Source: Haloterrigena alkaliphila
Lineage (GTDB): Archaea > Halobacteriota > Halobacteria > Halobacteriales > Natrialbaceae
Direction of reading: 5' to 3'
NCBI RefSeq assembly: GCF_017352155.2
Contig: NZ_CP071462.1
Span: 2,294,001-2,358,000 of the forward strand
DNA length: 64,000 bases
Program-made: the position numbers and the translations under genes
Notes under the pieces: model-generated
What the model saw: the letters and a program-made list of their open reading frames with translations, nothing else
Told to the model about the DNA's origin: nothing
The model's database searches: none
Shown here: positions 1-64,000 of the stretch, piece after piece
Position numbering within the stretch: position 1 is the first letter of the stretch
How the letters are laid out: the number at the start of each line of letters is the position of its first letter

Positions 1-68
1 AGAGCGTGGCCGGCGCCGGGGAGCAACAGCGAGAGGACACCGGCGGCGACCGCGCGAAGCCATGTCAT
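1..68 (-). CDS. 5' end of a putative small membrane protein (partial)
   Basis: Only the first 22 codons are inside the window, because the gene runs off the left edge. The translation starts MTWLRAVAAGVLSLLLPGAGH. A short hydrophobic stretch ending in LLPGAGH is common at the start of small multi-pass membrane proteins in archaea. The ATG is 57 bp from the start of neighbouring minus-strand aroD sequence, in the same orientation. The family cannot be settled from this much sequence. Confidence 0.5.
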   Translation of the reverse strand, partial: MTWLRAVAAGVLSLLLPGAGHA

Positions 69-125
69 CGTACGTGGTGCTAGGGCACCCCTGCCCTTAA
101 CATTCCGATTTCTCTTCGGCGCTGA

Positions 126-821
126 CTAGTCGCGAACGCCCAGTCGGGTCAGCAGGTCCGACAGCGTCTCGAGGTCGTACTGGCCGGGAGCGGTCGCCTC
201 ATCGGGGTCGACGGGGGCGTAGCCGATCTTCGACCCGTAGATCGGCGCCACCGCGCGCGTGTGGCTCCCCACCTCGCCCATCGCCATCGTCGCGACGGTA
301 TCGCCGTGGTACTCCAGTTGCTCGGTCGCCGAGAGCAGGGCGATGGTGTCGGCTTTCGACTCGGCCGTCACGGCCAGTTTCGCGACGTCGCCGTACTTGC
401 TCGCCTCGGTCAGCGTCGAGACCAGTTCGCCCCGCGGCGGCGTCCCCTCGAAGTCGTGGGCCGAGACCACTACTGAAACGTCGCGCTCACGTGCGGTTTC
501 GAGGACTGCGTCGGTGTCGAGCTCGTCGTCCAGAATCGCCTCGAGCTCCACGTCGATCGCCTCCACGGCCTCGAACGCGGTCGTCTCTGCCAGTACCTCG
601 AGTCGCTCCGCATCGTCCTCGTCCCACTCGCCGCCCTCCCATGCGGCCCGGTTGGTCGCGAGGATCGGCAGATCGCCGTCGGAGGCTTCGAGTGCGTCGA
701 GGTGGTCGTCGGCGAGATCCATCCGGAACTCGATCGCGTCCGCGTGCTCGCGAGCGGCCGGTTCCGCGAAGAGATCGGCGGTCGCAGCAGCGAGAACGAA
801 CGAATCGAAGTCGAGACTCAT
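126..821 (-). CDS. aroD: 3-dehydroquinate dehydratase, type I
   Basis: Third step of the shikimate pathway: dehydrates 3-dehydroquinate to 3-dehydroshikimate in the cytoplasm. The 231-residue length suits a class I enzyme. The catalytic histidine lies in SAHDF (His122) and the Schiff-base lysine in GDVAKLAV (Lys148). Further family motifs are EFRMDLAD near residue 31 and MGEVGSHTR near residue 180. The protein is highly acidic, as expected for a salt-in organism. The TFB gene lies 70 bp upstream on the same strand, so the two may be co-transcribed; no other shikimate gene is visible nearby. Confidence 0.96.
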   Translation of the reverse strand: MSLDFDSFVLAAATADLFAEPAAREHADAIEFRMDLADDHLDALEASDGDLPILATNRAAWEGGEWDEDDAERLEVLAETTAFEAVEAIDVELEAILDDELDTDAVLETARERDVSVVVSAHDFEGTPPRGELVSTLTEASKYGDVAKLAVTAESKADTIALLSATEQLEYHGDTVATMAMGEVGSHTRAVAPIYGSKIGYAPVDPDEATAPGQYDLETLSDLLTRLGVRD

Positions 822-891
822 ACCTAGCCTCTCGAACGAGCGCGAGAAAAACGGTGTCGTTCCGGCGAGTTACGCCACCCGTCGCGCGGTC

Positions 892-1878
892 TCAGGCCAG
901 CCCCAGCGTCTCCTCGGCCTCGAGGAGTTCGTGGTACCGGTTTCGAATCGTCACTTCGGAGATGTCCGCGACGTCGCTGACGGCGGCCTGCGTGGTCTTC
1001 TCGTTGGTCAGGAGCGCGGCGGCGTAGACGGCGGCGGCCGCGAGACCGACCGGCGACTTGCCGCTGTGGACGCCCTTCTCCTTGGCGTTCTGGAGGAGCC
1101 CGCGGGCGCGGTGTTCGGCCTCGTCGGAGAGCTCCAGTCCGGAGGCGAAGCGGGGAACGTAGCTCTCGGGGTCGGCCGGCTGGACCTCGAGTCCGAGTTC
1201 GCGGACGACGTAACGGTAGGTCCGAGCGATCTCGTTCTTCTCGACGCGGGAGACGTCCGCGATCTCGTCGAGGCTCCGGGGGACGCCGGCCTGTCGGGCC
1301 GCCGCGTAGACGCAGGCCGTCGAAACGCCCTCGATGGAGCGACCGGGCAGCAGGTCCTCCTCGAGCGCGCGCCGGTAGATGACCGAGGCGGTCTCGCGGA
1401 CGTTCGTCGGCAGGCCCAGCGCGGAGGCCATCCGGTCGATCTCGCCCAGCGCCTGCTTCAGGTTGCGCTCCTTGGAGTCGCGGGTTCGGAAGCGCTCGTT
1501 CCACTTGCGCAGGCGCTGCATCTTCTCCCGCTGCCGGGATCCCAGGGAGTTGCCGTAGGCGTCCTTGTTGCGCCAGTCGATGTTCGTCGAGAGCCCCTTG
1601 TCGTGCATCGTGTTCGTCGTGGGCGCGCCCACGCGGGACTTCTCGTTCTTTTCGGCGGCGTCGAACGCGCGCCACTCGGGGCCGCGGTCGACCGAGTCCT
1701 CCTCGACGACGAGGCCGCAATCCTCACAGACCGTCTCGCCGTGTTCGTCGTCGACGACGAGGTTGCCCGTACACTCGGGGCAGGCGAGGTCGCTTTGCTC
1801 GCTCTCGGTTTCGCTCGTCGATTCGTCCGTTTCCCGCTCGGTACGTCGTACTCTGGTGTTCGATGGAGTGTTGGTCAT
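892..1878 (-). CDS. tfb: Transcription initiation factor IIB (TFB)
   Basis: Archaeal general transcription factor that binds the TBP-promoter complex and recruits RNA polymerase. The ATG at 1878 gives MTNTPSNTRV; an in-frame extension to 1914 is possible but less likely. The N-terminal zinc ribbon has Cys33/Cys36 (CPEC) and Cys51/Cys54 (CEDC), followed by the B-reader/B-linker region (GPEWRAF through RKWNERFR). Two cyclin-like repeats span roughly residues 125-215 and 220-310. A 20-residue Ser/Thr/Glu-rich N-terminal tail precedes the ribbon. Haloarchaea usually carry several TFBs, so which paralogue this is cannot be decided from the window. Confidence 0.96.
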   Translation of the reverse strand: MTNTPSNTRVRRTERETDESTSETESEQSDLACPECTGNLVVDDEHGETVCEDCGLVVEEDSVDRGPEWRAFDAAEKNEKSRVGAPTTNTMHDKGLSTNIDWRNKDAYGNSLGSRQREKMQRLRKWNERFRTRDSKERNLKQALGEIDRMASALGLPTNVRETASVIYRRALEEDLLPGRSIEGVSTACVYAAARQAGVPRSLDEIADVSRVEKNEIARTYRYVVRELGLEVQPADPESYVPRFASGLELSDEAEHRARGLLQNAKEKGVHSGKSPVGLAAAAVYAAALLTNEKTTQAAVSDVADISEVTIRNRYHELLEAEETLGLA

Positions 1879-2097
1879 ACGATGGCGAATGCTGACCGGC
1901 CGAACTGGCTGCAAAAGCCCGGACGGATTCGTTACCTACGTGGTTCTGACACTCGATGGTTAAGGGTTTCGAAATCGCGACCCGACACCTCTCGAAAGCG
2001 GGTAATTCGCGGGAACTAGCATCAACGATCAAAACATTAAAGCTGAGAAAGAGACCCGCACCGGTGGGTCCAACTGCGTGCCGTTCGAATCGCCGCC

Positions 2098-2625
2098 ATG
2101 GAGCTCGCAGTCGGGAGTACGAACCCGGTCAAGGTGGAGGCGGTCGAACGCACGCTCGAGCGATTCGAGCCGACGGTCACGGCGGCCGACGTCGACTCCG
2201 GCGTCCCCGAACAGCCCTGGTCGATCGAGGAGACCGTGACGGGTGCCGAAACCCGCGCGCGGCGGACCCTCGCGGCGACCGGAGCCGACTACGGCATCGG
2301 TCTCGAGGGCGGCGTCGCCCGCATCGAAGGGGTTCCGGGGCTGTCGCTGATCATGTGGGGTGCCGCGACCGACGGCGATCGGATGGAACGCGGCGGCGGT
2401 CCCACGCTCCGCCTCCCGGACGACGTCGCCGACCGCCTCGCGGACGGAGCGGAACTGGGTCCGGTGATGGACGACGTTCTCGACACTTCGGGTGTCGCCG
2501 AGACCGAGGGTGCGGCCGGCGTGCTCACGGCCGGGTTGACGGGCCGGGCACAGGCGCTGGGCGAAGCAGTAGCCTGTGCCTTCGGCCCGTTCGTCGCGAG
2601 CGAATCGCTTCCAATCGACTACTGA
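2098..2625 (+). CDS. Inosine/xanthosine triphosphatase (DUF84, YjjX family)
   Basis: Predicted house-cleaning NTPase that hydrolyses ITP/XTP. The family is recognised from the N-terminal MELAVGSTNPVKVEAV (the GSTNPVK phosphate-binding motif), TGAETRAR near residue 49, and GIGLEGGVA near residue 66. The length of 175 residues is normal for DUF84. It is transcribed away from the TFB gene, with about 220 bp between the two starts that must hold both promoters. The ATG is preceded by GCCGCC rather than a Shine-Dalgarno sequence, as in many leaderless haloarchaeal genes. Confidence 0.9.
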   Translation: MELAVGSTNPVKVEAVERTLERFEPTVTAADVDSGVPEQPWSIEETVTGAETRARRTLAATGADYGIGLEGGVARIEGVPGLSLIMWGAATDGDRMERGGGPTLRLPDDVADRLADGAELGPVMDDVLDTSGVAETEGAAGVLTAGLTGRAQALGEAVACAFGPFVASESLPIDY

Positions 2626-2873
2626 TTCGTCGGTTCAGGACCGCTTGAGGCCGTTCGTCCTATCGTGTCGGTCCCGCGCGATCGTCCGCGTTTAGCCTTC
2701 TGTGATGGTTTTAGACTTGTGATAGTCACGAAATATACTATATTAACCGGACGTACCAACGGAAGCTTTCTAACCCGTTATCGTTCCATTACCGTCCCCC
2801 GAAACCGCAAGCAGGCGCCGGGTTAACCTAGCGTACCAAACCCCATAAGGGCATTCCTGCCATCGAACGAAGT

Positions 2874-3107
2874 ATGAGCACCGCAATAACTGCCGACCTC
2901 ACGAGCAAACAACAGCGAATCCTCCAGTATCTCCGGGAAAACGCGGCAACGAAGACGTACTTCAAATCCCGCCTCATCGGACAGGATCTCGGCATGACGG
3001 CCAAGGAAGTCGGATCGAACATCACCGCCCTCCAGGACGGAAACTACGACGTCGAGATCGAAAAGTGGGGTTACTCCTCGAGTACGACGTGGAAAGTTAA
3101 CGTTTAA
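2874..3107 (+). CDS. DUF7123 family small HTH-like protein
   Basis: A 77-residue haloarchaeal protein. The segment LTSKQQRILQYLREN followed by KSRLIGQDLGMTAKEVGSN reads as a winged-helix DNA-binding domain, ending in a beta-hairpin wing (GYSSSTTWKV). The role is unknown; DNA or RNA binding is inferred from the fold. It stands alone between an AT-rich 250-bp intergenic region and the broken HAD gene. Codon use and acidity match the core genome, which argues for a conserved gene. Confidence 0.85.
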   Translation: MSTAITADLTSKQQRILQYLRENAATKTYFKSRLIGQDLGMTAKEVGSNITALQDGNYDVEIEKWGYSSSTTWKVNV

Positions 3108-3222
3108 GCAGACGCTTCGATCCAAACGCCCTGATCGGATCCTCCTCACACCCCGTTCTTCTCGACGCAACTGTCCCCCACAGCGACCGCTTTCTCACGG
3201 TGCGGTTCGTATCGACGGCCGA

Positions 3223-3837
3223 ATGCCGACGCCGATTTTGTTCGACATGGACGGGGTGATCCTCGAGGGATCGGGAACCGATCCGCAGGTGTACGCCGAC
3301 GCTATCGTCAGAACGCGCGCGTTCTGACGGGCCATCAGACGGCACCTGATGACGGCTGACGACGCCCTCGCCGATCTCGGCGCCGATCCGACGCCGGCCC
3401 AGCGAGCCGATCTCAGGCGTCACGACATCGAACAGGTCCGGGCCTACTGCGAAACGCTGGGTGTCAACCCGGCGCGGTTCTGGGAGTTGAAAGACGCGTA
3501 CGCCTCCCAACGAACCCACGAACGGCTTCGATCGGGTGACCGCGGCTACTACGACGACGTCGACGCCATCGCCGAGCTGGCCGAGCGGACCACCGTCGGA
3601 CTGGTCACCGACAACCGCCACGCGACCGCAGAGTTCGTCGGCGACTCGACCACAGACGTCACCGACGCCCGCGCGGCCGGCCTCGAGGCGGCGTTCCTCC
3701 GCCGGCCGCACAATCGCGACGTCGACACTCCCTCCGGGGCGCTCGCGGAATTCGAATCGCTGACCGAAATCGGGCCGCTGCTCGAGTCGCTCGACGACCC
3801 TAATTCGCGACTGAACGGGCCCGATTTCGAGAAGTAA
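3223..3837 (+). pseudogene. HAD-superfamily hydrolase, broken by an in-frame stop and a central deletion
   Basis: The ATG at 3223 opens MPTPILFDMDGVILEG, the HAD motif I with its nucleophile Asp (DMDG). The frame hits TGA at 3325-3327 inside a perfect 24-bp palindrome (3306-3329). The same frame resumes at 3349 with TADDALADLGADPT and runs to 3837, carrying the late motif GDSTTDVTDARAAG. Between residues resembling VTDNRH (motif II area) and GDSTTD the usual linker of about 40 residues with the motif III lysine is missing. Two independent lesions suggest decay, although the frame kept beyond the stop means residual expression from 3349 cannot be excluded. The intact relative is probably a phosphoglycolate-phosphatase-like HAD enzyme. 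Confidence 0.8.
3306..3329. repeat. Perfect 24-bp palindrome inside the HAD pseudogene
   Basis: The arms are CGTCAGAACGCG and its exact reverse complement, with no spacer. A second small inverted pair (CATCAG / CTGATG, 7-nt loop) follows immediately at about 3333-3351. Together they form an insertion of roughly 54 bp, a multiple of three, that interrupts an otherwise continuous reading frame. It looks like a footprint left by a mobile element or two abutting element ends. Confidence 0.75.
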
Positions 3838-3864
3838 TGTCCTCTTACCGCCGATATCCGCGCC

Positions 3865-4485
3865 TTACCGGCCGCCGTACGTGAGGAACTGATCCGCGTT
3901 GCGCGCGAGTCCCTGTGCCGCCTCGCCGAAGGAATCGGCGTGGCGCACGACCAGAATCAGCACCGTCTCGGGCCGTTCGACGGCGTAGCCGTCCTCGCGG
4001 GAGAGCAGGCCGGCCTCCTCGAGTTCGCCGGCGTACTTGCTCACCGTCGGCGGCGAGACGTCCAGCGCGGTGGCGAGATCGCCGGCCGTCGCCTCGGGGT
4101 TGCCCAGCAGTTCGATCAGCATGCCGCGAGGCGTCTCCCGACGGAGATAGCCCAACGCCTGCTTTTCGAACTCGTCGAACCGCTCGGCCGGGACGAACCG
4201 CTTGTAGTCGCCGTCGCGATAGCGCTCGATCGCGCCGACGTCCTCGAGGCGACGCAGGTGGTGCTGGGTTTCGCCAGTGCCCAACTGGAGGTCGTCTCGA
4301 ATCTTCGAGAAGTGCGCGCCGGGCGTCATCGAGAGGTAACCGGCGATTGCGTCGCGTGCGTCGCTCTCGCCGGCGTCTGCCGCCGCCGACTCCGAGAGGC
4401 CGACCAGCGGCGAAGCGGCGCCGAGCGCAGCGAAACGACGAAGTGTCGCTCGTTTTTCGTTATCGACGCCATTTGAGTCCGTCAT
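3865..4485 (-). CDS. Two-domain winged helix-turn-helix transcriptional regulator
   Basis: The 206-residue protein has two wHTH domains: residues about 46-100 (IAGYLSMTPGAHFSKIRDDL, then QHHLRRLEDVGAIERY) and about 118-175 (MLIELLGNPEATAGDLATALDVSPPTVSKYAGELEEAGLL). Paired MarR/ArsR-like domains of this kind are common in haloarchaeal regulators. The N-terminus is odd: residues 14-37 contain RRFAALGAASPLVGL followed by SAAADA, which resembles a Tat signal peptide although a DNA-binding protein should stay in the cytoplasm. An exported or membrane-tethered regulator and a chance resemblance are both possible. The target genes are unknown. Confidence 0.85.
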   Translation of the reverse strand: MTDSNGVDNEKRATLRRFAALGAASPLVGLSESAAADAGESDARDAIAGYLSMTPGAHFSKIRDDLQLGTGETQHHLRRLEDVGAIERYRDGDYKRFVPAERFDEFEKQALGYLRRETPRGMLIELLGNPEATAGDLATALDVSPPTVSKYAGELEEAGLLSREDGYAVERPETVLILVVRHADSFGEAAQGLARNADQFLTYGGR

Positions 4486-4568
4486 GCTATGCCTACTACC
4501 CGAAATGGGGCCAATCGTAAAACAGGTTTCGCTCGACTTTATTCACCGAAAACTGACTGTCTTCGTAT

Positions 4569-5708
4569 CTAGGTGTTCGTATCGGCGTCGCCGGCGAACT
4601 CCTGATCCATCTCTTCGATGACCTCGTCCGGATCCGAGATGTTGGACGGGTCGGCCCCTTCTTTGATCGCCTGAGCCTCCTGCTCCATCGCTTCGACGTC
4701 CATCTCGGCTTCCTGATCGATTTCGCCGATGATCTCCGCGATGTCGTCCAGTCCGATCAGTTCGCGCGTTTCGTCGTCGAACTCGCGGCTCTCGAGTTCC
4801 GAACCGTTCTCCTTGATGTCGCTGCCCGAGAGGTGTTTGCCGTAGCGGCCGACCAGCGAGGTCAGTTCCTGGGGCATGACGAACGTCGTCGATTCGCCCT
4901 GCCCGATCTCGGCCAGCGTCTCCATCCCCTTGTCGATGACCGCGCGTTCGCCCATCGATTCGGCGGAGCGGGCGCGCAGCACGGTCGAGATCGCGTCACC
5001 CTGCGCTTCGAGGATCTGGCTTTGCTTCTCGCCCTGAGCGCGGATGATCTCGCTCTGTTTGTCACCCTCCGCTTTCTCGACGGCGCTGCGGCGTTCACCC
5101 TGGGCCTCGAGGATCATGGCGCGGCGTTTCCGCTCGGCGGAGGTCTGTTGCTCCATCGCGCGCTGGACGTCCTTCGAGGGGTTGACCTCGCGAACCTCGA
5201 CCGACTCGACGCGGATGCCCCATTCGTCGGTGGGTTCGTCGAGTTCCTGGCGGATGCGCGCGTTGATCTCCTGGCGTTTGTTCAGCGTGTCGTCGAGTTC
5301 CATGTCGCCCAGCACGGCACGGAGGGTGGTCTGGGCGAGATTGGAGACGGCCCGCTTGTAGTCGTCGACCTGCAGGAACGCCTTCTTGGCGTCCATCACC
5401 TTGATGTAGACGACCGCGTCGGCCGTCACGGGGGAGTTGTCCCGCGTGATCGCTTCCTGACGGGGGACGTCCAGTGTCTGCGTTCGCATGTCGAACGCGT
5501 ACGTGTTCGAGACGAACGGCGGGACGAAGTTGATCCCCGGCTCGAGCAGTTTGCGGTACTCGCCGAAGACCGTGAGCGCGCGCTTCTCGTACGCATCGAC
5601 GATCTCGATCGCACTGAGGAGGGCGGCGATGACGACGAGGAGGACGAGCGCTCCCACGAACAGCAATGCGCCGCCAGCGGCTTGTAGTGGTACTAGATCT
5701 ACGACCAT
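4569..5708 (-). CDS. SPFH/Band 7 (stomatin-like) membrane protein
   Basis: An N-terminal membrane segment (about residues 8-33) is followed by an SPFH domain (EIVDAYEKRALTVFGEYR through VESVEVREVNPSKDVQ). A long charged coiled coil comes next, containing repeats of the type AEGDKQSEIIRAQGEKQSQ, and then an acidic C-terminal tail rich in Asp/Glu. The start is taken at ATG 5708 (MVVDLVPLQ), which places the membrane segment at the extreme N-terminus. The NfeD-like partner gene lies 71 bp upstream on the same strand; NfeD/stomatin operons are widespread and are linked to membrane-domain organisation and quality control. Confidence 0.93.
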   Translation of the reverse strand: MVVDLVPLQAAGGALLFVGALVLLVVIAALLSAIEIVDAYEKRALTVFGEYRKLLEPGINFVPPFVSNTYAFDMRTQTLDVPRQEAITRDNSPVTADAVVYIKVMDAKKAFLQVDDYKRAVSNLAQTTLRAVLGDMELDDTLNKRQEINARIRQELDEPTDEWGIRVESVEVREVNPSKDVQRAMEQQTSAERKRRAMILEAQGERRSAVEKAEGDKQSEIIRAQGEKQSQILEAQGDAISTVLRARSAESMGERAVIDKGMETLAEIGQGESTTFVMPQELTSLVGRYGKHLSGSDIKENGSELESREFDDETRELIGLDDIAEIIGEIDQEAEMDVEAMEQEAQAIKEGADPSNISDPDEVIEEMDQEFAGDADTNT

Positions 5709-5779
5709 AATCGATCTTGTCACGGGAACGGGAAAAACGTTCCCTTATTTCGCTAACAGGTCCGCCCGCCGCAGGTCGG

Positions 5780-6400
5780 CTAGCTCGACCGCTCCGTTTC
5801 GGTTTCCGACGCCGATTCGGCGACGCCGTCGGCGTCGGGCGTCGGCTCGAGGTCGTCTCCCCCGTCGGTGTCGGTCTCGGTCTCGGTCGCAGCCCGGTCC
5901 CGCTCGAGCGCCCGATCGATCTCGTCCTCGCCGATCGCGCCGAGCGATTCGACCGTCACCACGTTGCCGCCGCCGGGATCGAGGACGATGATCTCTTCGC
6001 CCTCCTCGATCGTCCCGCTGGTCGAGCGGGCGCTGTAGTAGGGGGCGAAGCCCCCTTCGTCGAGTTTGACCTCACCGTCGCGAGCCGTGACCGTCTCCGT
6101 GACGTATCCCGTCGCCCCCGCCAGCGAACTCGAGTCGGTCGTCCGCGCGGTGCCCTTGCCGCCGTAGAAGTCGAATTCGCGGTAGACGTACGCCGCACCG
6201 AGGCCGATAACGAGCGTCAGCGCCGCCAGAACGATCGGACTCAGGGTGAGCGGGACGAGCACGCCGATCAGTCCCGCGCCGACCAGCGCGACGCCGATGA
6301 CGATGAGGTGTGCACCCGGCGAGATGGCCTCGAGGCCCATCAGGACGAGCCCTGCGACCAGGAGCGCCAACGGCATGTTCCCCAGCAGGAGGTCGAGCAT
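5780..6400 (-). CDS. NfeD-like membrane protein
   Basis: About four hydrophobic segments occupy residues 1-72 (MLDLLLGNMPLALLVAGLVL, then LIVIGVALVGAGLIGVL and VLAALTLVIGLGAAYVY). A soluble OB-fold domain follows at about 85-155 (GATGYVTETV through GEEIIVLDPGGGNVVTVE). The protein ends in an Asp/Glu/Thr-rich tail of about 50 residues that should be disordered. This is the short NfeD1b-type layout without the ClpP-like protease domain. It is the first gene of the pair with the SPFH protein downstream and probably assembles with it in the membrane. Confidence 0.9.
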   Translation of the reverse strand: MLDLLLGNMPLALLVAGLVLMGLEAISPGAHLIVIGVALVGAGLIGVLVPLTLSPIVLAALTLVIGLGAAYVYREFDFYGGKGTARTTDSSSLAGATGYVTETVTARDGEVKLDEGGFAPYYSARSTSGTIEEGEEIIVLDPGGGNVVTVESLGAIGEDEIDRALERDRAATETETDTDGGDDLEPTPDADGVAESASETETERSS

Positions 6401-6505
6401 GTGCCGAGCTAAGTTCTCACCGGAATTAAAGGTTATCGAGCCGATAGGCCGTTGACGTGACGAGCGGATCGGTCGGGTCCGACGATCCGCCGGGGCTCAC
6501 CCGTC

Positions 6506-6877
6506 TCACAACGGCAGGGAGAGGAGCCGAAACAGCACGAGTACCATCGCGACGGCTCCGAGGAACACGAAGATGACGTGCTCGAGGTCCGGATCGCCGG
6601 GTTCGATCGGCGTCGAACTGGGTTCCGGCGCGTACGCGTCGTCTGCGTCGGCGTCGGCCGCGTCGACGTCGTCCGTCTCGTCCCCGTTGCCTTCCGAGAG
6701 ATCGAGCGGGATCCGATACCCCTCCTCGCGAGGGTCGTCGTCGCGCGCGACGGAGCCGAATCGATCGTCGGAGCCGCGGCGGTCCTCGCTTCCCGTCAGA
6801 TCCCAGTCGTCCGAGTCGGTCGCCGACGAATCCGACGTTCGGTCGCGGTCGTCGGTCCCGGACGCGTCGTCTGCCAT
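6506..6877 (-). CDS. Acidic C-tail-anchored membrane protein (DUF7312-like)
   Basis: The 123-residue protein has about 95 N-terminal residues of very acidic, Ser/Asp-rich, probably disordered sequence. It ends in one membrane helix, HVIFVFLGAVAMVLVLFRLL, only a few residues from the C-terminus. That layout predicts a tail-anchored protein with the acidic part in the cytoplasm. It sits 144 bp downstream of pyk on the same strand. No catalytic motif is visible and the function is unknown; the DUF7312 assignment is from memory of the haloarchaeal family. Confidence 0.75.
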   Translation of the reverse strand: MADDASGTDDRDRTSDSSATDSDDWDLTGSEDRRGSDDRFGSVARDDDPREEGYRIPLDLSEGNGDETDDVDAADADADDAYAPEPSSTPIEPGDPDLEHVIFVFLGAVAMVLVLFRLLSLPL

Positions 6878-7021
6878 ACCCGACCTAACGCGTCGGGCAT
6901 CAAAAACCCGCGGTCCGCGCGGCGGTTCCGACTCGAGGCCCGACTGCCGTCCCCGAAGTCGATCAGGCCGTGACTGCCGCCCCGAAGACGATCGGGTCGC
7001 GGCTGCAGTCCCGGAAATCGA

Positions 7022-8779
7022 TCAGGGGCGCGTCGGCCGATCGCCGATGTCGCCGCCGTAGACGACCCCGCGTTCGGCGTCGAGGGTGACGACGGTCCCG
7101 TCAGCGAGATTCTCGAGGGTCGCACCGCTGATCATGGGAATATCCATTTCGCGGGCGATCAGGGCCGGATACCCCGTCAGCCCTCGCTGGGCGTCGATCA
7201 GCCCGCCGATCTTCGAGACGTCGCCCGTGAACTCCTCGTCGAAATCCGCCGGCAGGGAGAGGATCGCCCCCTCGGGGACGTCCGAGAGGTCGCCGTCGGT
7301 GAGCCGTACGACGGGCCCGGTCACGCGGCCGTCGACGACGACCCGGCCGGTGGTCAGCGCCTCCGCGGCGACGTGGACCTTCATCATGTTGGTCGTGTTC
7401 GCCCCCTCGAGTTCGGTCATCATGCCACAGAGGACGACGACCGTATCTCCGCTGTCGGCGACGCCAGCGTTCAGGGCCGCCTGTACGGCCCGTTCGACGA
7501 CGGCGTCGGCACCCTGGTCGGAGACGCGGGCGTACAGCGGCGTCACGCCCCACGTTAGGGCCAGTTGCCGGCGCACGTGGTGGTTGGGCGTCGACGCGAC
7601 GACCGGCACGCCGGGGCGGTACTTCGCGGTCTTCAGCGCCGTGTAGCCGGACTCGGTCGCGGCGACGACCGCGTCGGCACCGATGTCTCGCGCGAGGAAC
7701 CGCGCCGACCGGGCCAGCGCGTCCGTTCGCGCCTCCCCCGCCGCGGGGACGCGTTGCTCGAGCAACTCGGCGTACTCCCCCGAGTTCTCGACCTGACGGA
7801 CGATGCTGTCCATCGCGTCGACGACCGCAACGGGGTGGTCGCCGATGGCAGTCTCGGCGGAGAGCATCACCGCGTCGGTGCCGTCGAGGACGGCGTTAGC
7901 GACGTCCGAGGCCTCCGCCCGCGTCGGCCGGCGGGCGTGGACCATCGAGTCGAGCATCTCCGTCGCGGTGATCACCGGCGATCCGGCGTTGCGACACTTC
8001 CGAATGATTCGCTTCTGGATCATCGGAACGTCCTCCATGGGACACTCGACGCCCAGATCGCCGCGGGCGACCATGATCCCGTACGACGCCTCGATGATCT
8101 CCTCGAGGTTCTCGACCGCGCCCGCGCGTTCGATCTTGGCGATCAGCGGGATCTCGGCGCCCAGTTCCTCGAGCACCTCGCTGACCGCGTAGACGTCCGC
8201 CGCGTCGCGGACGAAACTGGCCGCGACGAAGTCGACCTCGCGCTCGGCGGCCAACTCGAGGTCCTTGCGGTCCTTCCCGGTGACGACGTCCAGATCGAGA
8301 TCGACGCCCGGCACGTTGACCCCCTTGCGGCCGCCGAGTTCGCCGCCGGTATCGACGCGTGCGTGGACCGTCTCGCCCTCGTGTTCGGTCACGGTCGTCT
8401 CGATCAACCCGTCCGCGAGGAGAATCCGATCGCCCGCCTCGACGGCGTCGATCGACAGCGAGAGCCCCACCGTCTCCGAATCCGCCTCGTCACCCTCGAC
8501 GAACCGGATCTCGGAGCCGGTCTCGAGGGTCACCGTCTCCCCCTCCGGCAACGGGGCCGTCCGGATCTCCGGGCCCTGCATGTCGAGCATCACGGCGACG
8601 GGCCTGTCGCGGGCTTCGTCGACGGATCGGACCCGCTGGATCAACTCGGCGCGGTCCTCCCGGCTGCCGTGGCTGGCGTTCAGCCTGGCGACGGACATCC
8701 CCGCGTCGGCGAGTTCCCGGATCGTCCCCCGATCGCTCGAGGCCGGCCCCAGCGTACAGACGATCTTCGCGTTTCTCAT
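7022..8779 (-). CDS. pyk: Pyruvate kinase
   Basis: Converts PEP and ADP to pyruvate and ATP, the last step of lower glycolysis. The start at ATG 8779 gives MRNAKIVCTLGPASSDRGT, the canonical N-terminus; an upstream in-frame extension looks spurious. Family motifs are RLNASHGS, the active-site lysine region LIAKIERAGAVENLEEI, MVARGDLGVE and TATEMLDSMVHARRPTRAEASDVANAVLDGTDAVMLS-type sequence in the middle. Residues about 480-585 form an extra C-terminal swivelling domain like that of PEP-utilising enzymes (KIGGLIDAQRGLTGYPALI and DIPMISGATLENLADG), seen in a subset of pyruvate kinases. The total is 585 residues. Confidence 0.97.
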   Translation of the reverse strand: MRNAKIVCTLGPASSDRGTIRELADAGMSVARLNASHGSREDRAELIQRVRSVDEARDRPVAVMLDMQGPEIRTAPLPEGETVTLETGSEIRFVEGDEADSETVGLSLSIDAVEAGDRILLADGLIETTVTEHEGETVHARVDTGGELGGRKGVNVPGVDLDLDVVTGKDRKDLELAAEREVDFVAASFVRDAADVYAVSEVLEELGAEIPLIAKIERAGAVENLEEIIEASYGIMVARGDLGVECPMEDVPMIQKRIIRKCRNAGSPVITATEMLDSMVHARRPTRAEASDVANAVLDGTDAVMLSAETAIGDHPVAVVDAMDSIVRQVENSGEYAELLEQRVPAAGEARTDALARSARFLARDIGADAVVAATESGYTALKTAKYRPGVPVVASTPNHHVRRQLALTWGVTPLYARVSDQGADAVVERAVQAALNAGVADSGDTVVVLCGMMTELEGANTTNMMKVHVAAEALTTGRVVVDGRVTGPVVRLTDGDLSDVPEGAILSLPADFDEEFTGDVSKIGGLIDAQRGLTGYPALIAREMDIPMISGATLENLADGTVVTLDAERGVVYGGDIGDRPTRP

Positions 8780-8944
8780 AGCGGAGGCTAGCGCGAGTAC
8801 GGCCAAAAAGGTAGGTGGATAACTCGGATTCGAGTTTTTATTTCTTCTGTCGGTTCCCTACCGTCCGGTTCCCTGCCGGACGACTTCGCGCAGCCGGTCG
8901 ACGAGATCTGAGCCGATTCGCCGAGTGACGGATCCGCTGGAGTC

Positions 8945-9060
8945 GTGGATGGTATTTCGCGAGGGACTCGGCCTGGACTGGGTCGCGTCGCGGGACCCGA
9001 GACTTGAGTGAGAACGTCGTGGCACCGTCGCGTACGGCGGGCGTCCCTCGCGAAATCCAC
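8945..9060. repeat. 116-bp element bounded by inverted repeats
   Basis: The left arm starts GTGGAT and contains ATTTCGCGAGGGAC (8954-8967). The right arm (9043-9056) is the exact 14-bp reverse complement and ends ATCCAC at 9060. A 3-nt insertion in the left arm separates the matching GTGGAT from the 14-mer. The element fills about a third of the 317-bp gap between pyk and the PhoD gene and has no coding content. It could be a MITE-like remnant or a large hairpin in the phosphatase leader. Confidence 0.55.
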
Positions 9061-9096
9061 AGAGCTACAACTTCGCGCTCACCCAGTGGGGACCGT

Positions 9097-10854
9097 ATGG
9101 CGGACGACATCGACCTCGGCGGACGGGACGAACCGGTACGGGGTGACGACGATCACGCCGAACTCTTCTCCGAACTCGACTCGCACGACCTGGCCGTCGC
9201 GACCGAACCGGACGCCGACGTCGAGGCCGATCAGTTCGAGTCCGATCCCGACGCGGATCCGGACGCGGTGTTTCCCCAGTCGGTGGCCAGCGGCGGGCCG
9301 ACCCCGAACGGCGTGATCCTCTGGACGCGACTCGCGCCCGCCGCCTTCGATCCGGAGGAGTTTCTCACTGTTCGCGTAGCCCGCGACCCCGACCTCGAGG
9401 ACGTCGTCTACGAGGGCGTGGTCACCGACGCCGAGCGAATTCGGGCCCACGACTACACGGTCAAAGTCGACCTCGACGGCCACCTCGAGTCCGACAGCGA
9501 GTACTATTACCGGTTCTACTACCGCGACACGGCCTCCCGGACCGGGCGCTGCCGAACGCTGCCCGCCCCCGACGCGTCCCCCGAGTCCGTGCGGTTCGCG
9601 GTGCTCGCCTGCCAGAACTATCTCAACGGCTACTACCCCGCGCTCCACTACGTCGCCGAGGAGGACGTCGACTTCATCGTCCACGTCGGCGACTTCATCT
9701 ACGAATCCAGCGAGGGCCACTTCAAGGGACTCGGCTCGTACGACTACCCCGGCCGCGAGAAGGACCTGCCGAGCGGCAACGGCCGCGTCTGGGGACTCGA
9801 GGACTACCGATATCTGTACCGCACGTATCGGAGGGACCGATTCCTCCGGGAAGCGCTGGAAGCGCACACGCTGATCGCCGGCTGGGACGACCACGAGATG
9901 GTCAACGACCTCTACTGGGACCGGCGGACGGACGCGCCCGCGGGCGACCATCCCCGCGGCGACGATCCCGAGTTCATGACCGACCTCGTCGCGGACGCGA
10001 TGCACGCGTGGTGGGAGTACATGCCCGCCCGCGTCCACTACGACCCGGGCGGCGAGGACCTTCAGGACCGATTTCAGCTCTGGCGCGAGTTCGAGTTCGG
10101 GGACGTCGTGACGCTCGCGATGACCGACGAACGGCTGTTCCGCGATCCCCCTCGCGAGGCGATTCCGACGCCCGACAACGTCGGCCCACACCGCGAACCG
10201 CCCGGACGGACGATGCTCGGCGACGACCAGCGCGAGTGGCTGATCGATACGATCACCGGCTCCGACGCGACGTGGACGGTGTGGGCCGACGAGGTCCTGA
10301 CGGTTCCCTTCCGGATCGGTTCCGGACCGCTCTCGCTCTATCCCGTCCAGGGCGGCTGGGACGGCTACACGAGAGAACGGATGCAGATTACCGAGGCGAT
10401 CGCGGCCGCAGACGTCGACAACTTCGTGACGCTGACCGGCGACATGCACTGCTACGTCGCCGCGTACTCGCAAGCGTCGTATCCCGGCCGGGTTACCGGC
10501 GGAGAGGGCGTCGCGCAGGGCGACCGGATCGGCGTCGAGTTCATGACGCCCGCCGTGACCTCGCTCAACGTCGCGGAAGCCCTGCATCTGACCCGCGGTT
10601 GGCGGCGGACGCTCACCGAACCGCTGTTGTCGCGACTCGTGCCGGCGATGAATCCGCACATCGAGTTCTTCGACAGCCACCACTGGGGGTATTCGGTGGT
10701 CGAATTCACGCGCGACGCGTGTACGTACGTCGGCTACGCGGTCGACAAGACGACGAACGGCCCCGACGCCGATCGGTCGGTCGTGGCCGCGTACCGCGTT
10801 ACGGAGGGTGAGGTCGAACTCGAGGACGTGACCGCCCGATATCGGGCGCGGTAG
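9097..10854 (+). CDS. phoD: PhoD-like alkaline phosphatase/phosphodiesterase
   Basis: Metal-dependent phosphoesterase of the PhoD family. A PhoD N-terminal beta domain (FPQSVASGGPTPNGVILWTRL, about residues 66-90) is followed by the phosphoesterase core: FAVLACQN, FIVHVGDFIYES and AGWDDHEMVND supply the metal ligands, with LTGDMHCYVAAYSQ as the late His motif. The ATG at 9097 is chosen because the protein then begins with a short acidic stretch; an extension to 9004 adds only basic sequence. Most PhoD proteins are exported by Tat, but no twin-arginine signal is seen before the core here, so this copy may be cytoplasmic. The gene is monocistronic between the pyk promoter and convergent metG. 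Confidence 0.92.
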   Translation: MADDIDLGGRDEPVRGDDDHAELFSELDSHDLAVATEPDADVEADQFESDPDADPDAVFPQSVASGGPTPNGVILWTRLAPAAFDPEEFLTVRVARDPDLEDVVYEGVVTDAERIRAHDYTVKVDLDGHLESDSEYYYRFYYRDTASRTGRCRTLPAPDASPESVRFAVLACQNYLNGYYPALHYVAEEDVDFIVHVGDFIYESSEGHFKGLGSYDYPGREKDLPSGNGRVWGLEDYRYLYRTYRRDRFLREALEAHTLIAGWDDHEMVNDLYWDRRTDAPAGDHPRGDDPEFMTDLVADAMHAWWEYMPARVHYDPGGEDLQDRFQLWREFEFGDVVTLAMTDERLFRDPPREAIPTPDNVGPHREPPGRTMLGDDQREWLIDTITGSDATWTVWADEVLTVPFRIGSGPLSLYPVQGGWDGYTRERMQITEAIAAADVDNFVTLTGDMHCYVAAYSQASYPGRVTGGEGVAQGDRIGVEFMTPAVTSLNVAEALHLTRGWRRTLTEPLLSRLVPAMNPHIEFFDSHHWGYSVVEFTRDACTYVGYAVDKTTNGPDADRSVVAAYRVTEGEVELEDVTARYRAR

Positions 10855-10917
10855 CGGGAGCAGGGGAGTCGCGAACGAGACAGGCCAAAACGAGTAACAA
10901 TCGAGCGGACCGCTCCG

Positions 10918-13032
10918 TTACCGAATCTTCTCGCCGACCTCGGCGTCGCCGTGGGTCGTCAGCAGGTCGGCCTCCTCGCCCGCGGCGAGGATCATGCCGT
11001 TGGACTCGACGCCGAACAGCTCCGCTTTCTCCATGTTCGCCAGCATGACGCACTTCTCGCCGGGGAGTTCCTCGAGGTCGTGGAGCTGCTTGATTCCCGC
11101 GACGATCTGCCGGGTCTCGAAGCCGATGTCGACCTCGAGTCGCGCGAGGTCGTCGGCGCCCTCGATGCCTTCTGCCGACTCGATGCGGCCGACGCGGATG
11201 TCGAGTTCCTGGAAGTCCTCGAACCCGATTCGCTCCTCGGCTAACGGCTCGAGGTCGTCGGTGTCAGCCATACCGCCGGATTCGTCCGCGGCGGTGTCGT
11301 CGCTTTCGGTTTCCGCGTCTGCGGCGGACTCGTCTTCTTCGTCGCCCGCGGCCGCTGCAACGCGTTCCTCGAGTTTCTCGTTCAGTTCTTCGACGCGGTC
11401 GTCCTCGATCTTCCCGAAGAGTTCGCCGGGTTCGTCGAAGTTCTGCGGCGGGGCCTCGAGGGCGTCCTCGAGGTGGGCGTCGGCAACCGCACCGTCCTCG
11501 CCCAGCTGTTCCCACAGCCGCTGGGCCTTGTCGGGGGCGATCGGCTCGAGGAGGACGCCGACGGCCTTGGCGATCTGGACGCAGTCGCGGATCACCTGCG
11601 TCGCCTCCTCGCTCTCGGCGTCGAGCTTCCAGGGCTCGTTGCGCTGGATGTACTCGTTGCCGAACTGGGCCAGTTGCGTGGCGGCCTGCCCGATCCCGCG
11701 CAGGTCGTAGTCGTTGACGCTCTCGCGGGTGTCGCCGATGGCGCCCTCGATGCGCTCCCGCACTTCTTCGGAGACGTCCGCATCGGGCGTCCCCTCGTAG
11801 TTCCGGTAGGCGAACAGCAGCGAGCGGTACCAGAAGTTGCCGACCGTCCCGACGAGTTCGCCGTTGACCTTCTCCTGGAAGGCGTCCCAGGAGAAGTCGA
11901 CGTCCTGCTGGAGGCCGCCGGTGGTCGTCAGGTAGTACCGCAGCAGGTCGGGGTGGAACCCCTCCTCGAGGTACTCCTTCGCCCAGATCGCGCGGTTACG
12001 ACTCGTGGAGAGGCCCTTGCCGTTGATGGTGATGAAGCCGGTCGCGGCGATTCCGCGGGGCTTGTTGTAGCCGGCGCCCTCGAGCATCGCGGGCCAGAAG
12101 ATGGTGTGGTGCTGGATGATGTCCCGGCCGATGACGTGCATGATCTCGCCGTCGCCCTTCCAGACTTGTTCCCAGTCGAACTCGTCCGTGCCGACGCGCT
12201 CGGAGTACTGCTTGGTCGAGGCGATGTACTCGATCGGCGCGTCGACCCAGACGTAGAGGACGAGATCGCTTTCATCCTCTCCGTCAGCAGTCGGGTACTC
12301 GATCCCCCAGTCCATGTCCCGCGTGATACACCAGTCCTGCAGGCCGTCTTCAATCCACTGCCGCGGCTGGTTGCGCGCGTTCGAGGTCCCCTCGAGGCCG
12401 TCGAGGAACTCGGTGAGGAAGTCGGCGAACTCCGAGACCTCGAAGAACTTGTGGGTGCGCTCGCGGTACTCCGCCGGGTTGCCCGTGATCGTACTGGTCG
12501 GGTCCTCGACCTCGCCGGGCTCCAAGTGGCGCTGACAGCCCTCGTCGCACTCGTCGCCGCGGGCCTTCTCGCCGCAGTAGGGACAGGTCCCCTCGACGTA
12601 GCGGTCGGGCAGATATTGGTCGGCCTCGGGATCGTAGGCGACCTGAATCTCCTTCTCGTAGATGTAGCCCTCGTCGTCCAACGTCCGGACGATCTCCTGG
12701 GTCAGTTCGGTGTTGGTCTCGTCGTGGGTGTGGCCGTAGTTGTCGAACTCGACGTTGAACTGGGGGAACGTCTCCTCGTACTGTTCGTGCCAGTCCAGCG
12801 CGAAGTCCTCGGGGTCGACCCCCTCCTGTTCGGCGTTGACGGCCACCGGCGTGCCGTGCATGTCCGACCCGCAGACGTAGGCGGTTTCCTGGCCGAGCGT
12901 CTCGAGGGCGCGCGAGAACGCGTCCGCGCCGATGTACCCGCGCAGGTGACCGATGTGGAGGTCACCGTTCGCGTAGGGCAACCCGCAGGTCACGACTGCA
13001 GGCTGCGCCGTCGGGAACTCGTCGTTGCTCAT
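10918..13032 (-). CDS. metG: Methionyl-tRNA synthetase
   Basis: Charges tRNA-Met, including the initiator encoded at 60049. The start is the ATG at 13032 (MSNDEFPTAQ); a GTG two codons earlier is the alternative. The HIGH motif is in GDLHIGHLRGY, the KMSKS equivalent is KGLSTSRNRA, and the zinc knuckle is CPYCGEKARGDECDEGC. The anticodon-binding helical domain is followed by an acidic Asp/Glu/Ala linker. A C-terminal EMAP-II/Trbp111-type tRNA-binding domain (LDIRVGRIESAEG onward, about the last 115 residues) completes the class Ia archaeal arrangement. Confidence 0.97.
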   Translation of the reverse strand: MSNDEFPTAQPAVVTCGLPYANGDLHIGHLRGYIGADAFSRALETLGQETAYVCGSDMHGTPVAVNAEQEGVDPEDFALDWHEQYEETFPQFNVEFDNYGHTHDETNTELTQEIVRTLDDEGYIYEKEIQVAYDPEADQYLPDRYVEGTCPYCGEKARGDECDEGCQRHLEPGEVEDPTSTITGNPAEYRERTHKFFEVSEFADFLTEFLDGLEGTSNARNQPRQWIEDGLQDWCITRDMDWGIEYPTADGEDESDLVLYVWVDAPIEYIASTKQYSERVGTDEFDWEQVWKGDGEIMHVIGRDIIQHHTIFWPAMLEGAGYNKPRGIAATGFITINGKGLSTSRNRAIWAKEYLEEGFHPDLLRYYLTTTGGLQQDVDFSWDAFQEKVNGELVGTVGNFWYRSLLFAYRNYEGTPDADVSEEVRERIEGAIGDTRESVNDYDLRGIGQAATQLAQFGNEYIQRNEPWKLDAESEEATQVIRDCVQIAKAVGVLLEPIAPDKAQRLWEQLGEDGAVADAHLEDALEAPPQNFDEPGELFGKIEDDRVEELNEKLEERVAAAAGDEEDESAADAETESDDTAADESGGMADTDDLEPLAEERIGFEDFQELDIRVGRIESAEGIEGADDLARLEVDIGFETRQIVAGIKQLHDLEELPGEKCVMLANMEKAELFGVESNGMILAAGEEADLLTTHGDAEVGEKIR

Positions 13033-13092
13033 ACGCACTACGAGTCGGTGCCGGGCGTAAAACCCGCCGGTTTTCGATCGACGGTGGCGTCC

Positions 13093-13461
13093 TCACCTCG
13101 AGTCGCCACAGCCGTCGACCGACTCGTCGCTCGTCGATCCCCGGTCGCGGTTCCAGATCGTCGGTAACCGTCCCGCTCGAGCCCCGAACAGCAGTCCGAG
13201 GCCAACCACTAGCAGCGCCAGAAACGCGACGACCCCCGGCGTCCCGGGAACGATGACGACCGCGACGGCCGCGCCGACCCAGGCCAGCCAGGCCAGCGCC
13301 TCCCACGGCCGCCCGCCGTGGAGCCGCCAGGTCGACAGCGAGAGCGCGAAGCCGCCGATCACGGTCGCGACGACCACGCCCTCGAGGACCGTCGACGCCG
13401 CGACCAGCGCGAGGAAGCCGACGATCGAGACGGCGTCGATCCGATCCAGTGCCAGCGCCAT
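13093..13461 (-). CDS. Small four-helix membrane protein, function unknown
   Basis: The 122-residue protein has about four hydrophobic segments: VSIVGFLALVAASTVLEGVV, an adjoining VVATVIGGFALSLS segment, EALAWLAWVGAAVAVVIV and VVAFLALLVVGLGLLFGA. It ends in a short polar tail (RDRGSTSDESVDGCGDSR). It lies between metG and a small zinc-ribbon gene on the same strand. No enzymatic motif is seen. High GC and a haloarchaeal composition support a real gene, but I do not recognise the family. Confidence 0.7.
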   Translation of the reverse strand: MALALDRIDAVSIVGFLALVAASTVLEGVVVATVIGGFALSLSTWRLHGGRPWEALAWLAWVGAAVAVVIVPGTPGVVAFLALLVVGLGLLFGARAGRLPTIWNRDRGSTSDESVDGCGDSR

Positions 13462-13670
13462 ACTCGAATCTTCGGGTGAGAGGGCAAACGGCTACCGATC
13501 GCTTGTCGCTCTTGCCAGTGTACGCAGCGCGCTCGAATCTATCAGTAGTTAGTAACGCTGTCAGCACTGTGAAACTGAAGACGATCGATTCAGTAATCAC
13601 GCGTGCGAACTGAACGGGCCCTCCCATGGTAGCAGAGAAGTATGCGATATCGGTTCGACAGCGTCTCGAC

Positions 13671-13844
13671 TTAGGAGTCAAGCTCCACGTGTAGTATTTC
13701 TAAACTGCTCTCGCCACACGGACACTGGTTTAGCAATCCGATGCCGATAAGAAATACCGATCCGTCGCTCCTGGTTTCGACGGTGTGGATTTCACCACAA
13801 CTACTGCACCGTGCAACGGTCTTCTCAGCCGTAGTGTAGGACAT
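13671..13844 (-). CDS. Zinc-ribbon microprotein
   Basis: Starting from ATG 13844 (MSYTTAEKT) this is a 57-residue protein with a treble-clef-like metal site: CSSCG and CPCG separated by about 28 residues. A GTG-type extension to 13868 is possible. The locus is AT-richer than its surroundings, and the upstream spacer (13845-14131) is the most AT-rich stretch in this part of the window. It resembles the zinc-ribbon protein at 17653-17895 in spacing and motif layout (CxxC then CxCG). Function unknown; nucleic-acid or protein binding is a guess. Confidence 0.7.
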   Translation of the reverse strand: MSYTTAEKTVARCSSCGEIHTVETRSDGSVFLIGIGLLNQCPCGESSLEILHVELDS

Positions 13845-13879
13845 ACTACACACAACAGCACGGCCCAAGATGAAGGCGT

Positions 13880-13897
13880 TTCCAAAAAATATTGGAA
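13880..13897. promoter_or_regulatory. Inverted repeat upstream of the zinc-ribbon gene
   Basis: TTCCAA and TTGGAA flank a 6-nt A/T-only centre, 36 bp upstream of the ATG at 13844. The size and symmetry fit a dimeric repressor operator overlapping an AT-rich promoter. No regulator can be named. Confidence 0.35.
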
Positions 13898-14131
13898 TAA
13901 ACTAAGATAAATCAGAGAATATAACTATAATGAATGTACATCCATCCATTTGTAACGATGAGGGTCGAAAAGTAATGAATCCCCAGGCCGCTCCCCACGT
14001 TCACTGTACAGCCTGTACGTAACGCGAGTTCCGTGAGAAGCTCCGAATAACGAACCCAGGCTCCTATCGAGTGTTAGAACCCCGCAACAGCGACTCGAGC
14101 GAGAGAAACGATCCGTGGACCCGATTCCCGA

Positions 14132-15217
14132 TTAATCGTCGCTCGCGACGGGCACGCTCGCACGCACCTCGAGCCGATCGAGATCCCCGATAAAGGAAGC
14201 CAACATCTCCCGCGTCACGTGAGGCATACAGACGATCCGCAACTCCCCCGTGGCGGTCCGCGAGATGCGCCAGCCCTTCGCGCGCAACGCGTCGAAGGTC
14301 GAGCGGGGGACGTCGGCCGCGACCAGCGGCAGCGTCGGATCGACGACCTCGTACCCCCGCTTCTCGAGGGCGTCCGCGAGCCACTCGGCGTTGTTCTGCG
14401 AGCGGACGTACTGGCGCCTGTAGCCCTCGGGCCACAGCTCCTCCATCGCGGCGACGGCGCTCGCGACGCCCGCGCCGGAGCGGGTTCCGGTCAGCGTCGC
14501 CTGCGAGGTCGACTCGAGGTAGGGCGTGTCGACGGCGAGTTCGTCGAGCAACTCCCCGGAGCGGGCCAGCAGCCCGCCCGCGGGGACGGCGGCCTGCCCC
14601 ATCTTGTGGGGGTCGATCGCCATCGTGTCGACCGGCGCGTGCTCGAAGTTCCACTCGTAGTCCGTGAAGGGGAGGACGAACCCGCCCCACGCGGCGTCGA
14701 CATGGAGCATGGCGTCGACCGATCGGGCGATCTCGCCGAGTTCCGGAATCGGGTCGACGCGGCCGTACTCGGTGGTTCCCGCGACCCCGCCCACCAGCGC
14801 GGTCGACCCATCGACAGAGGCGCGAACCGCCTCGAGGTCGGCCCGGTGGCGGTCGTCCGTCGGGACGATTCGCAACTCGACGCCGAGGATGTCGGCGGCC
14901 TTCTGGAAACTGAAGTGGGCCGACTCGGGCATGACCACGTTCGGCGTCCGCGTCTCCGCACGGTTGCGAGCGATCCGGACGGCCTGAATGTTCGCTTCCG
15001 TCCCCCCGCTGGCGATGTAGCCGGCCGGGTCCTCGAGGCCCGCGATCGTCCCCAACATCGCGATCGCGTCCTCCTCGAGGGCCGACACCGACGGATACGT
15101 CCCCGGGTCCCCGGGATTCGTCGCGAGGAACCGCTCGGCCGCGTCGCGCGCTACCGGGTGTGGCTCCGTACACATCGACGAGAGCACCCGGTCGAACGCT
15201 TGCGGCTCGATTTGCAT
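14132..15217 (-). CDS. mfnA: L-aspartate/L-tyrosine decarboxylase (MfnA)
   Basis: PLP-dependent group II decarboxylase. In haloarchaea this family is expected to make beta-alanine from aspartate for coenzyme A, since methanofuran is not made. The start is ATG 15217 ([20 protein letters not shown]), which matches the family N-terminus; upstream codons are non-homologous. Signatures: [18 protein letters not shown] (cofactor phosphate binding), HVDAAWGGF with the aspartate that pairs with the pyridine ring, and [14 protein letters not shown] with PLP-lysine Lys205. The length of 361 residues is normal. It is followed only by the AT-rich spacer towards the zinc-ribbon gene, so it appears monocistronic. 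Confidence 0.94.
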
Positions 15218-15551
15218 ATCACGCACAAGTACGTTCACCGGTTTAGACGTTGCGCTTGGTGGCGATAACTGCATTCGTCACGCTTCTAGCGATTATTCAA
15301 CCAATTCGCCACAAGTATCGAGAATAGATCGCACGATCAATAGTTTAAATCCCTGGAAGTTGATTATTTGCCGGGAAACCATCACCTCGGAGCAGTCACG
15401 GACGTAAAAATAGCGGTGGTTCGAGGGGTACGAGCGCGTTTCCGCCCGAACCCTGCCGCAACCTGTCCGCTCCCAAGCGAGTCAGTCGGCGGTCGGACGA
15501 ACCAGGGCTCGGCCGCGGAATATATAACCCATTAGTCGAAACCACCCGATA
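15218..15551. other. Intergenic region between divergent mfnA and glycosyltransferase genes
   Basis: A 334-bp, relatively AT-rich spacer that must hold the promoters of both divergent genes. On the plus strand a TATATAAC box at 15521-15528 lies 24-31 bp before the ATG at 15552, so the glycosyltransferase mRNA is probably leaderless or nearly so. No small gene, tRNA or repeat is visible. Confidence 0.6.
15521..15528 (+). promoter_or_regulatory. TATA box of the glycosyltransferase gene
   Basis: TATATAAC centred about 27 bp before the ATG at 15552 matches the archaeal TATA position for a leaderless transcript. Confidence 0.55.
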
Positions 15552-16844
15552 ATGATCGGGATCGCGTCTCGAGTCGCCGAGTACGGCGGGACCGTCGCTG
15601 GCGTTCTCGCACTGCTCGTCTTCGGGTTTCTCGACGCGAGCGAGGTTCAGTCGTTTACGTTCGACCTGCTGGCCATCACCGTCCGCTTCGCCTTCGTCGA
15701 GGCGATGTCGGCCGCGGCCGTCTTCACGGGATTCCTGGCGCTGACTGGCCTGTTGCTGGTCCGCGAGGTCTGGACCTCCCGCGACTCCCGCGAGTCCGTC
15801 ACCGACGGGCCGAAGCTGACGGCGATCGTGCCCGTCTACCGCGACCACGATGTGATGGACGTCAGCGTCGAGAGCCTCTGTGAGAGCGCTTACGAGAACC
15901 TCGAGGTCGCCGTCGTCGCCGAGCTGAACGACGAGGCGACCCTCGAGCGAGCGCGGGAACTCGCGGCCGAACACGACCGCGTGACGTGTTTGATAAACGG
16001 CGAGCCCGGATCGAAGGCGGGCGCGATCAACGACGCCGTTCGCGAGAGCGAGAGTGACCACTTCGCCGTCTTCGACGCCGACGAGTGGATCGCCCCCGAG
16101 TTCCTGCCGACGGCGATGGGCGAACTGCGCGACGGCGCGGACGTCTTTCAGGGCCGGCGCGTCCCGCGACCCACCGGCGTCGTGGAGACCGTCGCCTACT
16201 GCGAGCGGATCGTCTTCCACGCCAGCTACAAGCTGGTCGAACTGGCCGGCTTCACGAACTGCCGCAGCTCCTCGACGGCGTTCACCCGCGAGGCCCTCGA
16301 GCGCGTCGACGGCTACGACGACGTGCTCACCGAGGACCTGGACTTCGCCCACGCCTGCTATCGGGAGGGCCTCGAGGTCAGGCAGGCCCGCCAGTGTACC
16401 AACACGATGGAGGCCCCACACGCGTGGGGCGACCTCTGGGGCCAGCGCAAGCGCTGGCGCGTCGGACAGGTCGAGGTGCTCCACGCCACCCTCGTCGACC
16501 TCCTGCGGGGCCGCGTCGGCTACCGGGGGGCGATCTCGATCGGCCGAATGTGCTCGAGCCTGGGCGGGTGCCTGCTGACCCTCGCGCTGGTCTCGAAGCT
16601 CCTCTTCCTGTTCGTCCTCGACGTCGAGTCGGCCATCCTGATCCCGTCGCTCGCGCTGGTGGCCACGGTCGGCCTCGTCGCCGCCCGCGACTACCGCGAC
16701 GGCCGCATCGACGGCCTCTCGTGGAGCGTCGCCCTCGCGCCGCTTTGCTTCCCCGCGTTCGGGGTGTTGACGCTCCGGTCGTTCCTCGAGTACGGGCTCA
16801 GCTGGGACGGGAGCTGGTATCACGTCGAGAAGACCGGCTCGTAG
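15552..16844 (+). CDS. Membrane-bound family 2 glycosyltransferase
   Basis: The 430-residue protein has two N-terminal membrane helices (about 13-28 and 48-71) and a GT-A catalytic domain (KLTAIVPVYRDHDVMDVSVE onward). The GT2 signatures are all present: GSKAGAIND, the DxD in FDADEW (Asp175/Asp177), TEDLDF as catalytic-base region near 260, and QRKRWR near 302. A cluster of C-terminal helices (about 330-420) follows. This is the processive cellulose/hyaluronan-synthase-like topology. The product could be an exopolysaccharide or a glycolipid; the sequence does not decide. It has its own promoter and no visible operon partner. Confidence 0.92.
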   Translation: MIGIASRVAEYGGTVAGVLALLVFGFLDASEVQSFTFDLLAITVRFAFVEAMSAAAVFTGFLALTGLLLVREVWTSRDSRESVTDGPKLTAIVPVYRDHDVMDVSVESLCESAYENLEVAVVAELNDEATLERARELAAEHDRVTCLINGEPGSKAGAINDAVRESESDHFAVFDADEWIAPEFLPTAMGELRDGADVFQGRRVPRPTGVVETVAYCERIVFHASYKLVELAGFTNCRSSSTAFTREALERVDGYDDVLTEDLDFAHACYREGLEVRQARQCTNTMEAPHAWGDLWGQRKRWRVGQVEVLHATLVDLLRGRVGYRGAISIGRMCSSLGGCLLTLALVSKLLFLFVLDVESAILIPSLALVATVGLVAARDYRDGRIDGLSWSVALAPLCFPAFGVLTLRSFLEYGLSWDGSWYHVEKTGS

Positions 16845-16956
16845 CCGGTCGGGCGAGCGCCGGTCGGGTCGATCGAGCACAGATCGACTCGAGGCAGGGG
16901 AGGACCGACCGCAGTGAGTCCCCCGCGTTTATTCGGGCCTGCCGCGTACGGATGGT

Positions 16957-17619
16957 ATGAGTATTATCGCGGAGTTCTCGGTCAAATCCGACGATCTGGC
17001 ACTGAATCACGCGCTCACGGCGGCGCCGCAGATGGTCGTCGAGATCGAACAGGTCGTGGCGACGATGGAGGATCGGGTGATGCCGTACTTCTGGGTCAGC
17101 GGCGGCGATCACGCGGAGTTCGAAGTTGCGTTTCAGGAGGACGAATCGGTGACGGATATCGCCCCGATCGACGAAACCGACGGTGCCAGACTGTACCGGG
17201 CCGAGTGGACGGAGAACGTCGAAACGATCGTCTACGCCTACGTCGAACTCGGGGCGTCCATCCTGCAAGCGGTGGGGCGGGCCGACAACTGGGAGTTGCG
17301 CATGCGATTCGACGATCGGGACAGCCTCTCGCAGTTCCAGACCTACTGCGAGGACAACGGGATCGTCTTCGAACTCAACCGCATTCAGGAGCAGGAACAG
17401 CCGATGACCAGCGCCCAGTACGATCTCACGACGAAGCAACGCGAGACGCTGGTCACCGCGCTCGAGGCGGGCTACTACGAAATCCCACAGGGGATCACGA
17501 TGAGCGAACTGGCGGACCGACTGGAGATTTCCCAGCAGGCGCTCTCGAAACGGTTTCACGCCGCACACAGGAATCTCATCACGAGTACCCTGACGTTCAC
17601 CCACCCGGACGACGAGTAG
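16957..17619 (+). CDS. Bacterioopsin-activator-like (Bat) HTH transcriptional regulator
   Basis: Residues about 1-155 form the Bat/DmsR-type sensor domain (MSIIAEFSVKSDDLALNHAL, FEVAFQEDESVTDI and RLYRAEWTENVETIVYAYVE). The C-terminal HTH_10 domain occupies about 158-215 (LTTKQRETLVTALEAGYYEI, then MSELADRLEISQQALSKRFH). These regulators are numerous in haloarchaea and usually control neighbouring or stress genes. Here the nearest genes are the glycosyltransferase upstream and a zinc-ribbon gene downstream. No ligand can be inferred. Confidence 0.92.
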   Translation: MSIIAEFSVKSDDLALNHALTAAPQMVVEIEQVVATMEDRVMPYFWVSGGDHAEFEVAFQEDESVTDIAPIDETDGARLYRAEWTENVETIVYAYVELGASILQAVGRADNWELRMRFDDRDSLSQFQTYCEDNGIVFELNRIQEQEQPMTSAQYDLTTKQRETLVTALEAGYYEIPQGITMSELADRLEISQQALSKRFHAAHRNLITSTLTFTHPDDE

Positions 17620-17652
17620 GCCGTCCCCGGATTCCCGTCACCGACGATCGAA

Positions 17653-17895
17653 GTGGTCCATACAACCCCTCGACTCTTCCACAGGGTTGGCGTTTATTCC
17701 TTCGTGGCAGGTAACCGCCAGACGCACGATGCCGACGCGCGCCCGACCGACGGACGGACGAAAGTAGCCGCGCGATGTCGGAATTGCGGCTCGGTCTACT
17801 CCGCGTGGGTCTTCGCCGACGACACCGTGCAACCGATCGGTCGAAAGGACGGCTGTCAGTGCGGCACTGCGGAGTTCGAAGCCCTCTCGAACTGA
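17653..17895 (+). CDS. Zinc-ribbon microprotein
   Basis: An 80-residue frame opening with GTG at 17653; GTG 17704 is an alternative that would give 63 residues. The core ARCRNCGSVYSAWVF with DGCQCG makes a CxxC...CxCG zinc site like that of the protein at 13671-13844. The start is uncertain because the first 30 residues are of low similarity to the core. It lies 33 bp after the Bat-like regulator and might be transcribed with it. Function unknown. Confidence 0.6.
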   Translation: MVHTTPRLFHRVGVYSFVAGNRQTHDADARPTDGRTKVAARCRNCGSVYSAWVFADDTVQPIGRKDGCQCGTAEFEALSN

Positions 17896-18013
17896 TCGCG
17901 ACGGAACTCGACCGGAGCGTGGTCGTCCGAACCGAGCCCTTAGAATTGACTGGACTCGAGCCGAGCGAGCCGATTACCGAGCGAAAATAGCCGTAATGGC
18001 CGCGAGCTAGCGG

Positions 18014-18085
18014 TCAGCGAACCGAATCGCGCAGCAGTTTCTGTTCGACATGCTTGCCCTCGTGCTGTATATCGCGGACAATGTC
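18014..18085 (-). pseudogene. Detached, diverged copy of the last 23 codons of ppsA
   Basis: Read on the minus strand, these 72 nt encode DIVRDIQHEGK-HVEQKLLRDSVR and a stop. The intact ppsA end at 18911-18982 encodes DAVRDVQHEVK-RVEQKLLLDSVR and a stop. By hand count about 60 of 72 bases agree, and the frame and stop are kept. No further ppsA sequence is recognisable to the right before the wHTH gene. The copy and the real ppsA end flank a 0.9-kb block holding the wHTH/PemK-like pair, as a direct repeat would after integration or recombination at a gene end. Confidence 0.8.
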
Positions 18086-18168
18086 AGTTCGATCTAGGAC
18101 GATGTAGATACAGGACGTACAGGGCTACGGTGGTAACGCTTACTACACTCTGACGACGAATATGAGGT

Positions 18169-18537
18169 ATGTCGATCGATATCGAGACGTTCGAAACGAC
18201 GCCCGAAGCTGACCTCCGGGAACTGAGTAATCCCGAGAAAGTCCTCCAGTTTCTGCTCGCGAACGACGATAGGGCGTTCAAGGCCACCGAAATTGCCGCC
18301 CGAACGGACGTCAACGAGAACTCGATACACACGGTCCTCAGTCGACTCGAGAAGCGGGAGCTGGTTCGTCACAAGGGCGACTACTGGGCGATCGGCGATC
18401 AGGATCGAATTCGATCGTTCGACCGGTACCGCCGAGCGACCGAGCGACTAAACGAACGATACGGCGTCGAAAACAAGGACGAATGGCGGGCCCACGCAGC
18501 GGAAGACGCGACAACGGCGTCGAACGATGACGAGTGA
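18169..18537 (+). CDS. Winged-helix protein, probable antitoxin of the downstream PemK-like toxin
   Basis: In this 122-residue protein, residues about 22-75 form a wHTH domain (KVLQFLLANDDRAFKATEIA, then VNENSIHTVLSRLEKRELVRHKG-type recognition helix and wing). A charged C-terminal tail follows and would suit toxin neutralisation. It overlaps the PemK-like gene by 11 nt, implying translational coupling. The arrangement fits a type II toxin-antitoxin module whose DNA-binding antitoxin autoregulates the pair; this is inference, since MarR-like antitoxins are less usual than AbrB types for MazF/PemK toxins. Confidence 0.8.
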   Translation: MSIDIETFETTPEADLRELSNPEKVLQFLLANDDRAFKATEIAARTDVNENSIHTVLSRLEKRELVRHKGDYWAIGDQDRIRSFDRYRRATERLNERYGVENKDEWRAHAAEDATTASNDDE

Positions 18538-18868
18538 TCTCGAGCGGTGTGACGTCTGCTACGGAGCCGACGCGTTCAAGGGGGCGGACTACTCGCGCCC
18601 GTGGGTGATCATCAGCAACGAATCGAGCCCGTTTCAGGGGGAGCAGTATATCGTCCTCGCACTCACGACGCGAACGTGGCACGACGGGTTCGTTCGGATT
18701 CCGGACGATGCGTGGATCGTCGGCGGGACACCGAAATCGAGCAGCATCGTCCCGTGGAGCGTCGAAACCATCGACGCCGACGATATCGAGTTCCGACAGG
18801 GTCGACTCGAGGCGGACTTCGTCGACGAGACGGTCGCCCAACTGACGGAGTACGTAACGAGACGGTGA
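18527..18868 (+). CDS. PemK/MazF-like endoribonuclease toxin
   Basis: The 113-residue protein has a PemK/MazF fold signature: GADYSRPWVIISNESSPFQG near the N-terminus (the RP-(W/V)-vi-i strand), then YIVLALTTRT and SSSIVPWSVETIDADDIEF. Family members are sequence-specific mRNA interferases. The final gene codon lies 42 bp before the convergent ppsA stop. The module sits between ppsA and a detached copy of the ppsA 3' end, so it was probably acquired as a small island. Catalysis is inferred from the fold, not from identified residues. Confidence 0.8.
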   Translation: MTSDLERCDVCYGADAFKGADYSRPWVIISNESSPFQGEQYIVLALTTRTWHDGFVRIPDDAWIVGGTPKSSSIVPWSVETIDADDIEFRQGRLEADFVDETVAQLTEYVTRR

Positions 18869-18910
18869 ACGAGACCGATTGCCGACGAAAAACGGGTCGA
18901 TCGGCCCGAA

Positions 18911-21247
18911 TTAGCGAACCGAATCGAGCAGCAGTTTCTGTTCGACGCGCTTGACTTCGTGCTGGACGTCGCGGACGGCGTCGATGTTCGCGGAGATCGA
19001 CGTGACCCCTTCCTTGGCGAGGAACTGGACCATTTCGGGCTTGGAGCCGGCCTGCCCGCAGATACTGGTGTCGACGTCGTGTTCGCGACAGGTTTCGATG
19101 ACGTCACTGATCAGTTTCAGGATCGCGGGGTGGAGCTCGTCGAACCGATCGGCGACGTGCTCGTTGTTGCGGTCGACCGCGAGCGTGTACTGGGTCAGGT
19201 CGTTAGTCCCGAAGGAGGCGAAGTCGATGCCCGCCTCGGCCATCTCCTCGACCGACAGCGCCGAGGCCGGCGTCTCGATCATCGCCCCCCACTTGCGCTT
19301 CTCGGGGTCGATGCCGGCCTCCTTCATGAGCGACCTGGCCTGGTAGATGTCCTCGGCGTCGTTGACCAGCGGGAACATGATCTCGACGTTGTCGTACCCC
19401 AGTTCGTAGAGCCGACGGAACGCCTCGAGTTCGTGGGCGAAGACGTCCGGCCGATCCAGCGACCGCCGGATGCCCCGGTAGCCGAGCATCGGGTTGTGCT
19501 CCTCGGGTTCGTCCTCGCCGCCCTCGAGCTGGCGGAACTCGTCGGTCGGCGCGTCCAGCGTTCGGACGCGGACGGGTCGCGGGTAGAACTCGTCGGCGAC
19601 GCCGCGAATCCCCTCGACCAGTTCCGTGATGTAGGCGTCCTCGCCGTTCTCCGCGATGAACTTCGCGGGCGTCTGGTTCAGCGAGAGGATCATGTGCTCC
19701 ATGCGGAGCAGCCCGACGCCGTCGGCGCCGGTTGCGGCGGCGCGTTCGGCAGCCTCCGGAATGGAGACGTTGACCTTCACCTCGGTCGCGGTCATGGGCT
19801 TGACCGGCGACTGCGGACGGACCTCCTCGACGGGTTCGGTCTCCTCGTCGGGTTCGACCTCGCTGCCCTCGAGCACGGCGCCCTTGTCGCCGTCGAGCGT
19901 GACGATCTGGCCGTCCTCGAGCGTCGTCGTCGCGTTGGTCGTGCCGACGATGGCGGGGACGCCCAGTTCCCGGGAGACGATGGCGGCGTGGCTGGTCATG
20001 CCGCCCTCGTCGGTGACGATCCCCGAGGCGCGTTTCATCGCGGGCACCATGTCGGGCATGGTCATCTCCGTAACGATGATGTCGCCCTCGCCGACCTTGT
20101 CCAGATCGTCGAGCTTTTTGACGATCCGCGCGGCGCCGCTGACGGTACCCGGACTCGAGCCCAGTCCGTCGACGATGACGCCGCCGGAGGAACTCGAGTC
20201 GGCGCCGCCACTACCGCCCTCCGCGGCCTGCACGCCGCCGCTCCCGTCGGTCAGTCCCTTCGAGGCGTCGACGCTACCGGCCGCCTCGGCCGCGTCGGCG
20301 CCGCCCTCGTCGATCGTCGTGATCGGTCGGGACTGGAGCATGTAGACGTCGCCGCCGACGATGGCCCACTCGACGTCCTGGGGTTCGCCGTAGTGATCCT
20401 CGACGCGCTCGCCGAGGTCCATGAGGGCGTCGATCTCCTCGTCGGAGACGACCCGCTCGTTGCGCTTGTCCTCGGGCACCTCGCGCTCGACGGTCTCGCC
20501 GGTCGCCTCGTCCTTCTCGTGCATCACCTTCTTCTCGGCGACGGTGACGTCGACCGATCGCCCGTCGCGCTCGATGACGTAGTTGTCGGGCGAGACGGCA
20601 CCGGAGACGACGGCCTCCCCCAGTCCCCAGGCGGCTTCGATGATCATCGTCGGGTCGCCGGTCGACGGGTGACTGGTGAACATCACGCCCGACTTCTCGG
20701 CGTCGACCATCTGCTGGACGACGACCGCGATGTTCACGGCGGAGTGATCGAACCCCTGCTCCTGGCGGTAGTAGATCGCCCGCTGGGTGAACAGCGACGC
20801 CCAGCACTCGCGGACGCGATCGAGGAGCGCCTCCTCGGTCACGTTGAGGAACGTCTCCTGCTGGCCCGCGAAGGACGCGTCGGGCAGGTCCTCCGCCGTC
20901 GCCGAGGACCGAACGGCGACGAACGCCTCGCCGTCGCCGACCTCGTGGTAGGACGCGAGGATCTCCTCGCGCAGTTCGTCGGGAAACGGCGTCTCGAGAA
21001 TGAGTTCCTGCGCGCGGTCGGACGCGTCCGCGAGCGCGGCCGAGTCGTCGACGTCGACGTCGACGACTTCGAACAGTTCTTCGTCGATTTCGGCTTCTTC
21101 GATGAACGATCGATAGGTCCCGGCGGTTACGACGAATCCCGGCGGCACGGGCAGCCCAGCACCCGTGAGTTCGCCCAGGGAAGCGCCTTTGCCGCCGACC
21201 TTCTCGAGGTCGCCGGCACTGATCTCGTCCAGCCAGAGTACAGCCAT
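18911..21247 (-). CDS. ppsA: Phosphoenolpyruvate synthase
   Basis: Converts pyruvate and ATP to PEP, AMP and phosphate for gluconeogenesis, the reverse direction of pyk in this window. The start is ATG 21247 (MAVLWLDEIS). The 778 residues contain the ATP-grasp domain (GGKGASLGEL, VRSSATAEDLPDASFAGQQ), the swivelling phosphohistidine domain with His420 in DEGGMTSHAAIVSR, and the PEP-binding barrel (LRMEHMIL, GYRGIRRSL, SICGQAGSKPE). A disordered Gly/Ser/Ala-rich insert at about 313-357 precedes the swivelling domain. A decayed copy of the gene's 3' end lies at 18014-18085. Confidence 0.97.
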   Translation of the reverse strand: MAVLWLDEISAGDLEKVGGKGASLGELTGAGLPVPPGFVVTAGTYRSFIEEAEIDEELFEVVDVDVDDSAALADASDRAQELILETPFPDELREEILASYHEVGDGEAFVAVRSSATAEDLPDASFAGQQETFLNVTEEALLDRVRECWASLFTQRAIYYRQEQGFDHSAVNIAVVVQQMVDAEKSGVMFTSHPSTGDPTMIIEAAWGLGEAVVSGAVSPDNYVIERDGRSVDVTVAEKKVMHEKDEATGETVEREVPEDKRNERVVSDEEIDALMDLGERVEDHYGEPQDVEWAIVGGDVYMLQSRPITTIDEGGADAAEAAGSVDASKGLTDGSGGVQAAEGGSGGADSSSSGGVIVDGLGSSPGTVSGAARIVKKLDDLDKVGEGDIIVTEMTMPDMVPAMKRASGIVTDEGGMTSHAAIVSRELGVPAIVGTTNATTTLEDGQIVTLDGDKGAVLEGSEVEPDEETEPVEEVRPQSPVKPMTATEVKVNVSIPEAAERAAATGADGVGLLRMEHMILSLNQTPAKFIAENGEDAYITELVEGIRGVADEFYPRPVRVRTLDAPTDEFRQLEGGEDEPEEHNPMLGYRGIRRSLDRPDVFAHELEAFRRLYELGYDNVEIMFPLVNDAEDIYQARSLMKEAGIDPEKRKWGAMIETPASALSVEEMAEAGIDFASFGTNDLTQYTLAVDRNNEHVADRFDELHPAILKLISDVIETCREHDVDTSICGQAGSKPEMVQFLAKEGVTSISANIDAVRDVQHEVKRVEQKLLLDSVR

Positions 21248-21404
21248 TGCTATCTGATTCGACACCCGAACGAATAAAGAAGGTTGCGAACGGTCGCGCG
21301 CATTCGCAACTCACAACCGAATGAGTATCTGCGGTAGGTCCCAGTTTACAATCCGGTTGCGCGACCGCACCTGTGAGAGATCAGACAGTTGAAGTCGCCG
21401 TCGA

Positions 21405-22196
21405 TCAGACGTTTCGAGCGATCGTCAGATACCCCGTGTGCCCGACCGGCGCGGTCGACGGCCGCGAGCCGCGGTCGTCGAACTGCATCTCCCGCTGGAT
21501 CGTCTCCCGCGTGCGGACGTTCGACAGGTCCGTTTCGCGGGCCGCCTCGACGACCGCCCGGGTCGACTCGATGAAGGGGCTGTAGACCGCCAGAAAGCCG
21601 CCCTCGACCAACAACTCGGGCGCGTGCTCGACGATCGACGCCGCGTCGCCCGTATCGAGCGTCAGCACGTCGAACGACGACGGCTCGAGCGCGTCTACTT
21701 CCTCGGTCAGATCGCCCGTCCGAACGTCCACGCTGTCGGCGACGCCGCCGAGTTTCATGTTCTCGCGGGCGACGTCTGCGAACTCCGGATCGCGCTCGTA
21801 GGTCACGACCTCGGCGCCGGCCCGGGCCATCGACGCCGCGAGGACGCCCGTCCCGGTACCCGTATCGAGCACGCGGTCACCCGTCGCGACGCCCGTTTCA
21901 CCGATGACGAGTCCGATATCGCGGGGGACCATCGGCGCCCCCGTCCGCTCGAACTGGTGAAAGAGGTCCGGCCCGCGCAGCCTGCGCACCTGAAACGCCT
22001 CGCCCAGATGGGTCTCGACGGTGTCGCCCGGTTGCACGTCTTCGGGCACCTCGAGGACGCCGAGGTCGGTCCCCTGTTCACCGCCCGGTTGGACGAGGAA
22101 CTCGCGGTCGCCTCTGACCAGCAAGACGGGAACGCGGTCCTCGTCGGTCACGCCCTCGCCGCCGGTTCCGGTCTCGGAATCGCGTTCGTCGCGCAC
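21405..22196 (-). CDS. trmI: tRNA (adenine-N1)-methyltransferase, TrmI type
   Basis: AdoMet-dependent methylation of A57/A58 in the T loop of tRNA. The AdoMet-binding motif is VLDTGTGTGVLAASMARAGA, followed by VTYERDPEF. An N-terminal substrate domain (VLLVRGDREFLVQPG; FHQFERTGAPMVPRDIG) is typical of the archaeal enzymes. The frame opens with GTG at 22196, only 3 nt after the nac stop, so the two genes are surely co-transcribed; a later in-frame GTG is an alternative start. The 263-residue length is normal. Confidence 0.92.
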   Translation of the reverse strand: MRDERDSETGTGGEGVTDEDRVPVLLVRGDREFLVQPGGEQGTDLGVLEVPEDVQPGDTVETHLGEAFQVRRLRGPDLFHQFERTGAPMVPRDIGLVIGETGVATGDRVLDTGTGTGVLAASMARAGAEVVTYERDPEFADVARENMKLGGVADSVDVRTGDLTEEVDALEPSSFDVLTLDTGDAASIVEHAPELLVEGGFLAVYSPFIESTRAVVEAARETDLSNVRTRETIQREMQFDDRGSRPSTAPVGHTGYLTIARNV

Positions 22197-22199
22197 GCG

Positions 22200-22586
22200 T
22201 TACTCGAGTCGCTCGACCGCCGCGGCGAGGTCGCCGTCGGCGTCCTCGAGGGCGTCGCGGGCCTCGTCCTCGCTCACGCCGGCGCGGGTAGCGACGAGTT
22301 CGACGTCCTCGTCGGGAATCTCGGTGCCGGCACTCTCGTCGGCACCGGCGTCGGCGCCGCCCGCGGCGCCGGACTCGACCTGTTCGGGCGAGCCGATGAC
22401 CTGGTAGGTCTCCTGACCGCGGGCGTCCATCTTGGTGACCTCGGCGTCGTTGAAGACGAGGTCGTACTCCTCGGTGCGGATGATGACCTCTTCGGCGTCG
22501 ATGTCCTCGACGTCGATCCCCATCTGCTGCATCATCTGTTCCATCTTGCGCGGGTTCAGTCCGCCGCCGCCTCCTCCTCCGAACAT
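22200..22586 (-). CDS. nac: Nascent polypeptide-associated complex protein (alpha-NAC homologue)
   Basis: Ribosome-associated chaperone binding emerging polypeptides. The ATG at 22586 gives MFGGGGGGG, the typical archaeal NAC start; the upstream GTG at 22595 would add only three residues. A NAC beta-barrel ([40 protein letters not shown]) is followed by an Ala/Gly/Asp-rich linker and a C-terminal UBA domain ([19 protein letters not shown]). It is the first gene of an operon with trmI. Confidence 0.94.
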
Positions 22587-22890
22587 ACCCGACACCTCGG
22601 CACGGGCGACCTTTTACCCTGCGGTCTGCCGTGCCGTTCTCGAGAAGCGCAGTTGAACACCGTTACAGCTACGACATCGCCGCAATATCCTCGCACATCC
22701 CGCCACGCAACTCCTCACGCACGCGGGTCATCCCCGCTGCTGTTTCGGCACCACTGGTCGAGAGGGCGCCGAATCCGGCCCATTTGTCTCGATCAGAATC
22801 GACCATCGACGGACCAGTACGTTCGTCATCTCAAACAGCCTTGCGGTGGTCATTCGAAGCGACGACTCGACCATATCCGATAATTCGTCC

Positions 22891-23388
22891 CTACGAATTC
22901 TCTGCAGACGCGCCCTCGCGAACGCTCACCGCCATCCCGGTCTCGAAGTCCGCGATGGCGTCGGCCGCGAGTTCCGCCGTGCCGACCGCGATCAACTCGC
23001 CGCGCTCGTGGACCACCAGTACCTCGTCGCCCGGCCGGATCTCGGGGCCCGTCTCGAGGACGAACTTCGTGAAGACGTTCTTCTCGTCGCGGACGAACGG
23101 TTCGCTCTCGTCGTCGACGACGACCCTGTACGCGGGGTGCTCGAGGGCTTCGTGGAGCCGTCGACCGCCCTCGAGACCCAGCGTGAAGCGGCCGTCGGTC
23201 CCGAAGGAGACGATCCGGCCCGCGTCGGCGTGGATCTGGCGCGGACGACCCGAGGACGTGCGGTTGATCGTCAGCGATTCGGCGGGCGGGAAGAGCGCCT
23301 TCCCCGCACCGGCGCCGAACTGGTAGTCCGCGATGGTCCGGAGCTGGGGAAGTCCCGCGTGTCCGCCGGCGGCTGCTGCATCACTCAT
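22891..23388 (-). CDS. PUA-domain RNA-binding protein
   Basis: The 165-residue protein starts at ATG 23388 (MSDAAAAGGHAGLPQLRTIA). The N-terminal part (ADYQFGAGAGKALFP) resembles the C2/pre-PUA module of archaeosine transglycosylase-related proteins. The C-terminal PUA domain covers about 80-160 (GRIVSFGTDGRFTLGLEGGR, then PGDEVLVVHERGELIAVGTA). Stand-alone pre-PUA/PUA proteins act in RNA modification or translation in archaea, but the exact role here is unknown. The 300-bp stretch between it and nac holds nothing I can identify. Confidence 0.88.
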   Translation of the reverse strand: MSDAAAAGGHAGLPQLRTIADYQFGAGAGKALFPPAESLTINRTSSGRPRQIHADAGRIVSFGTDGRFTLGLEGGRRLHEALEHPAYRVVVDDESEPFVRDEKNVFTKFVLETGPEIRPGDEVLVVHERGELIAVGTAELAADAIADFETGMAVSVREGASAENS

Positions 23389-23651
23389 TGGTTCGACCTC
23401 GGGGGCCACGGTCGAAAGCCCTTCGACCTCGAGGTGCGGTGGCGGCGAATTCACCAGACAAGACGCGAGAAAACGAGGGAAGGCGCGACGAGACGTACGG
23501 GAACGCGAGGAGACGCGACGAGTTCCGACGAATCGCGACGAGACGATCCGACGACCGCGCCTCGAGCGAGGCCCCGCGGGAACGACGAGAGCCGCGGCTG
23601 CCGACGGGATAGCGAATGTTATAATACGTGAATCTGTACTACGGACATTCA

Positions 23652-23834
23652 ATGGACGTTACGCAAATCGGGCTCGGGGTCGCCCTGCTCGCGCTCGGCA
23701 CCCTGACGCTGGCCGGACCCGCGTCGCTCGTCTCGGGGCCGATCACCTATCTCCTGACGGCCGCGACGCTGCTGGTCACGGGCTACGCGCTGTTGATCGG
23801 CCTCTGGCGGAGCGAGTACCCCCGCCGGTTCTGA
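23652..23834 (+). CDS. Two-helix small membrane protein
   Basis: A 60-residue product from ATG 23652 (MDVTQIGLGVALLALG) with two hydrophobic helices (about 5-25 and 31-52) and a basic end (WRSEYPRRF). A GTG eight codons upstream is less likely. It converges with the NYN gene, leaving 35 bp between stops. High GC and a clean membrane pattern support it, but the family is not recognised. Confidence 0.65.
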   Translation: MDVTQIGLGVALLALGTLTLAGPASLVSGPITYLLTAATLLVTGYALLIGLWRSEYPRRF

Positions 23835-23869
23835 TCCCGTCGGACGGGCCCGACTCGAGCAGGACCGAC

Positions 23870-24367
23870 TTACAGCAGGAACGTCTCGTGGCGCTCGCCC
23901 AGATCGAGGAAGGAGTCGGCTTCCTCGATGAGTTCCTCGGCGGTCGACGACTCGAACGCCATCACCTCGACGCGGACGCCCTCGTGGCGCAGGTGCGAGC
24001 AGAGCCGCGAGAAGTCGCCGTCACCCGTACAGAGCACGAGCGTATCGATGTGGTTCGCGAGCGTCACCGCGTCGAGGCTCATGCCGACGTCCCAGTCGGC
24101 CTTCTTGGAGCCGTCGGAGAACGTCTTGATGTCCTTGATCTTGGGCTCGAAGCCGATGTCGACCAGCGCCTCGAAGAAGCTCTCCTCCTCGGGCGAGTCC
24201 GCGCGGATCACGTACGCGATCGCGCGAGTCAACTGGCGGCCTTGGACGGCCTTCTCGAGCAGCGACGAGTAGTCGATGTTGCGGCTGTGCAGACTCTGTG
24301 CGGTGTGATAGAGGTTCTGTGCGTCGACGAGAACGGCGACGCGCTGACCGGGATGAATCTCCGTCAT
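23870..24367 (-). CDS. NYN-domain (LabA/DUF88-like) predicted ribonuclease
   Basis: In this 165-residue PIN-like nuclease fold, the first conserved aspartate is in VAVLVDAQNLYH and the later acidic pair in LVLCTGDGDFSRL. KADWDVGMSLDAV carries another conserved Asp. These match the metal-site pattern of NYN proteins, which cleave or process RNA. It is transcribed alone, head to head with no partner. The substrate is unknown. Confidence 0.9.
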   Translation of the reverse strand: MTEIHPGQRVAVLVDAQNLYHTAQSLHSRNIDYSSLLEKAVQGRQLTRAIAYVIRADSPEEESFFEALVDIGFEPKIKDIKTFSDGSKKADWDVGMSLDAVTLANHIDTLVLCTGDGDFSRLCSHLRHEGVRVEVMAFESSTAEELIEEADSFLDLGERHETFLL

Positions 24368-24438
24368 ATGCTACGTTGTATCGGCTACCGTTAAAAAGAC
24401 GGGTCGTTCGAACGATGATCTCACGGCCCGGAGCGTCG

Positions 24439-25263
24439 TTAGCTGCGGAGCCTCTGGATGCGCTTTTCCGTCGGCGGGTGGGTCGCGAACAGCTTCGCCA
24501 GCAGGCTCTTGTCGGCGTTGAAGATACACAGCGCGCTCACGCTGTCGTCGACGGTCGACTCCCGCCCCTGTGCGCCCTTGGAAATCTTCTCGAGCGCGCG
24601 GGCGAGCGGGTCGCCGCTGCCGATGTACTGGCGGGCGTCCTCGTCGGCGACGTACTCGCGGTACCGCGAGATCGCCAGGACGAAGACCATCACGAGCATC
24701 TGGGCGAGGTTCGAGATGAGCAGGCCGACGAAGATGCTCCCGATGTTGCGCTCCCCGCCCATCATGTAGACCATGTAGGCGACCCAGCCGACCATCATCC
24801 CGATCGACTGGCCGACGACCATCGTGACGACGTCGCGGTTCTTGAGGTGGGCGAGTTCGTGGGCGATCACGCCCTCGAGTTCGTCGCGCTGGAGGAGGCG
24901 AACGAGTTCCGTCGAGACGACGACGACGCCGTTGCCCCTCCGACCGGTCGCGAAGGCGTTAGGGACGCCCATCTCCATGACCATCAGTTTGGGCTTGTCG
25001 ATGCCCATGTCCCGACAGAGGGACTCGGTCATTCCGTGAATGTCCGCGTACTGGCCCTCCTCGGGCATGGGTTCAGCACGTCTAGTCGCGGACCAGACGC
25101 CGATCTTGTACTGGATCACGGGGAGAACGAGCAGGCCGAGCAGGACGAACGGCCACGCGCCGACGCCGAACATCGCCAGTCCGAACGCGCCGACGAGCAT
25201 GTAGAACGCGAACAGGATCGAGCCGACGATCGCCATCCGCACTTTCAGTCCAAAGTCTGTCAT
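24439..25263 (-). CDS. htpX: HtpX-like membrane zinc metalloprotease (M48)
   Basis: Membrane protease for quality control of membrane proteins. The ATG at 25263 (MTDFGLKVRM) gives 274 residues. Two N-terminal helices (about 10-33 and 37-52) precede the catalytic site HELAH (135-139) in GVIAHELAHLKNRD. Two more helices follow at about 146-190, then the third zinc ligand region YREYVADEDARQY. FATHPPTEKRIQRL near the end is the M48 signature C-terminus. Divergent from dapA. Confidence 0.94.
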   Translation of the reverse strand: MTDFGLKVRMAIVGSILFAFYMLVGAFGLAMFGVGAWPFVLLGLLVLPVIQYKIGVWSATRRAEPMPEEGQYADIHGMTESLCRDMGIDKPKLMVMEMGVPNAFATGRRGNGVVVVSTELVRLLQRDELEGVIAHELAHLKNRDVVTMVVGQSIGMMVGWVAYMVYMMGGERNIGSIFVGLLISNLAQMLVMVFVLAISRYREYVADEDARQYIGSGDPLARALEKISKGAQGRESTVDDSVSALCIFNADKSLLAKLFATHPPTEKRIQRLRS

Positions 25264-25652
25264 AGGTGGGAGTACGGGCCGCCGTAGGTATAAATTTCGC
25301 GGAGTTTCATGGGATGGAACCACACGGAGATCGCGATCGAGCGGCCGTGAACGCCGGGAACGGTCGACGGAAGACACAACGTACAAGTTAGTTCGGGTCG
25401 CTGTACCGAACATGCGTCGCGTCGCTCACCGAACCGTCGGCCCCGTCGTGAGCGGCGTCTCCCCTCGTTTTCCGAAACGTAAACGCGCGTGAGAGCGCTC
25501 GTCGCGGGAGTAGCGACCCCGTTTCGGGCGCGGTTTCGGACCGCACGCGAGCAGCGCCGACCGAACACGGCTCCGACCGATCGACGCGCGAGACACCGCG
25601 CGACGTCGAGCGACCGACCCGCGACACGCGACACGACATCCACCGATCCACA
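25264..25652. other. Promoter region between htpX and the lysine operon
   Basis: A 389-bp spacer separates the divergent htpX and dapA starts. It is rich in CG-type haloarchaeal spacer sequence and contains no ORF with coding character, tRNA or clear palindromic operator. It must carry the dapA promoter, but I do not see a convincing TATA element close to 25653. Confidence 0.5.
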
Positions 25653-26597
25653 ATGACAGACATCGACCTTTCGGGCGTCTTCCCGGCAATGTGTACGCCC
25701 TTCGACGAGGACGAACGCATCGACTTCGAAACGCTCCAGACCGACGCGCAGCGCCTCGAGACCGCGGGCGTCGACGGCCTCGTTCCCGTGGGCTCGACGG
25801 GCGAGTCGGCGACGCTGACCCACGACGAACACGTGCAGGTCGTCGAGGCGGTCATCGAGGCCGTCGACGACGTGCCCGTCATCGCGGGCACCGGTTCGAA
25901 CAACACCCGCGAGGCGCTGGAACTCTCCGAACGCGCCGCCGACGCGGGCGCGGACGGTCTCCTGCTCATCTCGCCGTACTACAACAAGCCCGAACAGCGC
26001 GGGCTGGTCGAACACTTCCGGACCATCGCTGACGCCGTCGACCTGCCCCAGATCGTCTACAACGTTCCCTCGCGGACGGGCCGCAATATCGAGCCCGACA
26101 CCGCGGTCGAACTCGCGAGCCACGAGAACGTCGCGGGCTACAAGGCCGCCAGCGGCGACCTCGGCCAAATCGGCGAGATCGCCGAGCGAACGGCCGACGA
26201 GGAGTTCGCCGTCCTCTCGGGTGACGACGCGCTCACGGTGCCGACCATCTCCGTCGGCGGAACCGGCACCATCAGCGTCGCCGCGAACGTCGAACCCGAG
26301 CGAACCTGCGCGATGGTCGGCGCCGCGCTCGAGGGCGACTACGCGCGGGCGCGAGAACTGCACCGCGAACTCGGGCCGCTGTTCCGCGAGCTGTTCGTCG
26401 AGACCAACCCGATCCCGGTCAAGGAGGCCATGCAGATCCGCGGCTACGGCCCCGCCCGCCTGCGCTCGCCGCTCTCCCGACTGGCCGACGAGTACCGGGA
26501 GGATCTCGAGGCCGTCCTGGCCGACCTCGAGGGCGAGTCGGCGGTCGACGGCGTCGACGCGAGCGACGACGGCGCGGCGGTGGAGAGCGATCGATGA
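25653..26597 (+). CDS. dapA: 4-hydroxy-tetrahydrodipicolinate synthase
   Basis: First committed step of lysine synthesis: condenses pyruvate with aspartate semialdehyde. The TIM-barrel motifs are GLVPVGSTGESATL, catalytic Tyr136 in IVYNVPSRTGRN and Schiff-base Lys164 in AGYKAASGD. The length of 314 residues includes an acidic Ala/Asp-rich C-terminal tail of about 15 residues. It overlaps dapB by 4 nt (ATGA). First gene of the dapA-dapB-dapD-vapB-vapC-lysA-dapF-dapE cluster. Confidence 0.97.
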   Translation: MTDIDLSGVFPAMCTPFDEDERIDFETLQTDAQRLETAGVDGLVPVGSTGESATLTHDEHVQVVEAVIEAVDDVPVIAGTGSNNTREALELSERAADAGADGLLLISPYYNKPEQRGLVEHFRTIADAVDLPQIVYNVPSRTGRNIEPDTAVELASHENVAGYKAASGDLGQIGEIAERTADEEFAVLSGDDALTVPTISVGGTGTISVAANVEPERTCAMVGAALEGDYARARELHRELGPLFRELFVETNPIPVKEAMQIRGYGPARLRSPLSRLADEYREDLEAVLADLEGESAVDGVDASDDGAAVESDR

Positions 26598-27361
26598 CGG
26601 TCAGGATCGGCGTCACCGGCGCCACGGGCCGGATGGGCCGGGAAGTGATCGCCGCCGTCGCCGACCGCGAGGACTGCGAGGTCGTCTTCGCGGTCAACCG
26701 GGATCCGGACGACGAGACGATCGCCGGCAACGAGATCGAATCCGCCGAGGAGTTCGACTCGCTGGTCGTCGACCGCGAGCCCACCGTCGTCGTCGACTTC
26801 ACCGGCCCCGAATCGGCCGTCGACTACGCCGACGCGTGCGCCGACTCCAACGTCGCCTTCGTCACCGGAACCACCGGCTTCGACGACGATCAACTCGAGG
26901 CGCTCGAGGCGGCCGGCGACGACGTCGCCGTGCTCCACGCGCCGAACTTCGCCCGCGGGGTCCAGGCCCTGCTGAACGTCGTCGGCGAGGCGGTCCAGAA
27001 CCTGCCGGGCTACGACGTCGAACTCGTCGAGACCCACCACAACGGAAAGCGCGACGCGCCCAGCGGGACCGCGAACCGCCTGCTCGAGGAGATCGAAGCC
27101 AACGGGGAGTTCTCCGAGCGCACGCACGGCCGCGAGGGCGAGGCCCCCCGCGAGGAGGCCGAGATCGGCGTCCACGCGCTGCGTGCGGGGAACATTACGG
27201 GCGAACACGAGATCGTTCTGGCGGATAACCACGAGGAGGTCCGACTCACCCACCGCGCCGAGGACCGCGGGGTCTTCGCCGCGGGCGCGGTCGACGCGGC
27301 GGTCTGGATCGCTGGACAGAAGGCGGGCCGATACGACTTCGCGGACGTGATCAGCGAATGA
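26594..27361 (+). CDS. dapB: 4-hydroxy-tetrahydrodipicolinate reductase
   Basis: NAD(P)H-dependent second step of the lysine branch. The nucleotide-binding motif is GVTGATGRMGREV at the N-terminus. The catalytic region is VELVETHHNGKRDAPSGTA with the paired histidines and lysine; FVTGTTGFD and HAPNFARGVQAL are further signatures. It is coupled to dapA upstream and to dapD downstream by ATGA overlaps. The 255-residue length is normal. Confidence 0.97.
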   Translation: MTVRIGVTGATGRMGREVIAAVADREDCEVVFAVNRDPDDETIAGNEIESAEEFDSLVVDREPTVVVDFTGPESAVDYADACADSNVAFVTGTTGFDDDQLEALEAAGDDVAVLHAPNFARGVQALLNVVGEAVQNLPGYDVELVETHHNGKRDAPSGTANRLLEEIEANGEFSERTHGREGEAPREEAEIGVHALRAGNITGEHEIVLADNHEEVRLTHRAEDRGVFAAGAVDAAVWIAGQKAGRYDFADVISE

Positions 27362-28194
27362 GCGCACTCGAGAGCGAAATTTCGGAGCTGTGGACGCAGT
27401 ACCAGAACGACGACGTGAGCGCCGACACCGCCGTCGAGGACGAGTACGCGACGCTCGAGGCCTTCCTCGAGGCCCTCGCGGACGGCGAGGTCCGCGCCGC
27501 CGAGAAGCAGGGTGACTCGTGGGAGGCCAACGAGTGGGTCAAGCAGGGCATCCTGCTCAACTTCGGCCTCCGCTCGATCCAGCGGTACGAACACGGCGGC
27601 ACCACGTACAACGACGTGCTGCCGCTGGCCGACTCGAGCGCGTACGGCGACCGCGGGAGCCGGAATACGCCCGACGGCACGGTCGTCCGGAAGGGCGCCC
27701 ACATCGGCTCGGACTGCATCCTGATGAGCCCGGCGTTCGTCAACATCGGCGCCCACGTCGGCGACGGCACCCTCGTCGACTCCTGTGACACGGTCGGCTC
27801 CTGCGCGCAGATCGGCTCGAACGTCAAGCTCGGCGCCAACACGTTAATCGGCGGCGTGCTCGAGCCGGTCGAGAACGCGCCGGTCATCGTCGAAGATAAC
27901 GTCTCGCTCGGCGCCGGCTGCCGCGTGACCTCGGGCTTCGTCGTCGGCGAGAACAGCGTCGTCGGCGAGAATACCCTGCTCACGCCGCGCATCCCGGTCT
28001 ACGACCTCGTCGAGGAGGAGGTCGTCTACGGCGAACTGCCCGCCGACCGCCGCGCGTTCACGCGGTTCGTCGAGTCCTCGATCAGCGACCACGACCTCTT
28101 CGAGGGCGGCGCCTACAAGCCCGCCGTGGTGGCGACCGATCTGGAGACGGAGACGCTCGAGGCGACGGAACGCGAGGACGCGCTTCGGGAATAG
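27358..28194 (+). CDS. dapD: Tetrahydrodipicolinate N-succinyltransferase
   Basis: Commits the pathway to the succinylase route. The left-handed beta-helix hexapeptide region (VRKGAHIGSDCILMSPAFVN through GAHVGDGTLVDSC) occupies the middle. The N-terminal helical domain includes SWEANEWVKQGILLNFGL. The length of 278 residues is normal. The gene starts inside the end of dapB. The next lysine gene, lysA, begins only 802 bp later because a vapBC pair intervenes. Confidence 0.96.
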   Translation: MSALESEISELWTQYQNDDVSADTAVEDEYATLEAFLEALADGEVRAAEKQGDSWEANEWVKQGILLNFGLRSIQRYEHGGTTYNDVLPLADSSAYGDRGSRNTPDGTVVRKGAHIGSDCILMSPAFVNIGAHVGDGTLVDSCDTVGSCAQIGSNVKLGANTLIGGVLEPVENAPVIVEDNVSLGAGCRVTSGFVVGENSVVGENTLLTPRIPVYDLVEEEVVYGELPADRRAFTRFVESSISDHDLFEGGAYKPAVVATDLETETLEATEREDALRE

Positions 28195-28306
28195 ACGGAC
28201 TGCAAACGGAGGTATCGAGCCAATCGATTCGATCGCAATCGAGTTGGGGAAGTCAGCTACTTTCGTGGGAGGTTTTTTGATCGTTCCCGCATTAGTAGTA
28301 GCTGTA

Positions 28307-28558
28307 ATGAGTAAACGGGCCGAGGCTGACGACCGAGGGCGAATCGTCATCCCTCACGAAATCCGTGAGAAACACGGCGACCGGTACCGGGTCGTCGAAC
28401 TCGACGATCGGGTCGAACTGATCCCGCTGAAAGACGACCCGATCGAGGGCCTCCGCGATGCCGTCGGTGACGCATTCGACGACAAATCGATCGACGAGAT
28501 CAAGCGAGAGGCGCGCGAGGCCGCTCGAGAAGATGCGATAGACGACGTGAGTGAGTAG
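28307..28558 (+). CDS. vapB: VapB-like AbrB/MazE-fold antitoxin
   Basis: The 83-residue product from ATG 28307 has the swapped-hairpin AbrB motif ADDRGRIVIPHEIREKHGDR at the N-terminus and a long charged helical tail (DAVGDAFDDKSIDEIKREAR) to bind the toxin. It stands 6 bp before the PIN-domain gene. A possible A/T-rich promoter element (GGTTTTTTGATCG) lies about 35 bp upstream, so it may be transcribed both from its own promoter and from the lysine operon. Confidence 0.88.
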   Translation: MSKRAEADDRGRIVIPHEIREKHGDRYRVVELDDRVELIPLKDDPIEGLRDAVGDAFDDKSIDEIKREAREAAREDAIDDVSE

Positions 28559-28564
28559 CGTTCG

Positions 28565-28945
28565 ATGATCTACGCCGATACGGACTTCTTCATCGCGCTA
28601 GTGAAAGACGACGACTGGCTTCAGGATCGGGCGGCCAAGATCGCACTCGAAAACGAGGGGGAGATCTACACCTCACGCGCGACGCTGCTCGAACTGCTCA
28701 TGATTTCTGACCGGTTCGAGTTCGATCGGATGGAGGCACTTACCTACGCGCTCGAGATCGCGATGGTCCCTGAAGACGAAGACGTTCTGTTTCAGGCGGC
28801 GGACTACATGGAACAAGACGGACTCACTCCGTTCGATGCCTATCACGTCGCCTACGCGGACGAAGATCCGCTCGTCTCGTCGGACAAATCGTTCGACGAG
28901 GTAACGGACGACCGGATCGCAATAGAGGAACGGGAACCCGAGTAG
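28565..28945 (+). CDS. vapC: VapC-like PIN-domain ribonuclease toxin
   Basis: In this 126-residue PIN fold the acidic metal ligands are visible: Asp5 in YADTDFFIALV, Glu43 in LLELLMI, Asp91 in TPFDAYHVAYA and Asp107 in VSSDKSFDEV. VapC toxins cleave tRNA or rRNA. With VapB it forms a type II module placed within the lysine operon, between dapD and lysA and in the same orientation. The termination codon is 51 bp before the lysA start. Confidence 0.9.
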   Translation: MIYADTDFFIALVKDDDWLQDRAAKIALENEGEIYTSRATLLELLMISDRFEFDRMEALTYALEIAMVPEDEDVLFQAADYMEQDGLTPFDAYHVAYADEDPLVSSDKSFDEVTDDRIAIEEREPE

Positions 28946-28996
28946 TCGAGAGCGAGACCCAAACGCTTGAATCCTCGCGGTTACTTTGACGCGATA

Positions 28997-30439
28997 ATGA
29001 CTAAACTCACGGAATCGCCGGCGGTCCGCCGGCTCGCCGACTGGGACGCGGCACGCCTCGAGTCCCTCGTCGGCGACTACGGCTCGCCGCTGTACGTGCT
29101 CGATCTCGAGCGCGTGCGCGAGAACTACCGTCGCCTCGCGGCGGCGTTTCCGGACGCCGAGATCATGTACGCGGTGAAGGCTAACGCGCTGGGGGACGTT
29201 CTCGAGACGCTCCACGAGGAGGGGGCGGGCCTCGAGTGCGCCTCCGCCGGAGAGGTCAAACGGGCGCTCGCGGCCGCCGACTCGAGCGACGGGAGCGACG
29301 CATCCGGAGCAGATGTCCACTACACGGCCGTCAACCCGCCCGCGCGGGATCTGGACTGGGTCGTCAATGCGTGGGAGGAGTATCCAGAGCTGACGATCAC
29401 CGTTGGGGCCGAGGACACCATCGACCGCCTCGAGGAGCGGGGCTACGACGGGCGGCTCTGTCTCCGCGTGAATCCGGGCATCGACGCCGGCCACCACGAG
29501 AAGGTCAAGACCGGCGCCGCGGCGAAGTTCGGCGTCCCGATCGAGCGCGCCGTCGACGTCCTCGTCGACGCGGCCGAGCGCGGCTTCGACGTCGTCGGGA
29601 TCCACGCCCACGTCGGGTCGGGCGTCTCGAGCGACCAACTGGACGACCACCGGGCGTTCGTCGAACGGATGGGCGACCTCGCGCGTGAGGTGAACGAGAC
29701 CCTGGACGGCGACGGCCTCGAGTTCGTCGATGTCGGCGGCGGCTTCGGGGTACCCTACCGCGACGACGAGGAACCGCTGGACCTCGAGGCGGTCGCCGCG
29801 GCGACCCGCGAGGCGCTGGGCGACGTCGACGCGCGGCTGACGATCGAACCCGGCCGCTACTTCGTCGCCGACGCGGGCGTCCTCCTGACCGAAGTGAACA
29901 CGGTCAAGGAGGCCCGCGACACCCTCGCCGTCGGGGTCGACGCCGGGATGACCACCCTGCTCCGGCCCGCGATGTACGACGCCTCCCACCCGATTCGGAA
30001 CCTGACGGCCGACCTCGAGGGCGGGTCCGATTCCGACTCGAGCGACGGCAGCGCCGACTCGAGCGACGAGGGTGGCGAAACCACCGATACCGGCCGCGAA
30101 ATCGTCCCGCAGACGATCGCCGGGCCCATCTGCGAGAGCGGCGACGTTTTCTGTACCGACCGCCAACTCCCGGCCAGCAGACGCACGGACGCCCTCGCGA
30201 TCGGTAACGCCGGGGCCTACGGCTACGAGATGGCCAACCAGTACAACTCCCGGCCCCGACCCGCGTCGGTCGTCGTCGACGGCGACGCAGTCCGACTCGC
30301 CCGGCGGCGCGAGACGTTCGACGACGTGATCCGGCCGGAGACGAACGCGGCGAATCCGACGAACGCGGCGAATCCGACGAACGCGAACCCAAACGTAGAT
30401 GCGGACCGAGAAACAGATAACGACTACGACACACGATAG
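28997..30439 (+). CDS. lysA: Diaminopimelate decarboxylase
   Basis: Final lysine step, PLP-dependent. The ATG at 28997 gives MTKLTESPAVRRLADWD. PLP-Lys61 lies in MYAVKANALGD; HAHVGSGV, DVGGGFGVPY and EPGRYFVADAG follow, with the substrate cysteine in GPICESGDVF. At 480 residues it is longer than usual because of two Ser/Asp/Gly inserts (about 95-105 and 340-362) and a C-terminal tail carrying NAANPT repeats encoded by an 18-bp tandem repeat. All inserts sit where loops are expected, so activity is likely retained. Confidence 0.96.
   Translation: MTKLTESPAVRRLADWDAARLESLVGDYGSPLYVLDLERVRENYRRLAAAFPDAEIMYAVKANALGDVLETLHEEGAGLECASAGEVKRALAAADSSDGSDASGADVHYTAVNPPARDLDWVVNAWEEYPELTITVGAEDTIDRLEERGYDGRLCLRVNPGIDAGHHEKVKTGAAAKFGVPIERAVDVLVDAAERGFDVVGIHAHVGSGVSSDQLDDHRAFVERMGDLAREVNETLDGDGLEFVDVGGGFGVPYRDDEEPLDLEAVAAATREALGDVDARLTIEPGRYFVADAGVLLTEVNTVKEARDTLAVGVDAGMTTLLRPAMYDASHPIRNLTADLEGGSDSDSSDGSADSSDEGGETTDTGREIVPQTIAGPICESGDVFCTDRQLPASRRTDALAIGNAGAYGYEMANQYNSRPRPASVVVDGDAVRLARRRETFDDVIRPETNAANPTNAANPTNANPNVDADRETDNDYDTR
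30341..30394 (+). repeat. 18-bp tandem repeat at the lysA 3' end
   Basis: The unit ACGAACGCGGCGAATCCG occurs twice exactly (30341-30358 and 30359-30376), with a third degenerate copy to 30394. It is in frame and encodes TNAANP repeats in the LysA tail. Replication slippage is the likely cause. Confidence 0.85.
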
Positions 30440-30443
30440 CACG

Positions 30444-31274
30444 ATGAGCGTCCCATTCCAGAAGTACCACGGCACCGGCAACGACTTTCTGATCATCCAC
30501 GCGGACGAGTACGTCCCCGACCGGGGCGCGCTCGCCGAACGCGAGTGCGACCGCGACGACGGCGTCGGTGCCGACGGCATCCTCTATCTCGCTCTCGAGG
30601 AACGGTTCCGGCCCCCGCGGGTCATCATGACGCTGGTCCAGCCCGACGGCGGGACCGCGCCGATGTGCGGCAACGGCGCGCGCTGTGCGGCCGACTGGGC
30701 CATGGAGCGCACGGGCGCCGACAGCGTCATGATCGACACGCAGGCGGGTACCCTGCGCGCGGACCGAACCGACGACGGCATCGTCATCGAGATGGGGACG
30801 CCGACGTTCGACCCCGACGAAATCCCCGTCAGGGCCGACGATCAGGTCTTCGAGGAGGAGATCGAGGGGCTCGAGGTGACGATGGTCAACACCGGCGTCC
30901 CCCACGCCGTGGCGTTCGTCGACGACGTCGACGACGTCGACCTCGAGCGGGTCGCGCCGCCGGTGCGCTACGCCGATGCGTTCCCCGTCGGGACGAACGT
31001 CACGATCGCCAGCCCCGACGGGTCGGGCGGCTTCGACCAGCGGTCCTACGAGCGCGGCGTCGAGGCCGAGACCGACTCGTGTGGCACCGGCGCGGTCGCC
31101 ATCGCGGTCGTCGCGCGGCGCCTCGGCCTCACCGACGCGGATCCGGTCGAGGTCCACCCGCCGGGCGGGGACCTGCGGGTGAGTTTCAACGAGCACGGGA
31201 ACGCGACGCTCGAGGGCCCCGTCGAACACGAGTTCGACGGTGAAGTGGCCGTCCGGTCGCCGACCGAACTGTGA
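30444..31274 (+). CDS. dapF: Diaminopimelate epimerase
   Basis: Cofactor-independent epimerase making meso-DAP for LysA. The ATG at 30444 gives MSVPFQKYHGTGNDFL. The two catalytic cysteines are Cys75 (MCGNGARC) and Cys213 (DSCGTGAVA). NTGVPHAVAFVDDV is the conserved middle motif. The start is 5 nt after the lysA stop, and the end overlaps dapE (GTGA). The 276-residue length is normal. Confidence 0.97.
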   Translation: MSVPFQKYHGTGNDFLIIHADEYVPDRGALAERECDRDDGVGADGILYLALEERFRPPRVIMTLVQPDGGTAPMCGNGARCAADWAMERTGADSVMIDTQAGTLRADRTDDGIVIEMGTPTFDPDEIPVRADDQVFEEEIEGLEVTMVNTGVPHAVAFVDDVDDVDLERVAPPVRYADAFPVGTNVTIASPDGSGGFDQRSYERGVEAETDSCGTGAVAIAVVARRLGLTDADPVEVHPPGGDLRVSFNEHGNATLEGPVEHEFDGEVAVRSPTEL

Positions 31275-32461
31275 GCGGGGACGACGGCGCGACGAGCGGC
31301 GACGCGACGAACGCGGGCGACCTGAACCGCGGTCGCGAGGCCGCCTTCGACCCGCTCGACTTCCTCGAGACGGCCGTCCAGCACCCCTCTCACGAGGACG
31401 TCGAGCCGATGCGGGCGTTCCTCTGCGAGACGCTCGAGGACCACGGCGACGATCCCCGCGTCGCCGACGGCGGGAACGTGCTGGCGACGCGCGGGCCGAG
31501 CGACGCCGAGACGCACCTCGTTTTGAATACGCACATCGATACCGTCTCGCCGCACGTCCCGTTCGAGCGCGATGAAACGGCCCCCGAGGCCGGCGAAGGC
31601 GCGGTGATTCGCGGCCGAGGCTCCTGTGACGCGAAGGGACCGCTGGCCGCGCTGCTCGCAGCGTTCTTCGCAGTAGACCCTGCAGAGGGGCGCGTTACGC
31701 TGGCGATCACGCCCGACGAGGAGGTGCTCTCGACGGGCGCCTACGAACTGGTGTCGAGTGAGGAGTCGCCCACTCGAGACGCCGACGCCGTAATCGTCGG
31801 CGAACCCACGAACCTCGACGTCTGTACGGCCGCGAAGGGGCGCTTTCAGGGGACCGTCCACCTGACCGGTGCGAACGCCCACGCGGCGGAACCCCAGACG
31901 GGGATCAACGCGGTCGCAGCGCTCGAGTCCGTCCTCGAAGCGATTCGCACGTTCGACGAGCGGGCGGACGCGCCGCCGACGCACCCGCAACTCGGCGGCG
32001 CAACACTCACCCCGACTGTCGTCGAGGGCGGCGACGCGACCAATCAGGTGCCGGCCGACTGCGCGCTGACGGTCGACCGCCGGAGCGTCCCGCCCGAGAC
32101 GGCCGAGGAGTTCCACGACGCGCTGATTGACCAGCTCCGCACTGGGGTCCCCGACGACGTCGGCGTCGAATTCCGCTTTACCGACCGGCCGACGCCGTTC
32201 CTCGAGGCCTGGGAGACCGACCCCGACGAACGGATCGTCGAGGTTCTCGCAAACGCTTCCGGCGGCGACGTCCGCCCCTTCACCGCCGCGACGGAGGCCT
32301 CGTACTTCGCCGCGGAGGCACCGACCGTCGTCTTCGGTCCCGGCGTCCTCGCGGACGACGAGGGCGCGGTCGCCCACGCCCCGCGGGAGTACGTCCGGGT
32401 CGACGCCGTCCGGGCGGCGGCGCGGGCGCTCGAGGAGACGGTTCGAACGCTCGTCGGCTAG
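31271..32461 (+). CDS. dapE: Succinyl-diaminopimelate desuccinylase-like M20 deacylase
   Basis: Removes the succinyl group added through DapD. It starts at GTG 31271, inside the dapF stop. M20 metal-site motifs: LNTHIDTVSPH, GRGSCDAKGPLAALLAA, ITPDEEVLSTG and VGEPTNLDVC. The late region ATEASYFAAEAPTVVFGPG carries the last ligands. The length of 396 residues includes an acidic 20-residue lead. Position at the end of the lysine operon supports DapE over the related ArgE/LysK activities. No succinyl-DAP aminotransferase is seen in the cluster. Confidence 0.92.
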   Translation: MSGDDGATSGDATNAGDLNRGREAAFDPLDFLETAVQHPSHEDVEPMRAFLCETLEDHGDDPRVADGGNVLATRGPSDAETHLVLNTHIDTVSPHVPFERDETAPEAGEGAVIRGRGSCDAKGPLAALLAAFFAVDPAEGRVTLAITPDEEVLSTGAYELVSSEESPTRDADAVIVGEPTNLDVCTAAKGRFQGTVHLTGANAHAAEPQTGINAVAALESVLEAIRTFDERADAPPTHPQLGGATLTPTVVEGGDATNQVPADCALTVDRRSVPPETAEEFHDALIDQLRTGVPDDVGVEFRFTDRPTPFLEAWETDPDERIVEVLANASGGDVRPFTAATEASYFAAEAPTVVFGPGVLADDEGAVAHAPREYVRVDAVRAAARALEETVRTLVG

Positions 32462-32497
32462 GCCGTTTCGGTCTCGACCAGAGCGTCGGTGAGCCGA

Positions 32498-32632
32498 TCA
32501 CCATCTCGTCCAGATGTAGAACAGCGCGAGCAGACCGCCGACCACGATGACGACCAGCGCGATCGTGGCGATCTCCGGGAAGAGGGAGAGCCCCGGGAAG
32601 AGAGCGGGTTCGGCAACGAGGGATTCCATCAT
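32498..32632 (-). CDS. Single-helix membrane microprotein
   Basis: A 44-residue frame starting with two consecutive ATGs (32632 and 32629). After SLVAEPALFPGLSLFPE there is one membrane helix, IATIALVVIVVGGLLALFYI, and the protein ends WTRW. The clean membrane pattern and position in an otherwise empty gap support a real gene. It is convergent with dapE and divergent from the membrane protein at 32763. Function unknown. Confidence 0.55.
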   Translation of the reverse strand: MMESLVAEPALFPGLSLFPEIATIALVVIVVGGLLALFYIWTRW

Positions 32633-32762
32633 CGCGTTTGACAGACGCTCCGTTGGACACGTCGTCCCAAAACGGTGTTGGTCCGCACCCGGGCCGCGTG
32701 CGAGCGATCCGCACCCGATCGCACGTTTTTTATCGGTACTGGCGTACCTACCTGTCACGCAC

Positions 32763-33677
32763 GTGTTTCCTCCGCCCGCCGACGCTGCGGTGACGATCGG
32801 ACTCCGGACGCTCGCCGCGGCCGTCTCGAGCGCCGCCACGCCCCTCGCGAGCGTCGCCGACGGCAGTTTCCGGCCGCTGTGGGTCGCCGTCGGCGCGCTG
32901 CTCGTCACGGTCGGGGTCGGTGCCGTCCTGATCGCTGGCTTCCCGACGGCCACGCGCCGAGTCAGCGGCGACGCGGTCGAGCGACCGGATCTCTCCTTCG
33001 CGGCCGGATTCGTCGTCCTCTTCGGCCTGCTCGTCGCGGTCGCGCTGCCGATGACCGGCGCCACGTACCTCGGGATTTCGGCGCTCGACCCGCTCGCCGG
33101 GATCGTCTCCCTGCCGGGACTGCTCGGCTGGGCGGCCCTGCTCCTCGTCGGCGGGACGCTCGGCGCCATCGTCCTCGGCGATCGAATCGCCGTCCGACTC
33201 GGCGACGACTCGCCGTCGCTTCGCCGCGCGCTCGCCATCGGTGCCGTCGTGGTCTGTGCGAGCCTCCTCGTCCCGGTCTTCGGCGCGCTCCTGGCGATGG
33301 GGCTGGCGACCGTCGCCATCGGGGCCGACGCGCGACGGCGCTTCGACCTCGAGCGGTGGCTCGGAATCGACGACGAAGGGAACCGTGAACCGACTGCGAC
33401 CGCCGCTGCGGGATCGACCGTCGACTGGGATGCCCGTCGCTCGAGCGAGACCGCGGTCTGGAAAACGAACGAGGATCGGCCGTCCGCGACCGCAAGCGAG
33501 CGGGACGCGAATGCTACGGCGGAAGTGATCGATCGAACCGAGTCCGACGTCGACGGGCCGCGCAAAGGCGACCGCCGGGCGGACGAGGCGTGGACGGTCG
33601 ACGACTGGGAGTGGGACATCGGAACGGACGCCGACCGCGAGGACGAGACGGAACCGGAGCCGGCCGACGACTCGTGA
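32763..33677 (+). CDS. Multi-pass membrane protein with acidic C-terminal tail
   Basis: The start is taken at GTG 32763 (codes for VFPPPADAAVTIG); upstream codons are non-membrane and basic. A TTTTTTAT element at about 32726-32733 puts a TATA box 30-35 bp before it. The product has 304 residues, with about five to six hydrophobic segments (LWVAVGALLVTVGVGAVLI, FAAGFVVLFGLLVAVALP, LLGWAALLLVGGTLGAIVL, ALAIGAVVVCASLLVPVFGA and others). A 100-residue polar tail rich in Asp/Glu/Arg ends it. No catalytic motif is recognised. Confidence 0.75.
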   Translation: MFPPPADAAVTIGLRTLAAAVSSAATPLASVADGSFRPLWVAVGALLVTVGVGAVLIAGFPTATRRVSGDAVERPDLSFAAGFVVLFGLLVAVALPMTGATYLGISALDPLAGIVSLPGLLGWAALLLVGGTLGAIVLGDRIAVRLGDDSPSLRRALAIGAVVVCASLLVPVFGALLAMGLATVAIGADARRRFDLERWLGIDDEGNREPTATAAAGSTVDWDARRSSETAVWKTNEDRPSATASERDANATAEVIDRTESDVDGPRKGDRRADEAWTVDDWEWDIGTDADREDETEPEPADDS

Positions 33678-33765
33678 TGCCGGGGTCGGTGTCGCGGTCG
33701 GGCGTCGTCGCCGTCCTCCTCGCGGTCGTACGCTATCGCCGGCCCTATCCTCCTCGCGGTCGGAC

Positions 33766-34539
33766 TCAGGCGTACTCGAGGAAGTTCGTGAGGTAGACGA
33801 GCGCGTTGTAGCCGCCGTGGATCAGCGCGGGGACGAGCAGGTTGCCCGAGAGTTCGTAGAGGACGCCGAAGTACAGGCCGAGCGTCGCGACCGTGCCGAG
33901 GCTCACGAGCATCGTGCCGAGCTGATCGCCCATGTAGACGGGGACGTGAACGGCGGCGAACACGAGCGCCGCGAGAAGCACCGCCAGCGGCGCCGGGAAC
34001 GTCTCGCCGAGGCGCGACTGGACGACGCCGCGGTAGAGCAGTTCCTCGCCGGGCCCGGTGAGGAGGATGGCGATCGGGATTCCCACGAGAAACAGCACCG
34101 GGAGCTCGCGACCCCGCTCGATCCCCGAGTGGGTCTCGCCCTCGCTTCCGACCCCGAACGGGTCGAGAAACTCGACGAGCGCCTGATAGCCGACGAGGAC
34201 GACGAACGCGCCGACCAGTCCGAGGACGATCCAGCCGAGATCCCAGACCGTCGGCTTCCGGATCCGCAGGAACGAGCGGATGTAGTCCCAGTCGAAACCG
34301 TTGCGACGGACGATCAGGTAGGTGAGCGCGAGGCCCCCGGCCCCGACGACGTTGAACGCGACCGACGAGGCGATCTGCCGGACCGCCGCCGCCTCGACGT
34401 CGAGCAACAGCAACTGCCCCTCGACGCCGAGCGTGGCGGCGAGGCCGGTCAACCAGCCGCCCATCGCGAGGACGAGACAGAGCCCGACCGCCCGTACGCC
34501 CGCCGGGACCGACGCCGGTATCCCGCGTATCGTGGACAC
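33766..34539 (-). CDS. CPBP-family intramembrane metalloprotease
   Basis: In this 257-residue membrane protein the Abi/CAAX-protease motifs are complete: Glu165-Glu166 with Arg170 in GPGEELLYRG, His198 in AAVHVP, and His241/Asn245 in IHGGYN. About seven to eight hydrophobic segments surround them. Members cleave prenylated or other membrane proteins, and in some organisms act in bacteriocin immunity. The substrate here is unknown. It is monocistronic, between two unrelated genes. Confidence 0.93.
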   Translation of the reverse strand: MSTIRGIPASVPAGVRAVGLCLVLAMGGWLTGLAATLGVEGQLLLLDVEAAAVRQIASSVAFNVVGAGGLALTYLIVRRNGFDWDYIRSFLRIRKPTVWDLGWIVLGLVGAFVVLVGYQALVEFLDPFGVGSEGETHSGIERGRELPVLFLVGIPIAILLTGPGEELLYRGVVQSRLGETFPAPLAVLLAALVFAAVHVPVYMGDQLGTMLVSLGTVATLGLYFGVLYELSGNLLVPALIHGGYNALVYLTNFLEYA

Positions 34540-34608
34540 ACGCCCCCGTAGTCGCGGCCGGTAGAAATAGCTACTGACACCGCAGGCGGGTCGAGCGACT
34601 CGCGCCGG

Positions 34609-35997
34609 TTACTCGAGGTCGTCGACCAGTTCGTCGGCGACGCCGGTGTACCCCGTCGGCGTCAGCGCGTGTAATTCCTCGCGGACGTCCTCGTCGACCG
34701 CGAGGTCGTCGAACATCTCGCGGAAGTCCGCGAGCGTGACGTCCTTCCCCCGCGTCACCGCCTTGACGCGCTCGTAGGCGTCCGCCTGGCCCTCGCGGCG
34801 GAGGATCGTCTGAACGGCCTCGCCGATGATCTCGGGGGTCGACTCGAGGTCCTCGCGCATGACGTGCTCGTTCGGGACGACCTTCGAGAGTCCCGCGGCC
34901 GTCTTGCCGTAGCCGATCAGGCAGTGGGCGAAGGCGGCGCCGATGTTGCGCTTGACCGTCGAGTCCGAGAGGTCCCGCTGGAGCCGCGAGGTGGTCACGT
35001 AGTCGGCGAGGAACGTGAGGTCGGAGTTGGCCTTCGAGAGGTTCCCCTCGCTGTTCTCGAAGTCGATCGGGTTGACCTTGTGGGGCATCGTCGACGACCC
35101 CGTCTCGCCCTCGACGGCCTCCTGACCGAGGTAGCGGTCGGAGACGTAAAGCCAGACGTCCAGATCGAGGTCCAGCAGGACGTCGTTGGCCCCGCGGAAC
35201 GCGTCGAAGACGGCCGCGAGGTCGTCACAGGGGTTGACCTGCGTCGTGAGCGGTTCGAACTCGAGGTCCAGTCCGTCCTCGACGAAGTCCCGGGCGAACG
35301 CCCGCCAGTCGACGTCCGGATAGGCGGCGTGGTGGGCGGCGTACGTCCCCGACGCGCCGCCGAGTTTTCCGCGCAGATCGTCCGTCGCCCGTCGGATGCG
35401 ACCGGTCGCGCGGCCCAGTCGGGACGCGTAGACGGCCATCTCCTTGCCGAATGTCGTCGGCGTCGCGGGTTGGCCGTGGGTGCGGGCCAGCATCGGAGTT
35501 TTGCGGTAGTCTCGCGCCATCTCCGTCAGTTCGTCGCGGACGTCGTACAGCGCCGGCAGGAGCACCTCGTCGACGGCGTCGCGGACGAGCAGCCGATGGG
35601 CGAGGTTGTTCACGTCTTCGCTGGTCAGCCCGAAGTGGATCCACGCGGAAGCGTCGCTGTCGTCGGGGAGTTCGTGGCGGACGAAGTACTCGACGGCCTT
35701 CACGTCGTGGTTCGTCGCCTCGAAGCCGGCGTGGCCCTCGGTCTCGAGTTTCTTGATCAGGCGGGCGTCCTCCTCCGCGAAGTGCCGGTAGAGGCCGCGC
35801 AGGTGCTCGCGGTCGTCGGCGTCGATCTCGAGGGGCGTCGCCTCGAGGTCGGCGAGCGCGAGCAGGTACTCGACTTCGACGCGAACCCGCGCTCGCATGA
35901 GCGCGGCCTCGCTGGCGTAGGGCGACAACGGTGCGGTCCGGCTGCTGTAGCGGCCGTCCAGCGGCGAGACGGCGTACAGGGCGTCGGTGTCGGTCAT
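34609..35997 (-). CDS. purB: Adenylosuccinate lyase
   Basis: Acts twice in purine synthesis, releasing fumarate from SAICAR and from adenylosuccinate. The ATG at 35997 gives MTDTDALYAVSPLDGRYSSRT. Fumarase-superfamily motifs: HFGLTSEDVNNLAH, the catalytic histidine in ARTHGQPATPTTFGKEM, and the signature loop GSSTMPHKVNPIDFEN. The length of 462 residues is normal. It is divergent from the purH fusion gene, with 177 bp between the starts that could hold a shared purine-responsive control region. Confidence 0.97.
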   Translation of the reverse strand: MTDTDALYAVSPLDGRYSSRTAPLSPYASEAALMRARVRVEVEYLLALADLEATPLEIDADDREHLRGLYRHFAEEDARLIKKLETEGHAGFEATNHDVKAVEYFVRHELPDDSDASAWIHFGLTSEDVNNLAHRLLVRDAVDEVLLPALYDVRDELTEMARDYRKTPMLARTHGQPATPTTFGKEMAVYASRLGRATGRIRRATDDLRGKLGGASGTYAAHHAAYPDVDWRAFARDFVEDGLDLEFEPLTTQVNPCDDLAAVFDAFRGANDVLLDLDLDVWLYVSDRYLGQEAVEGETGSSTMPHKVNPIDFENSEGNLSKANSDLTFLADYVTTSRLQRDLSDSTVKRNIGAAFAHCLIGYGKTAAGLSKVVPNEHVMREDLESTPEIIGEAVQTILRREGQADAYERVKAVTRGKDVTLADFREMFDDLAVDEDVREELHALTPTGYTGVADELVDDLE

Positions 35998-36174
35998 GGT
36001 AGCCCGTCCGCAACGACGGCGAAAAAGCGTATCGAAACCGCGACCCGCGCGAGGCCACGAGCGTGCATATCTCGAGGGGGTGTGGGGAGAATACTGCCGT
36101 AATAATACACGAACGTGCATACGCGAGGGATCGAGACCGCAACCACTTTGCCGCTCGCGGGCGGCCATCAGACC

Positions 36175-37815
36175 ATGACGCGAATCGCCGGGATGGCCGG
36201 CAACCGAGGGCGCAACCTGTTGAACATCGCCGACCGCGCGCCGGGCGGGGCCGAACTCGCGGTCGTCCTCACGAACGGCGAGGAAGCGCCGGTGCTCGAG
36301 TCGGCCGCCGAGCGCGGGATTCCGACCGAGGTCGTCCCGCTCGAGGACGGGATGAGCCGCCGGGAGCACGAGGAGGCCGTCCTCGAGGCCCTCGCCGACT
36401 ACGAGTTCGATCTGGTCTGTCTGGACGGCTACATGCGCATCCTCTCGGAGACGTTCCTCGCCGAGGCGCCGACGACGCTGAACGTCCACCCCGCGCTGCT
36501 CCCGTCGTTCCCCGGCATGGACGCCTGGGGCGACGCGCTCGAGGCCGGCGTCTCGGTTACCGGCTGTACGGTCCACGTCGTCACCGACGCGACCGACGAA
36601 AACGGCGACGTCGTCGAAGCGGACGTCGACGCCGGTCCGATCGTCACCCAGGAGCCGATCCCGGTCTACGAGGGCGACGACGAGGAGACGCTGAAGGAGC
36701 GCGTGCTCTACGAGGGCGAGTTCCGCGCGTACCCACGGGCGGTGAAGTGGTTCGCCGAGGGTGCGGTGGACGTGGATACGGACTCGGGTGAAGTCACTGT
36801 CGAGAACGACGTGGCCGGCGTCGAGGACGCCGATCACGATGAGCTTCCGAGCCGTCGACTGGTCTCTGACGACCGCGCCGACACCCTTCGCTACGGGGAA
36901 AACCCCCATCAGGACGCCGCGGTGTACGCCGATTACACCACCGACGAGGCCAGCGTCGTCCACGCCGACCAGCTGAACGAGGGCGCGAAGGCCCTCTCGT
37001 ACAACAACTACAACGACGCCGACGGCGCGCTGAACCTGATCAAGGAGTTCGACGACCCCGCCGCCGCGGTCATCAAGCACACCAACCCGGCGGGCTGTGC
37101 GACCGCCGATTCGCTCGACGAGGCCTACGAGAAGGCGCTCTCGACGGACCCGATGAGCGCCTTCGGCGGCATCGTCGCGCTCAACCGTGAGTGCGACGCC
37201 GCGACCGCCGAGCAGATCATCGACTCGTTCAAGGAGGTCGTCGTCGCGCCCGTCTACACCGACGAGGCGCTCGAGACCTTCTTCGAGAAGGATAATCTGC
37301 GCGTGCTCGACGTGGGCGAACTGGGCGACCAGCGGACCGAGCGCTTTACCGAGAAGCCGCTGGTCGGCGGCCGCCTCGTGCAGGAACGGGATCTGCAGTC
37401 GATCACGGTCGACGACCTCGAGGTCGTCACCGAGCGCGAGCCCACGGACGACGAACTCGAGACGATGGTCTTTGCGTGGCAGACGCTCAAACACGTCAAA
37501 TCGAACGGGATCCTCTTCGCGGACGGCACCGAGACGGTCGGCATCGGCATGGGACAGGTCTCCCGCGTCGACGCGGTGCGACTGGCCGCGATGAAGGCCG
37601 ACGAGCACGCGGAGGGGAAGAACGCCGAGGGCGCGGTCATGGCCTCGGACGCCTTCTTCCCGTTCCCGGACGGCATCGAGGAGGCCGCGAAGGCCGGCAT
37701 CGAGGCGGTCGTCCAGCCCGGCGGCTCGGTCAACGACGAGGACGTGATCGAGGCCGCCGACGAGCACGGAATGGCGATGGCGTTTACGGGCCAGCGGTCG
37801 TTTAGACACGATTAG
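36175..37815 (+). CDS. purH: PurN-like GAR transformylase fused to AICAR transformylase
   Basis: The start is ATG 36175 (MTRIAGMAGNRGRNLLNIA). Residues about 1-185 are a formyltransferase domain of PurN type (DLVCLDGYMRILSETFLAEA and LNVHPALLPSFPGMDAWGDA with the catalytic His/Asp). Residues about 215-546 are the AICARFT domain (LRYGENPHQDAAVY, EGAKALSYNNYNDADGALNL, IKHTNPAGCA, and the FTGQRSFRHD end). The IMP cyclohydrolase (MGS-like) domain of bacterial PurH is absent. This fusion is characteristic of haloarchaeal PurH. A diverged copy of the last codons is found at 37919-37970. Confidence 0.95.
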   Translation: MTRIAGMAGNRGRNLLNIADRAPGGAELAVVLTNGEEAPVLESAAERGIPTEVVPLEDGMSRREHEEAVLEALADYEFDLVCLDGYMRILSETFLAEAPTTLNVHPALLPSFPGMDAWGDALEAGVSVTGCTVHVVTDATDENGDVVEADVDAGPIVTQEPIPVYEGDDEETLKERVLYEGEFRAYPRAVKWFAEGAVDVDTDSGEVTVENDVAGVEDADHDELPSRRLVSDDRADTLRYGENPHQDAAVYADYTTDEASVVHADQLNEGAKALSYNNYNDADGALNLIKEFDDPAAAVIKHTNPAGCATADSLDEAYEKALSTDPMSAFGGIVALNRECDAATAEQIIDSFKEVVVAPVYTDEALETFFEKDNLRVLDVGELGDQRTERFTEKPLVGGRLVQERDLQSITVDDLEVVTEREPTDDELETMVFAWQTLKHVKSNGILFADGTETVGIGMGQVSRVDAVRLAAMKADEHAEGKNAEGAVMASDAFFPFPDGIEEAAKAGIEAVVQPGGSVNDEDVIEAADEHGMAMAFTGQRSFRHD

Positions 37816-38164
37816 AACCGCGAGCGAACGTAGTGAGCGAGCGGCTTTTTGGTCCAGATTTTTGCGCGAGAGGTGAACGAACGCAGTGAGTGAACCCAAG
37901 CGCAAAAAGGTGGATGCCGCGATGGCGTTTACGGGCCAGCGGTCGTTCCGTCACGATTAGCAACCGCGAGAAGGCGAACGGTCGGCTACTCGTAAGCGAA
38001 CGGAGTGAGAGTTTTTTCGTCGAGACGTTTCGAAGCGTAGCGTACGTATCGGAAATATCACCACCAGTTGCCCCGAACCGATTCGAGGCGTACGAGTGCT
38101 CGCGGTCCGGCGGATCGTTCGAGTGCAGCCGGGGCTTTTTTCCGTCGCTCGTCGTCCGTCGGCC
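37816..38164. other. Spacer with repeated GAACGNAGTGAG motifs and a purH 3'-end copy
   Basis: A 349-bp non-coding region. GAACGNAGTGAG occurs at 37826, 37879 and 37998. TTTTTGCGC (about 37859) and GCGCAAAAA (about 37900) can pair into a long hairpin that might terminate purH transcription. A second copy of the purH end lies at 37919-37970. The right part must contain the promoter of the SIMPL lipoprotein gene. Confidence 0.7.
37919..37970 (+). pseudogene. Detached, diverged copy of the purH 3' end
   Basis: Matches 37774-37824 and keeps the reading frame: both encode AMAFTGQRSFRHD and TAG, followed by the same AACCGCGAG. The Phe-Arg codons differ synonymously (TTT AGA against TTC CGT), and one C is inserted after the stop. 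Synonymous differences point to descent from a different purH allele rather than a fresh local duplication. Confidence 0.8.
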
Positions 38165-38938
38165 ATGGATCGACGACAGTTCCTCGCGGCCTCGAGCATC
38201 GGAATCGCGGCGGCGACGGCGGGCTGTATCGGAGACGGACGCAGTGACACCGGCGCCGAAAAACAAACCGATGTCGACGCACAGGCCGAAGCGTCCGCCG
38301 GCGAGCGTGAGCGTGCAAACCGCGGCGAAATCACGGTCAGCGCCAGCGGCGACGTCGAGGCGGAGCCGGATCAGGCGGTCGTCACCGTCGGCGTACAGGC
38401 GAGCGGCGAGAGCGCCGACGCCGTGACCGAGGAACTGGCCACGGGGGTCGCAGCCCTTCGGAAAGCGTTCGCCGACCTCGGTATCCCACGGAAGAACGTC
38501 GAGGAAGGCAGGTACCGGGTTCATCCGGCACGGGAGCGGGACGCCGAGGGGTTCGAGGGAGCGCACTCGCTCGAGGTGACAGTCACCGACGTCGGGCGCG
38601 TCGGCGAGGTCGTCGACGCGGCGATCGATGCCGGCGCCGACGACGTCGGACAGGTGCGCTTCACGCTGCAGGAAGAGACGCGAGCGACGCTGCGGAGAGA
38701 CGCGCTCGACGCCGCACTGGCCACCGCCGACGACGAGGCGGCTCACGTCGCCGACAACCGGAACGTCGAACTCGAGGGGACGACGACCGTCACGACCGGC
38801 GATATACGGGTTCGACCGGTCGAAGAGGCTCTCTCGAGCGATAACGCGGCGGCGGACGGGGCGCCGCCGACGGAAATCGAGGCCGATCCCGTCGGCGCGA
38901 GCGCGAGCGTGACGGTCACGTACGCGTTCGCCGAGTGA
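38165..38938 (+). CDS. SIMPL (DUF541) domain lipoprotein with Tat signal
   Basis: The 257-residue protein has an N-terminal MDRRQFLAASSIGIAAATAG followed by Cys, a Tat signal with lipobox; the mature protein should be lipid-anchored outside the membrane. A Thr/Asp/Glu linker leads to the SIMPL domain (ITVSASGDVEAEPDQAVVTV, ALRKAFADLGIPRKNVEEGRYRVHP, ending GASASVTVTYAFAE). The function of the family is poorly defined; periplasmic stress roles are reported for bacterial members. It stands alone ahead of the iron-uptake pair. Confidence 0.92.
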   Translation: MDRRQFLAASSIGIAAATAGCIGDGRSDTGAEKQTDVDAQAEASAGERERANRGEITVSASGDVEAEPDQAVVTVGVQASGESADAVTEELATGVAALRKAFADLGIPRKNVEEGRYRVHPARERDAEGFEGAHSLEVTVTDVGRVGEVVDAAIDAGADDVGQVRFTLQEETRATLRRDALDAALATADDEAAHVADNRNVELEGTTTVTTGDIRVRPVEEALSSDNAAADGAPPTEIEADPVGASASVTVTYAFAE

Positions 38939-39007
38939 CGGCTGTCGCTCGAGCGGTATCCCTCACAGTGGTTTCGGCCGGCCTAAAATCGAACGACTTT
39001 TGAATAG

Positions 39008-39021
39008 TTAGGCGAGCCTAA
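39008..39021 (+). promoter_or_regulatory. DtxR/Idr-type iron-regulator box
   Basis: TTAGGCGAGCCTAA is a perfect inverted repeat (TTAGG-CGAG-CCTAA) ending 5 bp before the ATG at 39027. It matches the TTAGGY...RCCTAA operator of DtxR-family metal repressors, known in haloarchaea as Idr/SirR. A second half-site-like CCTAAAA lies about 30 bp upstream (38981-38987). Binding there would block the transcription start, giving iron-repressed expression of the two genes that follow. Confidence 0.75.
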
Positions 39022-39026
39022 ACCGT

Positions 39027-40220
39027 ATGAACGGACCACGGCAGTTCGACCGGACGCGACGCGAGTTCGTCGGCGCGGGGATCGCAGCCGGAACGGCGGC
39101 GCTCGCGGGCTGTATCTCGGGCGACGGCACCGGCGGCTCCGGTGACGAGGACGGTTACACCGTGACGATGGCGCCGATGGGGGAGATGGAGTTCGACTCC
39201 GTCCCCGAGGACGCGTTCGTCACCTTCACGCAGTACGCGGACATGGCGGTCGCGCTCGGCCACGGCGACGCGGTGAGCACGCTGTTCTCGCCGGCGATGT
39301 CCGGGCCGACGATGGACGCGTTCTACGAGCGACTCGAGGGCGTCTCCTTCGACTGGGAGGACCTGGAGAATCCGCTCGCCGAACCAGTCACGAGGGAGGG
39401 CCTCCTCGAGGCCGAGCACGACGTCCACTTCCTCGATCCGTCCTACCTGCTGACGACCCAGGACGACTGGGACGAATCCCGGATCGAGACGATCGCCGAG
39501 ACCGTCGGCCCGTGGGTCGGGAGCTACCACAGCGGCGTCCACAGCGAACCGGCCGAGGCGTACGCCGACAGCTACGAGTACTACACGCTCTGGGAACTCT
39601 TCGAGAAGGTCGCGGCCGTCTTTCAGGAGCGGGAGCGCTACGAAGCCCTCGCGGCGCTCGCCGAGGAGACCCGCTCACAGATCGAGTCGAATCTCCCGCC
39701 CGAGAGCGAGCGGCCGACGGTCGCGCGGGCCACCTACGATCCGAACAACGACGTCTTCTACGCCCACCACCTCAACGCGGACGGCTTCTGGCAGGCCGAG
39801 ATCCGCCCGCTTGGCGCCCGCGACGTCTTCGCCGACCGGGAGTGGTCGGCCGACTGGGGCACGATCGACTACGAGACGATGCTCGAGGCCGATCCGGACG
39901 TGCTCCTCCACCTCTGGGGGATCACGCCGCAGTACCCGATCGACGAGGCTCGAGCGGCGCTGGAGGATCACGATGCGGCCAGTCGGCTGCGCGCGGTCCG
40001 GAACGACCGCGTCGTCGCCGGCGGGATGCGCTACCAGGGACCGATCATGAACCTCTTCCAGCTCGAGATGACGGTCAAACAGCTCTATCCGGAGCAGTTC
40101 GGCGAGTGGCCCGGCTTCGAACCCGGCGAGGCGTATCCGGAGATCCCGGCCGACGAACGGCTGTTCGACCGCGATCGGGTCGCCGAGATCGTCACCGAGG
40201 GCGCGGCGAATGACGACTGA
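39027..40220 (+). CDS. Iron/siderophore ABC transporter substrate-binding lipoprotein
   Basis: The 397-residue protein has a Tat-type signal TRREFVGAGIAAGTAALAG followed by Cys, giving a lipid-anchored mature protein. The body is a class III (TroA/FepB-like) binding fold: VTFTQYADMAVALGHGDAV near the start, EADPDVLLHLWGITP in the second lobe, and VVAGGMRYQGPIMNLFQLEMTVKQLYP near the end. The DtxR box directly in front supports iron uptake. No permease or ATPase is adjacent, so it must use transporter parts encoded elsewhere. It overlaps the oxidoreductase gene by 11 nt. Confidence 0.88.
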   Translation: MNGPRQFDRTRREFVGAGIAAGTAALAGCISGDGTGGSGDEDGYTVTMAPMGEMEFDSVPEDAFVTFTQYADMAVALGHGDAVSTLFSPAMSGPTMDAFYERLEGVSFDWEDLENPLAEPVTREGLLEAEHDVHFLDPSYLLTTQDDWDESRIETIAETVGPWVGSYHSGVHSEPAEAYADSYEYYTLWELFEKVAAVFQERERYEALAALAEETRSQIESNLPPESERPTVARATYDPNNDVFYAHHLNADGFWQAEIRPLGARDVFADREWSADWGTIDYETMLEADPDVLLHLWGITPQYPIDEARAALEDHDAASRLRAVRNDRVVAGGMRYQGPIMNLFQLEMTVKQLYPEQFGEWPGFEPGEAYPEIPADERLFDRDRVAEIVTEGAANDD

Positions 40221-41205
40221 AACCGACGATCGCGACGGGCCGGTCGACGAGTTCGGTACCGACGACGTCGATCCCCAGTTCGACGCCGACGTCGCCGTGG
40301 TCGGCGGCGGCCCCGCCGGCTGCTCGGCCGGCGTCTTCACCGCCCGCGCTGGCCTCGAGACGACGATCTTCGACCGCGGTTCCTCCTCGCTGCGCCGGTG
40401 TGCCTGCCTCGAGAACTACCTCGGCTTCCCCGGCGGGATCGACGTCGAGACGTTCCTCGAGTTGGCGCAGGACCACGCGACGGACGCGGGCTGTCGGCTC
40501 CGGCGCGACCTCGTCGAGTCCGTCGTCGCGCTCGAGGACGCGGGATTTCGACTCGAGCCACAGGACGGCGATCCGATCACAGCGCGGTTCGTGATCGCGG
40601 CGACGAAGTACGACGGCGAGTACCTCCGGGGGCTCGACAGCGACGACGCCGTGTTCGTCAGCGAGACGCACGACGGTGAGGCGGTCGAGCGGTTCGACCG
40701 CGACTATCCGGACGACGACGGTCGGACGCCGGTCGACGGGCTCTACGTCGCCGGCCCGCTAGCCGGCGGCGGCGATCAGGCGATCATCGCGGCCGGCCAC
40801 GGCGCGACGATCGCCCGCGCGCTGCTCGAGGATCTGCGCCGAGCGGACGGATACTGGGGGCGGTTCGCGGAGCACTACGACTGGCGGCGCCTGCTCGAGA
40901 ACCGAGACGAGGAGTGGGCCGACTCCGAGCGGTGGGTCGACCTGTTCGCGGCCGACGCGCCCGACGACCGCGAGGAGAGCGAGGTCCGACGACTCGCCGA
41001 AGCCTACGCCGACGAACGCGACGCGGCCTATCTCGACGACGAGACCGCATCGACGCGAGCCGAACGCGGCCAACGACGGCTCGCGCGGGCGCTCGACGAC
41101 GAGATCCTGCTCGAGGCCGTCGACGAGGACGCGATCCTCGAGCGGGCGACGACCCTCGAGCGCACCGGGACCCCCGCGGACGACGCTGGCGGGGTCGACG
41201 ACTGA
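40210..41205 (+). CDS. FAD/NAD(P)-dependent oxidoreductase, possible siderophore-iron reductase
   Basis: The 331-residue protein has an FAD-binding Rossmann motif in VAVVGGGPAGCSAGVFTARA (about 28-47), a CxC in LRRCACLENYLGFPGG and a second nucleotide-binding region at GLYVAGPLAGGGDQAIIAAG. The C-terminal third (from about 215) is an unusual acidic helical extension without recognisable domain. Translational coupling to the iron-binding lipoprotein and shared DtxR control suggest reductive iron release, which is inference. The fold is like thioredoxin reductase, but the CxxC disulfide centre is not seen. Confidence 0.82.
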   Translation: MTTETDDRDGPVDEFGTDDVDPQFDADVAVVGGGPAGCSAGVFTARAGLETTIFDRGSSSLRRCACLENYLGFPGGIDVETFLELAQDHATDAGCRLRRDLVESVVALEDAGFRLEPQDGDPITARFVIAATKYDGEYLRGLDSDDAVFVSETHDGEAVERFDRDYPDDDGRTPVDGLYVAGPLAGGGDQAIIAAGHGATIARALLEDLRRADGYWGRFAEHYDWRRLLENRDEEWADSERWVDLFAADAPDDREESEVRRLAEAYADERDAAYLDDETASTRAERGQRRLARALDDEILLEAVDEDAILERATTLERTGTPADDAGGVDD

Positions 41206-41316
41206 ATCGGACCGGACCGACCGCTCAAGGACTGATTCTCGCACTCGAGACACGGTGCTATCGCCGCTGGGTGCGATACGAAAATCGAAACCGGAGCGAG
41301 AATCGAGGGTCGCCGA

Positions 41317-42393
41317 TCAGTCGTCGGCGGGAACGGCCTGCTGGCTTCGCGTCTCGGCCATCGCGAGGACGTCGTCGAAGAAGTCGAGGGTGTCCTCCGG
41401 ACCGGGATTGGCTTCGGGGTGGTACTGTCGGGTGATGACGTCGTACTCGATGCCGTCGATTCCCTCGGGCGTGTCGTCGTTGACGTTGATCTGGGTGATC
41501 TCGAGGTGCTCGCCGGGTTCGGCGACGGTGTAGCCGTGGTTCTGCGTGGTCATGACGACCTGCCCGGACTCGAGGTCGAGGACGGGCTGGTTGACGCCGC
41601 GGTGGCCGAAGGTCATCTTCTCGGTGGTGCCGCCGAGCGCCTCGGCGACGATCTGCTGGCCGAGACAGATGCCGGCGACGGGCGTGTCCTCGACGAACGC
41701 TTCGACGAGCGAGATCGCTTGCTCGAAGTTGACCGGGTCGCCGGGGCCGTTCGAGATAAAGAGGAGGTCGGGGTCGACGGCCTCGACGGCCTCGACGCTG
41801 GCGTCGTAGGGCAGGACGTGGACCGACGCGTTGCGCTCGAGCAACGAGCTGATGATCGATCCCTTCGCGCCGCAGTCGATCAGGGCGACGGTCTCGCCGT
41901 CGTTGTCGGCGCCGTGGACTTCGGCCTCGTCGACGCTGACCTGCGCGCCGATCTCCGTGTGGTCGCTCATGGCCTCGCACTGCTCGAGCTCGGCCAGTGC
42001 GTCTTCTTCGGTGACGTCATCGCCGACGGCGATGCCGCACTTCATGGCGCCGCCGTCGCGGATGTCGGTGACGACCTCGCGCGTGTCGAGGTGGTCGACC
42101 GCCGGGACGCCCTCGCTGGCGAGCCAGTCGGCGACGTCCTCGGTGAGTTCCTTCGCGAGCACGGCACGCGGGTGAACGCGGTCGTCCTCGAAGCGCTCCT
42201 CTCGGACGCCGTAGTTGCCGATCAGCGGGTACGAGAAGGTCAGGACCTGCTCCTCGTAGGAGGGGTCGGTCAGACTTTCTTCGTATCCCGAGTACGCTGT
42301 CGTGAAAACGAGTTCGCCACGAGCCGTTCCGGGAGCGCGACCACGTCCCTCGATCACGTGGCCACCCTCCAGTGCAACGTAGGCTTCCGTCAT
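41317..42393 (-). CDS. carA: Carbamoyl-phosphate synthase small subunit
   Basis: Glutaminase subunit feeding ammonia to CarB for arginine and pyrimidine synthesis. The N-terminal CarA domain (YVALEGGHVIEGRGRAPGTA) is followed by a class I amidotransferase with nucleophile Cys243 in GICLGQQIVA and the His/Glu pair in YHPEANPGPED. FISNGPGDP is another signature. The length of 358 residues is normal. carB is not in the window. It is divergent from an Lrp-family gene, with a palindromic operator between them. Confidence 0.97.
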   Translation of the reverse strand: MTEAYVALEGGHVIEGRGRAPGTARGELVFTTAYSGYEESLTDPSYEEQVLTFSYPLIGNYGVREERFEDDRVHPRAVLAKELTEDVADWLASEGVPAVDHLDTREVVTDIRDGGAMKCGIAVGDDVTEEDALAELEQCEAMSDHTEIGAQVSVDEAEVHGADNDGETVALIDCGAKGSIISSLLERNASVHVLPYDASVEAVEAVDPDLLFISNGPGDPVNFEQAISLVEAFVEDTPVAGICLGQQIVAEALGGTTEKMTFGHRGVNQPVLDLESGQVVMTTQNHGYTVAEPGEHLEITQINVNDDTPEGIDGIEYDVITRQYHPEANPGPEDTLDFFDDVLAMAETRSQQAVPADD

Positions 42394-42444
42394 TACGATC
42401 TACGTATCGGATCCACCATCATAAGTGTTGTCTTCGAAGCTCAG

Positions 42445-42459
42445 TTACGAATTTCGTAA
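42445..42459. promoter_or_regulatory. Palindromic Lrp-type operator between carA and the Lrp gene
   Basis: TTACGAA-T-TTCGTAA is a perfect 15-bp palindrome, 37 bp before the Lrp ATG and 52 bp before the carA start. Archaeal Lrp/AsnC proteins bind similar CGAnnnTCG dyads. The position suits autoregulation and joint control of carA. Confidence 0.6.
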
Positions 42460-42495
42460 TCGGTAAGTGCACCTCACCCGTAGTCACGCATCTCC

Positions 42496-42909
42496 ATGGA
42501 CGACCTGGACCGACAGATCCTCGATATCCTCCGGCGAGACGCCCGGACGCCCTACACCGAGATCGCCGACGAGGTCGGGACGAGCGAGGGAACCGTCCGC
42601 AACCGCGTCGAACGAATGATGGACGAGGACGTCATCGAACGGTTCACGATTTCGACCCGGACGGGAAACGTGCAGGCGATGCTCGAGATCAGCGTCGCGG
42701 TCGACGTCGACACCAAGGCCGTCTCCGAGCGGATGGCCGAGTGGGACGAGGTGGATTTCGTCTGGATGGTCTCGGGCGAACAGGACGTCGTCCTCGTCGT
42801 CGACGCCGCGGACACCCGCGGGGTCAACGATCTGATCACGAAGGCCCGCGATCAGGAGGAGGTCGTGAGTACGAAAACGCGGCTGATTCTGGACGAAGAG
42901 CTCGGCTAG
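42496..42909 (+). CDS. Lrp/AsnC-family transcriptional regulator
   Basis: In this 137-residue protein, the N-terminal HTH (MDDLDRQILDILRRDARTPY, IADEVGTSEGTVRNRVERM) is followed by the RAM ligand-binding domain (EISVAVDVDTKAVSERMAEW, SGEQDVVLVVDAADTRGVND). Such proteins sense amino acids. The gene neighbours carA divergently, so control of carbamoyl-phosphate supply in response to an amino acid is plausible. A repeat element begins 44 bp after the stop. Confidence 0.93.
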   Translation: MDDLDRQILDILRRDARTPYTEIADEVGTSEGTVRNRVERMMDEDVIERFTISTRTGNVQAMLEISVAVDVDTKAVSERMAEWDEVDFVWMVSGEQDVVLVVDAADTRGVNDLITKARDQEEVVSTKTRLILDEELG

Positions 42910-42953
42910 AGCGGTTCGGAGACGTTCGTCGTCGGCTCCGACATAACAGTCCA

Positions 42954-43246
42954 GCGGTGGCGCGCGCTGTCTCGCGGTGAGCGAAGCGAGGGCTGAACGA
43001 AGTGAAAACCTCGGAAACGCGAACGGCGACCATCGGGAGCCGTGAGCGATCAGCGAACCGCGAGTCGAATTCGTGCGAGGTCTTCGTGAACGGAGTGAAC
43101 GAAGTCGTTCGAGACGGCGAAGCCGTCTCGTGATGCCGAAAACGCGTAGCGTTTTCGAGCAGCTTGGAAGACGCGCGGCGTCTTCCAGTGGATGAGGACC
43201 GCAGCGACGCCGGAGCGAGGACCGCAGTCGGTTGGGGAGGGTGTGG
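42954..43246. repeat. Repeat element A: conserved ends, hairpin-array interior (293 bp)
   Basis: The left end GCGGTGGCGCGCGCTGT is identical to that of the element at 52794-52906; the right end TCGGTTGGGGAGGGTGTGG differs from it by two transitions. Inside are three successive perfect hairpins of 9-bp stem and 3-nt loop at 43110-43130, 43137-43157 and 43166-43186, each of different sequence. The 11-mer GAACGNAGTGA is found at 42995 and 43088. There is no coding potential. It fills most of the 471-bp gap between the Lrp and MGMT-like genes. Confidence 0.75.
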
Positions 43247-43380
43247 AAATCACTTTGCCAGTGTGAGCAGCGAACTCGTTGGAACGAGGACCCAGTGTTC
43301 TGTAGTCCCGTCCAAGCGATTAGATCCAGTCTCAAATCGCGACCGGCGATTATTCAAGTCCCTATCGCCTACGACTCCGT

Positions 43381-43851
43381 ATGGAGGACGTCACGGACGC
43401 CGGAATCTACGCGCGGGAATCGTCGTACCTCGATCGATACGTCGAACTCGGGGCCGCCAGCGGGCGCGTCCTGAGCGTCACGTTTCCCGAGATCGCTGAC
43501 GACGACGCCGAGGCGGATCATCCCGTGCTCGACCGCATCTTCGAGTACCTCGAGGGGCTCGAGGAGGTCACCTTCGACGACGTGCAGGTCGCCCTGACGG
43601 TGCCGACCGACCAGCGCGCGGTGCTGGAGTCGGTCCGGGAGATCCCCTACGGCGATCAGGTCAGCGTCGAGACGCTCGCCCGGATGACTCCCGACCTCGA
43701 TCACGAGGACGAGGACGACATCATCCTCGTCAGAACGGCCCTCGACGAGAACCCCGCGCCGATCCTGATCCCCGACCACCGGGTCCGCGACGGGCCCAGC
43801 GCCGCGCCGCCACCGGTCGAACAGAAACTGCGCTCGCTCGAGGAACTGTAG
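43381..43851 (+). CDS. MGMT-family protein lacking the catalytic cysteine
   Basis: The 156-residue protein has the Ogt/MGMT DNA-binding domain layout: VLESVREIPYGDQVSVETLA matches the HTH region, and ILIPDHRVRDGPSAAPPPVEQ matches the active-site loop where functional enzymes have IPCHRV. Here Asp132 replaces the alkyl-accepting cysteine, so it cannot perform direct alkyl transfer. Alkyltransferase-like (ATL) proteins with a substituted cysteine bind O6-alkylguanine and recruit repair. An N-terminal domain of about 70 residues is only loosely MGMT-like. Confidence 0.88.
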   Translation: MEDVTDAGIYARESSYLDRYVELGAASGRVLSVTFPEIADDDAEADHPVLDRIFEYLEGLEEVTFDDVQVALTVPTDQRAVLESVREIPYGDQVSVETLARMTPDLDHEDEDDIILVRTALDENPAPILIPDHRVRDGPSAAPPPVEQKLRSLEEL

Positions 43852-43870
43852 GACGCCGCGCTTCCGCTTC

Positions 43871-44224
43871 TCAGTCGGTGTTCCAGACCGCGTAGAGGTA
43901 CAGCCCGATTCCGAGGAAGACGAGCAGCGAGGAGCCCTGCTCGAGGGTCGGAATGCGAGTGAACAGGGCCGCGAACTGGAGGGCGCCGCCGACGACGAGG
44001 CAGGCAGCGGCACCCAGTAGCACCTGCGGCCCGCGACCGCCGCGGACCTGCAGGGCGAGGATCGTCCCGACGCCGACCGCGATGACGCCGAAGACGAACT
44101 CGGCGGCGTACGTCGCCAGCGGTTCGCCCGCGACCCGCCCGTAGAGTAACAGGACGAAATAGAGGACGACGGCGAGGAATATCGCTCGGTGGATCGACGC
44201 GGGAACGTCGTCGGTGGTACTCAT
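43871..44224 (-). CDS. Four-helix membrane protein, function unknown
   Basis: The 117-residue product starts at ATG 44224 (MSTTDDVPASIHRAIFLAVV). Four hydrophobic segments are evident: AIFLAVVLYFVLLLYG, AAEFVFGVIAVGVGTILALQ, VLLGAAACLVVGGALQFAAL and SSLLVFLGIGLYLYAVW. It follows the CPBP protease gene by 26 bp on the same strand and could be the last gene of the lonB-CPBP transcript. Not a recognised family. Confidence 0.75.
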   Translation of the reverse strand: MSTTDDVPASIHRAIFLAVVLYFVLLLYGRVAGEPLATYAAEFVFGVIAVGVGTILALQVRGGRGPQVLLGAAACLVVGGALQFAALFTRIPTLEQGSSLLVFLGIGLYLYAVWNTD

Positions 44225-44250
44225 ACGCACGGTATTCTGCGCCAGACCCT

Positions 44251-45270
44251 TTAGTTTTCGAGGGAGTCCGCCCAGTCGAACTCGAGGCCCTCGTGGACGA
44301 CGAACTCGAGGGCGTTGACCAGGTAGTGGGCGACGATCACCACGAGAAGACTCCCGGTGACGACGAAAATCGCCGCGAGGACGAAGCCGAGGACGCCGGT
44401 GACGACGACGCCGACCGAGCCCTGCATTCCGTGGCCGACGGCGAAGGCGACCGACGAGACGACGGCCAGCAGCCACGGCGAGACGCCGAAGCCGGTCGCG
44501 ACGGCGCCGATCAGCGCCGCCCGGAACAGCAACTCCTCGAAAACCGCGATGATCGGCAGGACGACCAGCAACAGCACGAGCCACCCACGCAGCGTCTCCG
44601 GCGCCAGCAGTTCCCGGAGGTCCTCCTCGTGGTCGAACCCGAACCGGGTCGCGACCGCCGCCGCGATCTCGTTGGCGACGTAAAGCACGAGGCCGTACGC
44701 CGTCCCCAAGACGAACCCCTCTCGGAGGAACGATCGGGAGAACTCGAGCCCCAGCGCGTCGGCCGGGATCCCCGTGTAGACGACCGCGCCGAGGAGGACG
44801 CTCGCGAACAGCCCCTGCGAGAGCGCGACGTTGGCCAGCAGTTCGCCGACCGACAGCGATTGCGGGTCGATACGTCCGGTTCGGCCGTTCGGACGTTCGG
44901 GTTCCGGCCTCCGATCGAGCGGGCCGCTGGCATCGACCGCGACCTCTCGTTCGCGCGCTGGATCCGCGTCGTTCTCGTGGTCGATGTCGGTCTCGAGGTC
45001 GACGTCGGTCTCGAGGGCCGATTTCGACGCCGAGGCGTCCGCGTCGCCTCGAGGCTGCCGGTCCGTATCGATATCGGACGGCGAATCCGCACGCGGAGAC
45101 GCCTCGTCGGCCGACACACTCGAGAACGAGTCGCCGTCGGCGTTGCGCCCGCGCTCACGCTCGGACGGGTCCGGCGGATCGGAGAACGCGGTCTGTGTCA
45201 GGTGGGAAAGAACGAGCAGCAACACGAGGACGACGCCCGTTACGCCGGCGAACGTCGCCCACTGGGCCAT
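44251..45270 (-). CDS. CPBP-family intramembrane protease with acidic lumenal/cytoplasmic insert
   Basis: In this 339-residue protein an N-terminal membrane helix (about 7-26) is followed by a 110-residue very acidic disordered region (Asp/Glu/Ser/Arg-rich), then about seven membrane segments with the protease motifs FEELLFRAAL, VAFAVGHGM and VAHYLVNALEF. The gene begins directly after the lonB stop with no spacer, implying one transcript and translational coupling. Pairing a membrane Lon with a membrane CPBP protease suggests joint membrane-protein turnover; this is inference. Confidence 0.92.
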   Translation of the reverse strand: MAQWATFAGVTGVVLVLLLVLSHLTQTAFSDPPDPSERERGRNADGDSFSSVSADEASPRADSPSDIDTDRQPRGDADASASKSALETDVDLETDIDHENDADPAREREVAVDASGPLDRRPEPERPNGRTGRIDPQSLSVGELLANVALSQGLFASVLLGAVVYTGIPADALGLEFSRSFLREGFVLGTAYGLVLYVANEIAAAVATRFGFDHEEDLRELLAPETLRGWLVLLLVVLPIIAVFEELLFRAALIGAVATGFGVSPWLLAVVSSVAFAVGHGMQGSVGVVVTGVLGFVLAAIFVVTGSLLVVIVAHYLVNALEFVVHEGLEFDWADSLEN

Positions 45271-47460
45271 CTATTGGGGACTCGGGTTCGAGCCGCCGGC
45301 GGAGCCGACGGTGCCCTGATCGAACGCCGAGCCGGTGATCGACTTGAGTCGATCGACGAGCGAGTCCTTCTTCGGTTCGCCCATCAGGGCGACGTCGAGG
45401 ACTTCGCTGATGTTTGAACACGGGATGATCTCGACCATCTCCTCGTACTCCTCTTCGATCATCACATCCTGCTCGTTGGCGGCAGGGATGATGACCTTCT
45501 TGCAGCCGGCCTTCGCGGCCGCCTCGATCTTGTGCGTGACGCCGCCGACCGGGAGCACGTCGCCCCGCACCGAGAGGGAGCCGGTCATGGCGACGGTCTG
45601 GTCGACCGGGATGTCCTCGAGGGCGGAGATGACGGCCGTCGCCACCGTGATGGAGGCGGAGTCGCCGTCGACGCCCTGCTGACCGGTCTGGACGAACTGG
45701 ATGTGGATGTCCTTCTCCGAGAGGTCCACGTCGGAGAACTTCTTGATGATCGCCGAGACGTTCTGGACGGACTCCTCGGCCATCTCCTTGAGCTGACCGG
45801 TAGCGATCACTTGCCCGCCTCCCTGGGCGGGGGCGATCTCGGCCATGACGGGGAGCATGATCCCGGAGTCCTCGCCCATGACGGCGAGGCCGTTGACTCG
45901 GCCCTCGACGCCACCTTCGGCGACCTGCAGTTCGTAGTCCTTCCGGCGCTCGATGTAGTCGTCGGCGAGCTGTTGCTCGATCGAGCGCGAGCGGCCCTTG
46001 GCCTGCAGGACGTCCTCGCGGGTGGTGAACTCCCGATCCTCCGAGCGGGCGATGTCGCCCGCGACGCGGACGAGCCCGCCGAGGGTGCGGAAGTGCAGCG
46101 TCAGGTGGTTCTTCCGGCCCGAGCGCCGCTTGGCCTCGAGGATGAGTTCCTCGACGGCGTCGGCAGTGAAGTGGGGGAGGCGGCCGTCGCGTTCGACCTC
46201 CTGGGCGATGAAGCGCGCGTACTTGCGCCGCATCTCGGGGGTGTCCTCGATGGTGTCCTCCATGTACACCTCGTAGCCGTATCCCTTGATACGGTTCCGG
46301 AGCGCGGGGTGCATGTTCTCCATCGCGTCCAGGTTCCCGGCCGCGATCATGATGAAGTCACAGGGGACGGGCTCGGTCTGGACCATCGCGCCCGAGGAGC
46401 GCTCGGACTGGCCCGTGATCGAGAACTCGCCCTCCTGGATCGCGGTCATCAGCTTCTGCTGGGTGCGGACGTCGAGGGTGTTGATCTCGTCGACGAACAG
46501 CACGCCCTTGTTGGCCTGGTGGATCGAGCCCGGTTCCACGCGGTCGTGGCTCGGGGTCTCCATCCCGCCGGACTGGAAGGGATCGTGGCGGACGTCGCCC
46601 AGCAGCGCGCCGGCGTGGGCGCCGGTTGCGTCCTCGAACGGCGCGGTGCGCTTGTCGCCGTTGTTGACGATCATGTTGGGCACCATCGCGTCGCTCCCGC
46701 GGTTCGTGTAGCGGAAGATCAGCCAGACGATCCCCGCCGCGAGGATGCCGAGCAGAATGCTGGCGGGGCTGAGAATCGCGTAGCCGATGATTATCGCGAT
46801 GATGATCCACATCAGGATCGACCGCATCTGGTTGCGCTTGCGGGCCTCTTCCTTGTGGGCGTCGATGATCTGTTCGCCCTTGCCGGCGGGGACGGTGCGG
46901 ACCTTCGGCTCGTTGCCGTCGTCCGGGTTGTGGTAGACTAAGACGTCCTGGAGATCCTCCTGGGGAAGCAGCTGGCTCATCGCCTTCGCCAGCATCGACT
47001 TCCCGGTCCCCGGCGAGCCGATCATCATGACGTGCCGGCGCTGCTTGGCCGCCTTGATGATGATGTCTCGGGCCTCGTCCTGACCGATGACCTGGTCGAC
47101 GAGCCGATCCGGGACCTCGATGTCCTCGGTGGAGTCGATCTTGAGGCCGCCGAGCAGATCGTCCTCGGCGATCTCCTCGTCTACTTCGACGCCCGGATCG
47201 ACTTCGACGGAGCTCCCGAGGTCGTCGACGGTCTCGATGTCGTCGTCCTCGGTCGAATCCGGCTCGAACTCGTCGATCGGATCGTCGAACTCGTCACCGT
47301 CGTCGACGTCGCCCCGGTCACCGTCCTCCTCGAGCGGCGACCGTTCTCCCTGGCGCTTCGACTCCGACGCCCCGTCTCGAGGCTGTCGCGCCTGCTCGTT
47401 GTCAGGCCCGTCGTCGGAAGCGTCTTCGGGAGGATCGTCAACGTTCGTATCCTTGCTCAT
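45271..47460 (-). CDS. lonB: Membrane-anchored ATP-dependent protease LonB
   Basis: The major membrane protease of haloarchaea, degrading regulatory and damaged proteins. An acidic disordered N-terminus (1-110) precedes the AAA+ domain with Walker A GSPGTGKS at 148-155. Two membrane helices at about 212-250 are inserted within the AAA+ module, as is typical of LonB. The Walker B region is GVLFVDEINTLD. The Lon protease domain has Ser601 in GVDGDSAS and Lys644 in VTHKIEAA. The length of 729 residues is normal for the archaeal type. Confidence 0.97.
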   Translation of the reverse strand: MSKDTNVDDPPEDASDDGPDNEQARQPRDGASESKRQGERSPLEEDGDRGDVDDGDEFDDPIDEFEPDSTEDDDIETVDDLGSSVEVDPGVEVDEEIAEDDLLGGLKIDSTEDIEVPDRLVDQVIGQDEARDIIIKAAKQRRHVMMIGSPGTGKSMLAKAMSQLLPQEDLQDVLVYHNPDDGNEPKVRTVPAGKGEQIIDAHKEEARKRNQMRSILMWIIIAIIIGYAILSPASILLGILAAGIVWLIFRYTNRGSDAMVPNMIVNNGDKRTAPFEDATGAHAGALLGDVRHDPFQSGGMETPSHDRVEPGSIHQANKGVLFVDEINTLDVRTQQKLMTAIQEGEFSITGQSERSSGAMVQTEPVPCDFIMIAAGNLDAMENMHPALRNRIKGYGYEVYMEDTIEDTPEMRRKYARFIAQEVERDGRLPHFTADAVEELILEAKRRSGRKNHLTLHFRTLGGLVRVAGDIARSEDREFTTREDVLQAKGRSRSIEQQLADDYIERRKDYELQVAEGGVEGRVNGLAVMGEDSGIMLPVMAEIAPAQGGGQVIATGQLKEMAEESVQNVSAIIKKFSDVDLSEKDIHIQFVQTGQQGVDGDSASITVATAVISALEDIPVDQTVAMTGSLSVRGDVLPVGGVTHKIEAAAKAGCKKVIIPAANEQDVMIEEEYEEMVEIIPCSNISEVLDVALMGEPKKDSLVDRLKSITGSAFDQGTVGSAGGSNPSPQ

Positions 47461-47499
47461 AGAACTCTGTTCAGTACCTGATTCGAAGGGATTGCCACT

Positions 47500-47510
47500 G
47501 ATATACTTTC
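47500..47510 (-). promoter_or_regulatory. Probable TATA box of lonB
   Basis: Read on the minus strand the sequence is GAAAGTATATC, about 40-50 bp upstream of the lonB ATG at 47460. That would place the transcription start about 15-20 nt before the start codon. Confidence 0.45.
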
Positions 47511-47752
47511 TCCATGCGGAGGATGGTGACAGGGGGTGAAACCGGGGCGTACAGCGCCCGAGACCTCCGATCAGCGATTCGGCTCACCGACCGTCTGCAG
47601 CGATGGCCCGGTCGGCTGGTGCGCGTCGAGATCCGGGCGTCCTCGCGGCGGCAGCCGGTGAGCCGAATCGGGGCAACGGTTCTCCAGTTTTCGCCGCTCG
47701 AGGGGCCCCCGAACTCGCCACGCTTAAGCCCGCTCCCCGAACAGTTTCCGGC

Positions 47753-48271
47753 ATGACCCGGGGGTTCTACATCGGCCGGTTCCAGCCCTTTCACAACGGC
47801 CACCTCAGCATGGTCGAGCAGATCGCCGAGGACGTCGACGAACTCGTTCTGGGGATCGGGAGCGCAGACGACTCGCACACCGTTCGGAACCCGTTCACGG
47901 CGGGCGAGCGCATCATGATGATCACGAAGTCGCTCGTCGACTACGACCTCGTCACCTACGCCGTCCCGATCGAGGACTTAGAGCGCAATTCCGTCTGGGT
48001 GAGCCACGTCCAGAGCATGAGTCCCGATTTCGACGTCGCTTACTCGAACAACCCGCTCGTCATTCAACTCTTTCGGGAGGACGACATCGAAATTCGCCAG
48101 TCGCCGATGTTCAACCGCGAGGTGCTCGAGGGCAGCGAGGTCCGCGAGCGGATGATAACGGGCGGCGACTGGGAGACGCTCGTCCCCGGGGCGGTCGTCG
48201 AGGTCGTCGAGGAAATCGGCGGCATCGAACGCATCCAGATGATCAGCGGCTCGGATTCCAACGGCGCCTGA
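47753..48271 (+). CDS. nadM: Nicotinamide-nucleotide adenylyltransferase, archaeal NadM
   Basis: Makes NAD from NMN and ATP. The ATG at 47753 gives MTRGFYIGRFQPFHNGHLSM, whose GRFQPFHNGH is the nucleotidyltransferase HxGH-type motif. The second ATP-binding motif is SEVRERMITGG near residue 125. The length of 172 residues is normal. A SAM hydrolase gene follows 102 bp downstream on the same strand; the two often neighbour each other in haloarchaea, from general familiarity. Confidence 0.96.
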   Translation: MTRGFYIGRFQPFHNGHLSMVEQIAEDVDELVLGIGSADDSHTVRNPFTAGERIMMITKSLVDYDLVTYAVPIEDLERNSVWVSHVQSMSPDFDVAYSNNPLVIQLFREDDIEIRQSPMFNREVLEGSEVRERMITGGDWETLVPGAVVEVVEEIGGIERIQMISGSDSNGA

Positions 48272-48373
48272 CGGCGGCCGATCGTCGGCCGACGGCGATC
48301 GTCCGGCGACCGTCGTGCCCGGTCACTCGAGGCGAGTCGTGTCGATTTTCACCGGTCGGTCCGTATCGCCCCC

Positions 48374-49261
48374 ATGATTACGCTCGCGTCGGACTTCGGG
48401 ACGCCGTACCCCGCGGCGATGAAGGGTGTGCTCTGCCGGCGAACTGCCGCCAGACTGATCGACGTCGCCCACGATTTCCCCCGGCAGGACGTTCGCGCCG
48501 GCGCCTTCTGGCTCCGCGAGGTGTTACCCTACTTTCCGCCGGCGACTCACCTCGTCGTGATCGACCCCGGCGTCGGCACCGACCGCGATGCGCTGGTCGT
48601 CCGTGCAGGCGAGCACGCGCTTGTCGGGCCCGACAACGGCGTCTTGCTCCCGCCCGCGCGCCGACTCGCCGGCGACGCCGCCCTCGAGACGTACGTGATC
48701 GACGAGCGCCGCCTCGAGCCGGTCGAGCCGGCCGGTGGCGAGACCGGGCCGAGCGCGACGGCGCTCTCGGGAGCCGACGCCGACGGCAGCGACGCTCGCC
48801 ACGGCGGCGGCGACGGCGACGCCCGGCACGGTCCGGCCAGCGCTACGTTCCACGGCCGGGACGTCTTCGCACCCGCCGCCGGCGAGGTCCACGAGGCCGG
48901 ACTCGACTCGCTCGGCGACCTCGAGTGGCTCGCGCCGCTGGAGGCAGACCCCGTCGACTGCCACCTCCCCGAGGCCACCGTCGAGGACGACCGCGCGGCG
49001 GGCGAGGTGCTGGTCGTCGACGGCTTCGGGAACGTGATCACGAACGTGCCCGGCGACGTTCTGGCGGGTCGCGAACGGATCGTTGTGAACGGCGAAACGG
49101 TGCCCGTCGGCGAGACGTTCGCCGCGGTCCCGGTCGGCGAGCGCCTCGCGACCGTCGGCAGCCACGGCTACGTCGAACTCGACGTCAACCGGGGACGGGG
49201 CGACGAGGCCTTCGGCCTCGAGGCGGGGGATCGGGTGGTCCTCGAGGGCGTCTCCGAGTGA
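48374..49261 (+). CDS. SAM hydroxide adenosyltransferase (DUF62 family)
   Basis: Hydrolyses AdoMet to adenosine and methionine; related to chlorinases and fluorinases. The N-terminal domain has ITLASDFGTPYPAAMKGVL and VIDPGVGTDRDALVVRAG. FHGRDVFAPAAGEVH is the conserved family motif, and the C-terminal domain has VDGFGNVITNVPGDVL. Between them is a non-conserved insert of about 35 residues rich in Gly/Asp/Ala/His (near 117-155), probably a disordered loop. The length of 295 residues is slightly above the family norm because of it. Confidence 0.93.
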   Translation: MITLASDFGTPYPAAMKGVLCRRTAARLIDVAHDFPRQDVRAGAFWLREVLPYFPPATHLVVIDPGVGTDRDALVVRAGEHALVGPDNGVLLPPARRLAGDAALETYVIDERRLEPVEPAGGETGPSATALSGADADGSDARHGGGDGDARHGPASATFHGRDVFAPAAGEVHEAGLDSLGDLEWLAPLEADPVDCHLPEATVEDDRAAGEVLVVDGFGNVITNVPGDVLAGRERIVVNGETVPVGETFAAVPVGERLATVGSHGYVELDVNRGRGDEAFGLEAGDRVVLEGVSE

Positions 49262-49416
49262 GCAGGATGTACCGATGACGGGTCCCGGAGAGGGATACCG
49301 GGCGCTGTACTGGCGACTCACTGTTGTGCTGACGGCTCACTTTTCACTGACGGCTCCCTCGGCACGCGACCGCGGTCAACGAGAACGAACTGAGAAAACA
49401 GCGTCTCCGGAGACGG

Positions 49417-49776
49417 TCACCTCCCGGTCGACGATTCGACGGGGACGTCGGGGTCGACGACGATTTCCCCGTCGGCGCGCATCGTCACGGTGCAGTCGGC
49501 GTAGAGGAACGTGACTGCTCCCCGTCGCGTCTCGCGTTCGGACCAGTGGACGGCGATGGCGTTCAGCGCGTCCGGATCGATCCGCTCCGCGGGTCTCTCG
49601 AGCGTGTCGGGGTCAACACCGAGGACCGACGAGACGGCCTCGATCAGCGCCGTCACCGGCTCGTAGTCGGTGGTCTCGTACCTGGCGTGGTACGTTCCTC
49701 GGGCCTCGTCGTGGTAAACTGGGCGCGTGCCGACGTCGGAAATCGGCACCAGCTCGTCGCGAGCGGCTTCGGACAT
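49417..49776 (-). CDS. HalOD1 output-domain protein
   Basis: A 119-residue stand-alone HalOD1 domain, a haloarchaeal signal-output domain of unknown mechanism. The core pattern VTALIEAVSSVLGVDPDTLE followed by NAIAVHWSERETRRGAVTFL and a final beta-strand DCTVTMRADGEIVV is characteristic. The start is ATG 49776 (MSEAARDELV); a short extension to 49806 is possible. It is divergent in position from no obvious partner and lies 98 bp before the thermosome gene's end on the same strand. Confidence 0.85.
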   Translation of the reverse strand: MSEAARDELVPISDVGTRPVYHDEARGTYHARYETTDYEPVTALIEAVSSVLGVDPDTLERPAERIDPDALNAIAVHWSERETRRGAVTFLYADCTVTMRADGEIVVDPDVPVESSTGR

Positions 49777-49873
49777 GATACGACACTGACTACCGTATGT
49801 TAACACTTAACAATAATGGCCAGACGACAGTCTCGAACGGTTATGAATGGGTAAAAATCGAGGGACGTCGGCG

Positions 49874-51451
49874 TTACTCGGCGGCGATGACGTCGTCGAT
49901 GCGGGCGATCATCGTCGCGGCCTCGGTGGCGCTCTCGACGGCCTCACGCTTGACGTCGGCGGGGTCGATGACGCCGTACTCGAAGGGATCGGCGATGGTG
50001 ACCTCCTCGCCGCTGGTGATCAGCCCGGCGCGACCCTCGGACTCGTGGGCGGCACGAAGGTCCACGAGCGCGTCGATGGGGTCCTGGCCGGTGTTGGCGG
50101 CCAGCGTGCGCGGGACGACGTCCAGCGCGTCGGCGAAGGCGTTGACGGCGAGTTGCTTGCGACCCTCGATGCCGGCGGCCTCCTCGCGGATCTTGTCCGC
50201 GATGGCGATCTCGGTCGCGCCGGCGCCGGGGACGACCTCGCCCGATGCGAGGGCGGTCGCCACGACGTCTAAGGCGTCGCCGATGGCGCGCTCGAGTTCG
50301 TCGACGACGTGTTCGGTGCCGCCGCGGACGAAGACGGTGACCGTCTCGGCGGCCGCGCCGCCCTCGACGAACGCGAGTTCGTCGTCGCCGAAGGAGTCGG
50401 TGCGGACCCGGTCGGCCGCGCCGAAGTCCGATTCCTCGAGATCGTCGAGAGCGCCGACGCGGGTGGCGCCGGTCGCGGAGACGATGTCCTTGGCGTCGCT
50501 GCTACCGACGTTCTCGAAGACGAGGATGCCCTCGTTGGCGAGGAAGTTACTTACGCGGTCGTCGACGTCCTCGGTGGTGAAGACGACGTCCGCGCCGCTG
50601 TCGGCGACCGTCTCGGCGTAGCCGCGGACCTCGCTCTCCTCGGCGTCGAGTGCGGTGTTGAGCTGGTCGATCGAGTCGATGGCGTACTCGGCGTCGATCT
50701 CGCCGGTTCGGACGCCGAGTTCGACGTCCAGCACCGCGATCGAGGCGTCCTCGACGTCCGTGGGCATGCCCTCGTGGGCGGGCTCCTCGTCGATGACGAT
50801 GCCGGGGACGAGCTCCGTCGCGTTCGAAGAGGCGCCGATCTGGGTGTGGACGGTGACGTTGTCGCGCGCGACGCCGCCCTCGAGTTCGACGTGCCGGATC
50901 GCTTCGACGACCGTCTCGGCCAGCGACTCGGCGGTGAGACCGCCGGTGCCCTTGCCGGTCATGCTCGATTCGGCGACCTGCTTGAGCACGTCGTCGTCGA
51001 CGGCCTCCTCGCTGATCTGCTCCTCGATGGCCTCGAGGGCGATCTCGGACGCCTCGTGGTAGCCCTCGACGATCGTCGTCGCGTGGACGTCCTGTTCGAT
51101 GAGGTCTTCGGCCTCGCCGAGCAGGTTGCCGGCGATGACGGCCGCGGTCGTCGTCCCGTCGCCGACCTCCTCCTCCTGGGAGTCGGCGACCTCGACGATC
51201 ATCTGGGCCGCGGGGTGCTCGATGTCCATCTCGTTGAGAATCGTCGCCCCGTCGTTGGTAATGACGACCTCGCCGCCGGAGTCGACGAGCATCTTGTCCA
51301 TCCCGCGGGGGCCGAGCGTCGTCCGTACGGCCTCGGCGACCGCCTTCCCGGCCATAATGTTGGACGACTGGGCGTCACGCCCCTGTGTTCGCTGACTATC
51401 CTCGCTCATGATAAACATGGGCTGCCCACCCATGCGTCGCTGTTGTGCCAT
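49874..51451 (-). CDS. Thermosome (group II chaperonin) subunit
   Basis: Subunit of the cytoplasmic folding chamber. The ATG at 51451 gives [20 protein letters not shown]. ATPase motifs: [27 protein letters not shown] and the catalytic [29 protein letters not shown] and the C-terminal [20 protein letters not shown] are also conserved. It ends [11 protein letters not shown] with no Gly-Gly-Met tail, whereas the main haloarchaeal subunits (CCT1/CCT2 type) have GGM repeats. It may therefore be the accessory CCT3-like subunit. The length of 525 residues fits that. Confidence 0.94.
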
Positions 51452-51486
51452 CGTTGAATCCTCACTACCTATGTCGTCAGCACTTC

Positions 51487-51494
51487 TATATAAA
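51487..51494 (-). promoter_or_regulatory. TATA box of the thermosome gene
   Basis: TTTATATA on the minus strand, 36-43 bp upstream of the ATG at 51451. This gives a predicted 5' leader of about 10-15 nt and is a strong archaeal consensus, as expected for a heat-inducible chaperonin. Confidence 0.65.
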
Positions 51495-51618
51495 CATTTC
51501 CCTCCCGCCGCCGCTCCGTCTGGCGATTGCCCCCGGCCACCGCTTGTCAGTGACCACCACACACGGCGCTCGCGGGGCCGGTAGCAAAATATGGCTCCGA
51601 CGGAAAGAGCCGGCAGGA

Positions 51619-52446
51619 ATGCTCGAGCTGGAACACCGGTTTCGCGTCGTCGACGTCTACTCGCGGCTGTCGGTCGACGAGGGGACGAGACGCACCGGCG
51701 GCCACTCGATCACCGCGGACCGGCTCGAGCGGGAGATGCACCAGGCGGGGATCACGCGCTCGGTCGTCTTCCCGCCCGCGGGTCCCGAGCGGGGCTACCT
51801 CGCGCCGAACAACGGCGTCGCCCGCCGCAGCGTCGACCGCCCGTTCGTCGCCTTCGCGCGGATCAACGGCTCGCAGCGGCCCAGCGAGAGTGCGACCGAC
51901 CGGCTCCGAAACGCCGTCAGGAGCCGCGAGGACCACCACACGACCCCCGCGGACGTCGAGCGCTACGCCTACGACGCCCGGTTCCACGGCTTCGTCATCG
52001 ATCCCGGAACCGACGGCTACCCCGACGCGGACGTCCTCGCGGCCCTCGAGGCCGTCGACCTCCCCGTGATCGTCCGCGGGGGCACCGACGCCACCCCGGG
52101 GGCCCTCGCGAACACGCTGCTCGAGCGATCGTTTCCCGTGATCGTCGCCCACTTCGGCGGCCATCCCCTCGACCGGTCGCTCATGGGCGAGACGATCGAC
52201 CTCCTCGCGGAGTTCGACGACTGCTACCTCGAGACGAGTTTCGTCCGGTACCGCGACCTCCTCGAGCGCGCGCTGCTCGAGCACCCCGACCGGGTCCTGT
52301 TCGGCAGCGGCGCGCCGGCCTGCCACCCCGACGTCGCCGTCATGGAGATCCTGACGCTCGACGTCTCGGAGGACAAGCTGTGGCGGGTGTTCTCGAAAAA
52401 CGCCTGCCGCGTGATCGACGCGCTCGGGCCGAACGCGGACACGTAG
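51619..52446 (+). CDS. Amidohydrolase-like TIM-barrel protein
   Basis: The 275-residue product starts at ATG 51619 (MLELEHRFRVVDVYSRLSVD). It has the shape of the ACMSD/amidohydrolase_2 family: FHGFVIDPGTDGYPDADVLA, PVIVAHFGGHPLDRS and RVLFGSGAPACHPDVAVMEI. The usual N-terminal HxH metal motif is replaced by VDVYSRL and the late Asp region reads FGSGAP rather than FGSDAP, so metal binding and hydrolase activity are doubtful. It may be a haloarchaeal pseudoenzyme. It is divergent from the thermosome gene. Confidence 0.85.
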   Translation: MLELEHRFRVVDVYSRLSVDEGTRRTGGHSITADRLEREMHQAGITRSVVFPPAGPERGYLAPNNGVARRSVDRPFVAFARINGSQRPSESATDRLRNAVRSREDHHTTPADVERYAYDARFHGFVIDPGTDGYPDADVLAALEAVDLPVIVRGGTDATPGALANTLLERSFPVIVAHFGGHPLDRSLMGETIDLLAEFDDCYLETSFVRYRDLLERALLEHPDRVLFGSGAPACHPDVAVMEILTLDVSEDKLWRVFSKNACRVIDALGPNADT

Positions 52447-52536
52447 CCGTCTCGCTCGAGGGACCGCGACCGTTCGTCACGACCGCAACCGCCGAAAGGC
52501 CCATGCCACAGCGCGCGAAGTTCTCTTCGATACCCC

Positions 52537-52662
52537 ATGGCGGAGTACGCGGACGAGCGCTGTCCCGACTGTAACGGCAAGCAAAAGCGTCGACTGGACG
52601 GCTCTATCTGGTGTCCGAACTGCGCCCTGTTTCGGCCCGGAGCGACGAGCACCGGACAGTGA
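52537..52662 (+). CDS. Two-CxxC zinc-finger microprotein
   Basis: A 41-residue frame, ATG to TGA: MAEYADERCPDCNGKQKRR, then LDGSIWCPNCALFRPGATS. The two CxxC knuckles (Cys9/Cys12 and Cys26/Cys29) make one four-cysteine zinc site. Small zinc-finger proteins of this size are abundant in haloarchaea and often pass below annotation cut-offs. It follows the amidohydrolase gene by 90 bp, with repeat element B 131 bp further on. Function unknown. Confidence 0.65.
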   Translation: MAEYADERCPDCNGKQKRRLDGSIWCPNCALFRPGATSTGQ

Positions 52663-53085
52663 TCACCCGGGAGGGATACTCGAGTCATCGACGAGACAGG
52701 GTCGTCGCGAATCCGTGTGCTCGGCCATCCCGTTCGTCGCGGACTCCCTCGGTTCGGTCGCGCTCGAGGACGCTCCACCCGACCACCCGGCGTGCGGTGG
52801 CGCGCGCTGTCGGAGGACCGAGCGATAGTGAGGGCCTCCGACGAAACTGCGCGAGGGATGAGCGAGGGAACGAAGTGACTGAGCGAATCGGCTGGGGAGG
52901 GCGTGGCGACTCCCTGTTGCCACGATAGCAGGACGCTTCGCTTGCCCACCATTTCGCTCGAGGACGCTTCGCTTCACCCGCTACGGCGCCCCAAGCATCA
53001 GTTCATAACTCTACTCCAGACGCCGCCTCAGCGACGCCGCTGTTCGAGCGGGTCGTGCTCCCGGAAATTCCTCAAAAAAGTCGAT
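52663..53085. other. Non-coding spacer around repeat element B
   Basis: A 423-bp gap with no credible gene. It holds repeat element B (52794-52906) and, right after it, a direct repeat of AGGACGCTTCGCTT at 52928 and 52963. The convergent PAC2 gene ends at its right border, so transcription terminators of both sides must lie here. The run CTCAAAAAAG near 53071 could be part of one. Confidence 0.6.
52794..52906. repeat. Repeat element B: same ends as element A, short interior (113 bp)
   Basis: Begins GCGGTGGCGCGCGCTGT, identical to 42954-42970, and ends TCGGCTGGGGAGGGCGTGG, which matches the right end of element A except for two T/C changes. The interior has an imperfect stem-loop (CGGAGG at 52811, CCTCCG at 52835) and one GAACGAAGTGA at 52868, but lacks the three 9-bp hairpins of element A. 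Confidence 0.75.
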
Positions 53086-53856
53086 CTAGCCGATGTACCG
53101 CAGGTCGTCGTCCGTCGGCATCTGCTGTTGCTGCTGTTGCTGTTCCATCTCCTGGATCTTGCCGATGACCTCTTCCATCTCGTCGGCTCGTTCGTCCAGC
53201 GACTCGTACTCGAGGTCGAACCCGAGGGTCTCCTCGAGCACCTCGAGCACCGCGCGGGCGCTCTTGGGGTCGACGAGGTAGCCGCTGGTCTCGCCCATCA
53301 GGCAGGCCGCGTCGAAGCTGCGCCGTTGACCCAGCCCCAGTAACAGCCCCGAGACGCCGACGATGCCGCCGGCGGGTTCGTCCTCGCGGAACTCGACGCC
53401 GGCGTCCTCGAGGGCCTCGAGCAGCGACTCGTCGCTGACGGCCCCGACGACGGCGTACTCGTCGATGAGTTCGCCGGTCGGGACGCCGCCCAGCGCGTAG
53501 ACCTCCTCGGCGCCGAACTCCTCGGCGATGTCGAGGAAGGCGTCGGTCAGCACGTAGTGGCCGTCGTTGGTCTGGGCCTGGTGATCGCCGGTCAGCAACA
53601 ACAGATCGCGGCCGTCGGGCACGGAGACGGCGTGGATCTCGGCGCAGGTCAGTTCCGCGACGCCGTCCTCGACGCTCACCTGCGGCGGGAACTCCTGGGA
53701 GTAGACCCGCCGGACGAGCGTGCTGTCGCCCTCGAGTTCCTCGAGCAGGTGCTCGACGGCGAGGCTCCCGACGTGGCCGACGCCGGGCAACCCCTCGACG
53801 AGAACGGGGTCGTCCAGTTCGACCTCGGCGACTGCGTCGATCTCGAGTTCGTCCAT
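53086..53856 (-). CDS. PAC2-family proteasome assembly chaperone-like protein
   Basis: In this 256-residue protein the PAC2 fold motifs are LVEGLPGVGHVGSLAVEHLL near the N-terminus, LTGDHQAQTNDGHYVLTDAF in the middle and GIVGVSGLLLGLGQRRSFDA further on. The C-terminal coiled stretch contains seven consecutive glutamines encoded by a CAG/CAA run. Archaeal members may assist proteasome assembly. It follows nop10 on the same strand by 7 nt and ends the translation-related cluster. Confidence 0.92.
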   Translation of the reverse strand: MDELEIDAVAEVELDDPVLVEGLPGVGHVGSLAVEHLLEELEGDSTLVRRVYSQEFPPQVSVEDGVAELTCAEIHAVSVPDGRDLLLLTGDHQAQTNDGHYVLTDAFLDIAEEFGAEEVYALGGVPTGELIDEYAVVGAVSDESLLEALEDAGVEFREDEPAGGIVGVSGLLLGLGQRRSFDAACLMGETSGYLVDPKSARAVLEVLEETLGFDLEYESLDERADEMEEVIGKIQEMEQQQQQQQMPTDDDLRYIG

Positions 53857-53863
53857 ACCGTAC

Positions 53864-54043
53864 TCAGCGGTTGCGACGTTTAAGAGCGCGTCGGTACTCG
53901 CCGTGCGGATCGCCGGGGTTGAACGGCGCTGGAGCGCTGTTGACGGCGTCGGCGCCGCAGTCCGGACAGCTGTCAGAAAGGGTGTACACCGGGCGGTCGT
54001 GTGCGTCGCGCCACGCCGAACACATCCGGATATCCGACTTCAT
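53864..54043 (-). CDS. nop10: Nop10, H/ACA RNP component
   Basis: A 59-residue subunit of the H/ACA guide RNP that makes pseudouridine with Cbf5 and Gar1. The N-terminal zinc ribbon is degenerate (MCSAWRDAHDRPVYTLSDSC, then PDCGADAV). The linker SAPAPFNPGDPHGEYRRALK is the strongly conserved Nop10 C-terminal signature that binds Cbf5. It follows the aIF2-alpha gene by 8 nt on the same strand, the standard archaeal gene order. Confidence 0.95.
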   Translation of the reverse strand: MKSDIRMCSAWRDAHDRPVYTLSDSCPDCGADAVNSAPAPFNPGDPHGEYRRALKRRNR

Positions 54044-54051
54044 GCGGTGCG

Positions 54052-54852
54052 TTACTCGTCGTCGGTCCGTCGCTCGCGGTGGTATTCGCCCGAACCGCCT
54101 TCGGATTCGATCGCTCGGACCGCGCGCTGGGCGCTGTCCTCGAGCTGGGATTCGGCGGTCTTGTAGTTGGGCGCCTGCACCTCGATGCGATACTCGGGCG
54201 CGCCGACGTAGCTGACCTCGAGGTCGACTTCGTCGGGCACCTCGCCGTTGCCTTCGGCGGCCTCGAGGGCCTCGCGGATGCCGTCGACGCCGCTGGGCGA
54301 GGGGTTCTCGAGGTCGACGTAGCCGGTGACGTTGACGTACGGCACCGAGACGTTCTCGCGGGCCGTCTCGACGATCGACTCGACCTCGTCGTCGGAGAGA
54401 TCGGTGTCCTCGAGGGCCTCCTCGCCGTGGATCGCGGCCTGCTTGAAGCCGTCGTAGAGGCTGCCGTGGACGCCGATCAGTTCGTTGGCGACCGCGGTGT
54501 AGGTTTCGTCGTCGACATCGTCGCCGAGCGCGATCCCCATCCAGTTGTCGGCTTTCTGCTCGTTCTTCCACTCCTGGATCTTGTCGGATCGCTGGTGATC
54601 GTTGACGTCCTTCAGCGAGAGGTCGATCTGCTGGGAGCCCTCGTCGATTTCGAGGACCTTGCAGACGGCGATCTGACCCTCGCGGACGTGATCGCGGACG
54701 TTCTTGATCCACCCCGAGGCGACCTCGGAGATGTGGATCAGGCCGCGCTTGTCCTGGTACTCCTCGAGATCGACGAAGACGCCGAAGTCCTCGATCTCGT
54801 CGATCTTGCCGACGACGAGTTCGCCGGGGTCGGGCCAGCCGCTGTACTTCAT
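54052..54852 (-). CDS. Translation initiation factor aIF2 subunit alpha
   Basis: Part of the aIF2 heterotrimer that delivers initiator tRNA-Met to the ribosome. An N-terminal S1/OB domain ([35 protein letters not shown]) precedes a helical domain and a C-terminal alpha-beta domain ([38 protein letters not shown]). The length of 266 residues is normal. It overlaps the rps27e stop by 4 nt and is followed by nop10. The cluster order L44e-S27e-aIF2a-Nop10-PAC2 is typical of Euryarchaeota. Confidence 0.97.
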
Positions 54853-55022
54853 CGTGACTCGACTGTTTCGAGGATCTCGTGTTCGATCTCGGCTTTGCCG
54901 CCGGTCGGTCGCGCCAGCGTCGTGCCACAGACGGCACAGGCGACCTCCGTGGAGGCCTTGCCGAAGACGGTCTGTTCGTTCTCGCAGTCACTGCATCGAA
55001 CGCTGTAGAAATTTCCTGCCAT
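54849..55022 (-). CDS. rps27e: 30S ribosomal protein S27e
   Basis: The 57-residue protein has a C4 zinc site formed by Cys10/Cys13 ([10 protein letters not shown]) and Cys29/Cys32 ([16 protein letters not shown]). The ATG at 55022 lies 5 nt after the L44e stop. The stop overlaps the aIF2-alpha start (ATGA type). Confidence 0.97.
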
Positions 55023-55027
55023 CGGTA

Positions 55028-55309
55028 TCACTCCTGGAACTCGAGTCGGCCGGCGCGCCACCCTTCGCGGAGGTGGGCCTTGCCGCACTCGCTGCAGCGG
55101 TACTTGAGGTCGGTCTTCTTGGTGGGCTTCTCGCCGGCGGGCACCTTCGAGAAGCGACCGGAGTTCCCGATCGACGAGGAGTTTCGCCGGGTGCGGCGAG
55201 CGTCCCACTTCATCCCCGAGGAACGGCCGGTTCGGGTCTTCTCGACTTCGTGTTCGTGGTGTTCGTTGCAGTGCGGGCAGTACGTATTGAATCGGCGTGG
55301 CATCTGCAT
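55028..55309 (-). CDS. rpl44e: 50S ribosomal protein L44e
   Basis: The 93-residue protein starts [14 protein letters not shown], like known haloarchaeal L44e. Zinc ligands lie in [10 protein letters not shown] and [12 protein letters not shown]. The [14 protein letters not shown] segment is highly conserved. It is the first gene of the minus-strand translation cluster; its promoter must lie in the 257-bp gap before the nitric oxide reductase gene on the other strand. Confidence 0.97.
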
Positions 55310-55566
55310 GGTTATCTCACTTGCCGTGGGCTAAGGCAGGGGCGTTTAAAACCCGTTTGGTTCGTCGCCGGCGGGCGATCGGCGGATCGCGATCCGTCCG
55401 ATGGCGGAGTCGCGAACTCGTCGATCGATAGGGGGATCGTGGTTTCGTCGGCTGATAGCGGAGTCGCGATCACCATCCGGGTGATAAGTCACCGGCGACT
55501 GACGTGTGTACCATTACCACGGAATCTGCTCACTGTTACCGTTGCAAACGGATGTGACAGAAAGAA

Positions 55567-58500
55567 ATGGGTCTCAGGAGCGTGTTATCAGAGACGGATG
55601 GGCGCCGGGATCCGACCGGCTACGTAACCGAGCGACTCGAGTCGGGTGCCGAGACCGTCGGCGACCGCTTCGCGCAGGTCTGCGAGACGGCGAGCGAGCG
55701 GGCGACGGCCGTCACCGAGCGGGCCGTCGACGAACTGTGCGAGCGCGCGTTCGACCGGAGCGCCGACGCGTTGCTCGAGGAATCGACGCTCGGCGGGGGT
55801 GGCGGGACCCTCGACTCCGGTCCGAACGACCCCCTCGATCGTGCGCTCGAGAACTTCCTCCGGCGGTACGGCCTCGACGAGAATCGGCTGGACGACCGGA
55901 CGCTCGAGGCGATCCGGACCCGGCTGTCGGCCGCCGGCGCGGACGCGGACGCGGCCGAACTGCTCGAGCGGGTCCTGAGCGAGCGCTCGACCGCGTCGGA
56001 CGACAACGACCGCGACTCGAGCGCGGCCTCGGCCGCAGGTACGGCTGCGGAAGCGGACGGCGACGCCGCCCACTCGAGCGACGATCCGCTCGCCGAGGCC
56101 CGTTCGCGACTCCGCACACGATTCGACGAGACGGCTGATCGACCGATCGCCGGGCTGCTCGCGGACGTCCTCGAGCGCGACGCCGTGGTCGCCGGACATC
56201 AACTCGAGCGCGTGCTCACCGAAGAACTGCCGGCGCTCGTGGCGGAACTGGAGGCCGAGATGGCGGACCTGGACACCTCTAGCGGGACGCCCTCGAGCGC
56301 GAAGTCGTCGGGTCCAGCGGCCGCGGGCACACGATCGTTCGATGCGGCCGCGTGCGCGAGCGACGGATCCGCCGCCGGCCGAGAAAACCGCGTCCCGTCG
56401 GGGCGCCTCGGCCCGGCGATCGCGGCGGCCGTCGCGGCGACGACGCTGCTCCCGGACGGCGAGGGCGTCGATCCCGCGGTCGGAGAGGTGGCGACGAGCC
56501 TCTTGCAGGTGAGCGACGGCGCCAGCGGCGTGCCGATCGACCGACTCCTCGGCGAACTGGTGCCGTTACTGGTGCAGACGGGCGCGGAGAGCGACCTCGG
56601 CTTCGACGCGCTGCGCTCGAGATCGACCGGATCGCTGGCGCTCGTTGGCCTGTTCGTCGCCAACCTCGCGGCGATGTCGCTGGGCGCCTGGCTCTCCCGG
56701 AAGAAGGCGCCGCCGATCCCCGACGAGATCCGCGGCCCGGACGGGACGACCGTCGTGACCGACGAGCAGGTCCAGCGGGGGAAGAAGGCGTTCCAGGCTA
56801 ACGGCCTCATGAATCAGGGGTCGGTCCTGGGTAACGGCTCGTACTTCGGGGTCGATCTGACGGCCGATGCGCTCGACCTGAAAGCCGAGTACATGCGGGA
56901 GTACTACGCCCGCCAGCGCGGGGCCGACTCGTTCGACTCCCTCGCGGACGACGACCGGGCGGCCATCGAGCGGCGCGTGGAGAACGAATTCGACGCCGAC
57001 GCGCCCGAGGGGTCGATCGCCCGCTACTCGGCGGCGGAAGTGTACGCCCACGGGCAGATCCGGAACGAGTACGTCGACCGCTACTACGGCGGTTCCCCCG
57101 AGCGCGGGATCCCGCAGGGGTACGTCGACTCGCCGGAGGCGGCCGCCCGAATCGCCGACTTCGCGTGCTGGACGGCGTGGATGGCCCACACCGATCGCCC
57201 CGATTCGAACCACTCCTACACGAACGACTGGCCGTACGTGCCCGCGGCCGGGAACCGACCCACCGGACAGGTCGTCGTCTGGAGCACGATCAGCGTCGTC
57301 CTGCTCATCGCCGGCGCCGGGTTCGGCGTCTGGGCCTACCACTCCTTCGACGTCGCCGAACCGACGACGGAACTCGTCGACGTCCCCTCGCCCGATTCGG
57401 TCTCGGTGACGCCGAGCCAGTACGCCGCGGCGCGGTACGTCCCCGTCGCCGGCGCGCTGTTCGTCGCGCAGGCCCTCGTCGGCGCCTATCTGGCCCACTA
57501 CTACGTCGAGCGCACCGGCTTCTACGGCCTCGAGGAAACCCTCGGGATCGACCTCGTCTCGCTGGTGCCGTTCTCGCTGGGCCGCACCTGGCACGTCAAC
57601 CTCGGCATCCTCTGGATCACGACGCTCTGGCTCGCGGGCGGGCTCTTCCTGCCGGGGCTGTTCAGCGAGCGCGATCCGCCCTGGCAGGCCGCGGGGGCGA
57701 CCGCGCTGCTGGGCGCGCTCGTCGCCATCACGGTCGGCGCGTTCGCGGGCGTCTGGCTCGGCACCCGCGGCGCGTTCGGCTCGCCCGGGAGCGGCGAGAG
57801 CGACGGCGACCTCTGGTGGTGGCTCGGGAGCGAGGGCCTCGAGTACCTCGAGGTCGGCCGGGTCTGGAAACTCGGGCTGCTGGCCGGCTTCGCCGCCTGG
57901 ACCGGGCTGGTCCTCCGCGGCGTCCGCCAACTCGACGAACCGTCGACCGGGCTCGGCCACTTCATGACCTACGCGGGCGGTTCGATCGCGCTCATGTTCG
58001 GCGCGAGCATGCTCTACACGCCCGAGACGAACATGGCGGTCACGGAGTTCTGGCGCTGGTGGGTCGTCCACATGTGGGTCGAGGGCGTCTTCGAGTTCTT
58101 CGTCACCGCCGTGATCTCCGCCGCGCTGGTGTCGATGGACCTGATCGAGAAGCCCGACGCCGAGAAGGCCATCCTCTTCGAGGTGTTCGCGATCATGGCG
58201 GCGGGCATCGTCGGCGTCTCCCACCACTACTGGTGGGTCGGCCTGCCGGACAAGTGGGTGCCCATCGGGACGACGTTCTCGACGCTCGAGTTCGTCCCGC
58301 TCGTCTTCGTCCTCTACCGGAGCCTCGGCGAGTACCGCTCGCTGCGGGCCCAGGGCGAGGAGTTCCCCTACACGCTGCCGCTGCTCTTTATCGTCGGCTC
58401 GAGCGTCTGGAACTTCGTCGGCGGCGGGGTGCTCGGCTTCTTCGTCAACCTGCCGCTGATCAACTACTACGAGCACGGCACCTACCTGACCGTCGCCCAC

Positions 58501-58875
58501 GCCCACACGTCGATGTTCGGCGCGTTCGGCCTGCTCGCGCTCGGGCTGGGAACCTACATCCTGCGGGTCGTGACTCCCGAATCGGCGTGGAATCCGTCGT
58601 GGTTCCGCGGCGCGTTCTGGCTGACCAACATCGGACTCACCGTCATGACCGTCGCGTCGCTGCTCCCCGTCGGCTTCCTGCAGTTGCAGACCGCCTACCA
58701 GGAGGGGTACGCGACCGCGCGCAGCCTCGAGTTCTACGAACGGGATCGCGTCCAGACGCTGCTCTGGGCCCGCACCCTCGGCGACACGCCGATGATCCTC
58801 GGAGCGCTGGCGTTTACCGCCGCGACGGTTCGCCACCTCTGGGCCGCGCGCCGGAACCGAGTCGCGGCCGGCTGA
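55567..58875 (+). CDS. norB: Quinol-type nitric oxide reductase with a long N-terminal extension
   Basis: Reduces NO to N2O at a heme-iron centre in the membrane. The qNOR core starts near residue 355 with a membrane helix (LALVGLFVANLAAMSLGAWL) followed by APPIPDEIRGPDG, the extracytoplasmic domain (MNQGSVLGNGSYFGVDLTAD) and about 13 membrane helices. Metal-ligand regions are MWVEGVFEFF preceded by His, SHHYWWVGLP and HAHTSMFGAFG. Residues 1-350 are an extra acidic, helical, coiled-coil-like and partly disordered region not expected in qNOR (normally about 750 residues). The reading frame is continuous; a later start near 56560 would give the standard protein. No other denitrification gene is adjacent. 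Confidence 0.93.
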   Translation: MGLRSVLSETDGRRDPTGYVTERLESGAETVGDRFAQVCETASERATAVTERAVDELCERAFDRSADALLEESTLGGGGGTLDSGPNDPLDRALENFLRRYGLDENRLDDRTLEAIRTRLSAAGADADAAELLERVLSERSTASDDNDRDSSAASAAGTAAEADGDAAHSSDDPLAEARSRLRTRFDETADRPIAGLLADVLERDAVVAGHQLERVLTEELPALVAELEAEMADLDTSSGTPSSAKSSGPAAAGTRSFDAAACASDGSAAGRENRVPSGRLGPAIAAAVAATTLLPDGEGVDPAVGEVATSLLQVSDGASGVPIDRLLGELVPLLVQTGAESDLGFDALRSRSTGSLALVGLFVANLAAMSLGAWLSRKKAPPIPDEIRGPDGTTVVTDEQVQRGKKAFQANGLMNQGSVLGNGSYFGVDLTADALDLKAEYMREYYARQRGADSFDSLADDDRAAIERRVENEFDADAPEGSIARYSAAEVYAHGQIRNEYVDRYYGGSPERGIPQGYVDSPEAAARIADFACWTAWMAHTDRPDSNHSYTNDWPYVPAAGNRPTGQVVVWSTISVVLLIAGAGFGVWAYHSFDVAEPTTELVDVPSPDSVSVTPSQYAAARYVPVAGALFVAQALVGAYLAHYYVERTGFYGLEETLGIDLVSLVPFSLGRTWHVNLGILWITTLWLAGGLFLPGLFSERDPPWQAAGATALLGALVAITVGAFAGVWLGTRGAFGSPGSGESDGDLWWWLGSEGLEYLEVGRVWKLGLLAGFAAWTGLVLRGVRQLDEPSTGLGHFMTYAGGSIALMFGASMLYTPETNMAVTEFWRWWVVHMWVEGVFEFFVTAVISAALVSMDLIEKPDAEKAILFEVFAIMAAGIVGVSHHYWWVGLPDKWVPIGTTFSTLEFVPLVFVLYRSLGEYRSLRAQGEEFPYTLPLLFIVGSSVWNFVGGGVLGFFVNLPLINYYEHGTYLTVAHAHTSMFGAFGLLALGLGTYILRVVTPESAWNPSWFRGAFWLTNIGLTVMTVASLLPVGFLQLQTAYQEGYATARSLEFYERDRVQTLLWARTLGDTPMILGALAFTAATVRHLWAARRNRVAAG

Positions 58876-58946
58876 CGGCCCGCTGCTCCCGGTTCCCCGG
58901 CCCGGACTCCGAAGCGCTTAATCCGCTCTCGAGAGAAGTCGCCGGC

Positions 58947-59213
58947 ATGAAGCGGCTCATCATCCACGGCGACCCCGGGATCCGGAAGGGGGCCATCATC
59001 GATTACGCCGGCGAAGAAGTCGTCTGCTTCGGGATCAACCGCAACGGCGAGTGGCACGGCCCCGAGGAGGTCCAGCTGTGGTGTACCGTGGGCACCGAAG
59101 ACGAGTACGGGGACTACGAGAAGCGCAACTACACGCCGCACTTCCTCGACGTGGATCGCGTCGACGCCGACGCCGTCGACGTCGTCCGCGCGAAGGGCGA
59201 TCTCGCCGTCTGA
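58947..59213 (+). CDS. HAH_0734-family conserved haloarchaeal protein
   Basis: The 88-residue protein starts MKRLIIHGDPGIRKGAIIDY and contains CFGINRNGEWHGPEEVQLWC and YTPHFLDVDRVDADAVDVV. It is a small conserved family known only in haloarchaea, with no assigned function. It begins 71 bp after the nitric oxide reductase stop on the same strand. Composition and conservation of aromatic and charged positions suggest a soluble single-domain protein. Confidence 0.88.
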   Translation: MKRLIIHGDPGIRKGAIIDYAGEEVVCFGINRNGEWHGPEEVQLWCTVGTEDEYGDYEKRNYTPHFLDVDRVDADAVDVVRAKGDLAV

Positions 59214-59502
59214 GTCGACCCGACCTCGCCGTCTACGTCGACCCGACGGCCGGCGATCGGCGATCGGCGGTCGATCCTCTCCCGACGGACGACTCCGAAT
59301 TCTTTTGTGTTCTCGCTCGATACCGTCTCGGTCACGCACAGATGGACGGATCACACCGACGATCGGTCGACGTCGCTTGGGAAATCCGGACTCGAGGCGG
59401 CCGCGTCGATCGGACTCGCGGCGAGTCGGGGTCGCGAGAGGACCGCAACACCAATACTGGAGCGCCAGCCAGTGGTCGATACGCCCGTGTGGACGTCGAA
59501 TA

Positions 59503-59982
59503 ATGGCGACGGACGAACGTTTCCCCGAACCGACGATGAGTGAGTCGTTCACCGAGGCCGTCAGAACCCGGGTTCGCGCGTTGCTCTCGACGGCCCGGTT
59601 TAGCCAGTTCGCCGGCGTCGGGATCGTCGGCGGGACCGTCGACATCGTGGGCCTCGCGATCTTAGTCGACGTCTTTGGAATCTGGTATCTGGTGGCGAAG
59701 GCCGTCTCGTGGGAGCTGTCGATCGTGGTCATCTTCGCGATCAACGAGCACTGGACCTTCGCGAACTACGGTGCGATGACGCCACGAGCGCTCGCGCGGC
59801 GGTTTCTGCGCTCGAACGCGGTCCGGTTCGCCGGCTTTCTCGTCACGCTGACGGTACTCGGCGTTCTGGTCATCCGGTACGACGTCTGGTATCTGGTTGC
59901 GAACGTGATCGGTATCGTAGTCGGCTTCTTCGTCAACTACACGTGCGAGAGCCTCTACACGTGGAAGGTTCACCACGAGTAA
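59503..59982 (+). CDS. GtrA-family membrane protein
   Basis: In this 159-residue protein, four membrane segments of the GtrA type are visible: FAGVGIVGGTVDIVGLAILV, WELSIVVIFAINEHWTF, FAGFLVTLTVLGVLVI and YLVANVIGIVVGFFVNYTCE, ending YTWKVHHE. Family members are proposed flippases or helpers in transfer of polyprenyl-linked sugars. The start could be ATG 59503 (MATDERFPEP) or the in-frame ATG 59536 (MSESFTEAV). No glycosyltransferase is adjacent. The initiator tRNA gene follows after 66 bp. Confidence 0.88.
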   Translation: MATDERFPEPTMSESFTEAVRTRVRALLSTARFSQFAGVGIVGGTVDIVGLAILVDVFGIWYLVAKAVSWELSIVVIFAINEHWTFANYGAMTPRALARRFLRSNAVRFAGFLVTLTVLGVLVIRYDVWYLVANVIGIVVGFFVNYTCESLYTWKVHHE

Positions 59983-60048
59983 CGGGAGAAACCACCATAC
60001 GGTAGCGGAATCATAACCCTTAACTAGGGCACGCGGGTACTGTCTGGT

Positions 60049-60123
60049 AGCGGGATGGGATAGCCAGGAGATTCCGGCGGGCTCATAACCCGCAGATCGG
60101 TAGTTCAAATCTACCTCCCGCTA
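60049..60123 (+). tRNA. Initiator tRNA-Met (CAU)
   Basis: 75 nt without encoded CCA. The acceptor stem AGCGGGA pairs with TCCCGCT, with discriminator A. The anticodon stem carries the three consecutive G:C pairs (GGG...CCC) around CTCATAA, anticodon CAT at 60084-60086. The T arm is GGTAGTTCAAATCTACC. The A1:U72 end and the GGG/CCC anticodon stem mark it as initiator rather than elongator. No intron is present. Confidence 0.97.
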
Positions 60124-60537
60124 TACTTTTGCCGCGAGCAAATCCGCGAGCGGCAGGTATCGCACGGTGGTAGTTTGAACCAGACAGCGCTCGATCGGAG
60201 CGAGAGTGCTGGCGTGGTTCAAATCTACCTCCCGCTACTTTTCGACGCGAACAATATCGAGGAACGGAGTGACGAGTGTCGTGAGCGTCGAAAATACGCC
60301 GAGTAGATTTGAAGTAGACGACGAGGGAGCGAAGCGACCGAAGTCGGCGTAGTTCAGATCTACCTCCCACAATTCCAATCTACCGCCCGCTACTTTTCGA
60401 CGCGAACAATACCGGGGTTCGTCGACGCCGCTCGAGACGCACCGAACACCGATCGAGTCGGCGTCTCTCATTCTCTGACACGATGGTGGTTCGCAAAATT
60501 GTTATATTCGTAACGCTGTATTCGACTAGTACTCCTG
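60124..60537. repeat. Array of tRNA-iMet 3'-end copies (att-like scars) in a 414-bp spacer
   Basis: The last 24 nt of the tRNA (60100-60123) recur at 60214-60237 with one change, at 60349-60372 with a changed end, and partially at 60373-60392. An inverted piece (GTAGATTTGAA) lies at 60303-60313. The copies at 60214 and 60373 share a further CTTTTCGACGCGAACAATA downstream, making a 155-bp-spaced direct repeat. GAACGGAGTGA is at 60262. No gene is present before the ATG at 60538. The pattern is that of repeated integration or recombination at the tRNA 3' end. Confidence 0.8.
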
Positions 60538-62319
60538 ATGGCTCCCCCGCCGGAACAGTCGGACAGCCGAGTGAGTCGGCGAGCAGCGCTTGCAGCCGGA
60601 AGTACCGGCATCGCCGGTTCGCTGGCCGGGTGTATGGATCGGATCGAGCGGCTCATCACCGGCACGGCGGACGATCAGCTCACGATAACCCTCCAAACGC
60701 TTCCGACCGACAACGATCGTCAGGCGATTCAGATCGCCAGACGCCTCGAGAAGCATCTCAACGCGGTCGGCATCAACGTCCGGCTGGAGCCGCGGGCCTA
60801 TCCCGAGTTACTGCGGTCGGTCTTGCTCGAGCACGACTTCGATTGTTATATCAGCTGCTATCCGGGCGGTCACGATCCCGAGTACCTCTACGAGACGTTT
60901 CACTCCTCGTTCGCTCCCGAGGCGGGCTGGCAGAACCCGTTCGGATTCGTCGATTCCGAGACCGACGAGTTGCTCGAGCGACAGCGCTCGACGTCGAACG
61001 GGGACCGGGAGGAAGCGGTCGGGGAGGTACTCGATCGACTGGCACAAACGCATCCGATCGTACCGATCTGCATCCCCGAGGAGCGTCGACTCGTCAGAAC
61101 TGACCGGTTCGACGGCTGGAACGAGTCTCATCTCGGAACTCGACTCGGCTTCGTCGGGCTCGAACCGAACGAGGAGGCGTTCGAGGACGAAGTCCTCCTG
61201 ATCGCGGTCATAACCGACTCGCGTCCCACTAGAAACCTCAACCCCCTGGCCGCGCCGTATCGGTCTCAGGGCGCGTTCGTCGATCTGTTGTACGACTCGC
61301 TGGCGACCGAAGACGACGGCGAGATCCGCCCGTGGCTCGCCGACGCCTGGGACTGGGACGACTCGACCGCGACGGTCACGCTCAGGCCGGACTGCCGATT
61401 CCACGACGGCGAACCGGTCACCGCTGCCGACGTCGAGTTCACCTACGAGTTTCTGGCCGACACCACACTCGGCGCCGGCAACGGGTCGTCGCCGGCGCCG
61501 AGGTACCGCGGGCAGGTAGACGCGATCCGAACGGTCACGGTCGTCGACGATCGGACCGTCCGAATTCGAGTCGATTCGAGCACCGACGTCGCCGAACAGT
61601 CGTTCACGGTACCGATCCTCCCGGAACACGTCTGGAGGTCCGCCGTCGAACGTCGCCTCGAGCGCGGCGTCGAACCCACGCAGGGGACGTGGGAGGTCGT
61701 CACCACCGACGAGATCGATCCGATCGGTAGCGGCCCGTTCGCGCTCGCCGAGCAGGAACCGCGCTCGCACGTTCGATTCGATCGGTTCGACGACCACTTC
61801 ACCCGACGCGGTTACGTCGACCTCCCGGAACCGAGCGTCGACGGCATCGTCTTCAACGTCGAGCCGAACAGTGGCTCGGCCGTCACTCAACTCGAGGCGG
61901 GAAACGCCGACATGACGGCATCGGTTCTCGGCGCCGAGAGAGTCGACTCGCTTCCGTCGAATCTCGAACTCGTCGAATCGAAACCGCGGACGTTCTACTA
62001 CCTCGGATTCAACGTCAGGAATTCGCCGTTCAGCAATTTCCACTTCCGCCGGATCGTCGCGCGGTTGATCGACAGGGAGTCGACCGTCGAAGACGTGTTC
62101 AACGGGCTGGCGACGCCGACCGTCGCCCCGGTTTCCACCGAGTGGATCCCCGACGAACTCGAGTGGGACGGAGAAGCACCATACGCGCCCTTTTTCCGCG
62201 ACGAGACGCATAGTGATGATACGGGAGAACTCGACGTGGAACGGGCGAAGCGAGCATTCGAGCAGCACGGTTTCCAGTACGACAAAAACGGAGAATACAT
62301 CGTAGATAATGCTCATTGA
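60538..62319 (+). CDS. Peptide-type (SBP_bac_5) solute-binding lipoprotein, apparently circularly permuted
   Basis: In this 593-residue protein a Tat-like signal (SRRAALAAGSTGIAGSLAG then Cys) suggests lipid anchoring outside the cell. After it, residues about 48-195 look like the C-terminal part of a DppA/OppA protein (LTITLQTLPTDNDRQAIQIA, HLNAVGINVRLEPRAYPELL, FDCYISCYPGGHDPEYLY). From about 205 the normal N-terminal part follows (NPLAAPYRSQGAFVDLLYDS, WRFHDGEPVTAADVEFTYEF-like sequence), running to YDKNGEYIVDNAH, just where the first segment would normally continue. The order is thus C-part then N-part. It overlaps the PAP2 gene by 11 nt. Confidence 0.85.
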   Translation: MAPPPEQSDSRVSRRAALAAGSTGIAGSLAGCMDRIERLITGTADDQLTITLQTLPTDNDRQAIQIARRLEKHLNAVGINVRLEPRAYPELLRSVLLEHDFDCYISCYPGGHDPEYLYETFHSSFAPEAGWQNPFGFVDSETDELLERQRSTSNGDREEAVGEVLDRLAQTHPIVPICIPEERRLVRTDRFDGWNESHLGTRLGFVGLEPNEEAFEDEVLLIAVITDSRPTRNLNPLAAPYRSQGAFVDLLYDSLATEDDGEIRPWLADAWDWDDSTATVTLRPDCRFHDGEPVTAADVEFTYEFLADTTLGAGNGSSPAPRYRGQVDAIRTVTVVDDRTVRIRVDSSTDVAEQSFTVPILPEHVWRSAVERRLERGVEPTQGTWEVVTTDEIDPIGSGPFALAEQEPRSHVRFDRFDDHFTRRGYVDLPEPSVDGIVFNVEPNSGSAVTQLEAGNADMTASVLGAERVDSLPSNLELVESKPRTFYYLGFNVRNSPFSNFHFRRIVARLIDRESTVEDVFNGLATPTVAPVSTEWIPDELEWDGEAPYAPFFRDETHSDDTGELDVERAKRAFEQHGFQYDKNGEYIVDNAH

Positions 62320-63259
62320 ACTGCTCACGCAGGTGGCAGTAGTTACCGTGCTCCTGTTCGCCGTGTTCGTTCCCGTCTGTATCGGCCGCCGCCGGCTCCG
62401 AGCGACGCGACTCGAGTGGCGACGTCGGGTCCGACAGGCCGCGCCCGTCTCGAGCGTCGTGGTCGTCGTGTTACTCGTGAACCGGATAACCCGCCAACGC
62501 CTCCCCGAACTCTCCTGGGCGCTCGATTGGAATCTGACGCCGACGTTTTACGCCATCGAAGGGGAGGCGGTCCTCTGGTTCCAGACGTTCGCGAGTCAGA
62601 CGCTGACGCAGTTCTTTTCGTTCGTCTACATCTTCGGCTACGTCTTCATCCTGATCTTTCCCGTGATCGCGTACTTCGCGCTGTCGGACACGCGCCCGCT
62701 CAGGGAACTGCTGTCCGCGTACGCGCTCAACTACCTGATCGGACTGCTCCTCTACCTGCTGGTGATCGCCTACGGGCCGCGAAACGTCATGCCCACCGCC
62801 ATCGATACGATGCTGTACGATTTCCGCCCGCAGTATCAGTATCTCACGCGCCAGGTCAATCACAACACCAACGTCTTTCCGTCGTTGCACACCTCGCTGT
62901 CGGCGACGATCGCGATATTCGCCTATCGAACCCGGCGGGAGTATCCGATCTGGTTCGTCGTCGCGGTGCCGCTGGCGGCGAGCATCGCCGTCTCGACGAT
63001 GTATCTCGGCATCCACTGGGCGATCGACGTCGTCGCGGGCGTCGGGCTGGCGGCCGTCACGGTGGTCGCCGCAGAGCGACTCGTCGGCCGGTGGTCGCTC
63101 GCCGAGGATTTCGGTATCGAAATCGACGAGTACGCGGCTCGAACCCGACGGCTCGTCGAGACGATCGTCCCGATCGACGCGTCTTCGGCCACCGGAACCG
63201 ACGACTACGACGAGGACGACGAGACTTGCGTCGAGAGCGCCGATTCGCGGACGGACTGA
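62309..63259 (+). CDS. PAP2-superfamily (Aur1/Ipt1-like) membrane phosphatase or phosphotransferase
   Basis: The 316-residue protein has about six to seven hydrophobic segments. The phosphatase signature is divided into YGPRNVMP, VFPSLHTSLSATIAIFAYRT and LGIHWAIDVVAGVGL, matching the C1-C3 motifs with catalytic histidines in SLHTS and GIHWAID. The motif set resembles inositolphosphotransferases and lipid phosphatases acting on polyprenyl or lipid phosphates at the membrane. The C-terminal 50 residues are acidic and polar. Translational coupling to the solute-binding lipoprotein is unusual and unexplained. Confidence 0.88.
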   Translation: MLIELLTQVAVVTVLLFAVFVPVCIGRRRLRATRLEWRRRVRQAAPVSSVVVVVLLVNRITRQRLPELSWALDWNLTPTFYAIEGEAVLWFQTFASQTLTQFFSFVYIFGYVFILIFPVIAYFALSDTRPLRELLSAYALNYLIGLLLYLLVIAYGPRNVMPTAIDTMLYDFRPQYQYLTRQVNHNTNVFPSLHTSLSATIAIFAYRTRREYPIWFVVAVPLAASIAVSTMYLGIHWAIDVVAGVGLAAVTVVAAERLVGRWSLAEDFGIEIDEYAARTRRLVETIVPIDASSATGTDDYDEDDETCVESADSRTD

Positions 63260-63331
63260 TGACCGCGACGAACTCCCCTCGGCTGGCCGTCCGGCGGTGA
63301 TCGCGTCGAGAGCGCGACGTCACCGGTCGCC

Positions 63332-63859
63332 TCACTCCCGAATTTCGATCCCCGTAGCGGCGACCAGCCCGCGGTCGGCGGCGTCGGCGCGATTGATCCG
63401 GACCGCGATCGTGTAGCGGCCGGGGTCGACGGGGTTCCACTCGGACTCGCTGACGCGGATGCGCTGGGCCCACTCGCGGCTGAATCGCTTGCGCTCGCTT
63501 CGGGCGAAGGAGAAGGCGGCGGATCGGTCGGGAACGGCCCGCGGGACTCGAGTCGCCGCCTCGATCCCGTCGACGGCCCACGTCCAGCGCTCGGGGGAGT
63601 CGGTTCGCAGTCGGATCGGGAACGGGAGTCGGTTGCGGAACTCGATCCCGATGGCGACCGACTGCCCCGGGCGGTAGACGTCGCGGTCCGTGGTCACGGT
63701 GACGTCGATCGCCCGGGTGCGAAGCGCGACCGGCGCGAACGCGTGGCTGAACGCGTCCCAGTCGATCGCGCGCCGGGCGTTCTCGTCGTCGCTCGCCGCT
63801 GGGGCGAACGGATCGTCCGCGTCGCGCTCGAGCGCGCGCGAGTCGTAGATTCGTTTCAT
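63332..63859 (-). CDS. Haloarchaeal beta-sandwich protein (DUF7974-like)
   Basis: The 175-residue product starts at ATG 63859 (MKRIYDSRALERDADDPFAP). The later two-thirds look like an immunoglobulin-like sandwich of the BsuPI/intracellular-protease-inhibitor kind: DVTVTTDRDVYRPGQSVAIG, FRNRLPFPIRLRT and WNPVDPGRYTIAVRINR. No signal peptide is seen. It starts 22 bp after the stop of the peptide-transporter ATPase gene and may be its operon partner. Function unknown; the DUF number is from memory. Confidence 0.75.
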   Translation of the reverse strand: MKRIYDSRALERDADDPFAPAASDDENARRAIDWDAFSHAFAPVALRTRAIDVTVTTDRDVYRPGQSVAIGIEFRNRLPFPIRLRTDSPERWTWAVDGIEAATRVPRAVPDRSAAFSFARSERKRFSREWAQRIRVSESEWNPVDPGRYTIAVRINRADAADRGLVAATGIEIRE

Positions 63860-63881
63860 CGCGGTCTGGATTCGAGTAGCG

Positions 63882-64000
63882 TCATCGCTGTCTCGGTTCG
63901 GATCGGTCCGGCAGATGCTCGGCGTACGCGTCGTCGAAGCGGTGGCAGGCGATCGGATGGCCGTCACCGTCAGCGTCCTCGTCACCATTCTTATCACCGT
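63882..64000 (-). CDS. C-terminal end of an oligopeptide ABC transporter ATP-binding protein (partial)
   Basis: The last 38 codons lie inside the window, with the stop at 63884-63882. The translated end includes DADGDGHPIACHRFDD and AYAEHLPDRSEPRQR. DppD/OppF-type ATPases of haloarchaea typically end with a Gly-His-x-x-x-Cys-His segment, the trace of the oligo_HPY domain, which fits. The rest of the gene runs off the right edge. Confidence 0.65.
   Translation of the reverse strand, partial: GDKNGDEDADGDGHPIACHRFDDAYAEHLPDRSEPRQR

Follow-up and report, generated by a model that had tools for sequence, protein, structure and literature searches.

Short units with copies of the tRNA tail behind tRNA genes of Halobacteria and their possible serial insertion by a tyrosine recombinase

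Integron cassettes are inserted serially beside a fixed platform site, with hairpin-forming recombination sites (the folded attC) and a strand polarity, and in REP/BIME arrays direct and inverted repeats alternate, with recurring loop modules between them. Integrative elements that target tRNA genes leave displaced tRNA fragments behind, according to the Islander principle as set out in PMC4383910, and a review of archaeal integrases names three preferred locations within tRNA genes (PMC8371274). Attachment in the T-loop is described for mycobacteriophage Ms6 (PMC1762012), and the attP of pleolipoviruses has been placed within a coding sequence (PMC7911831). In Methanopyrus kandleri, about half of the tRNA genes are reported to have a palindrome some 10 bp behind them (PMC5217627), and the small mobile repeats, MITEs and PATEs of Haloquadratum are presented as short non-autonomous elements with palindromes or inverted repeats (PMC3119063).

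Here, we describe an array of short units behind the initiator tRNA gene in a 64,000-nt stretch of haloarchaeal DNA (the window, meaning the whole stretch analyzed), to which we assign a probability of about 0.48 of being the local case of cargo-less units, spread throughout the Halobacteria, that a tyrosine recombinase inserts one after another through crossover in the T-loop. As in known tRNA-targeting elements (Islander, SNJ2-type pleolipoviruses), a 3' fragment of the tRNA is duplicated in direct orientation downstream of the intact gene, insertion is apparent at the tRNA end from precise presence or absence between relatives (in a minority of 41 pairs), and serial tandem insertion is possible. 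Unlike such elements, the units are about 100 bp long, too short for an integrase gene, carry no cargo, contain an inverted T-loop piece and conserved hairpins, and adjoin about half of all tRNA genes; moreover, they copy 21 nt, from the T-loop to the end, as opposed to 13-16 nt in SNJ2. The likeness to integron cassettes lies in layout only (serial insertion, hairpins, strand polarity), whereas the units contain no cassettes with ORFs, any tRNA gene serves as the platform, and the core is the tRNA's own sequence. Direct and inverted repeats alternate with recurring modules as in REP/BIME, but the repeat is the local tRNA tail, differing from locus to locus and bound to tRNA 3' ends, and not a dispersed single family. 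The palindrome just behind many tRNA genes of one archaeon, M. kandleri, is similar in place, but in the description given in PMC5217627 it is single and short (CGTTA-N9-TAACG), with neither tRNA copies nor arrays; the Haloquadratum elements, as presented in PMC3119063, have no tie to tRNA genes and no duplicated tRNA tail. No earlier description of the units was found in one open-access library, which covers few subscription papers, and the Methanopyrus palindrome came nearest. The tRNA-linked units appear to be undescribed as a sequence family; how they are generated we infer below.

The window is part of a 3.8-Mb contig of a genome of 4.27 Mb (G000) and contains a single tRNA gene, tRNA-Met(CAT), on the plus strand, as are all features of the array (60048-60124 by ARAGORN, 60049-60123 by the Rfam tRNA model). 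Behind it lie two and a half units with a common design, in which the tRNA tail (A) is followed by a hairpin (h), an inverted tail piece (A'), a second hairpin (l) and then the tail again. The A sequence, delimited by the boundaries of its copies, is nt 53-73 of the tRNA (GTTCAAATCTACCTCCCGCTA; 60103-60123). By sequence and fold, unit 1 (60124-60216) comprises a CTTTT run, h (about 60130-60155, with tandem GA internal loops), A' (60169-60181) and l, after which comes the second tail copy (A2; 60217-60237, 21/22 by tail comparison); CTTTT also follows this A2, ahead of the next hairpin h. Unit 2 (60238-60351) consists of h (about 60239-60294), A' (60303-60316) and l with a GCGAAGC tip, followed by a decayed tail copy (60352-60372, 19/22). 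The truncated third unit (60373-60417), made up of a tail copy (60373-60392) and ~25 nt from the start of a hairpin of the unit-2 type, is 91% identical to 60218-60262. In the repeat search, the direct copies were delimited at 60214-60238 (92%), 60349-60373 (88%) and 60369-60393 (76%), so that three direct tail copies and two inverted pieces follow the initiator tRNA in total. The initial annotation had reported at least three partial tail copies and an inverted piece behind the intact gene, with 19 bp of downstream sequence common to two copies; the repeats are real and its coordinates were right, and the 19 bp belong to a 45-nt family (60104/60218/60373) and are the start of the second unit's hairpin. 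It had missed the inverted piece at 60169-60181, which is visible in both sequence and fold.

The right border of the array is the promoter-side flank of a lipoprotein gene (60488-60537), found at the same place in 5/5 congeners, about 380-520 bp past the tRNA. This gene and the neighboring PAP2 gene had been suggested as possible residual cargo of an integrated element, a reading that we reject because the flanks are the same elsewhere: in all five congeners, the tRNA stands between a GtrA-like gene on its upstream side and the lipoprotein start on the other, so that the lipoprotein and PAP2 genes are ordinary neighbors.

When the array was compared with its own genome by BLAST, matches appeared at other tRNA genes in the same layout, each with the tail of its own tRNA. 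The 1.5-kb flanks of all 46 tRNA matches of this genome were surveyed, and a copy of the gene's own tail was found downstream of 26/46 genes and, within 330 nt, upstream of 0/46; two congeners have downstream copies at 21/47 and 22/46 genes, with one upstream copy (a tandem tRNA) and none, respectively. In a chance test on 45 genes (L077, a weak tRNA match, was left out), own-tail copies matching at least 17/22 occurred within 300 nt downstream of 25/45 genes and upstream of 0/45, and 0/4500 Markov-shuffled downstream stretches reached at least 17/22. At the level of at least 20/22, the own tail was found in 20/45 cases, as against 3/1972 trials with the tails of other tRNAs. Most of the 31 units of this genome that were folded consist of h with paired GA/GA internal loops and then a long A'-l-A2 hairpin. 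The corresponding signature, GATTYGAA-N30-60-TTCRAATC, has 21 matches in the genome (reversed control, 0), 18 of them directly behind tRNAs and the other 3 displaced from a tRNA. In some units, a second palindromic element lies inside the hairpin tip (L046 and L047, behind tRNA-Phe and tRNA-Val-gac of this genome, and L008 and L016 of G004); it reads TCGTTCGAAAC..GTTTCGTGATGACGA..TCGAACCAC, apparently with three stems, as if hairpin loops were its target.

Measured from tail to tail, a unit spans about 70-240 bp. Among 86 direct copies (the profile leaves out one short-tailed congener tRNA and L077), identity to the tRNA rises from 0.51 to 0.95 at G53 and drops from 0.74 to 0.43 after nt 73, so that each A copy reproduces exactly the stretch between the T-loop edge and the mature 3' end (nt 53-73) of the tRNA next to it. 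The inverted pieces (n = 50) are limited to about nt 54-63, the T-loop and half of the T-stem, of which A' is the reverse complement. Both h and l are hairpins made of recurring modules. In counts based on 72 units from 63 tRNAs, from which units with a poor A' were dropped (the unit-pair comparison lists 85 units), the l hairpin has an RCGNAGY tip on the tRNA-sense strand in 45/72 units and the complement in 7/72; GNA accounts for 0.49 of the RC-NNN-GY-framed triplets in l and 0.34 in h, compared with 0.06 in the window at large. Mismatches of the G.T and A.C types number 46 and 25 in l and 19 and 27 in h, counts that are not independent of each other and from which no clear RNA signature emerges. 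Exceptional stability in DNA is described for GNA loops with closing G-C pairs (PMC4686876), and the tips and mismatch counts together hint, without proving it, that a single DNA strand may matter.

The hairpin signature occurs in 281/292 Halobacteria genomes, representing 74/77 genera and 11 families; the control patterns gave 0. In a sample of the phylum, 22/24 Halobacteria have a match, and outside the class 14/124 genomes have a single, chance-like one (control match in 3). A search of a species-genome collection with the l-core pattern returned 26 stretches, 25 titled as haloarchaeal, including Haloarcula, Natrialba, Halorhabdus, Halobellus, Halovenus and several MAGs, and one titled only as a Euryarchaeota MAG. 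At 38 loci (L185-L222), 33/39 hairpins have a tRNA at most 700 nt upstream; of the remaining 6, three lie at the edge of the stretch, two are apparent chance matches, and one reflects an ARAGORN miscall. A phage search (blastn) with the Val unit gave no match, and the best 20 of 55 matches to the initiator tRNA locus cover only the tRNA part of the query. Viral contigs scanned with two l cores gave 0 matches (a third, looser pattern, with 120 stretches, was treated as noise), and the A'-l-A unit was found in 0/5 SNJ2-like virus genomes. The plasmid search detected units on two replicons, where they also lie behind tRNA-type genes and thus do not represent a free form. On one plasmid, that of Natrinema thermotolerans (CP031304.1; L079:7850-8090), a normal unit comes after a tRNA-Glu-like sequence whose anticodon region is rebuilt and which ARAGORN does not call.

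The position of the units downstream of the gene on the tRNA strand, with a tRNA close upstream of those 33/39 hairpins, would suit a functional 3' trailer, in which RNA hairpins would be co-transcribed with the tRNA for termination, processing or regulation and A2 would shield A' from pairing with the tRNA. The mostly tRNA-sense orientation of the GNA tips (45/72 versus 7/72) and the excess of G.T over A.C in the l hairpin point the same way, but the h hairpin has the opposite excess, GNA tips are known for their stability in DNA (PMC4686876), and A2 repeats the acceptor strand, for which A' has no partner. Judged from sequence, such a trailer seems quite unlikely, given also that about half of the tRNA genes have no unit and that units are gained and lost freely between congeners, with only 4/24 pairs looking orthologous.

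In a minority of 41 unit/no-unit pairs, the comparison between species has a unit on one side and none on the other, with the difference lying precisely at the tRNA end. Most of these pairs, from which the two tRNAs left out of the border profile were also omitted, are unalignable; 3 are strong for true units, with Ala-cgc added by a separate comparison, 2 are strong for another type of insert (Leu-gag), and 3 are weak. The first copy behind tRNA-Ala(cgc) of G001 is followed by 60 nt that agree at 59/60 with the flank directly behind the unit-free tRNA of G005. At Arg(gcg), different units in G000 and G001 are inserted at the same site (Smith-Waterman scores of 42 and 50, null 11-12), and the same-site comparison at Glu(ctc) of G001 scores 33. 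In G005, what flanks Arg-gcg and Ala-cgc is itself repeat sequence of older date. A decayed h remains at no fewer than 5 'unit-free' sites, so that loss competes with gain. Only 4/24 pairs of single units at the same tRNA look orthologous, which implies a fast turnover of units. At 6 tRNAs, the single unit of one species corresponds to the distal unit of another's two-unit array, and the proximal unit is the match instead at 2 clear and 3 borderline tRNAs, with one ambiguous case; tail copies are nearer to the tRNA sequence in the proximal unit of 11 arrays, in the distal unit of 2, and equal in 3. The two initiator-tRNA loci of six congeners contain the same h and l modules in different combinations: the modules have been recombined between loci.

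Besides these units, Leu-gag (G001:490921) has its tail separated from the tail copy by a 206-bp insert of another type, in which part of the downstream flank is repeated. A further repeat type with an inverted acceptor strand, and not T-loop, and with TTC tips where the units have GAA, was seen at Ala-cgc (G001:52751, G005:3142784), Ala-ggc (L044) and Arg-gcg (L069, G005:441995). This apparent second unit class with an acceptor-stem core, noticed by eye, was searched for systematically, with an extra direct core copy at 3/137 tRNAs and an inverted one at 2 (control, 18/2679 trials), and given this rarity it is not claimed to be general.

The three displaced hairpins of the G000 genome lie 19.3 kb from tRNA-Pro(tgg), with an element ending in an integrase, 54 kb from tRNA-Arg(tcg), with an integrase at the far end, and 1.5 kb from tRNA-Gly(tcc), where a second unit adjoins the tRNA. 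The elements at Pro(tgg) (G000:C1:1647908-1667209; 19.3 kb) and Arg(tcg) (G000:C1:2514820-2569144; about 54 kb) are of the SNJ2 type, their integrases carrying PF00589 and PF02899 and being 42.4% and 45.9% identical to the SNJ2 integrase. Both sit between the tRNA and an older unit, so that the tRNA tail beside the units is an attB in use. Such use of the tRNA 3' end by large integrase-bearing elements lends some credit to a reading along the lines of the initial annotation, in which the array is a set of nested att scars from large elements that integrated and were imprecisely excised. The 70-240-bp spacing, the inverted pieces and the conserved h and l hairpins, which are not expected of plain att scars, as well as the spread over about half of all tRNA genes and 281/292 genomes, speak against it, and we consider it very improbable. 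No h-A'-l was seen at the ends of the two integrated elements or in any of the 5 virus genomes, and the core of the SNJ2 type comprises 13-16 nt at the very 3' end of the tRNA whereas the unit copies extend over 21 nt from the T-loop edge, so that in core extent, as in the lack of A'-l-A from the viruses, the units differ from SNJ2-type proviruses or scars. At the initiator locus itself, 5/5 congeners have an array of differing units and none has a large element; an array in all relatives and no element, the outcome named beforehand as counting against integration and excision, is thus nearly what was found, but the unit content varies between species. The supported part of the earlier proposal is repeated site-specific insertion at the tRNA 3' end, for which the precise same-site comparisons (Arg-gcg, Ala-cgc, Glu-ctc), the serial arrays, and the elements with integrases found at this point of two other tRNA genes all speak, and not the part about excised large elements. 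The cognate integrase for which a search had been suggested is absent from the initiator tRNA locus, the 9 PF00589 places of the genome all lying elsewhere.

Insertion of the units by a tyrosine recombinase, the reading that we favor, would include their exchange and removal by the same enzyme. If the crossover took place in the T-loop, the incoming DNA would have to supply the rest of the gene from that point on, and the trace left behind would be precisely the 53-73 block; the T-loop half-site that recurs inverted would also be accounted for. Newer units would mostly adjoin the tRNA, with older ones displaced downstream and decaying. The recombinase would be supplied in trans, as the integrase of a mobile element or as an Xer-like enzyme. 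An Xer-like protein is encoded in 59/59 haloarchaeal genomes, mostly as a single copy (392 aa, G000:C1:3240131-3241306), and an SNJ2-type integrase in 55/59. Against the SNJ2-type enzyme, G032, G049 and G053 have no match to it at 1e-30, yet contain 9, 2 and 2 hairpins; against the Xer-like enzyme, G019 and G023 encode it and have no hairpin match. Mobility as such is called into question by the lack of a free or viral form in 5 SNJ2-like viruses or viral contigs and by the small number of alignable pairs.

Simple insertion also leaves the match of A' to each tRNA unexplained. This specificity could come from hairpin-templated correction or from local copying, both of which are possible, and for this reason we retain, as conceivable though on the unlikely side, the local making of units without an integrase: template switching at palindromes during replication would write the inverted and direct tail copies, and exchange between A and A', through either homologous recombination or gene conversion, would shuffle, multiply and delete them. 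Local copying directly explains the fit of A' to the local tRNA (T-stem variants, the GTTCAATTC and GTTCGATTC cases), an alternation of A and A' around palindromes is the outcome of double template switching, and the reassortment of modules at A/A' borders and the viral scans, in which no mobile form was found, are in keeping with it. The copies, however, end exactly at the T-loop edge and the mature 3' end, which slippage does not predict; the h and l modules are not local, being common to different tRNAs and 11 families; and at Ala-cgc and Arg-gcg a whole unit either stands at one nucleotide position or is missing from it.

A more elaborate form of the recombinase reading, unlikely in our estimation, is that haloarchaea keep an integron-like platform at their tRNA genes, consisting of GNA-tipped cassettes folded from single strands, a conserved recombinase, and an A' address copied by hairpin-templated correction. 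Cargo-less cassettes would then be recombined into the T-loop of the matching tRNA, the newest beside the gene, with the tail as a gene-specific address.

Either way, the family is tied to tRNA genes of nearly a whole archaeal class, with gene-specific tail copies and turnover between sister species. If moved by recombination, the units would be mobile elements of a very small kind and would illustrate how integration hot spots arise at tRNA genes; if they are instead made on the spot, template switching at these genes is recorded in them. Provirus searches based on tRNA fragments may also be misled by the units.

Shortly past the array of tRNA-Lys(ttt), a 495-aa tyrosine integrase begins (L161:1230-2717); a further strong tail copy was not found in the 28 kb examined. 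At G000:C1:2722740-2724563, tRNA-Gly(tcc) is followed by a unit, a 1.5-kb stretch, a tRNA piece of ~30 nt and a second, near-identical unit; the stretch contains what by eye appears to be a gene of the metallo-beta-lactamase fold, and the whole may be a gene-carrying unit array.
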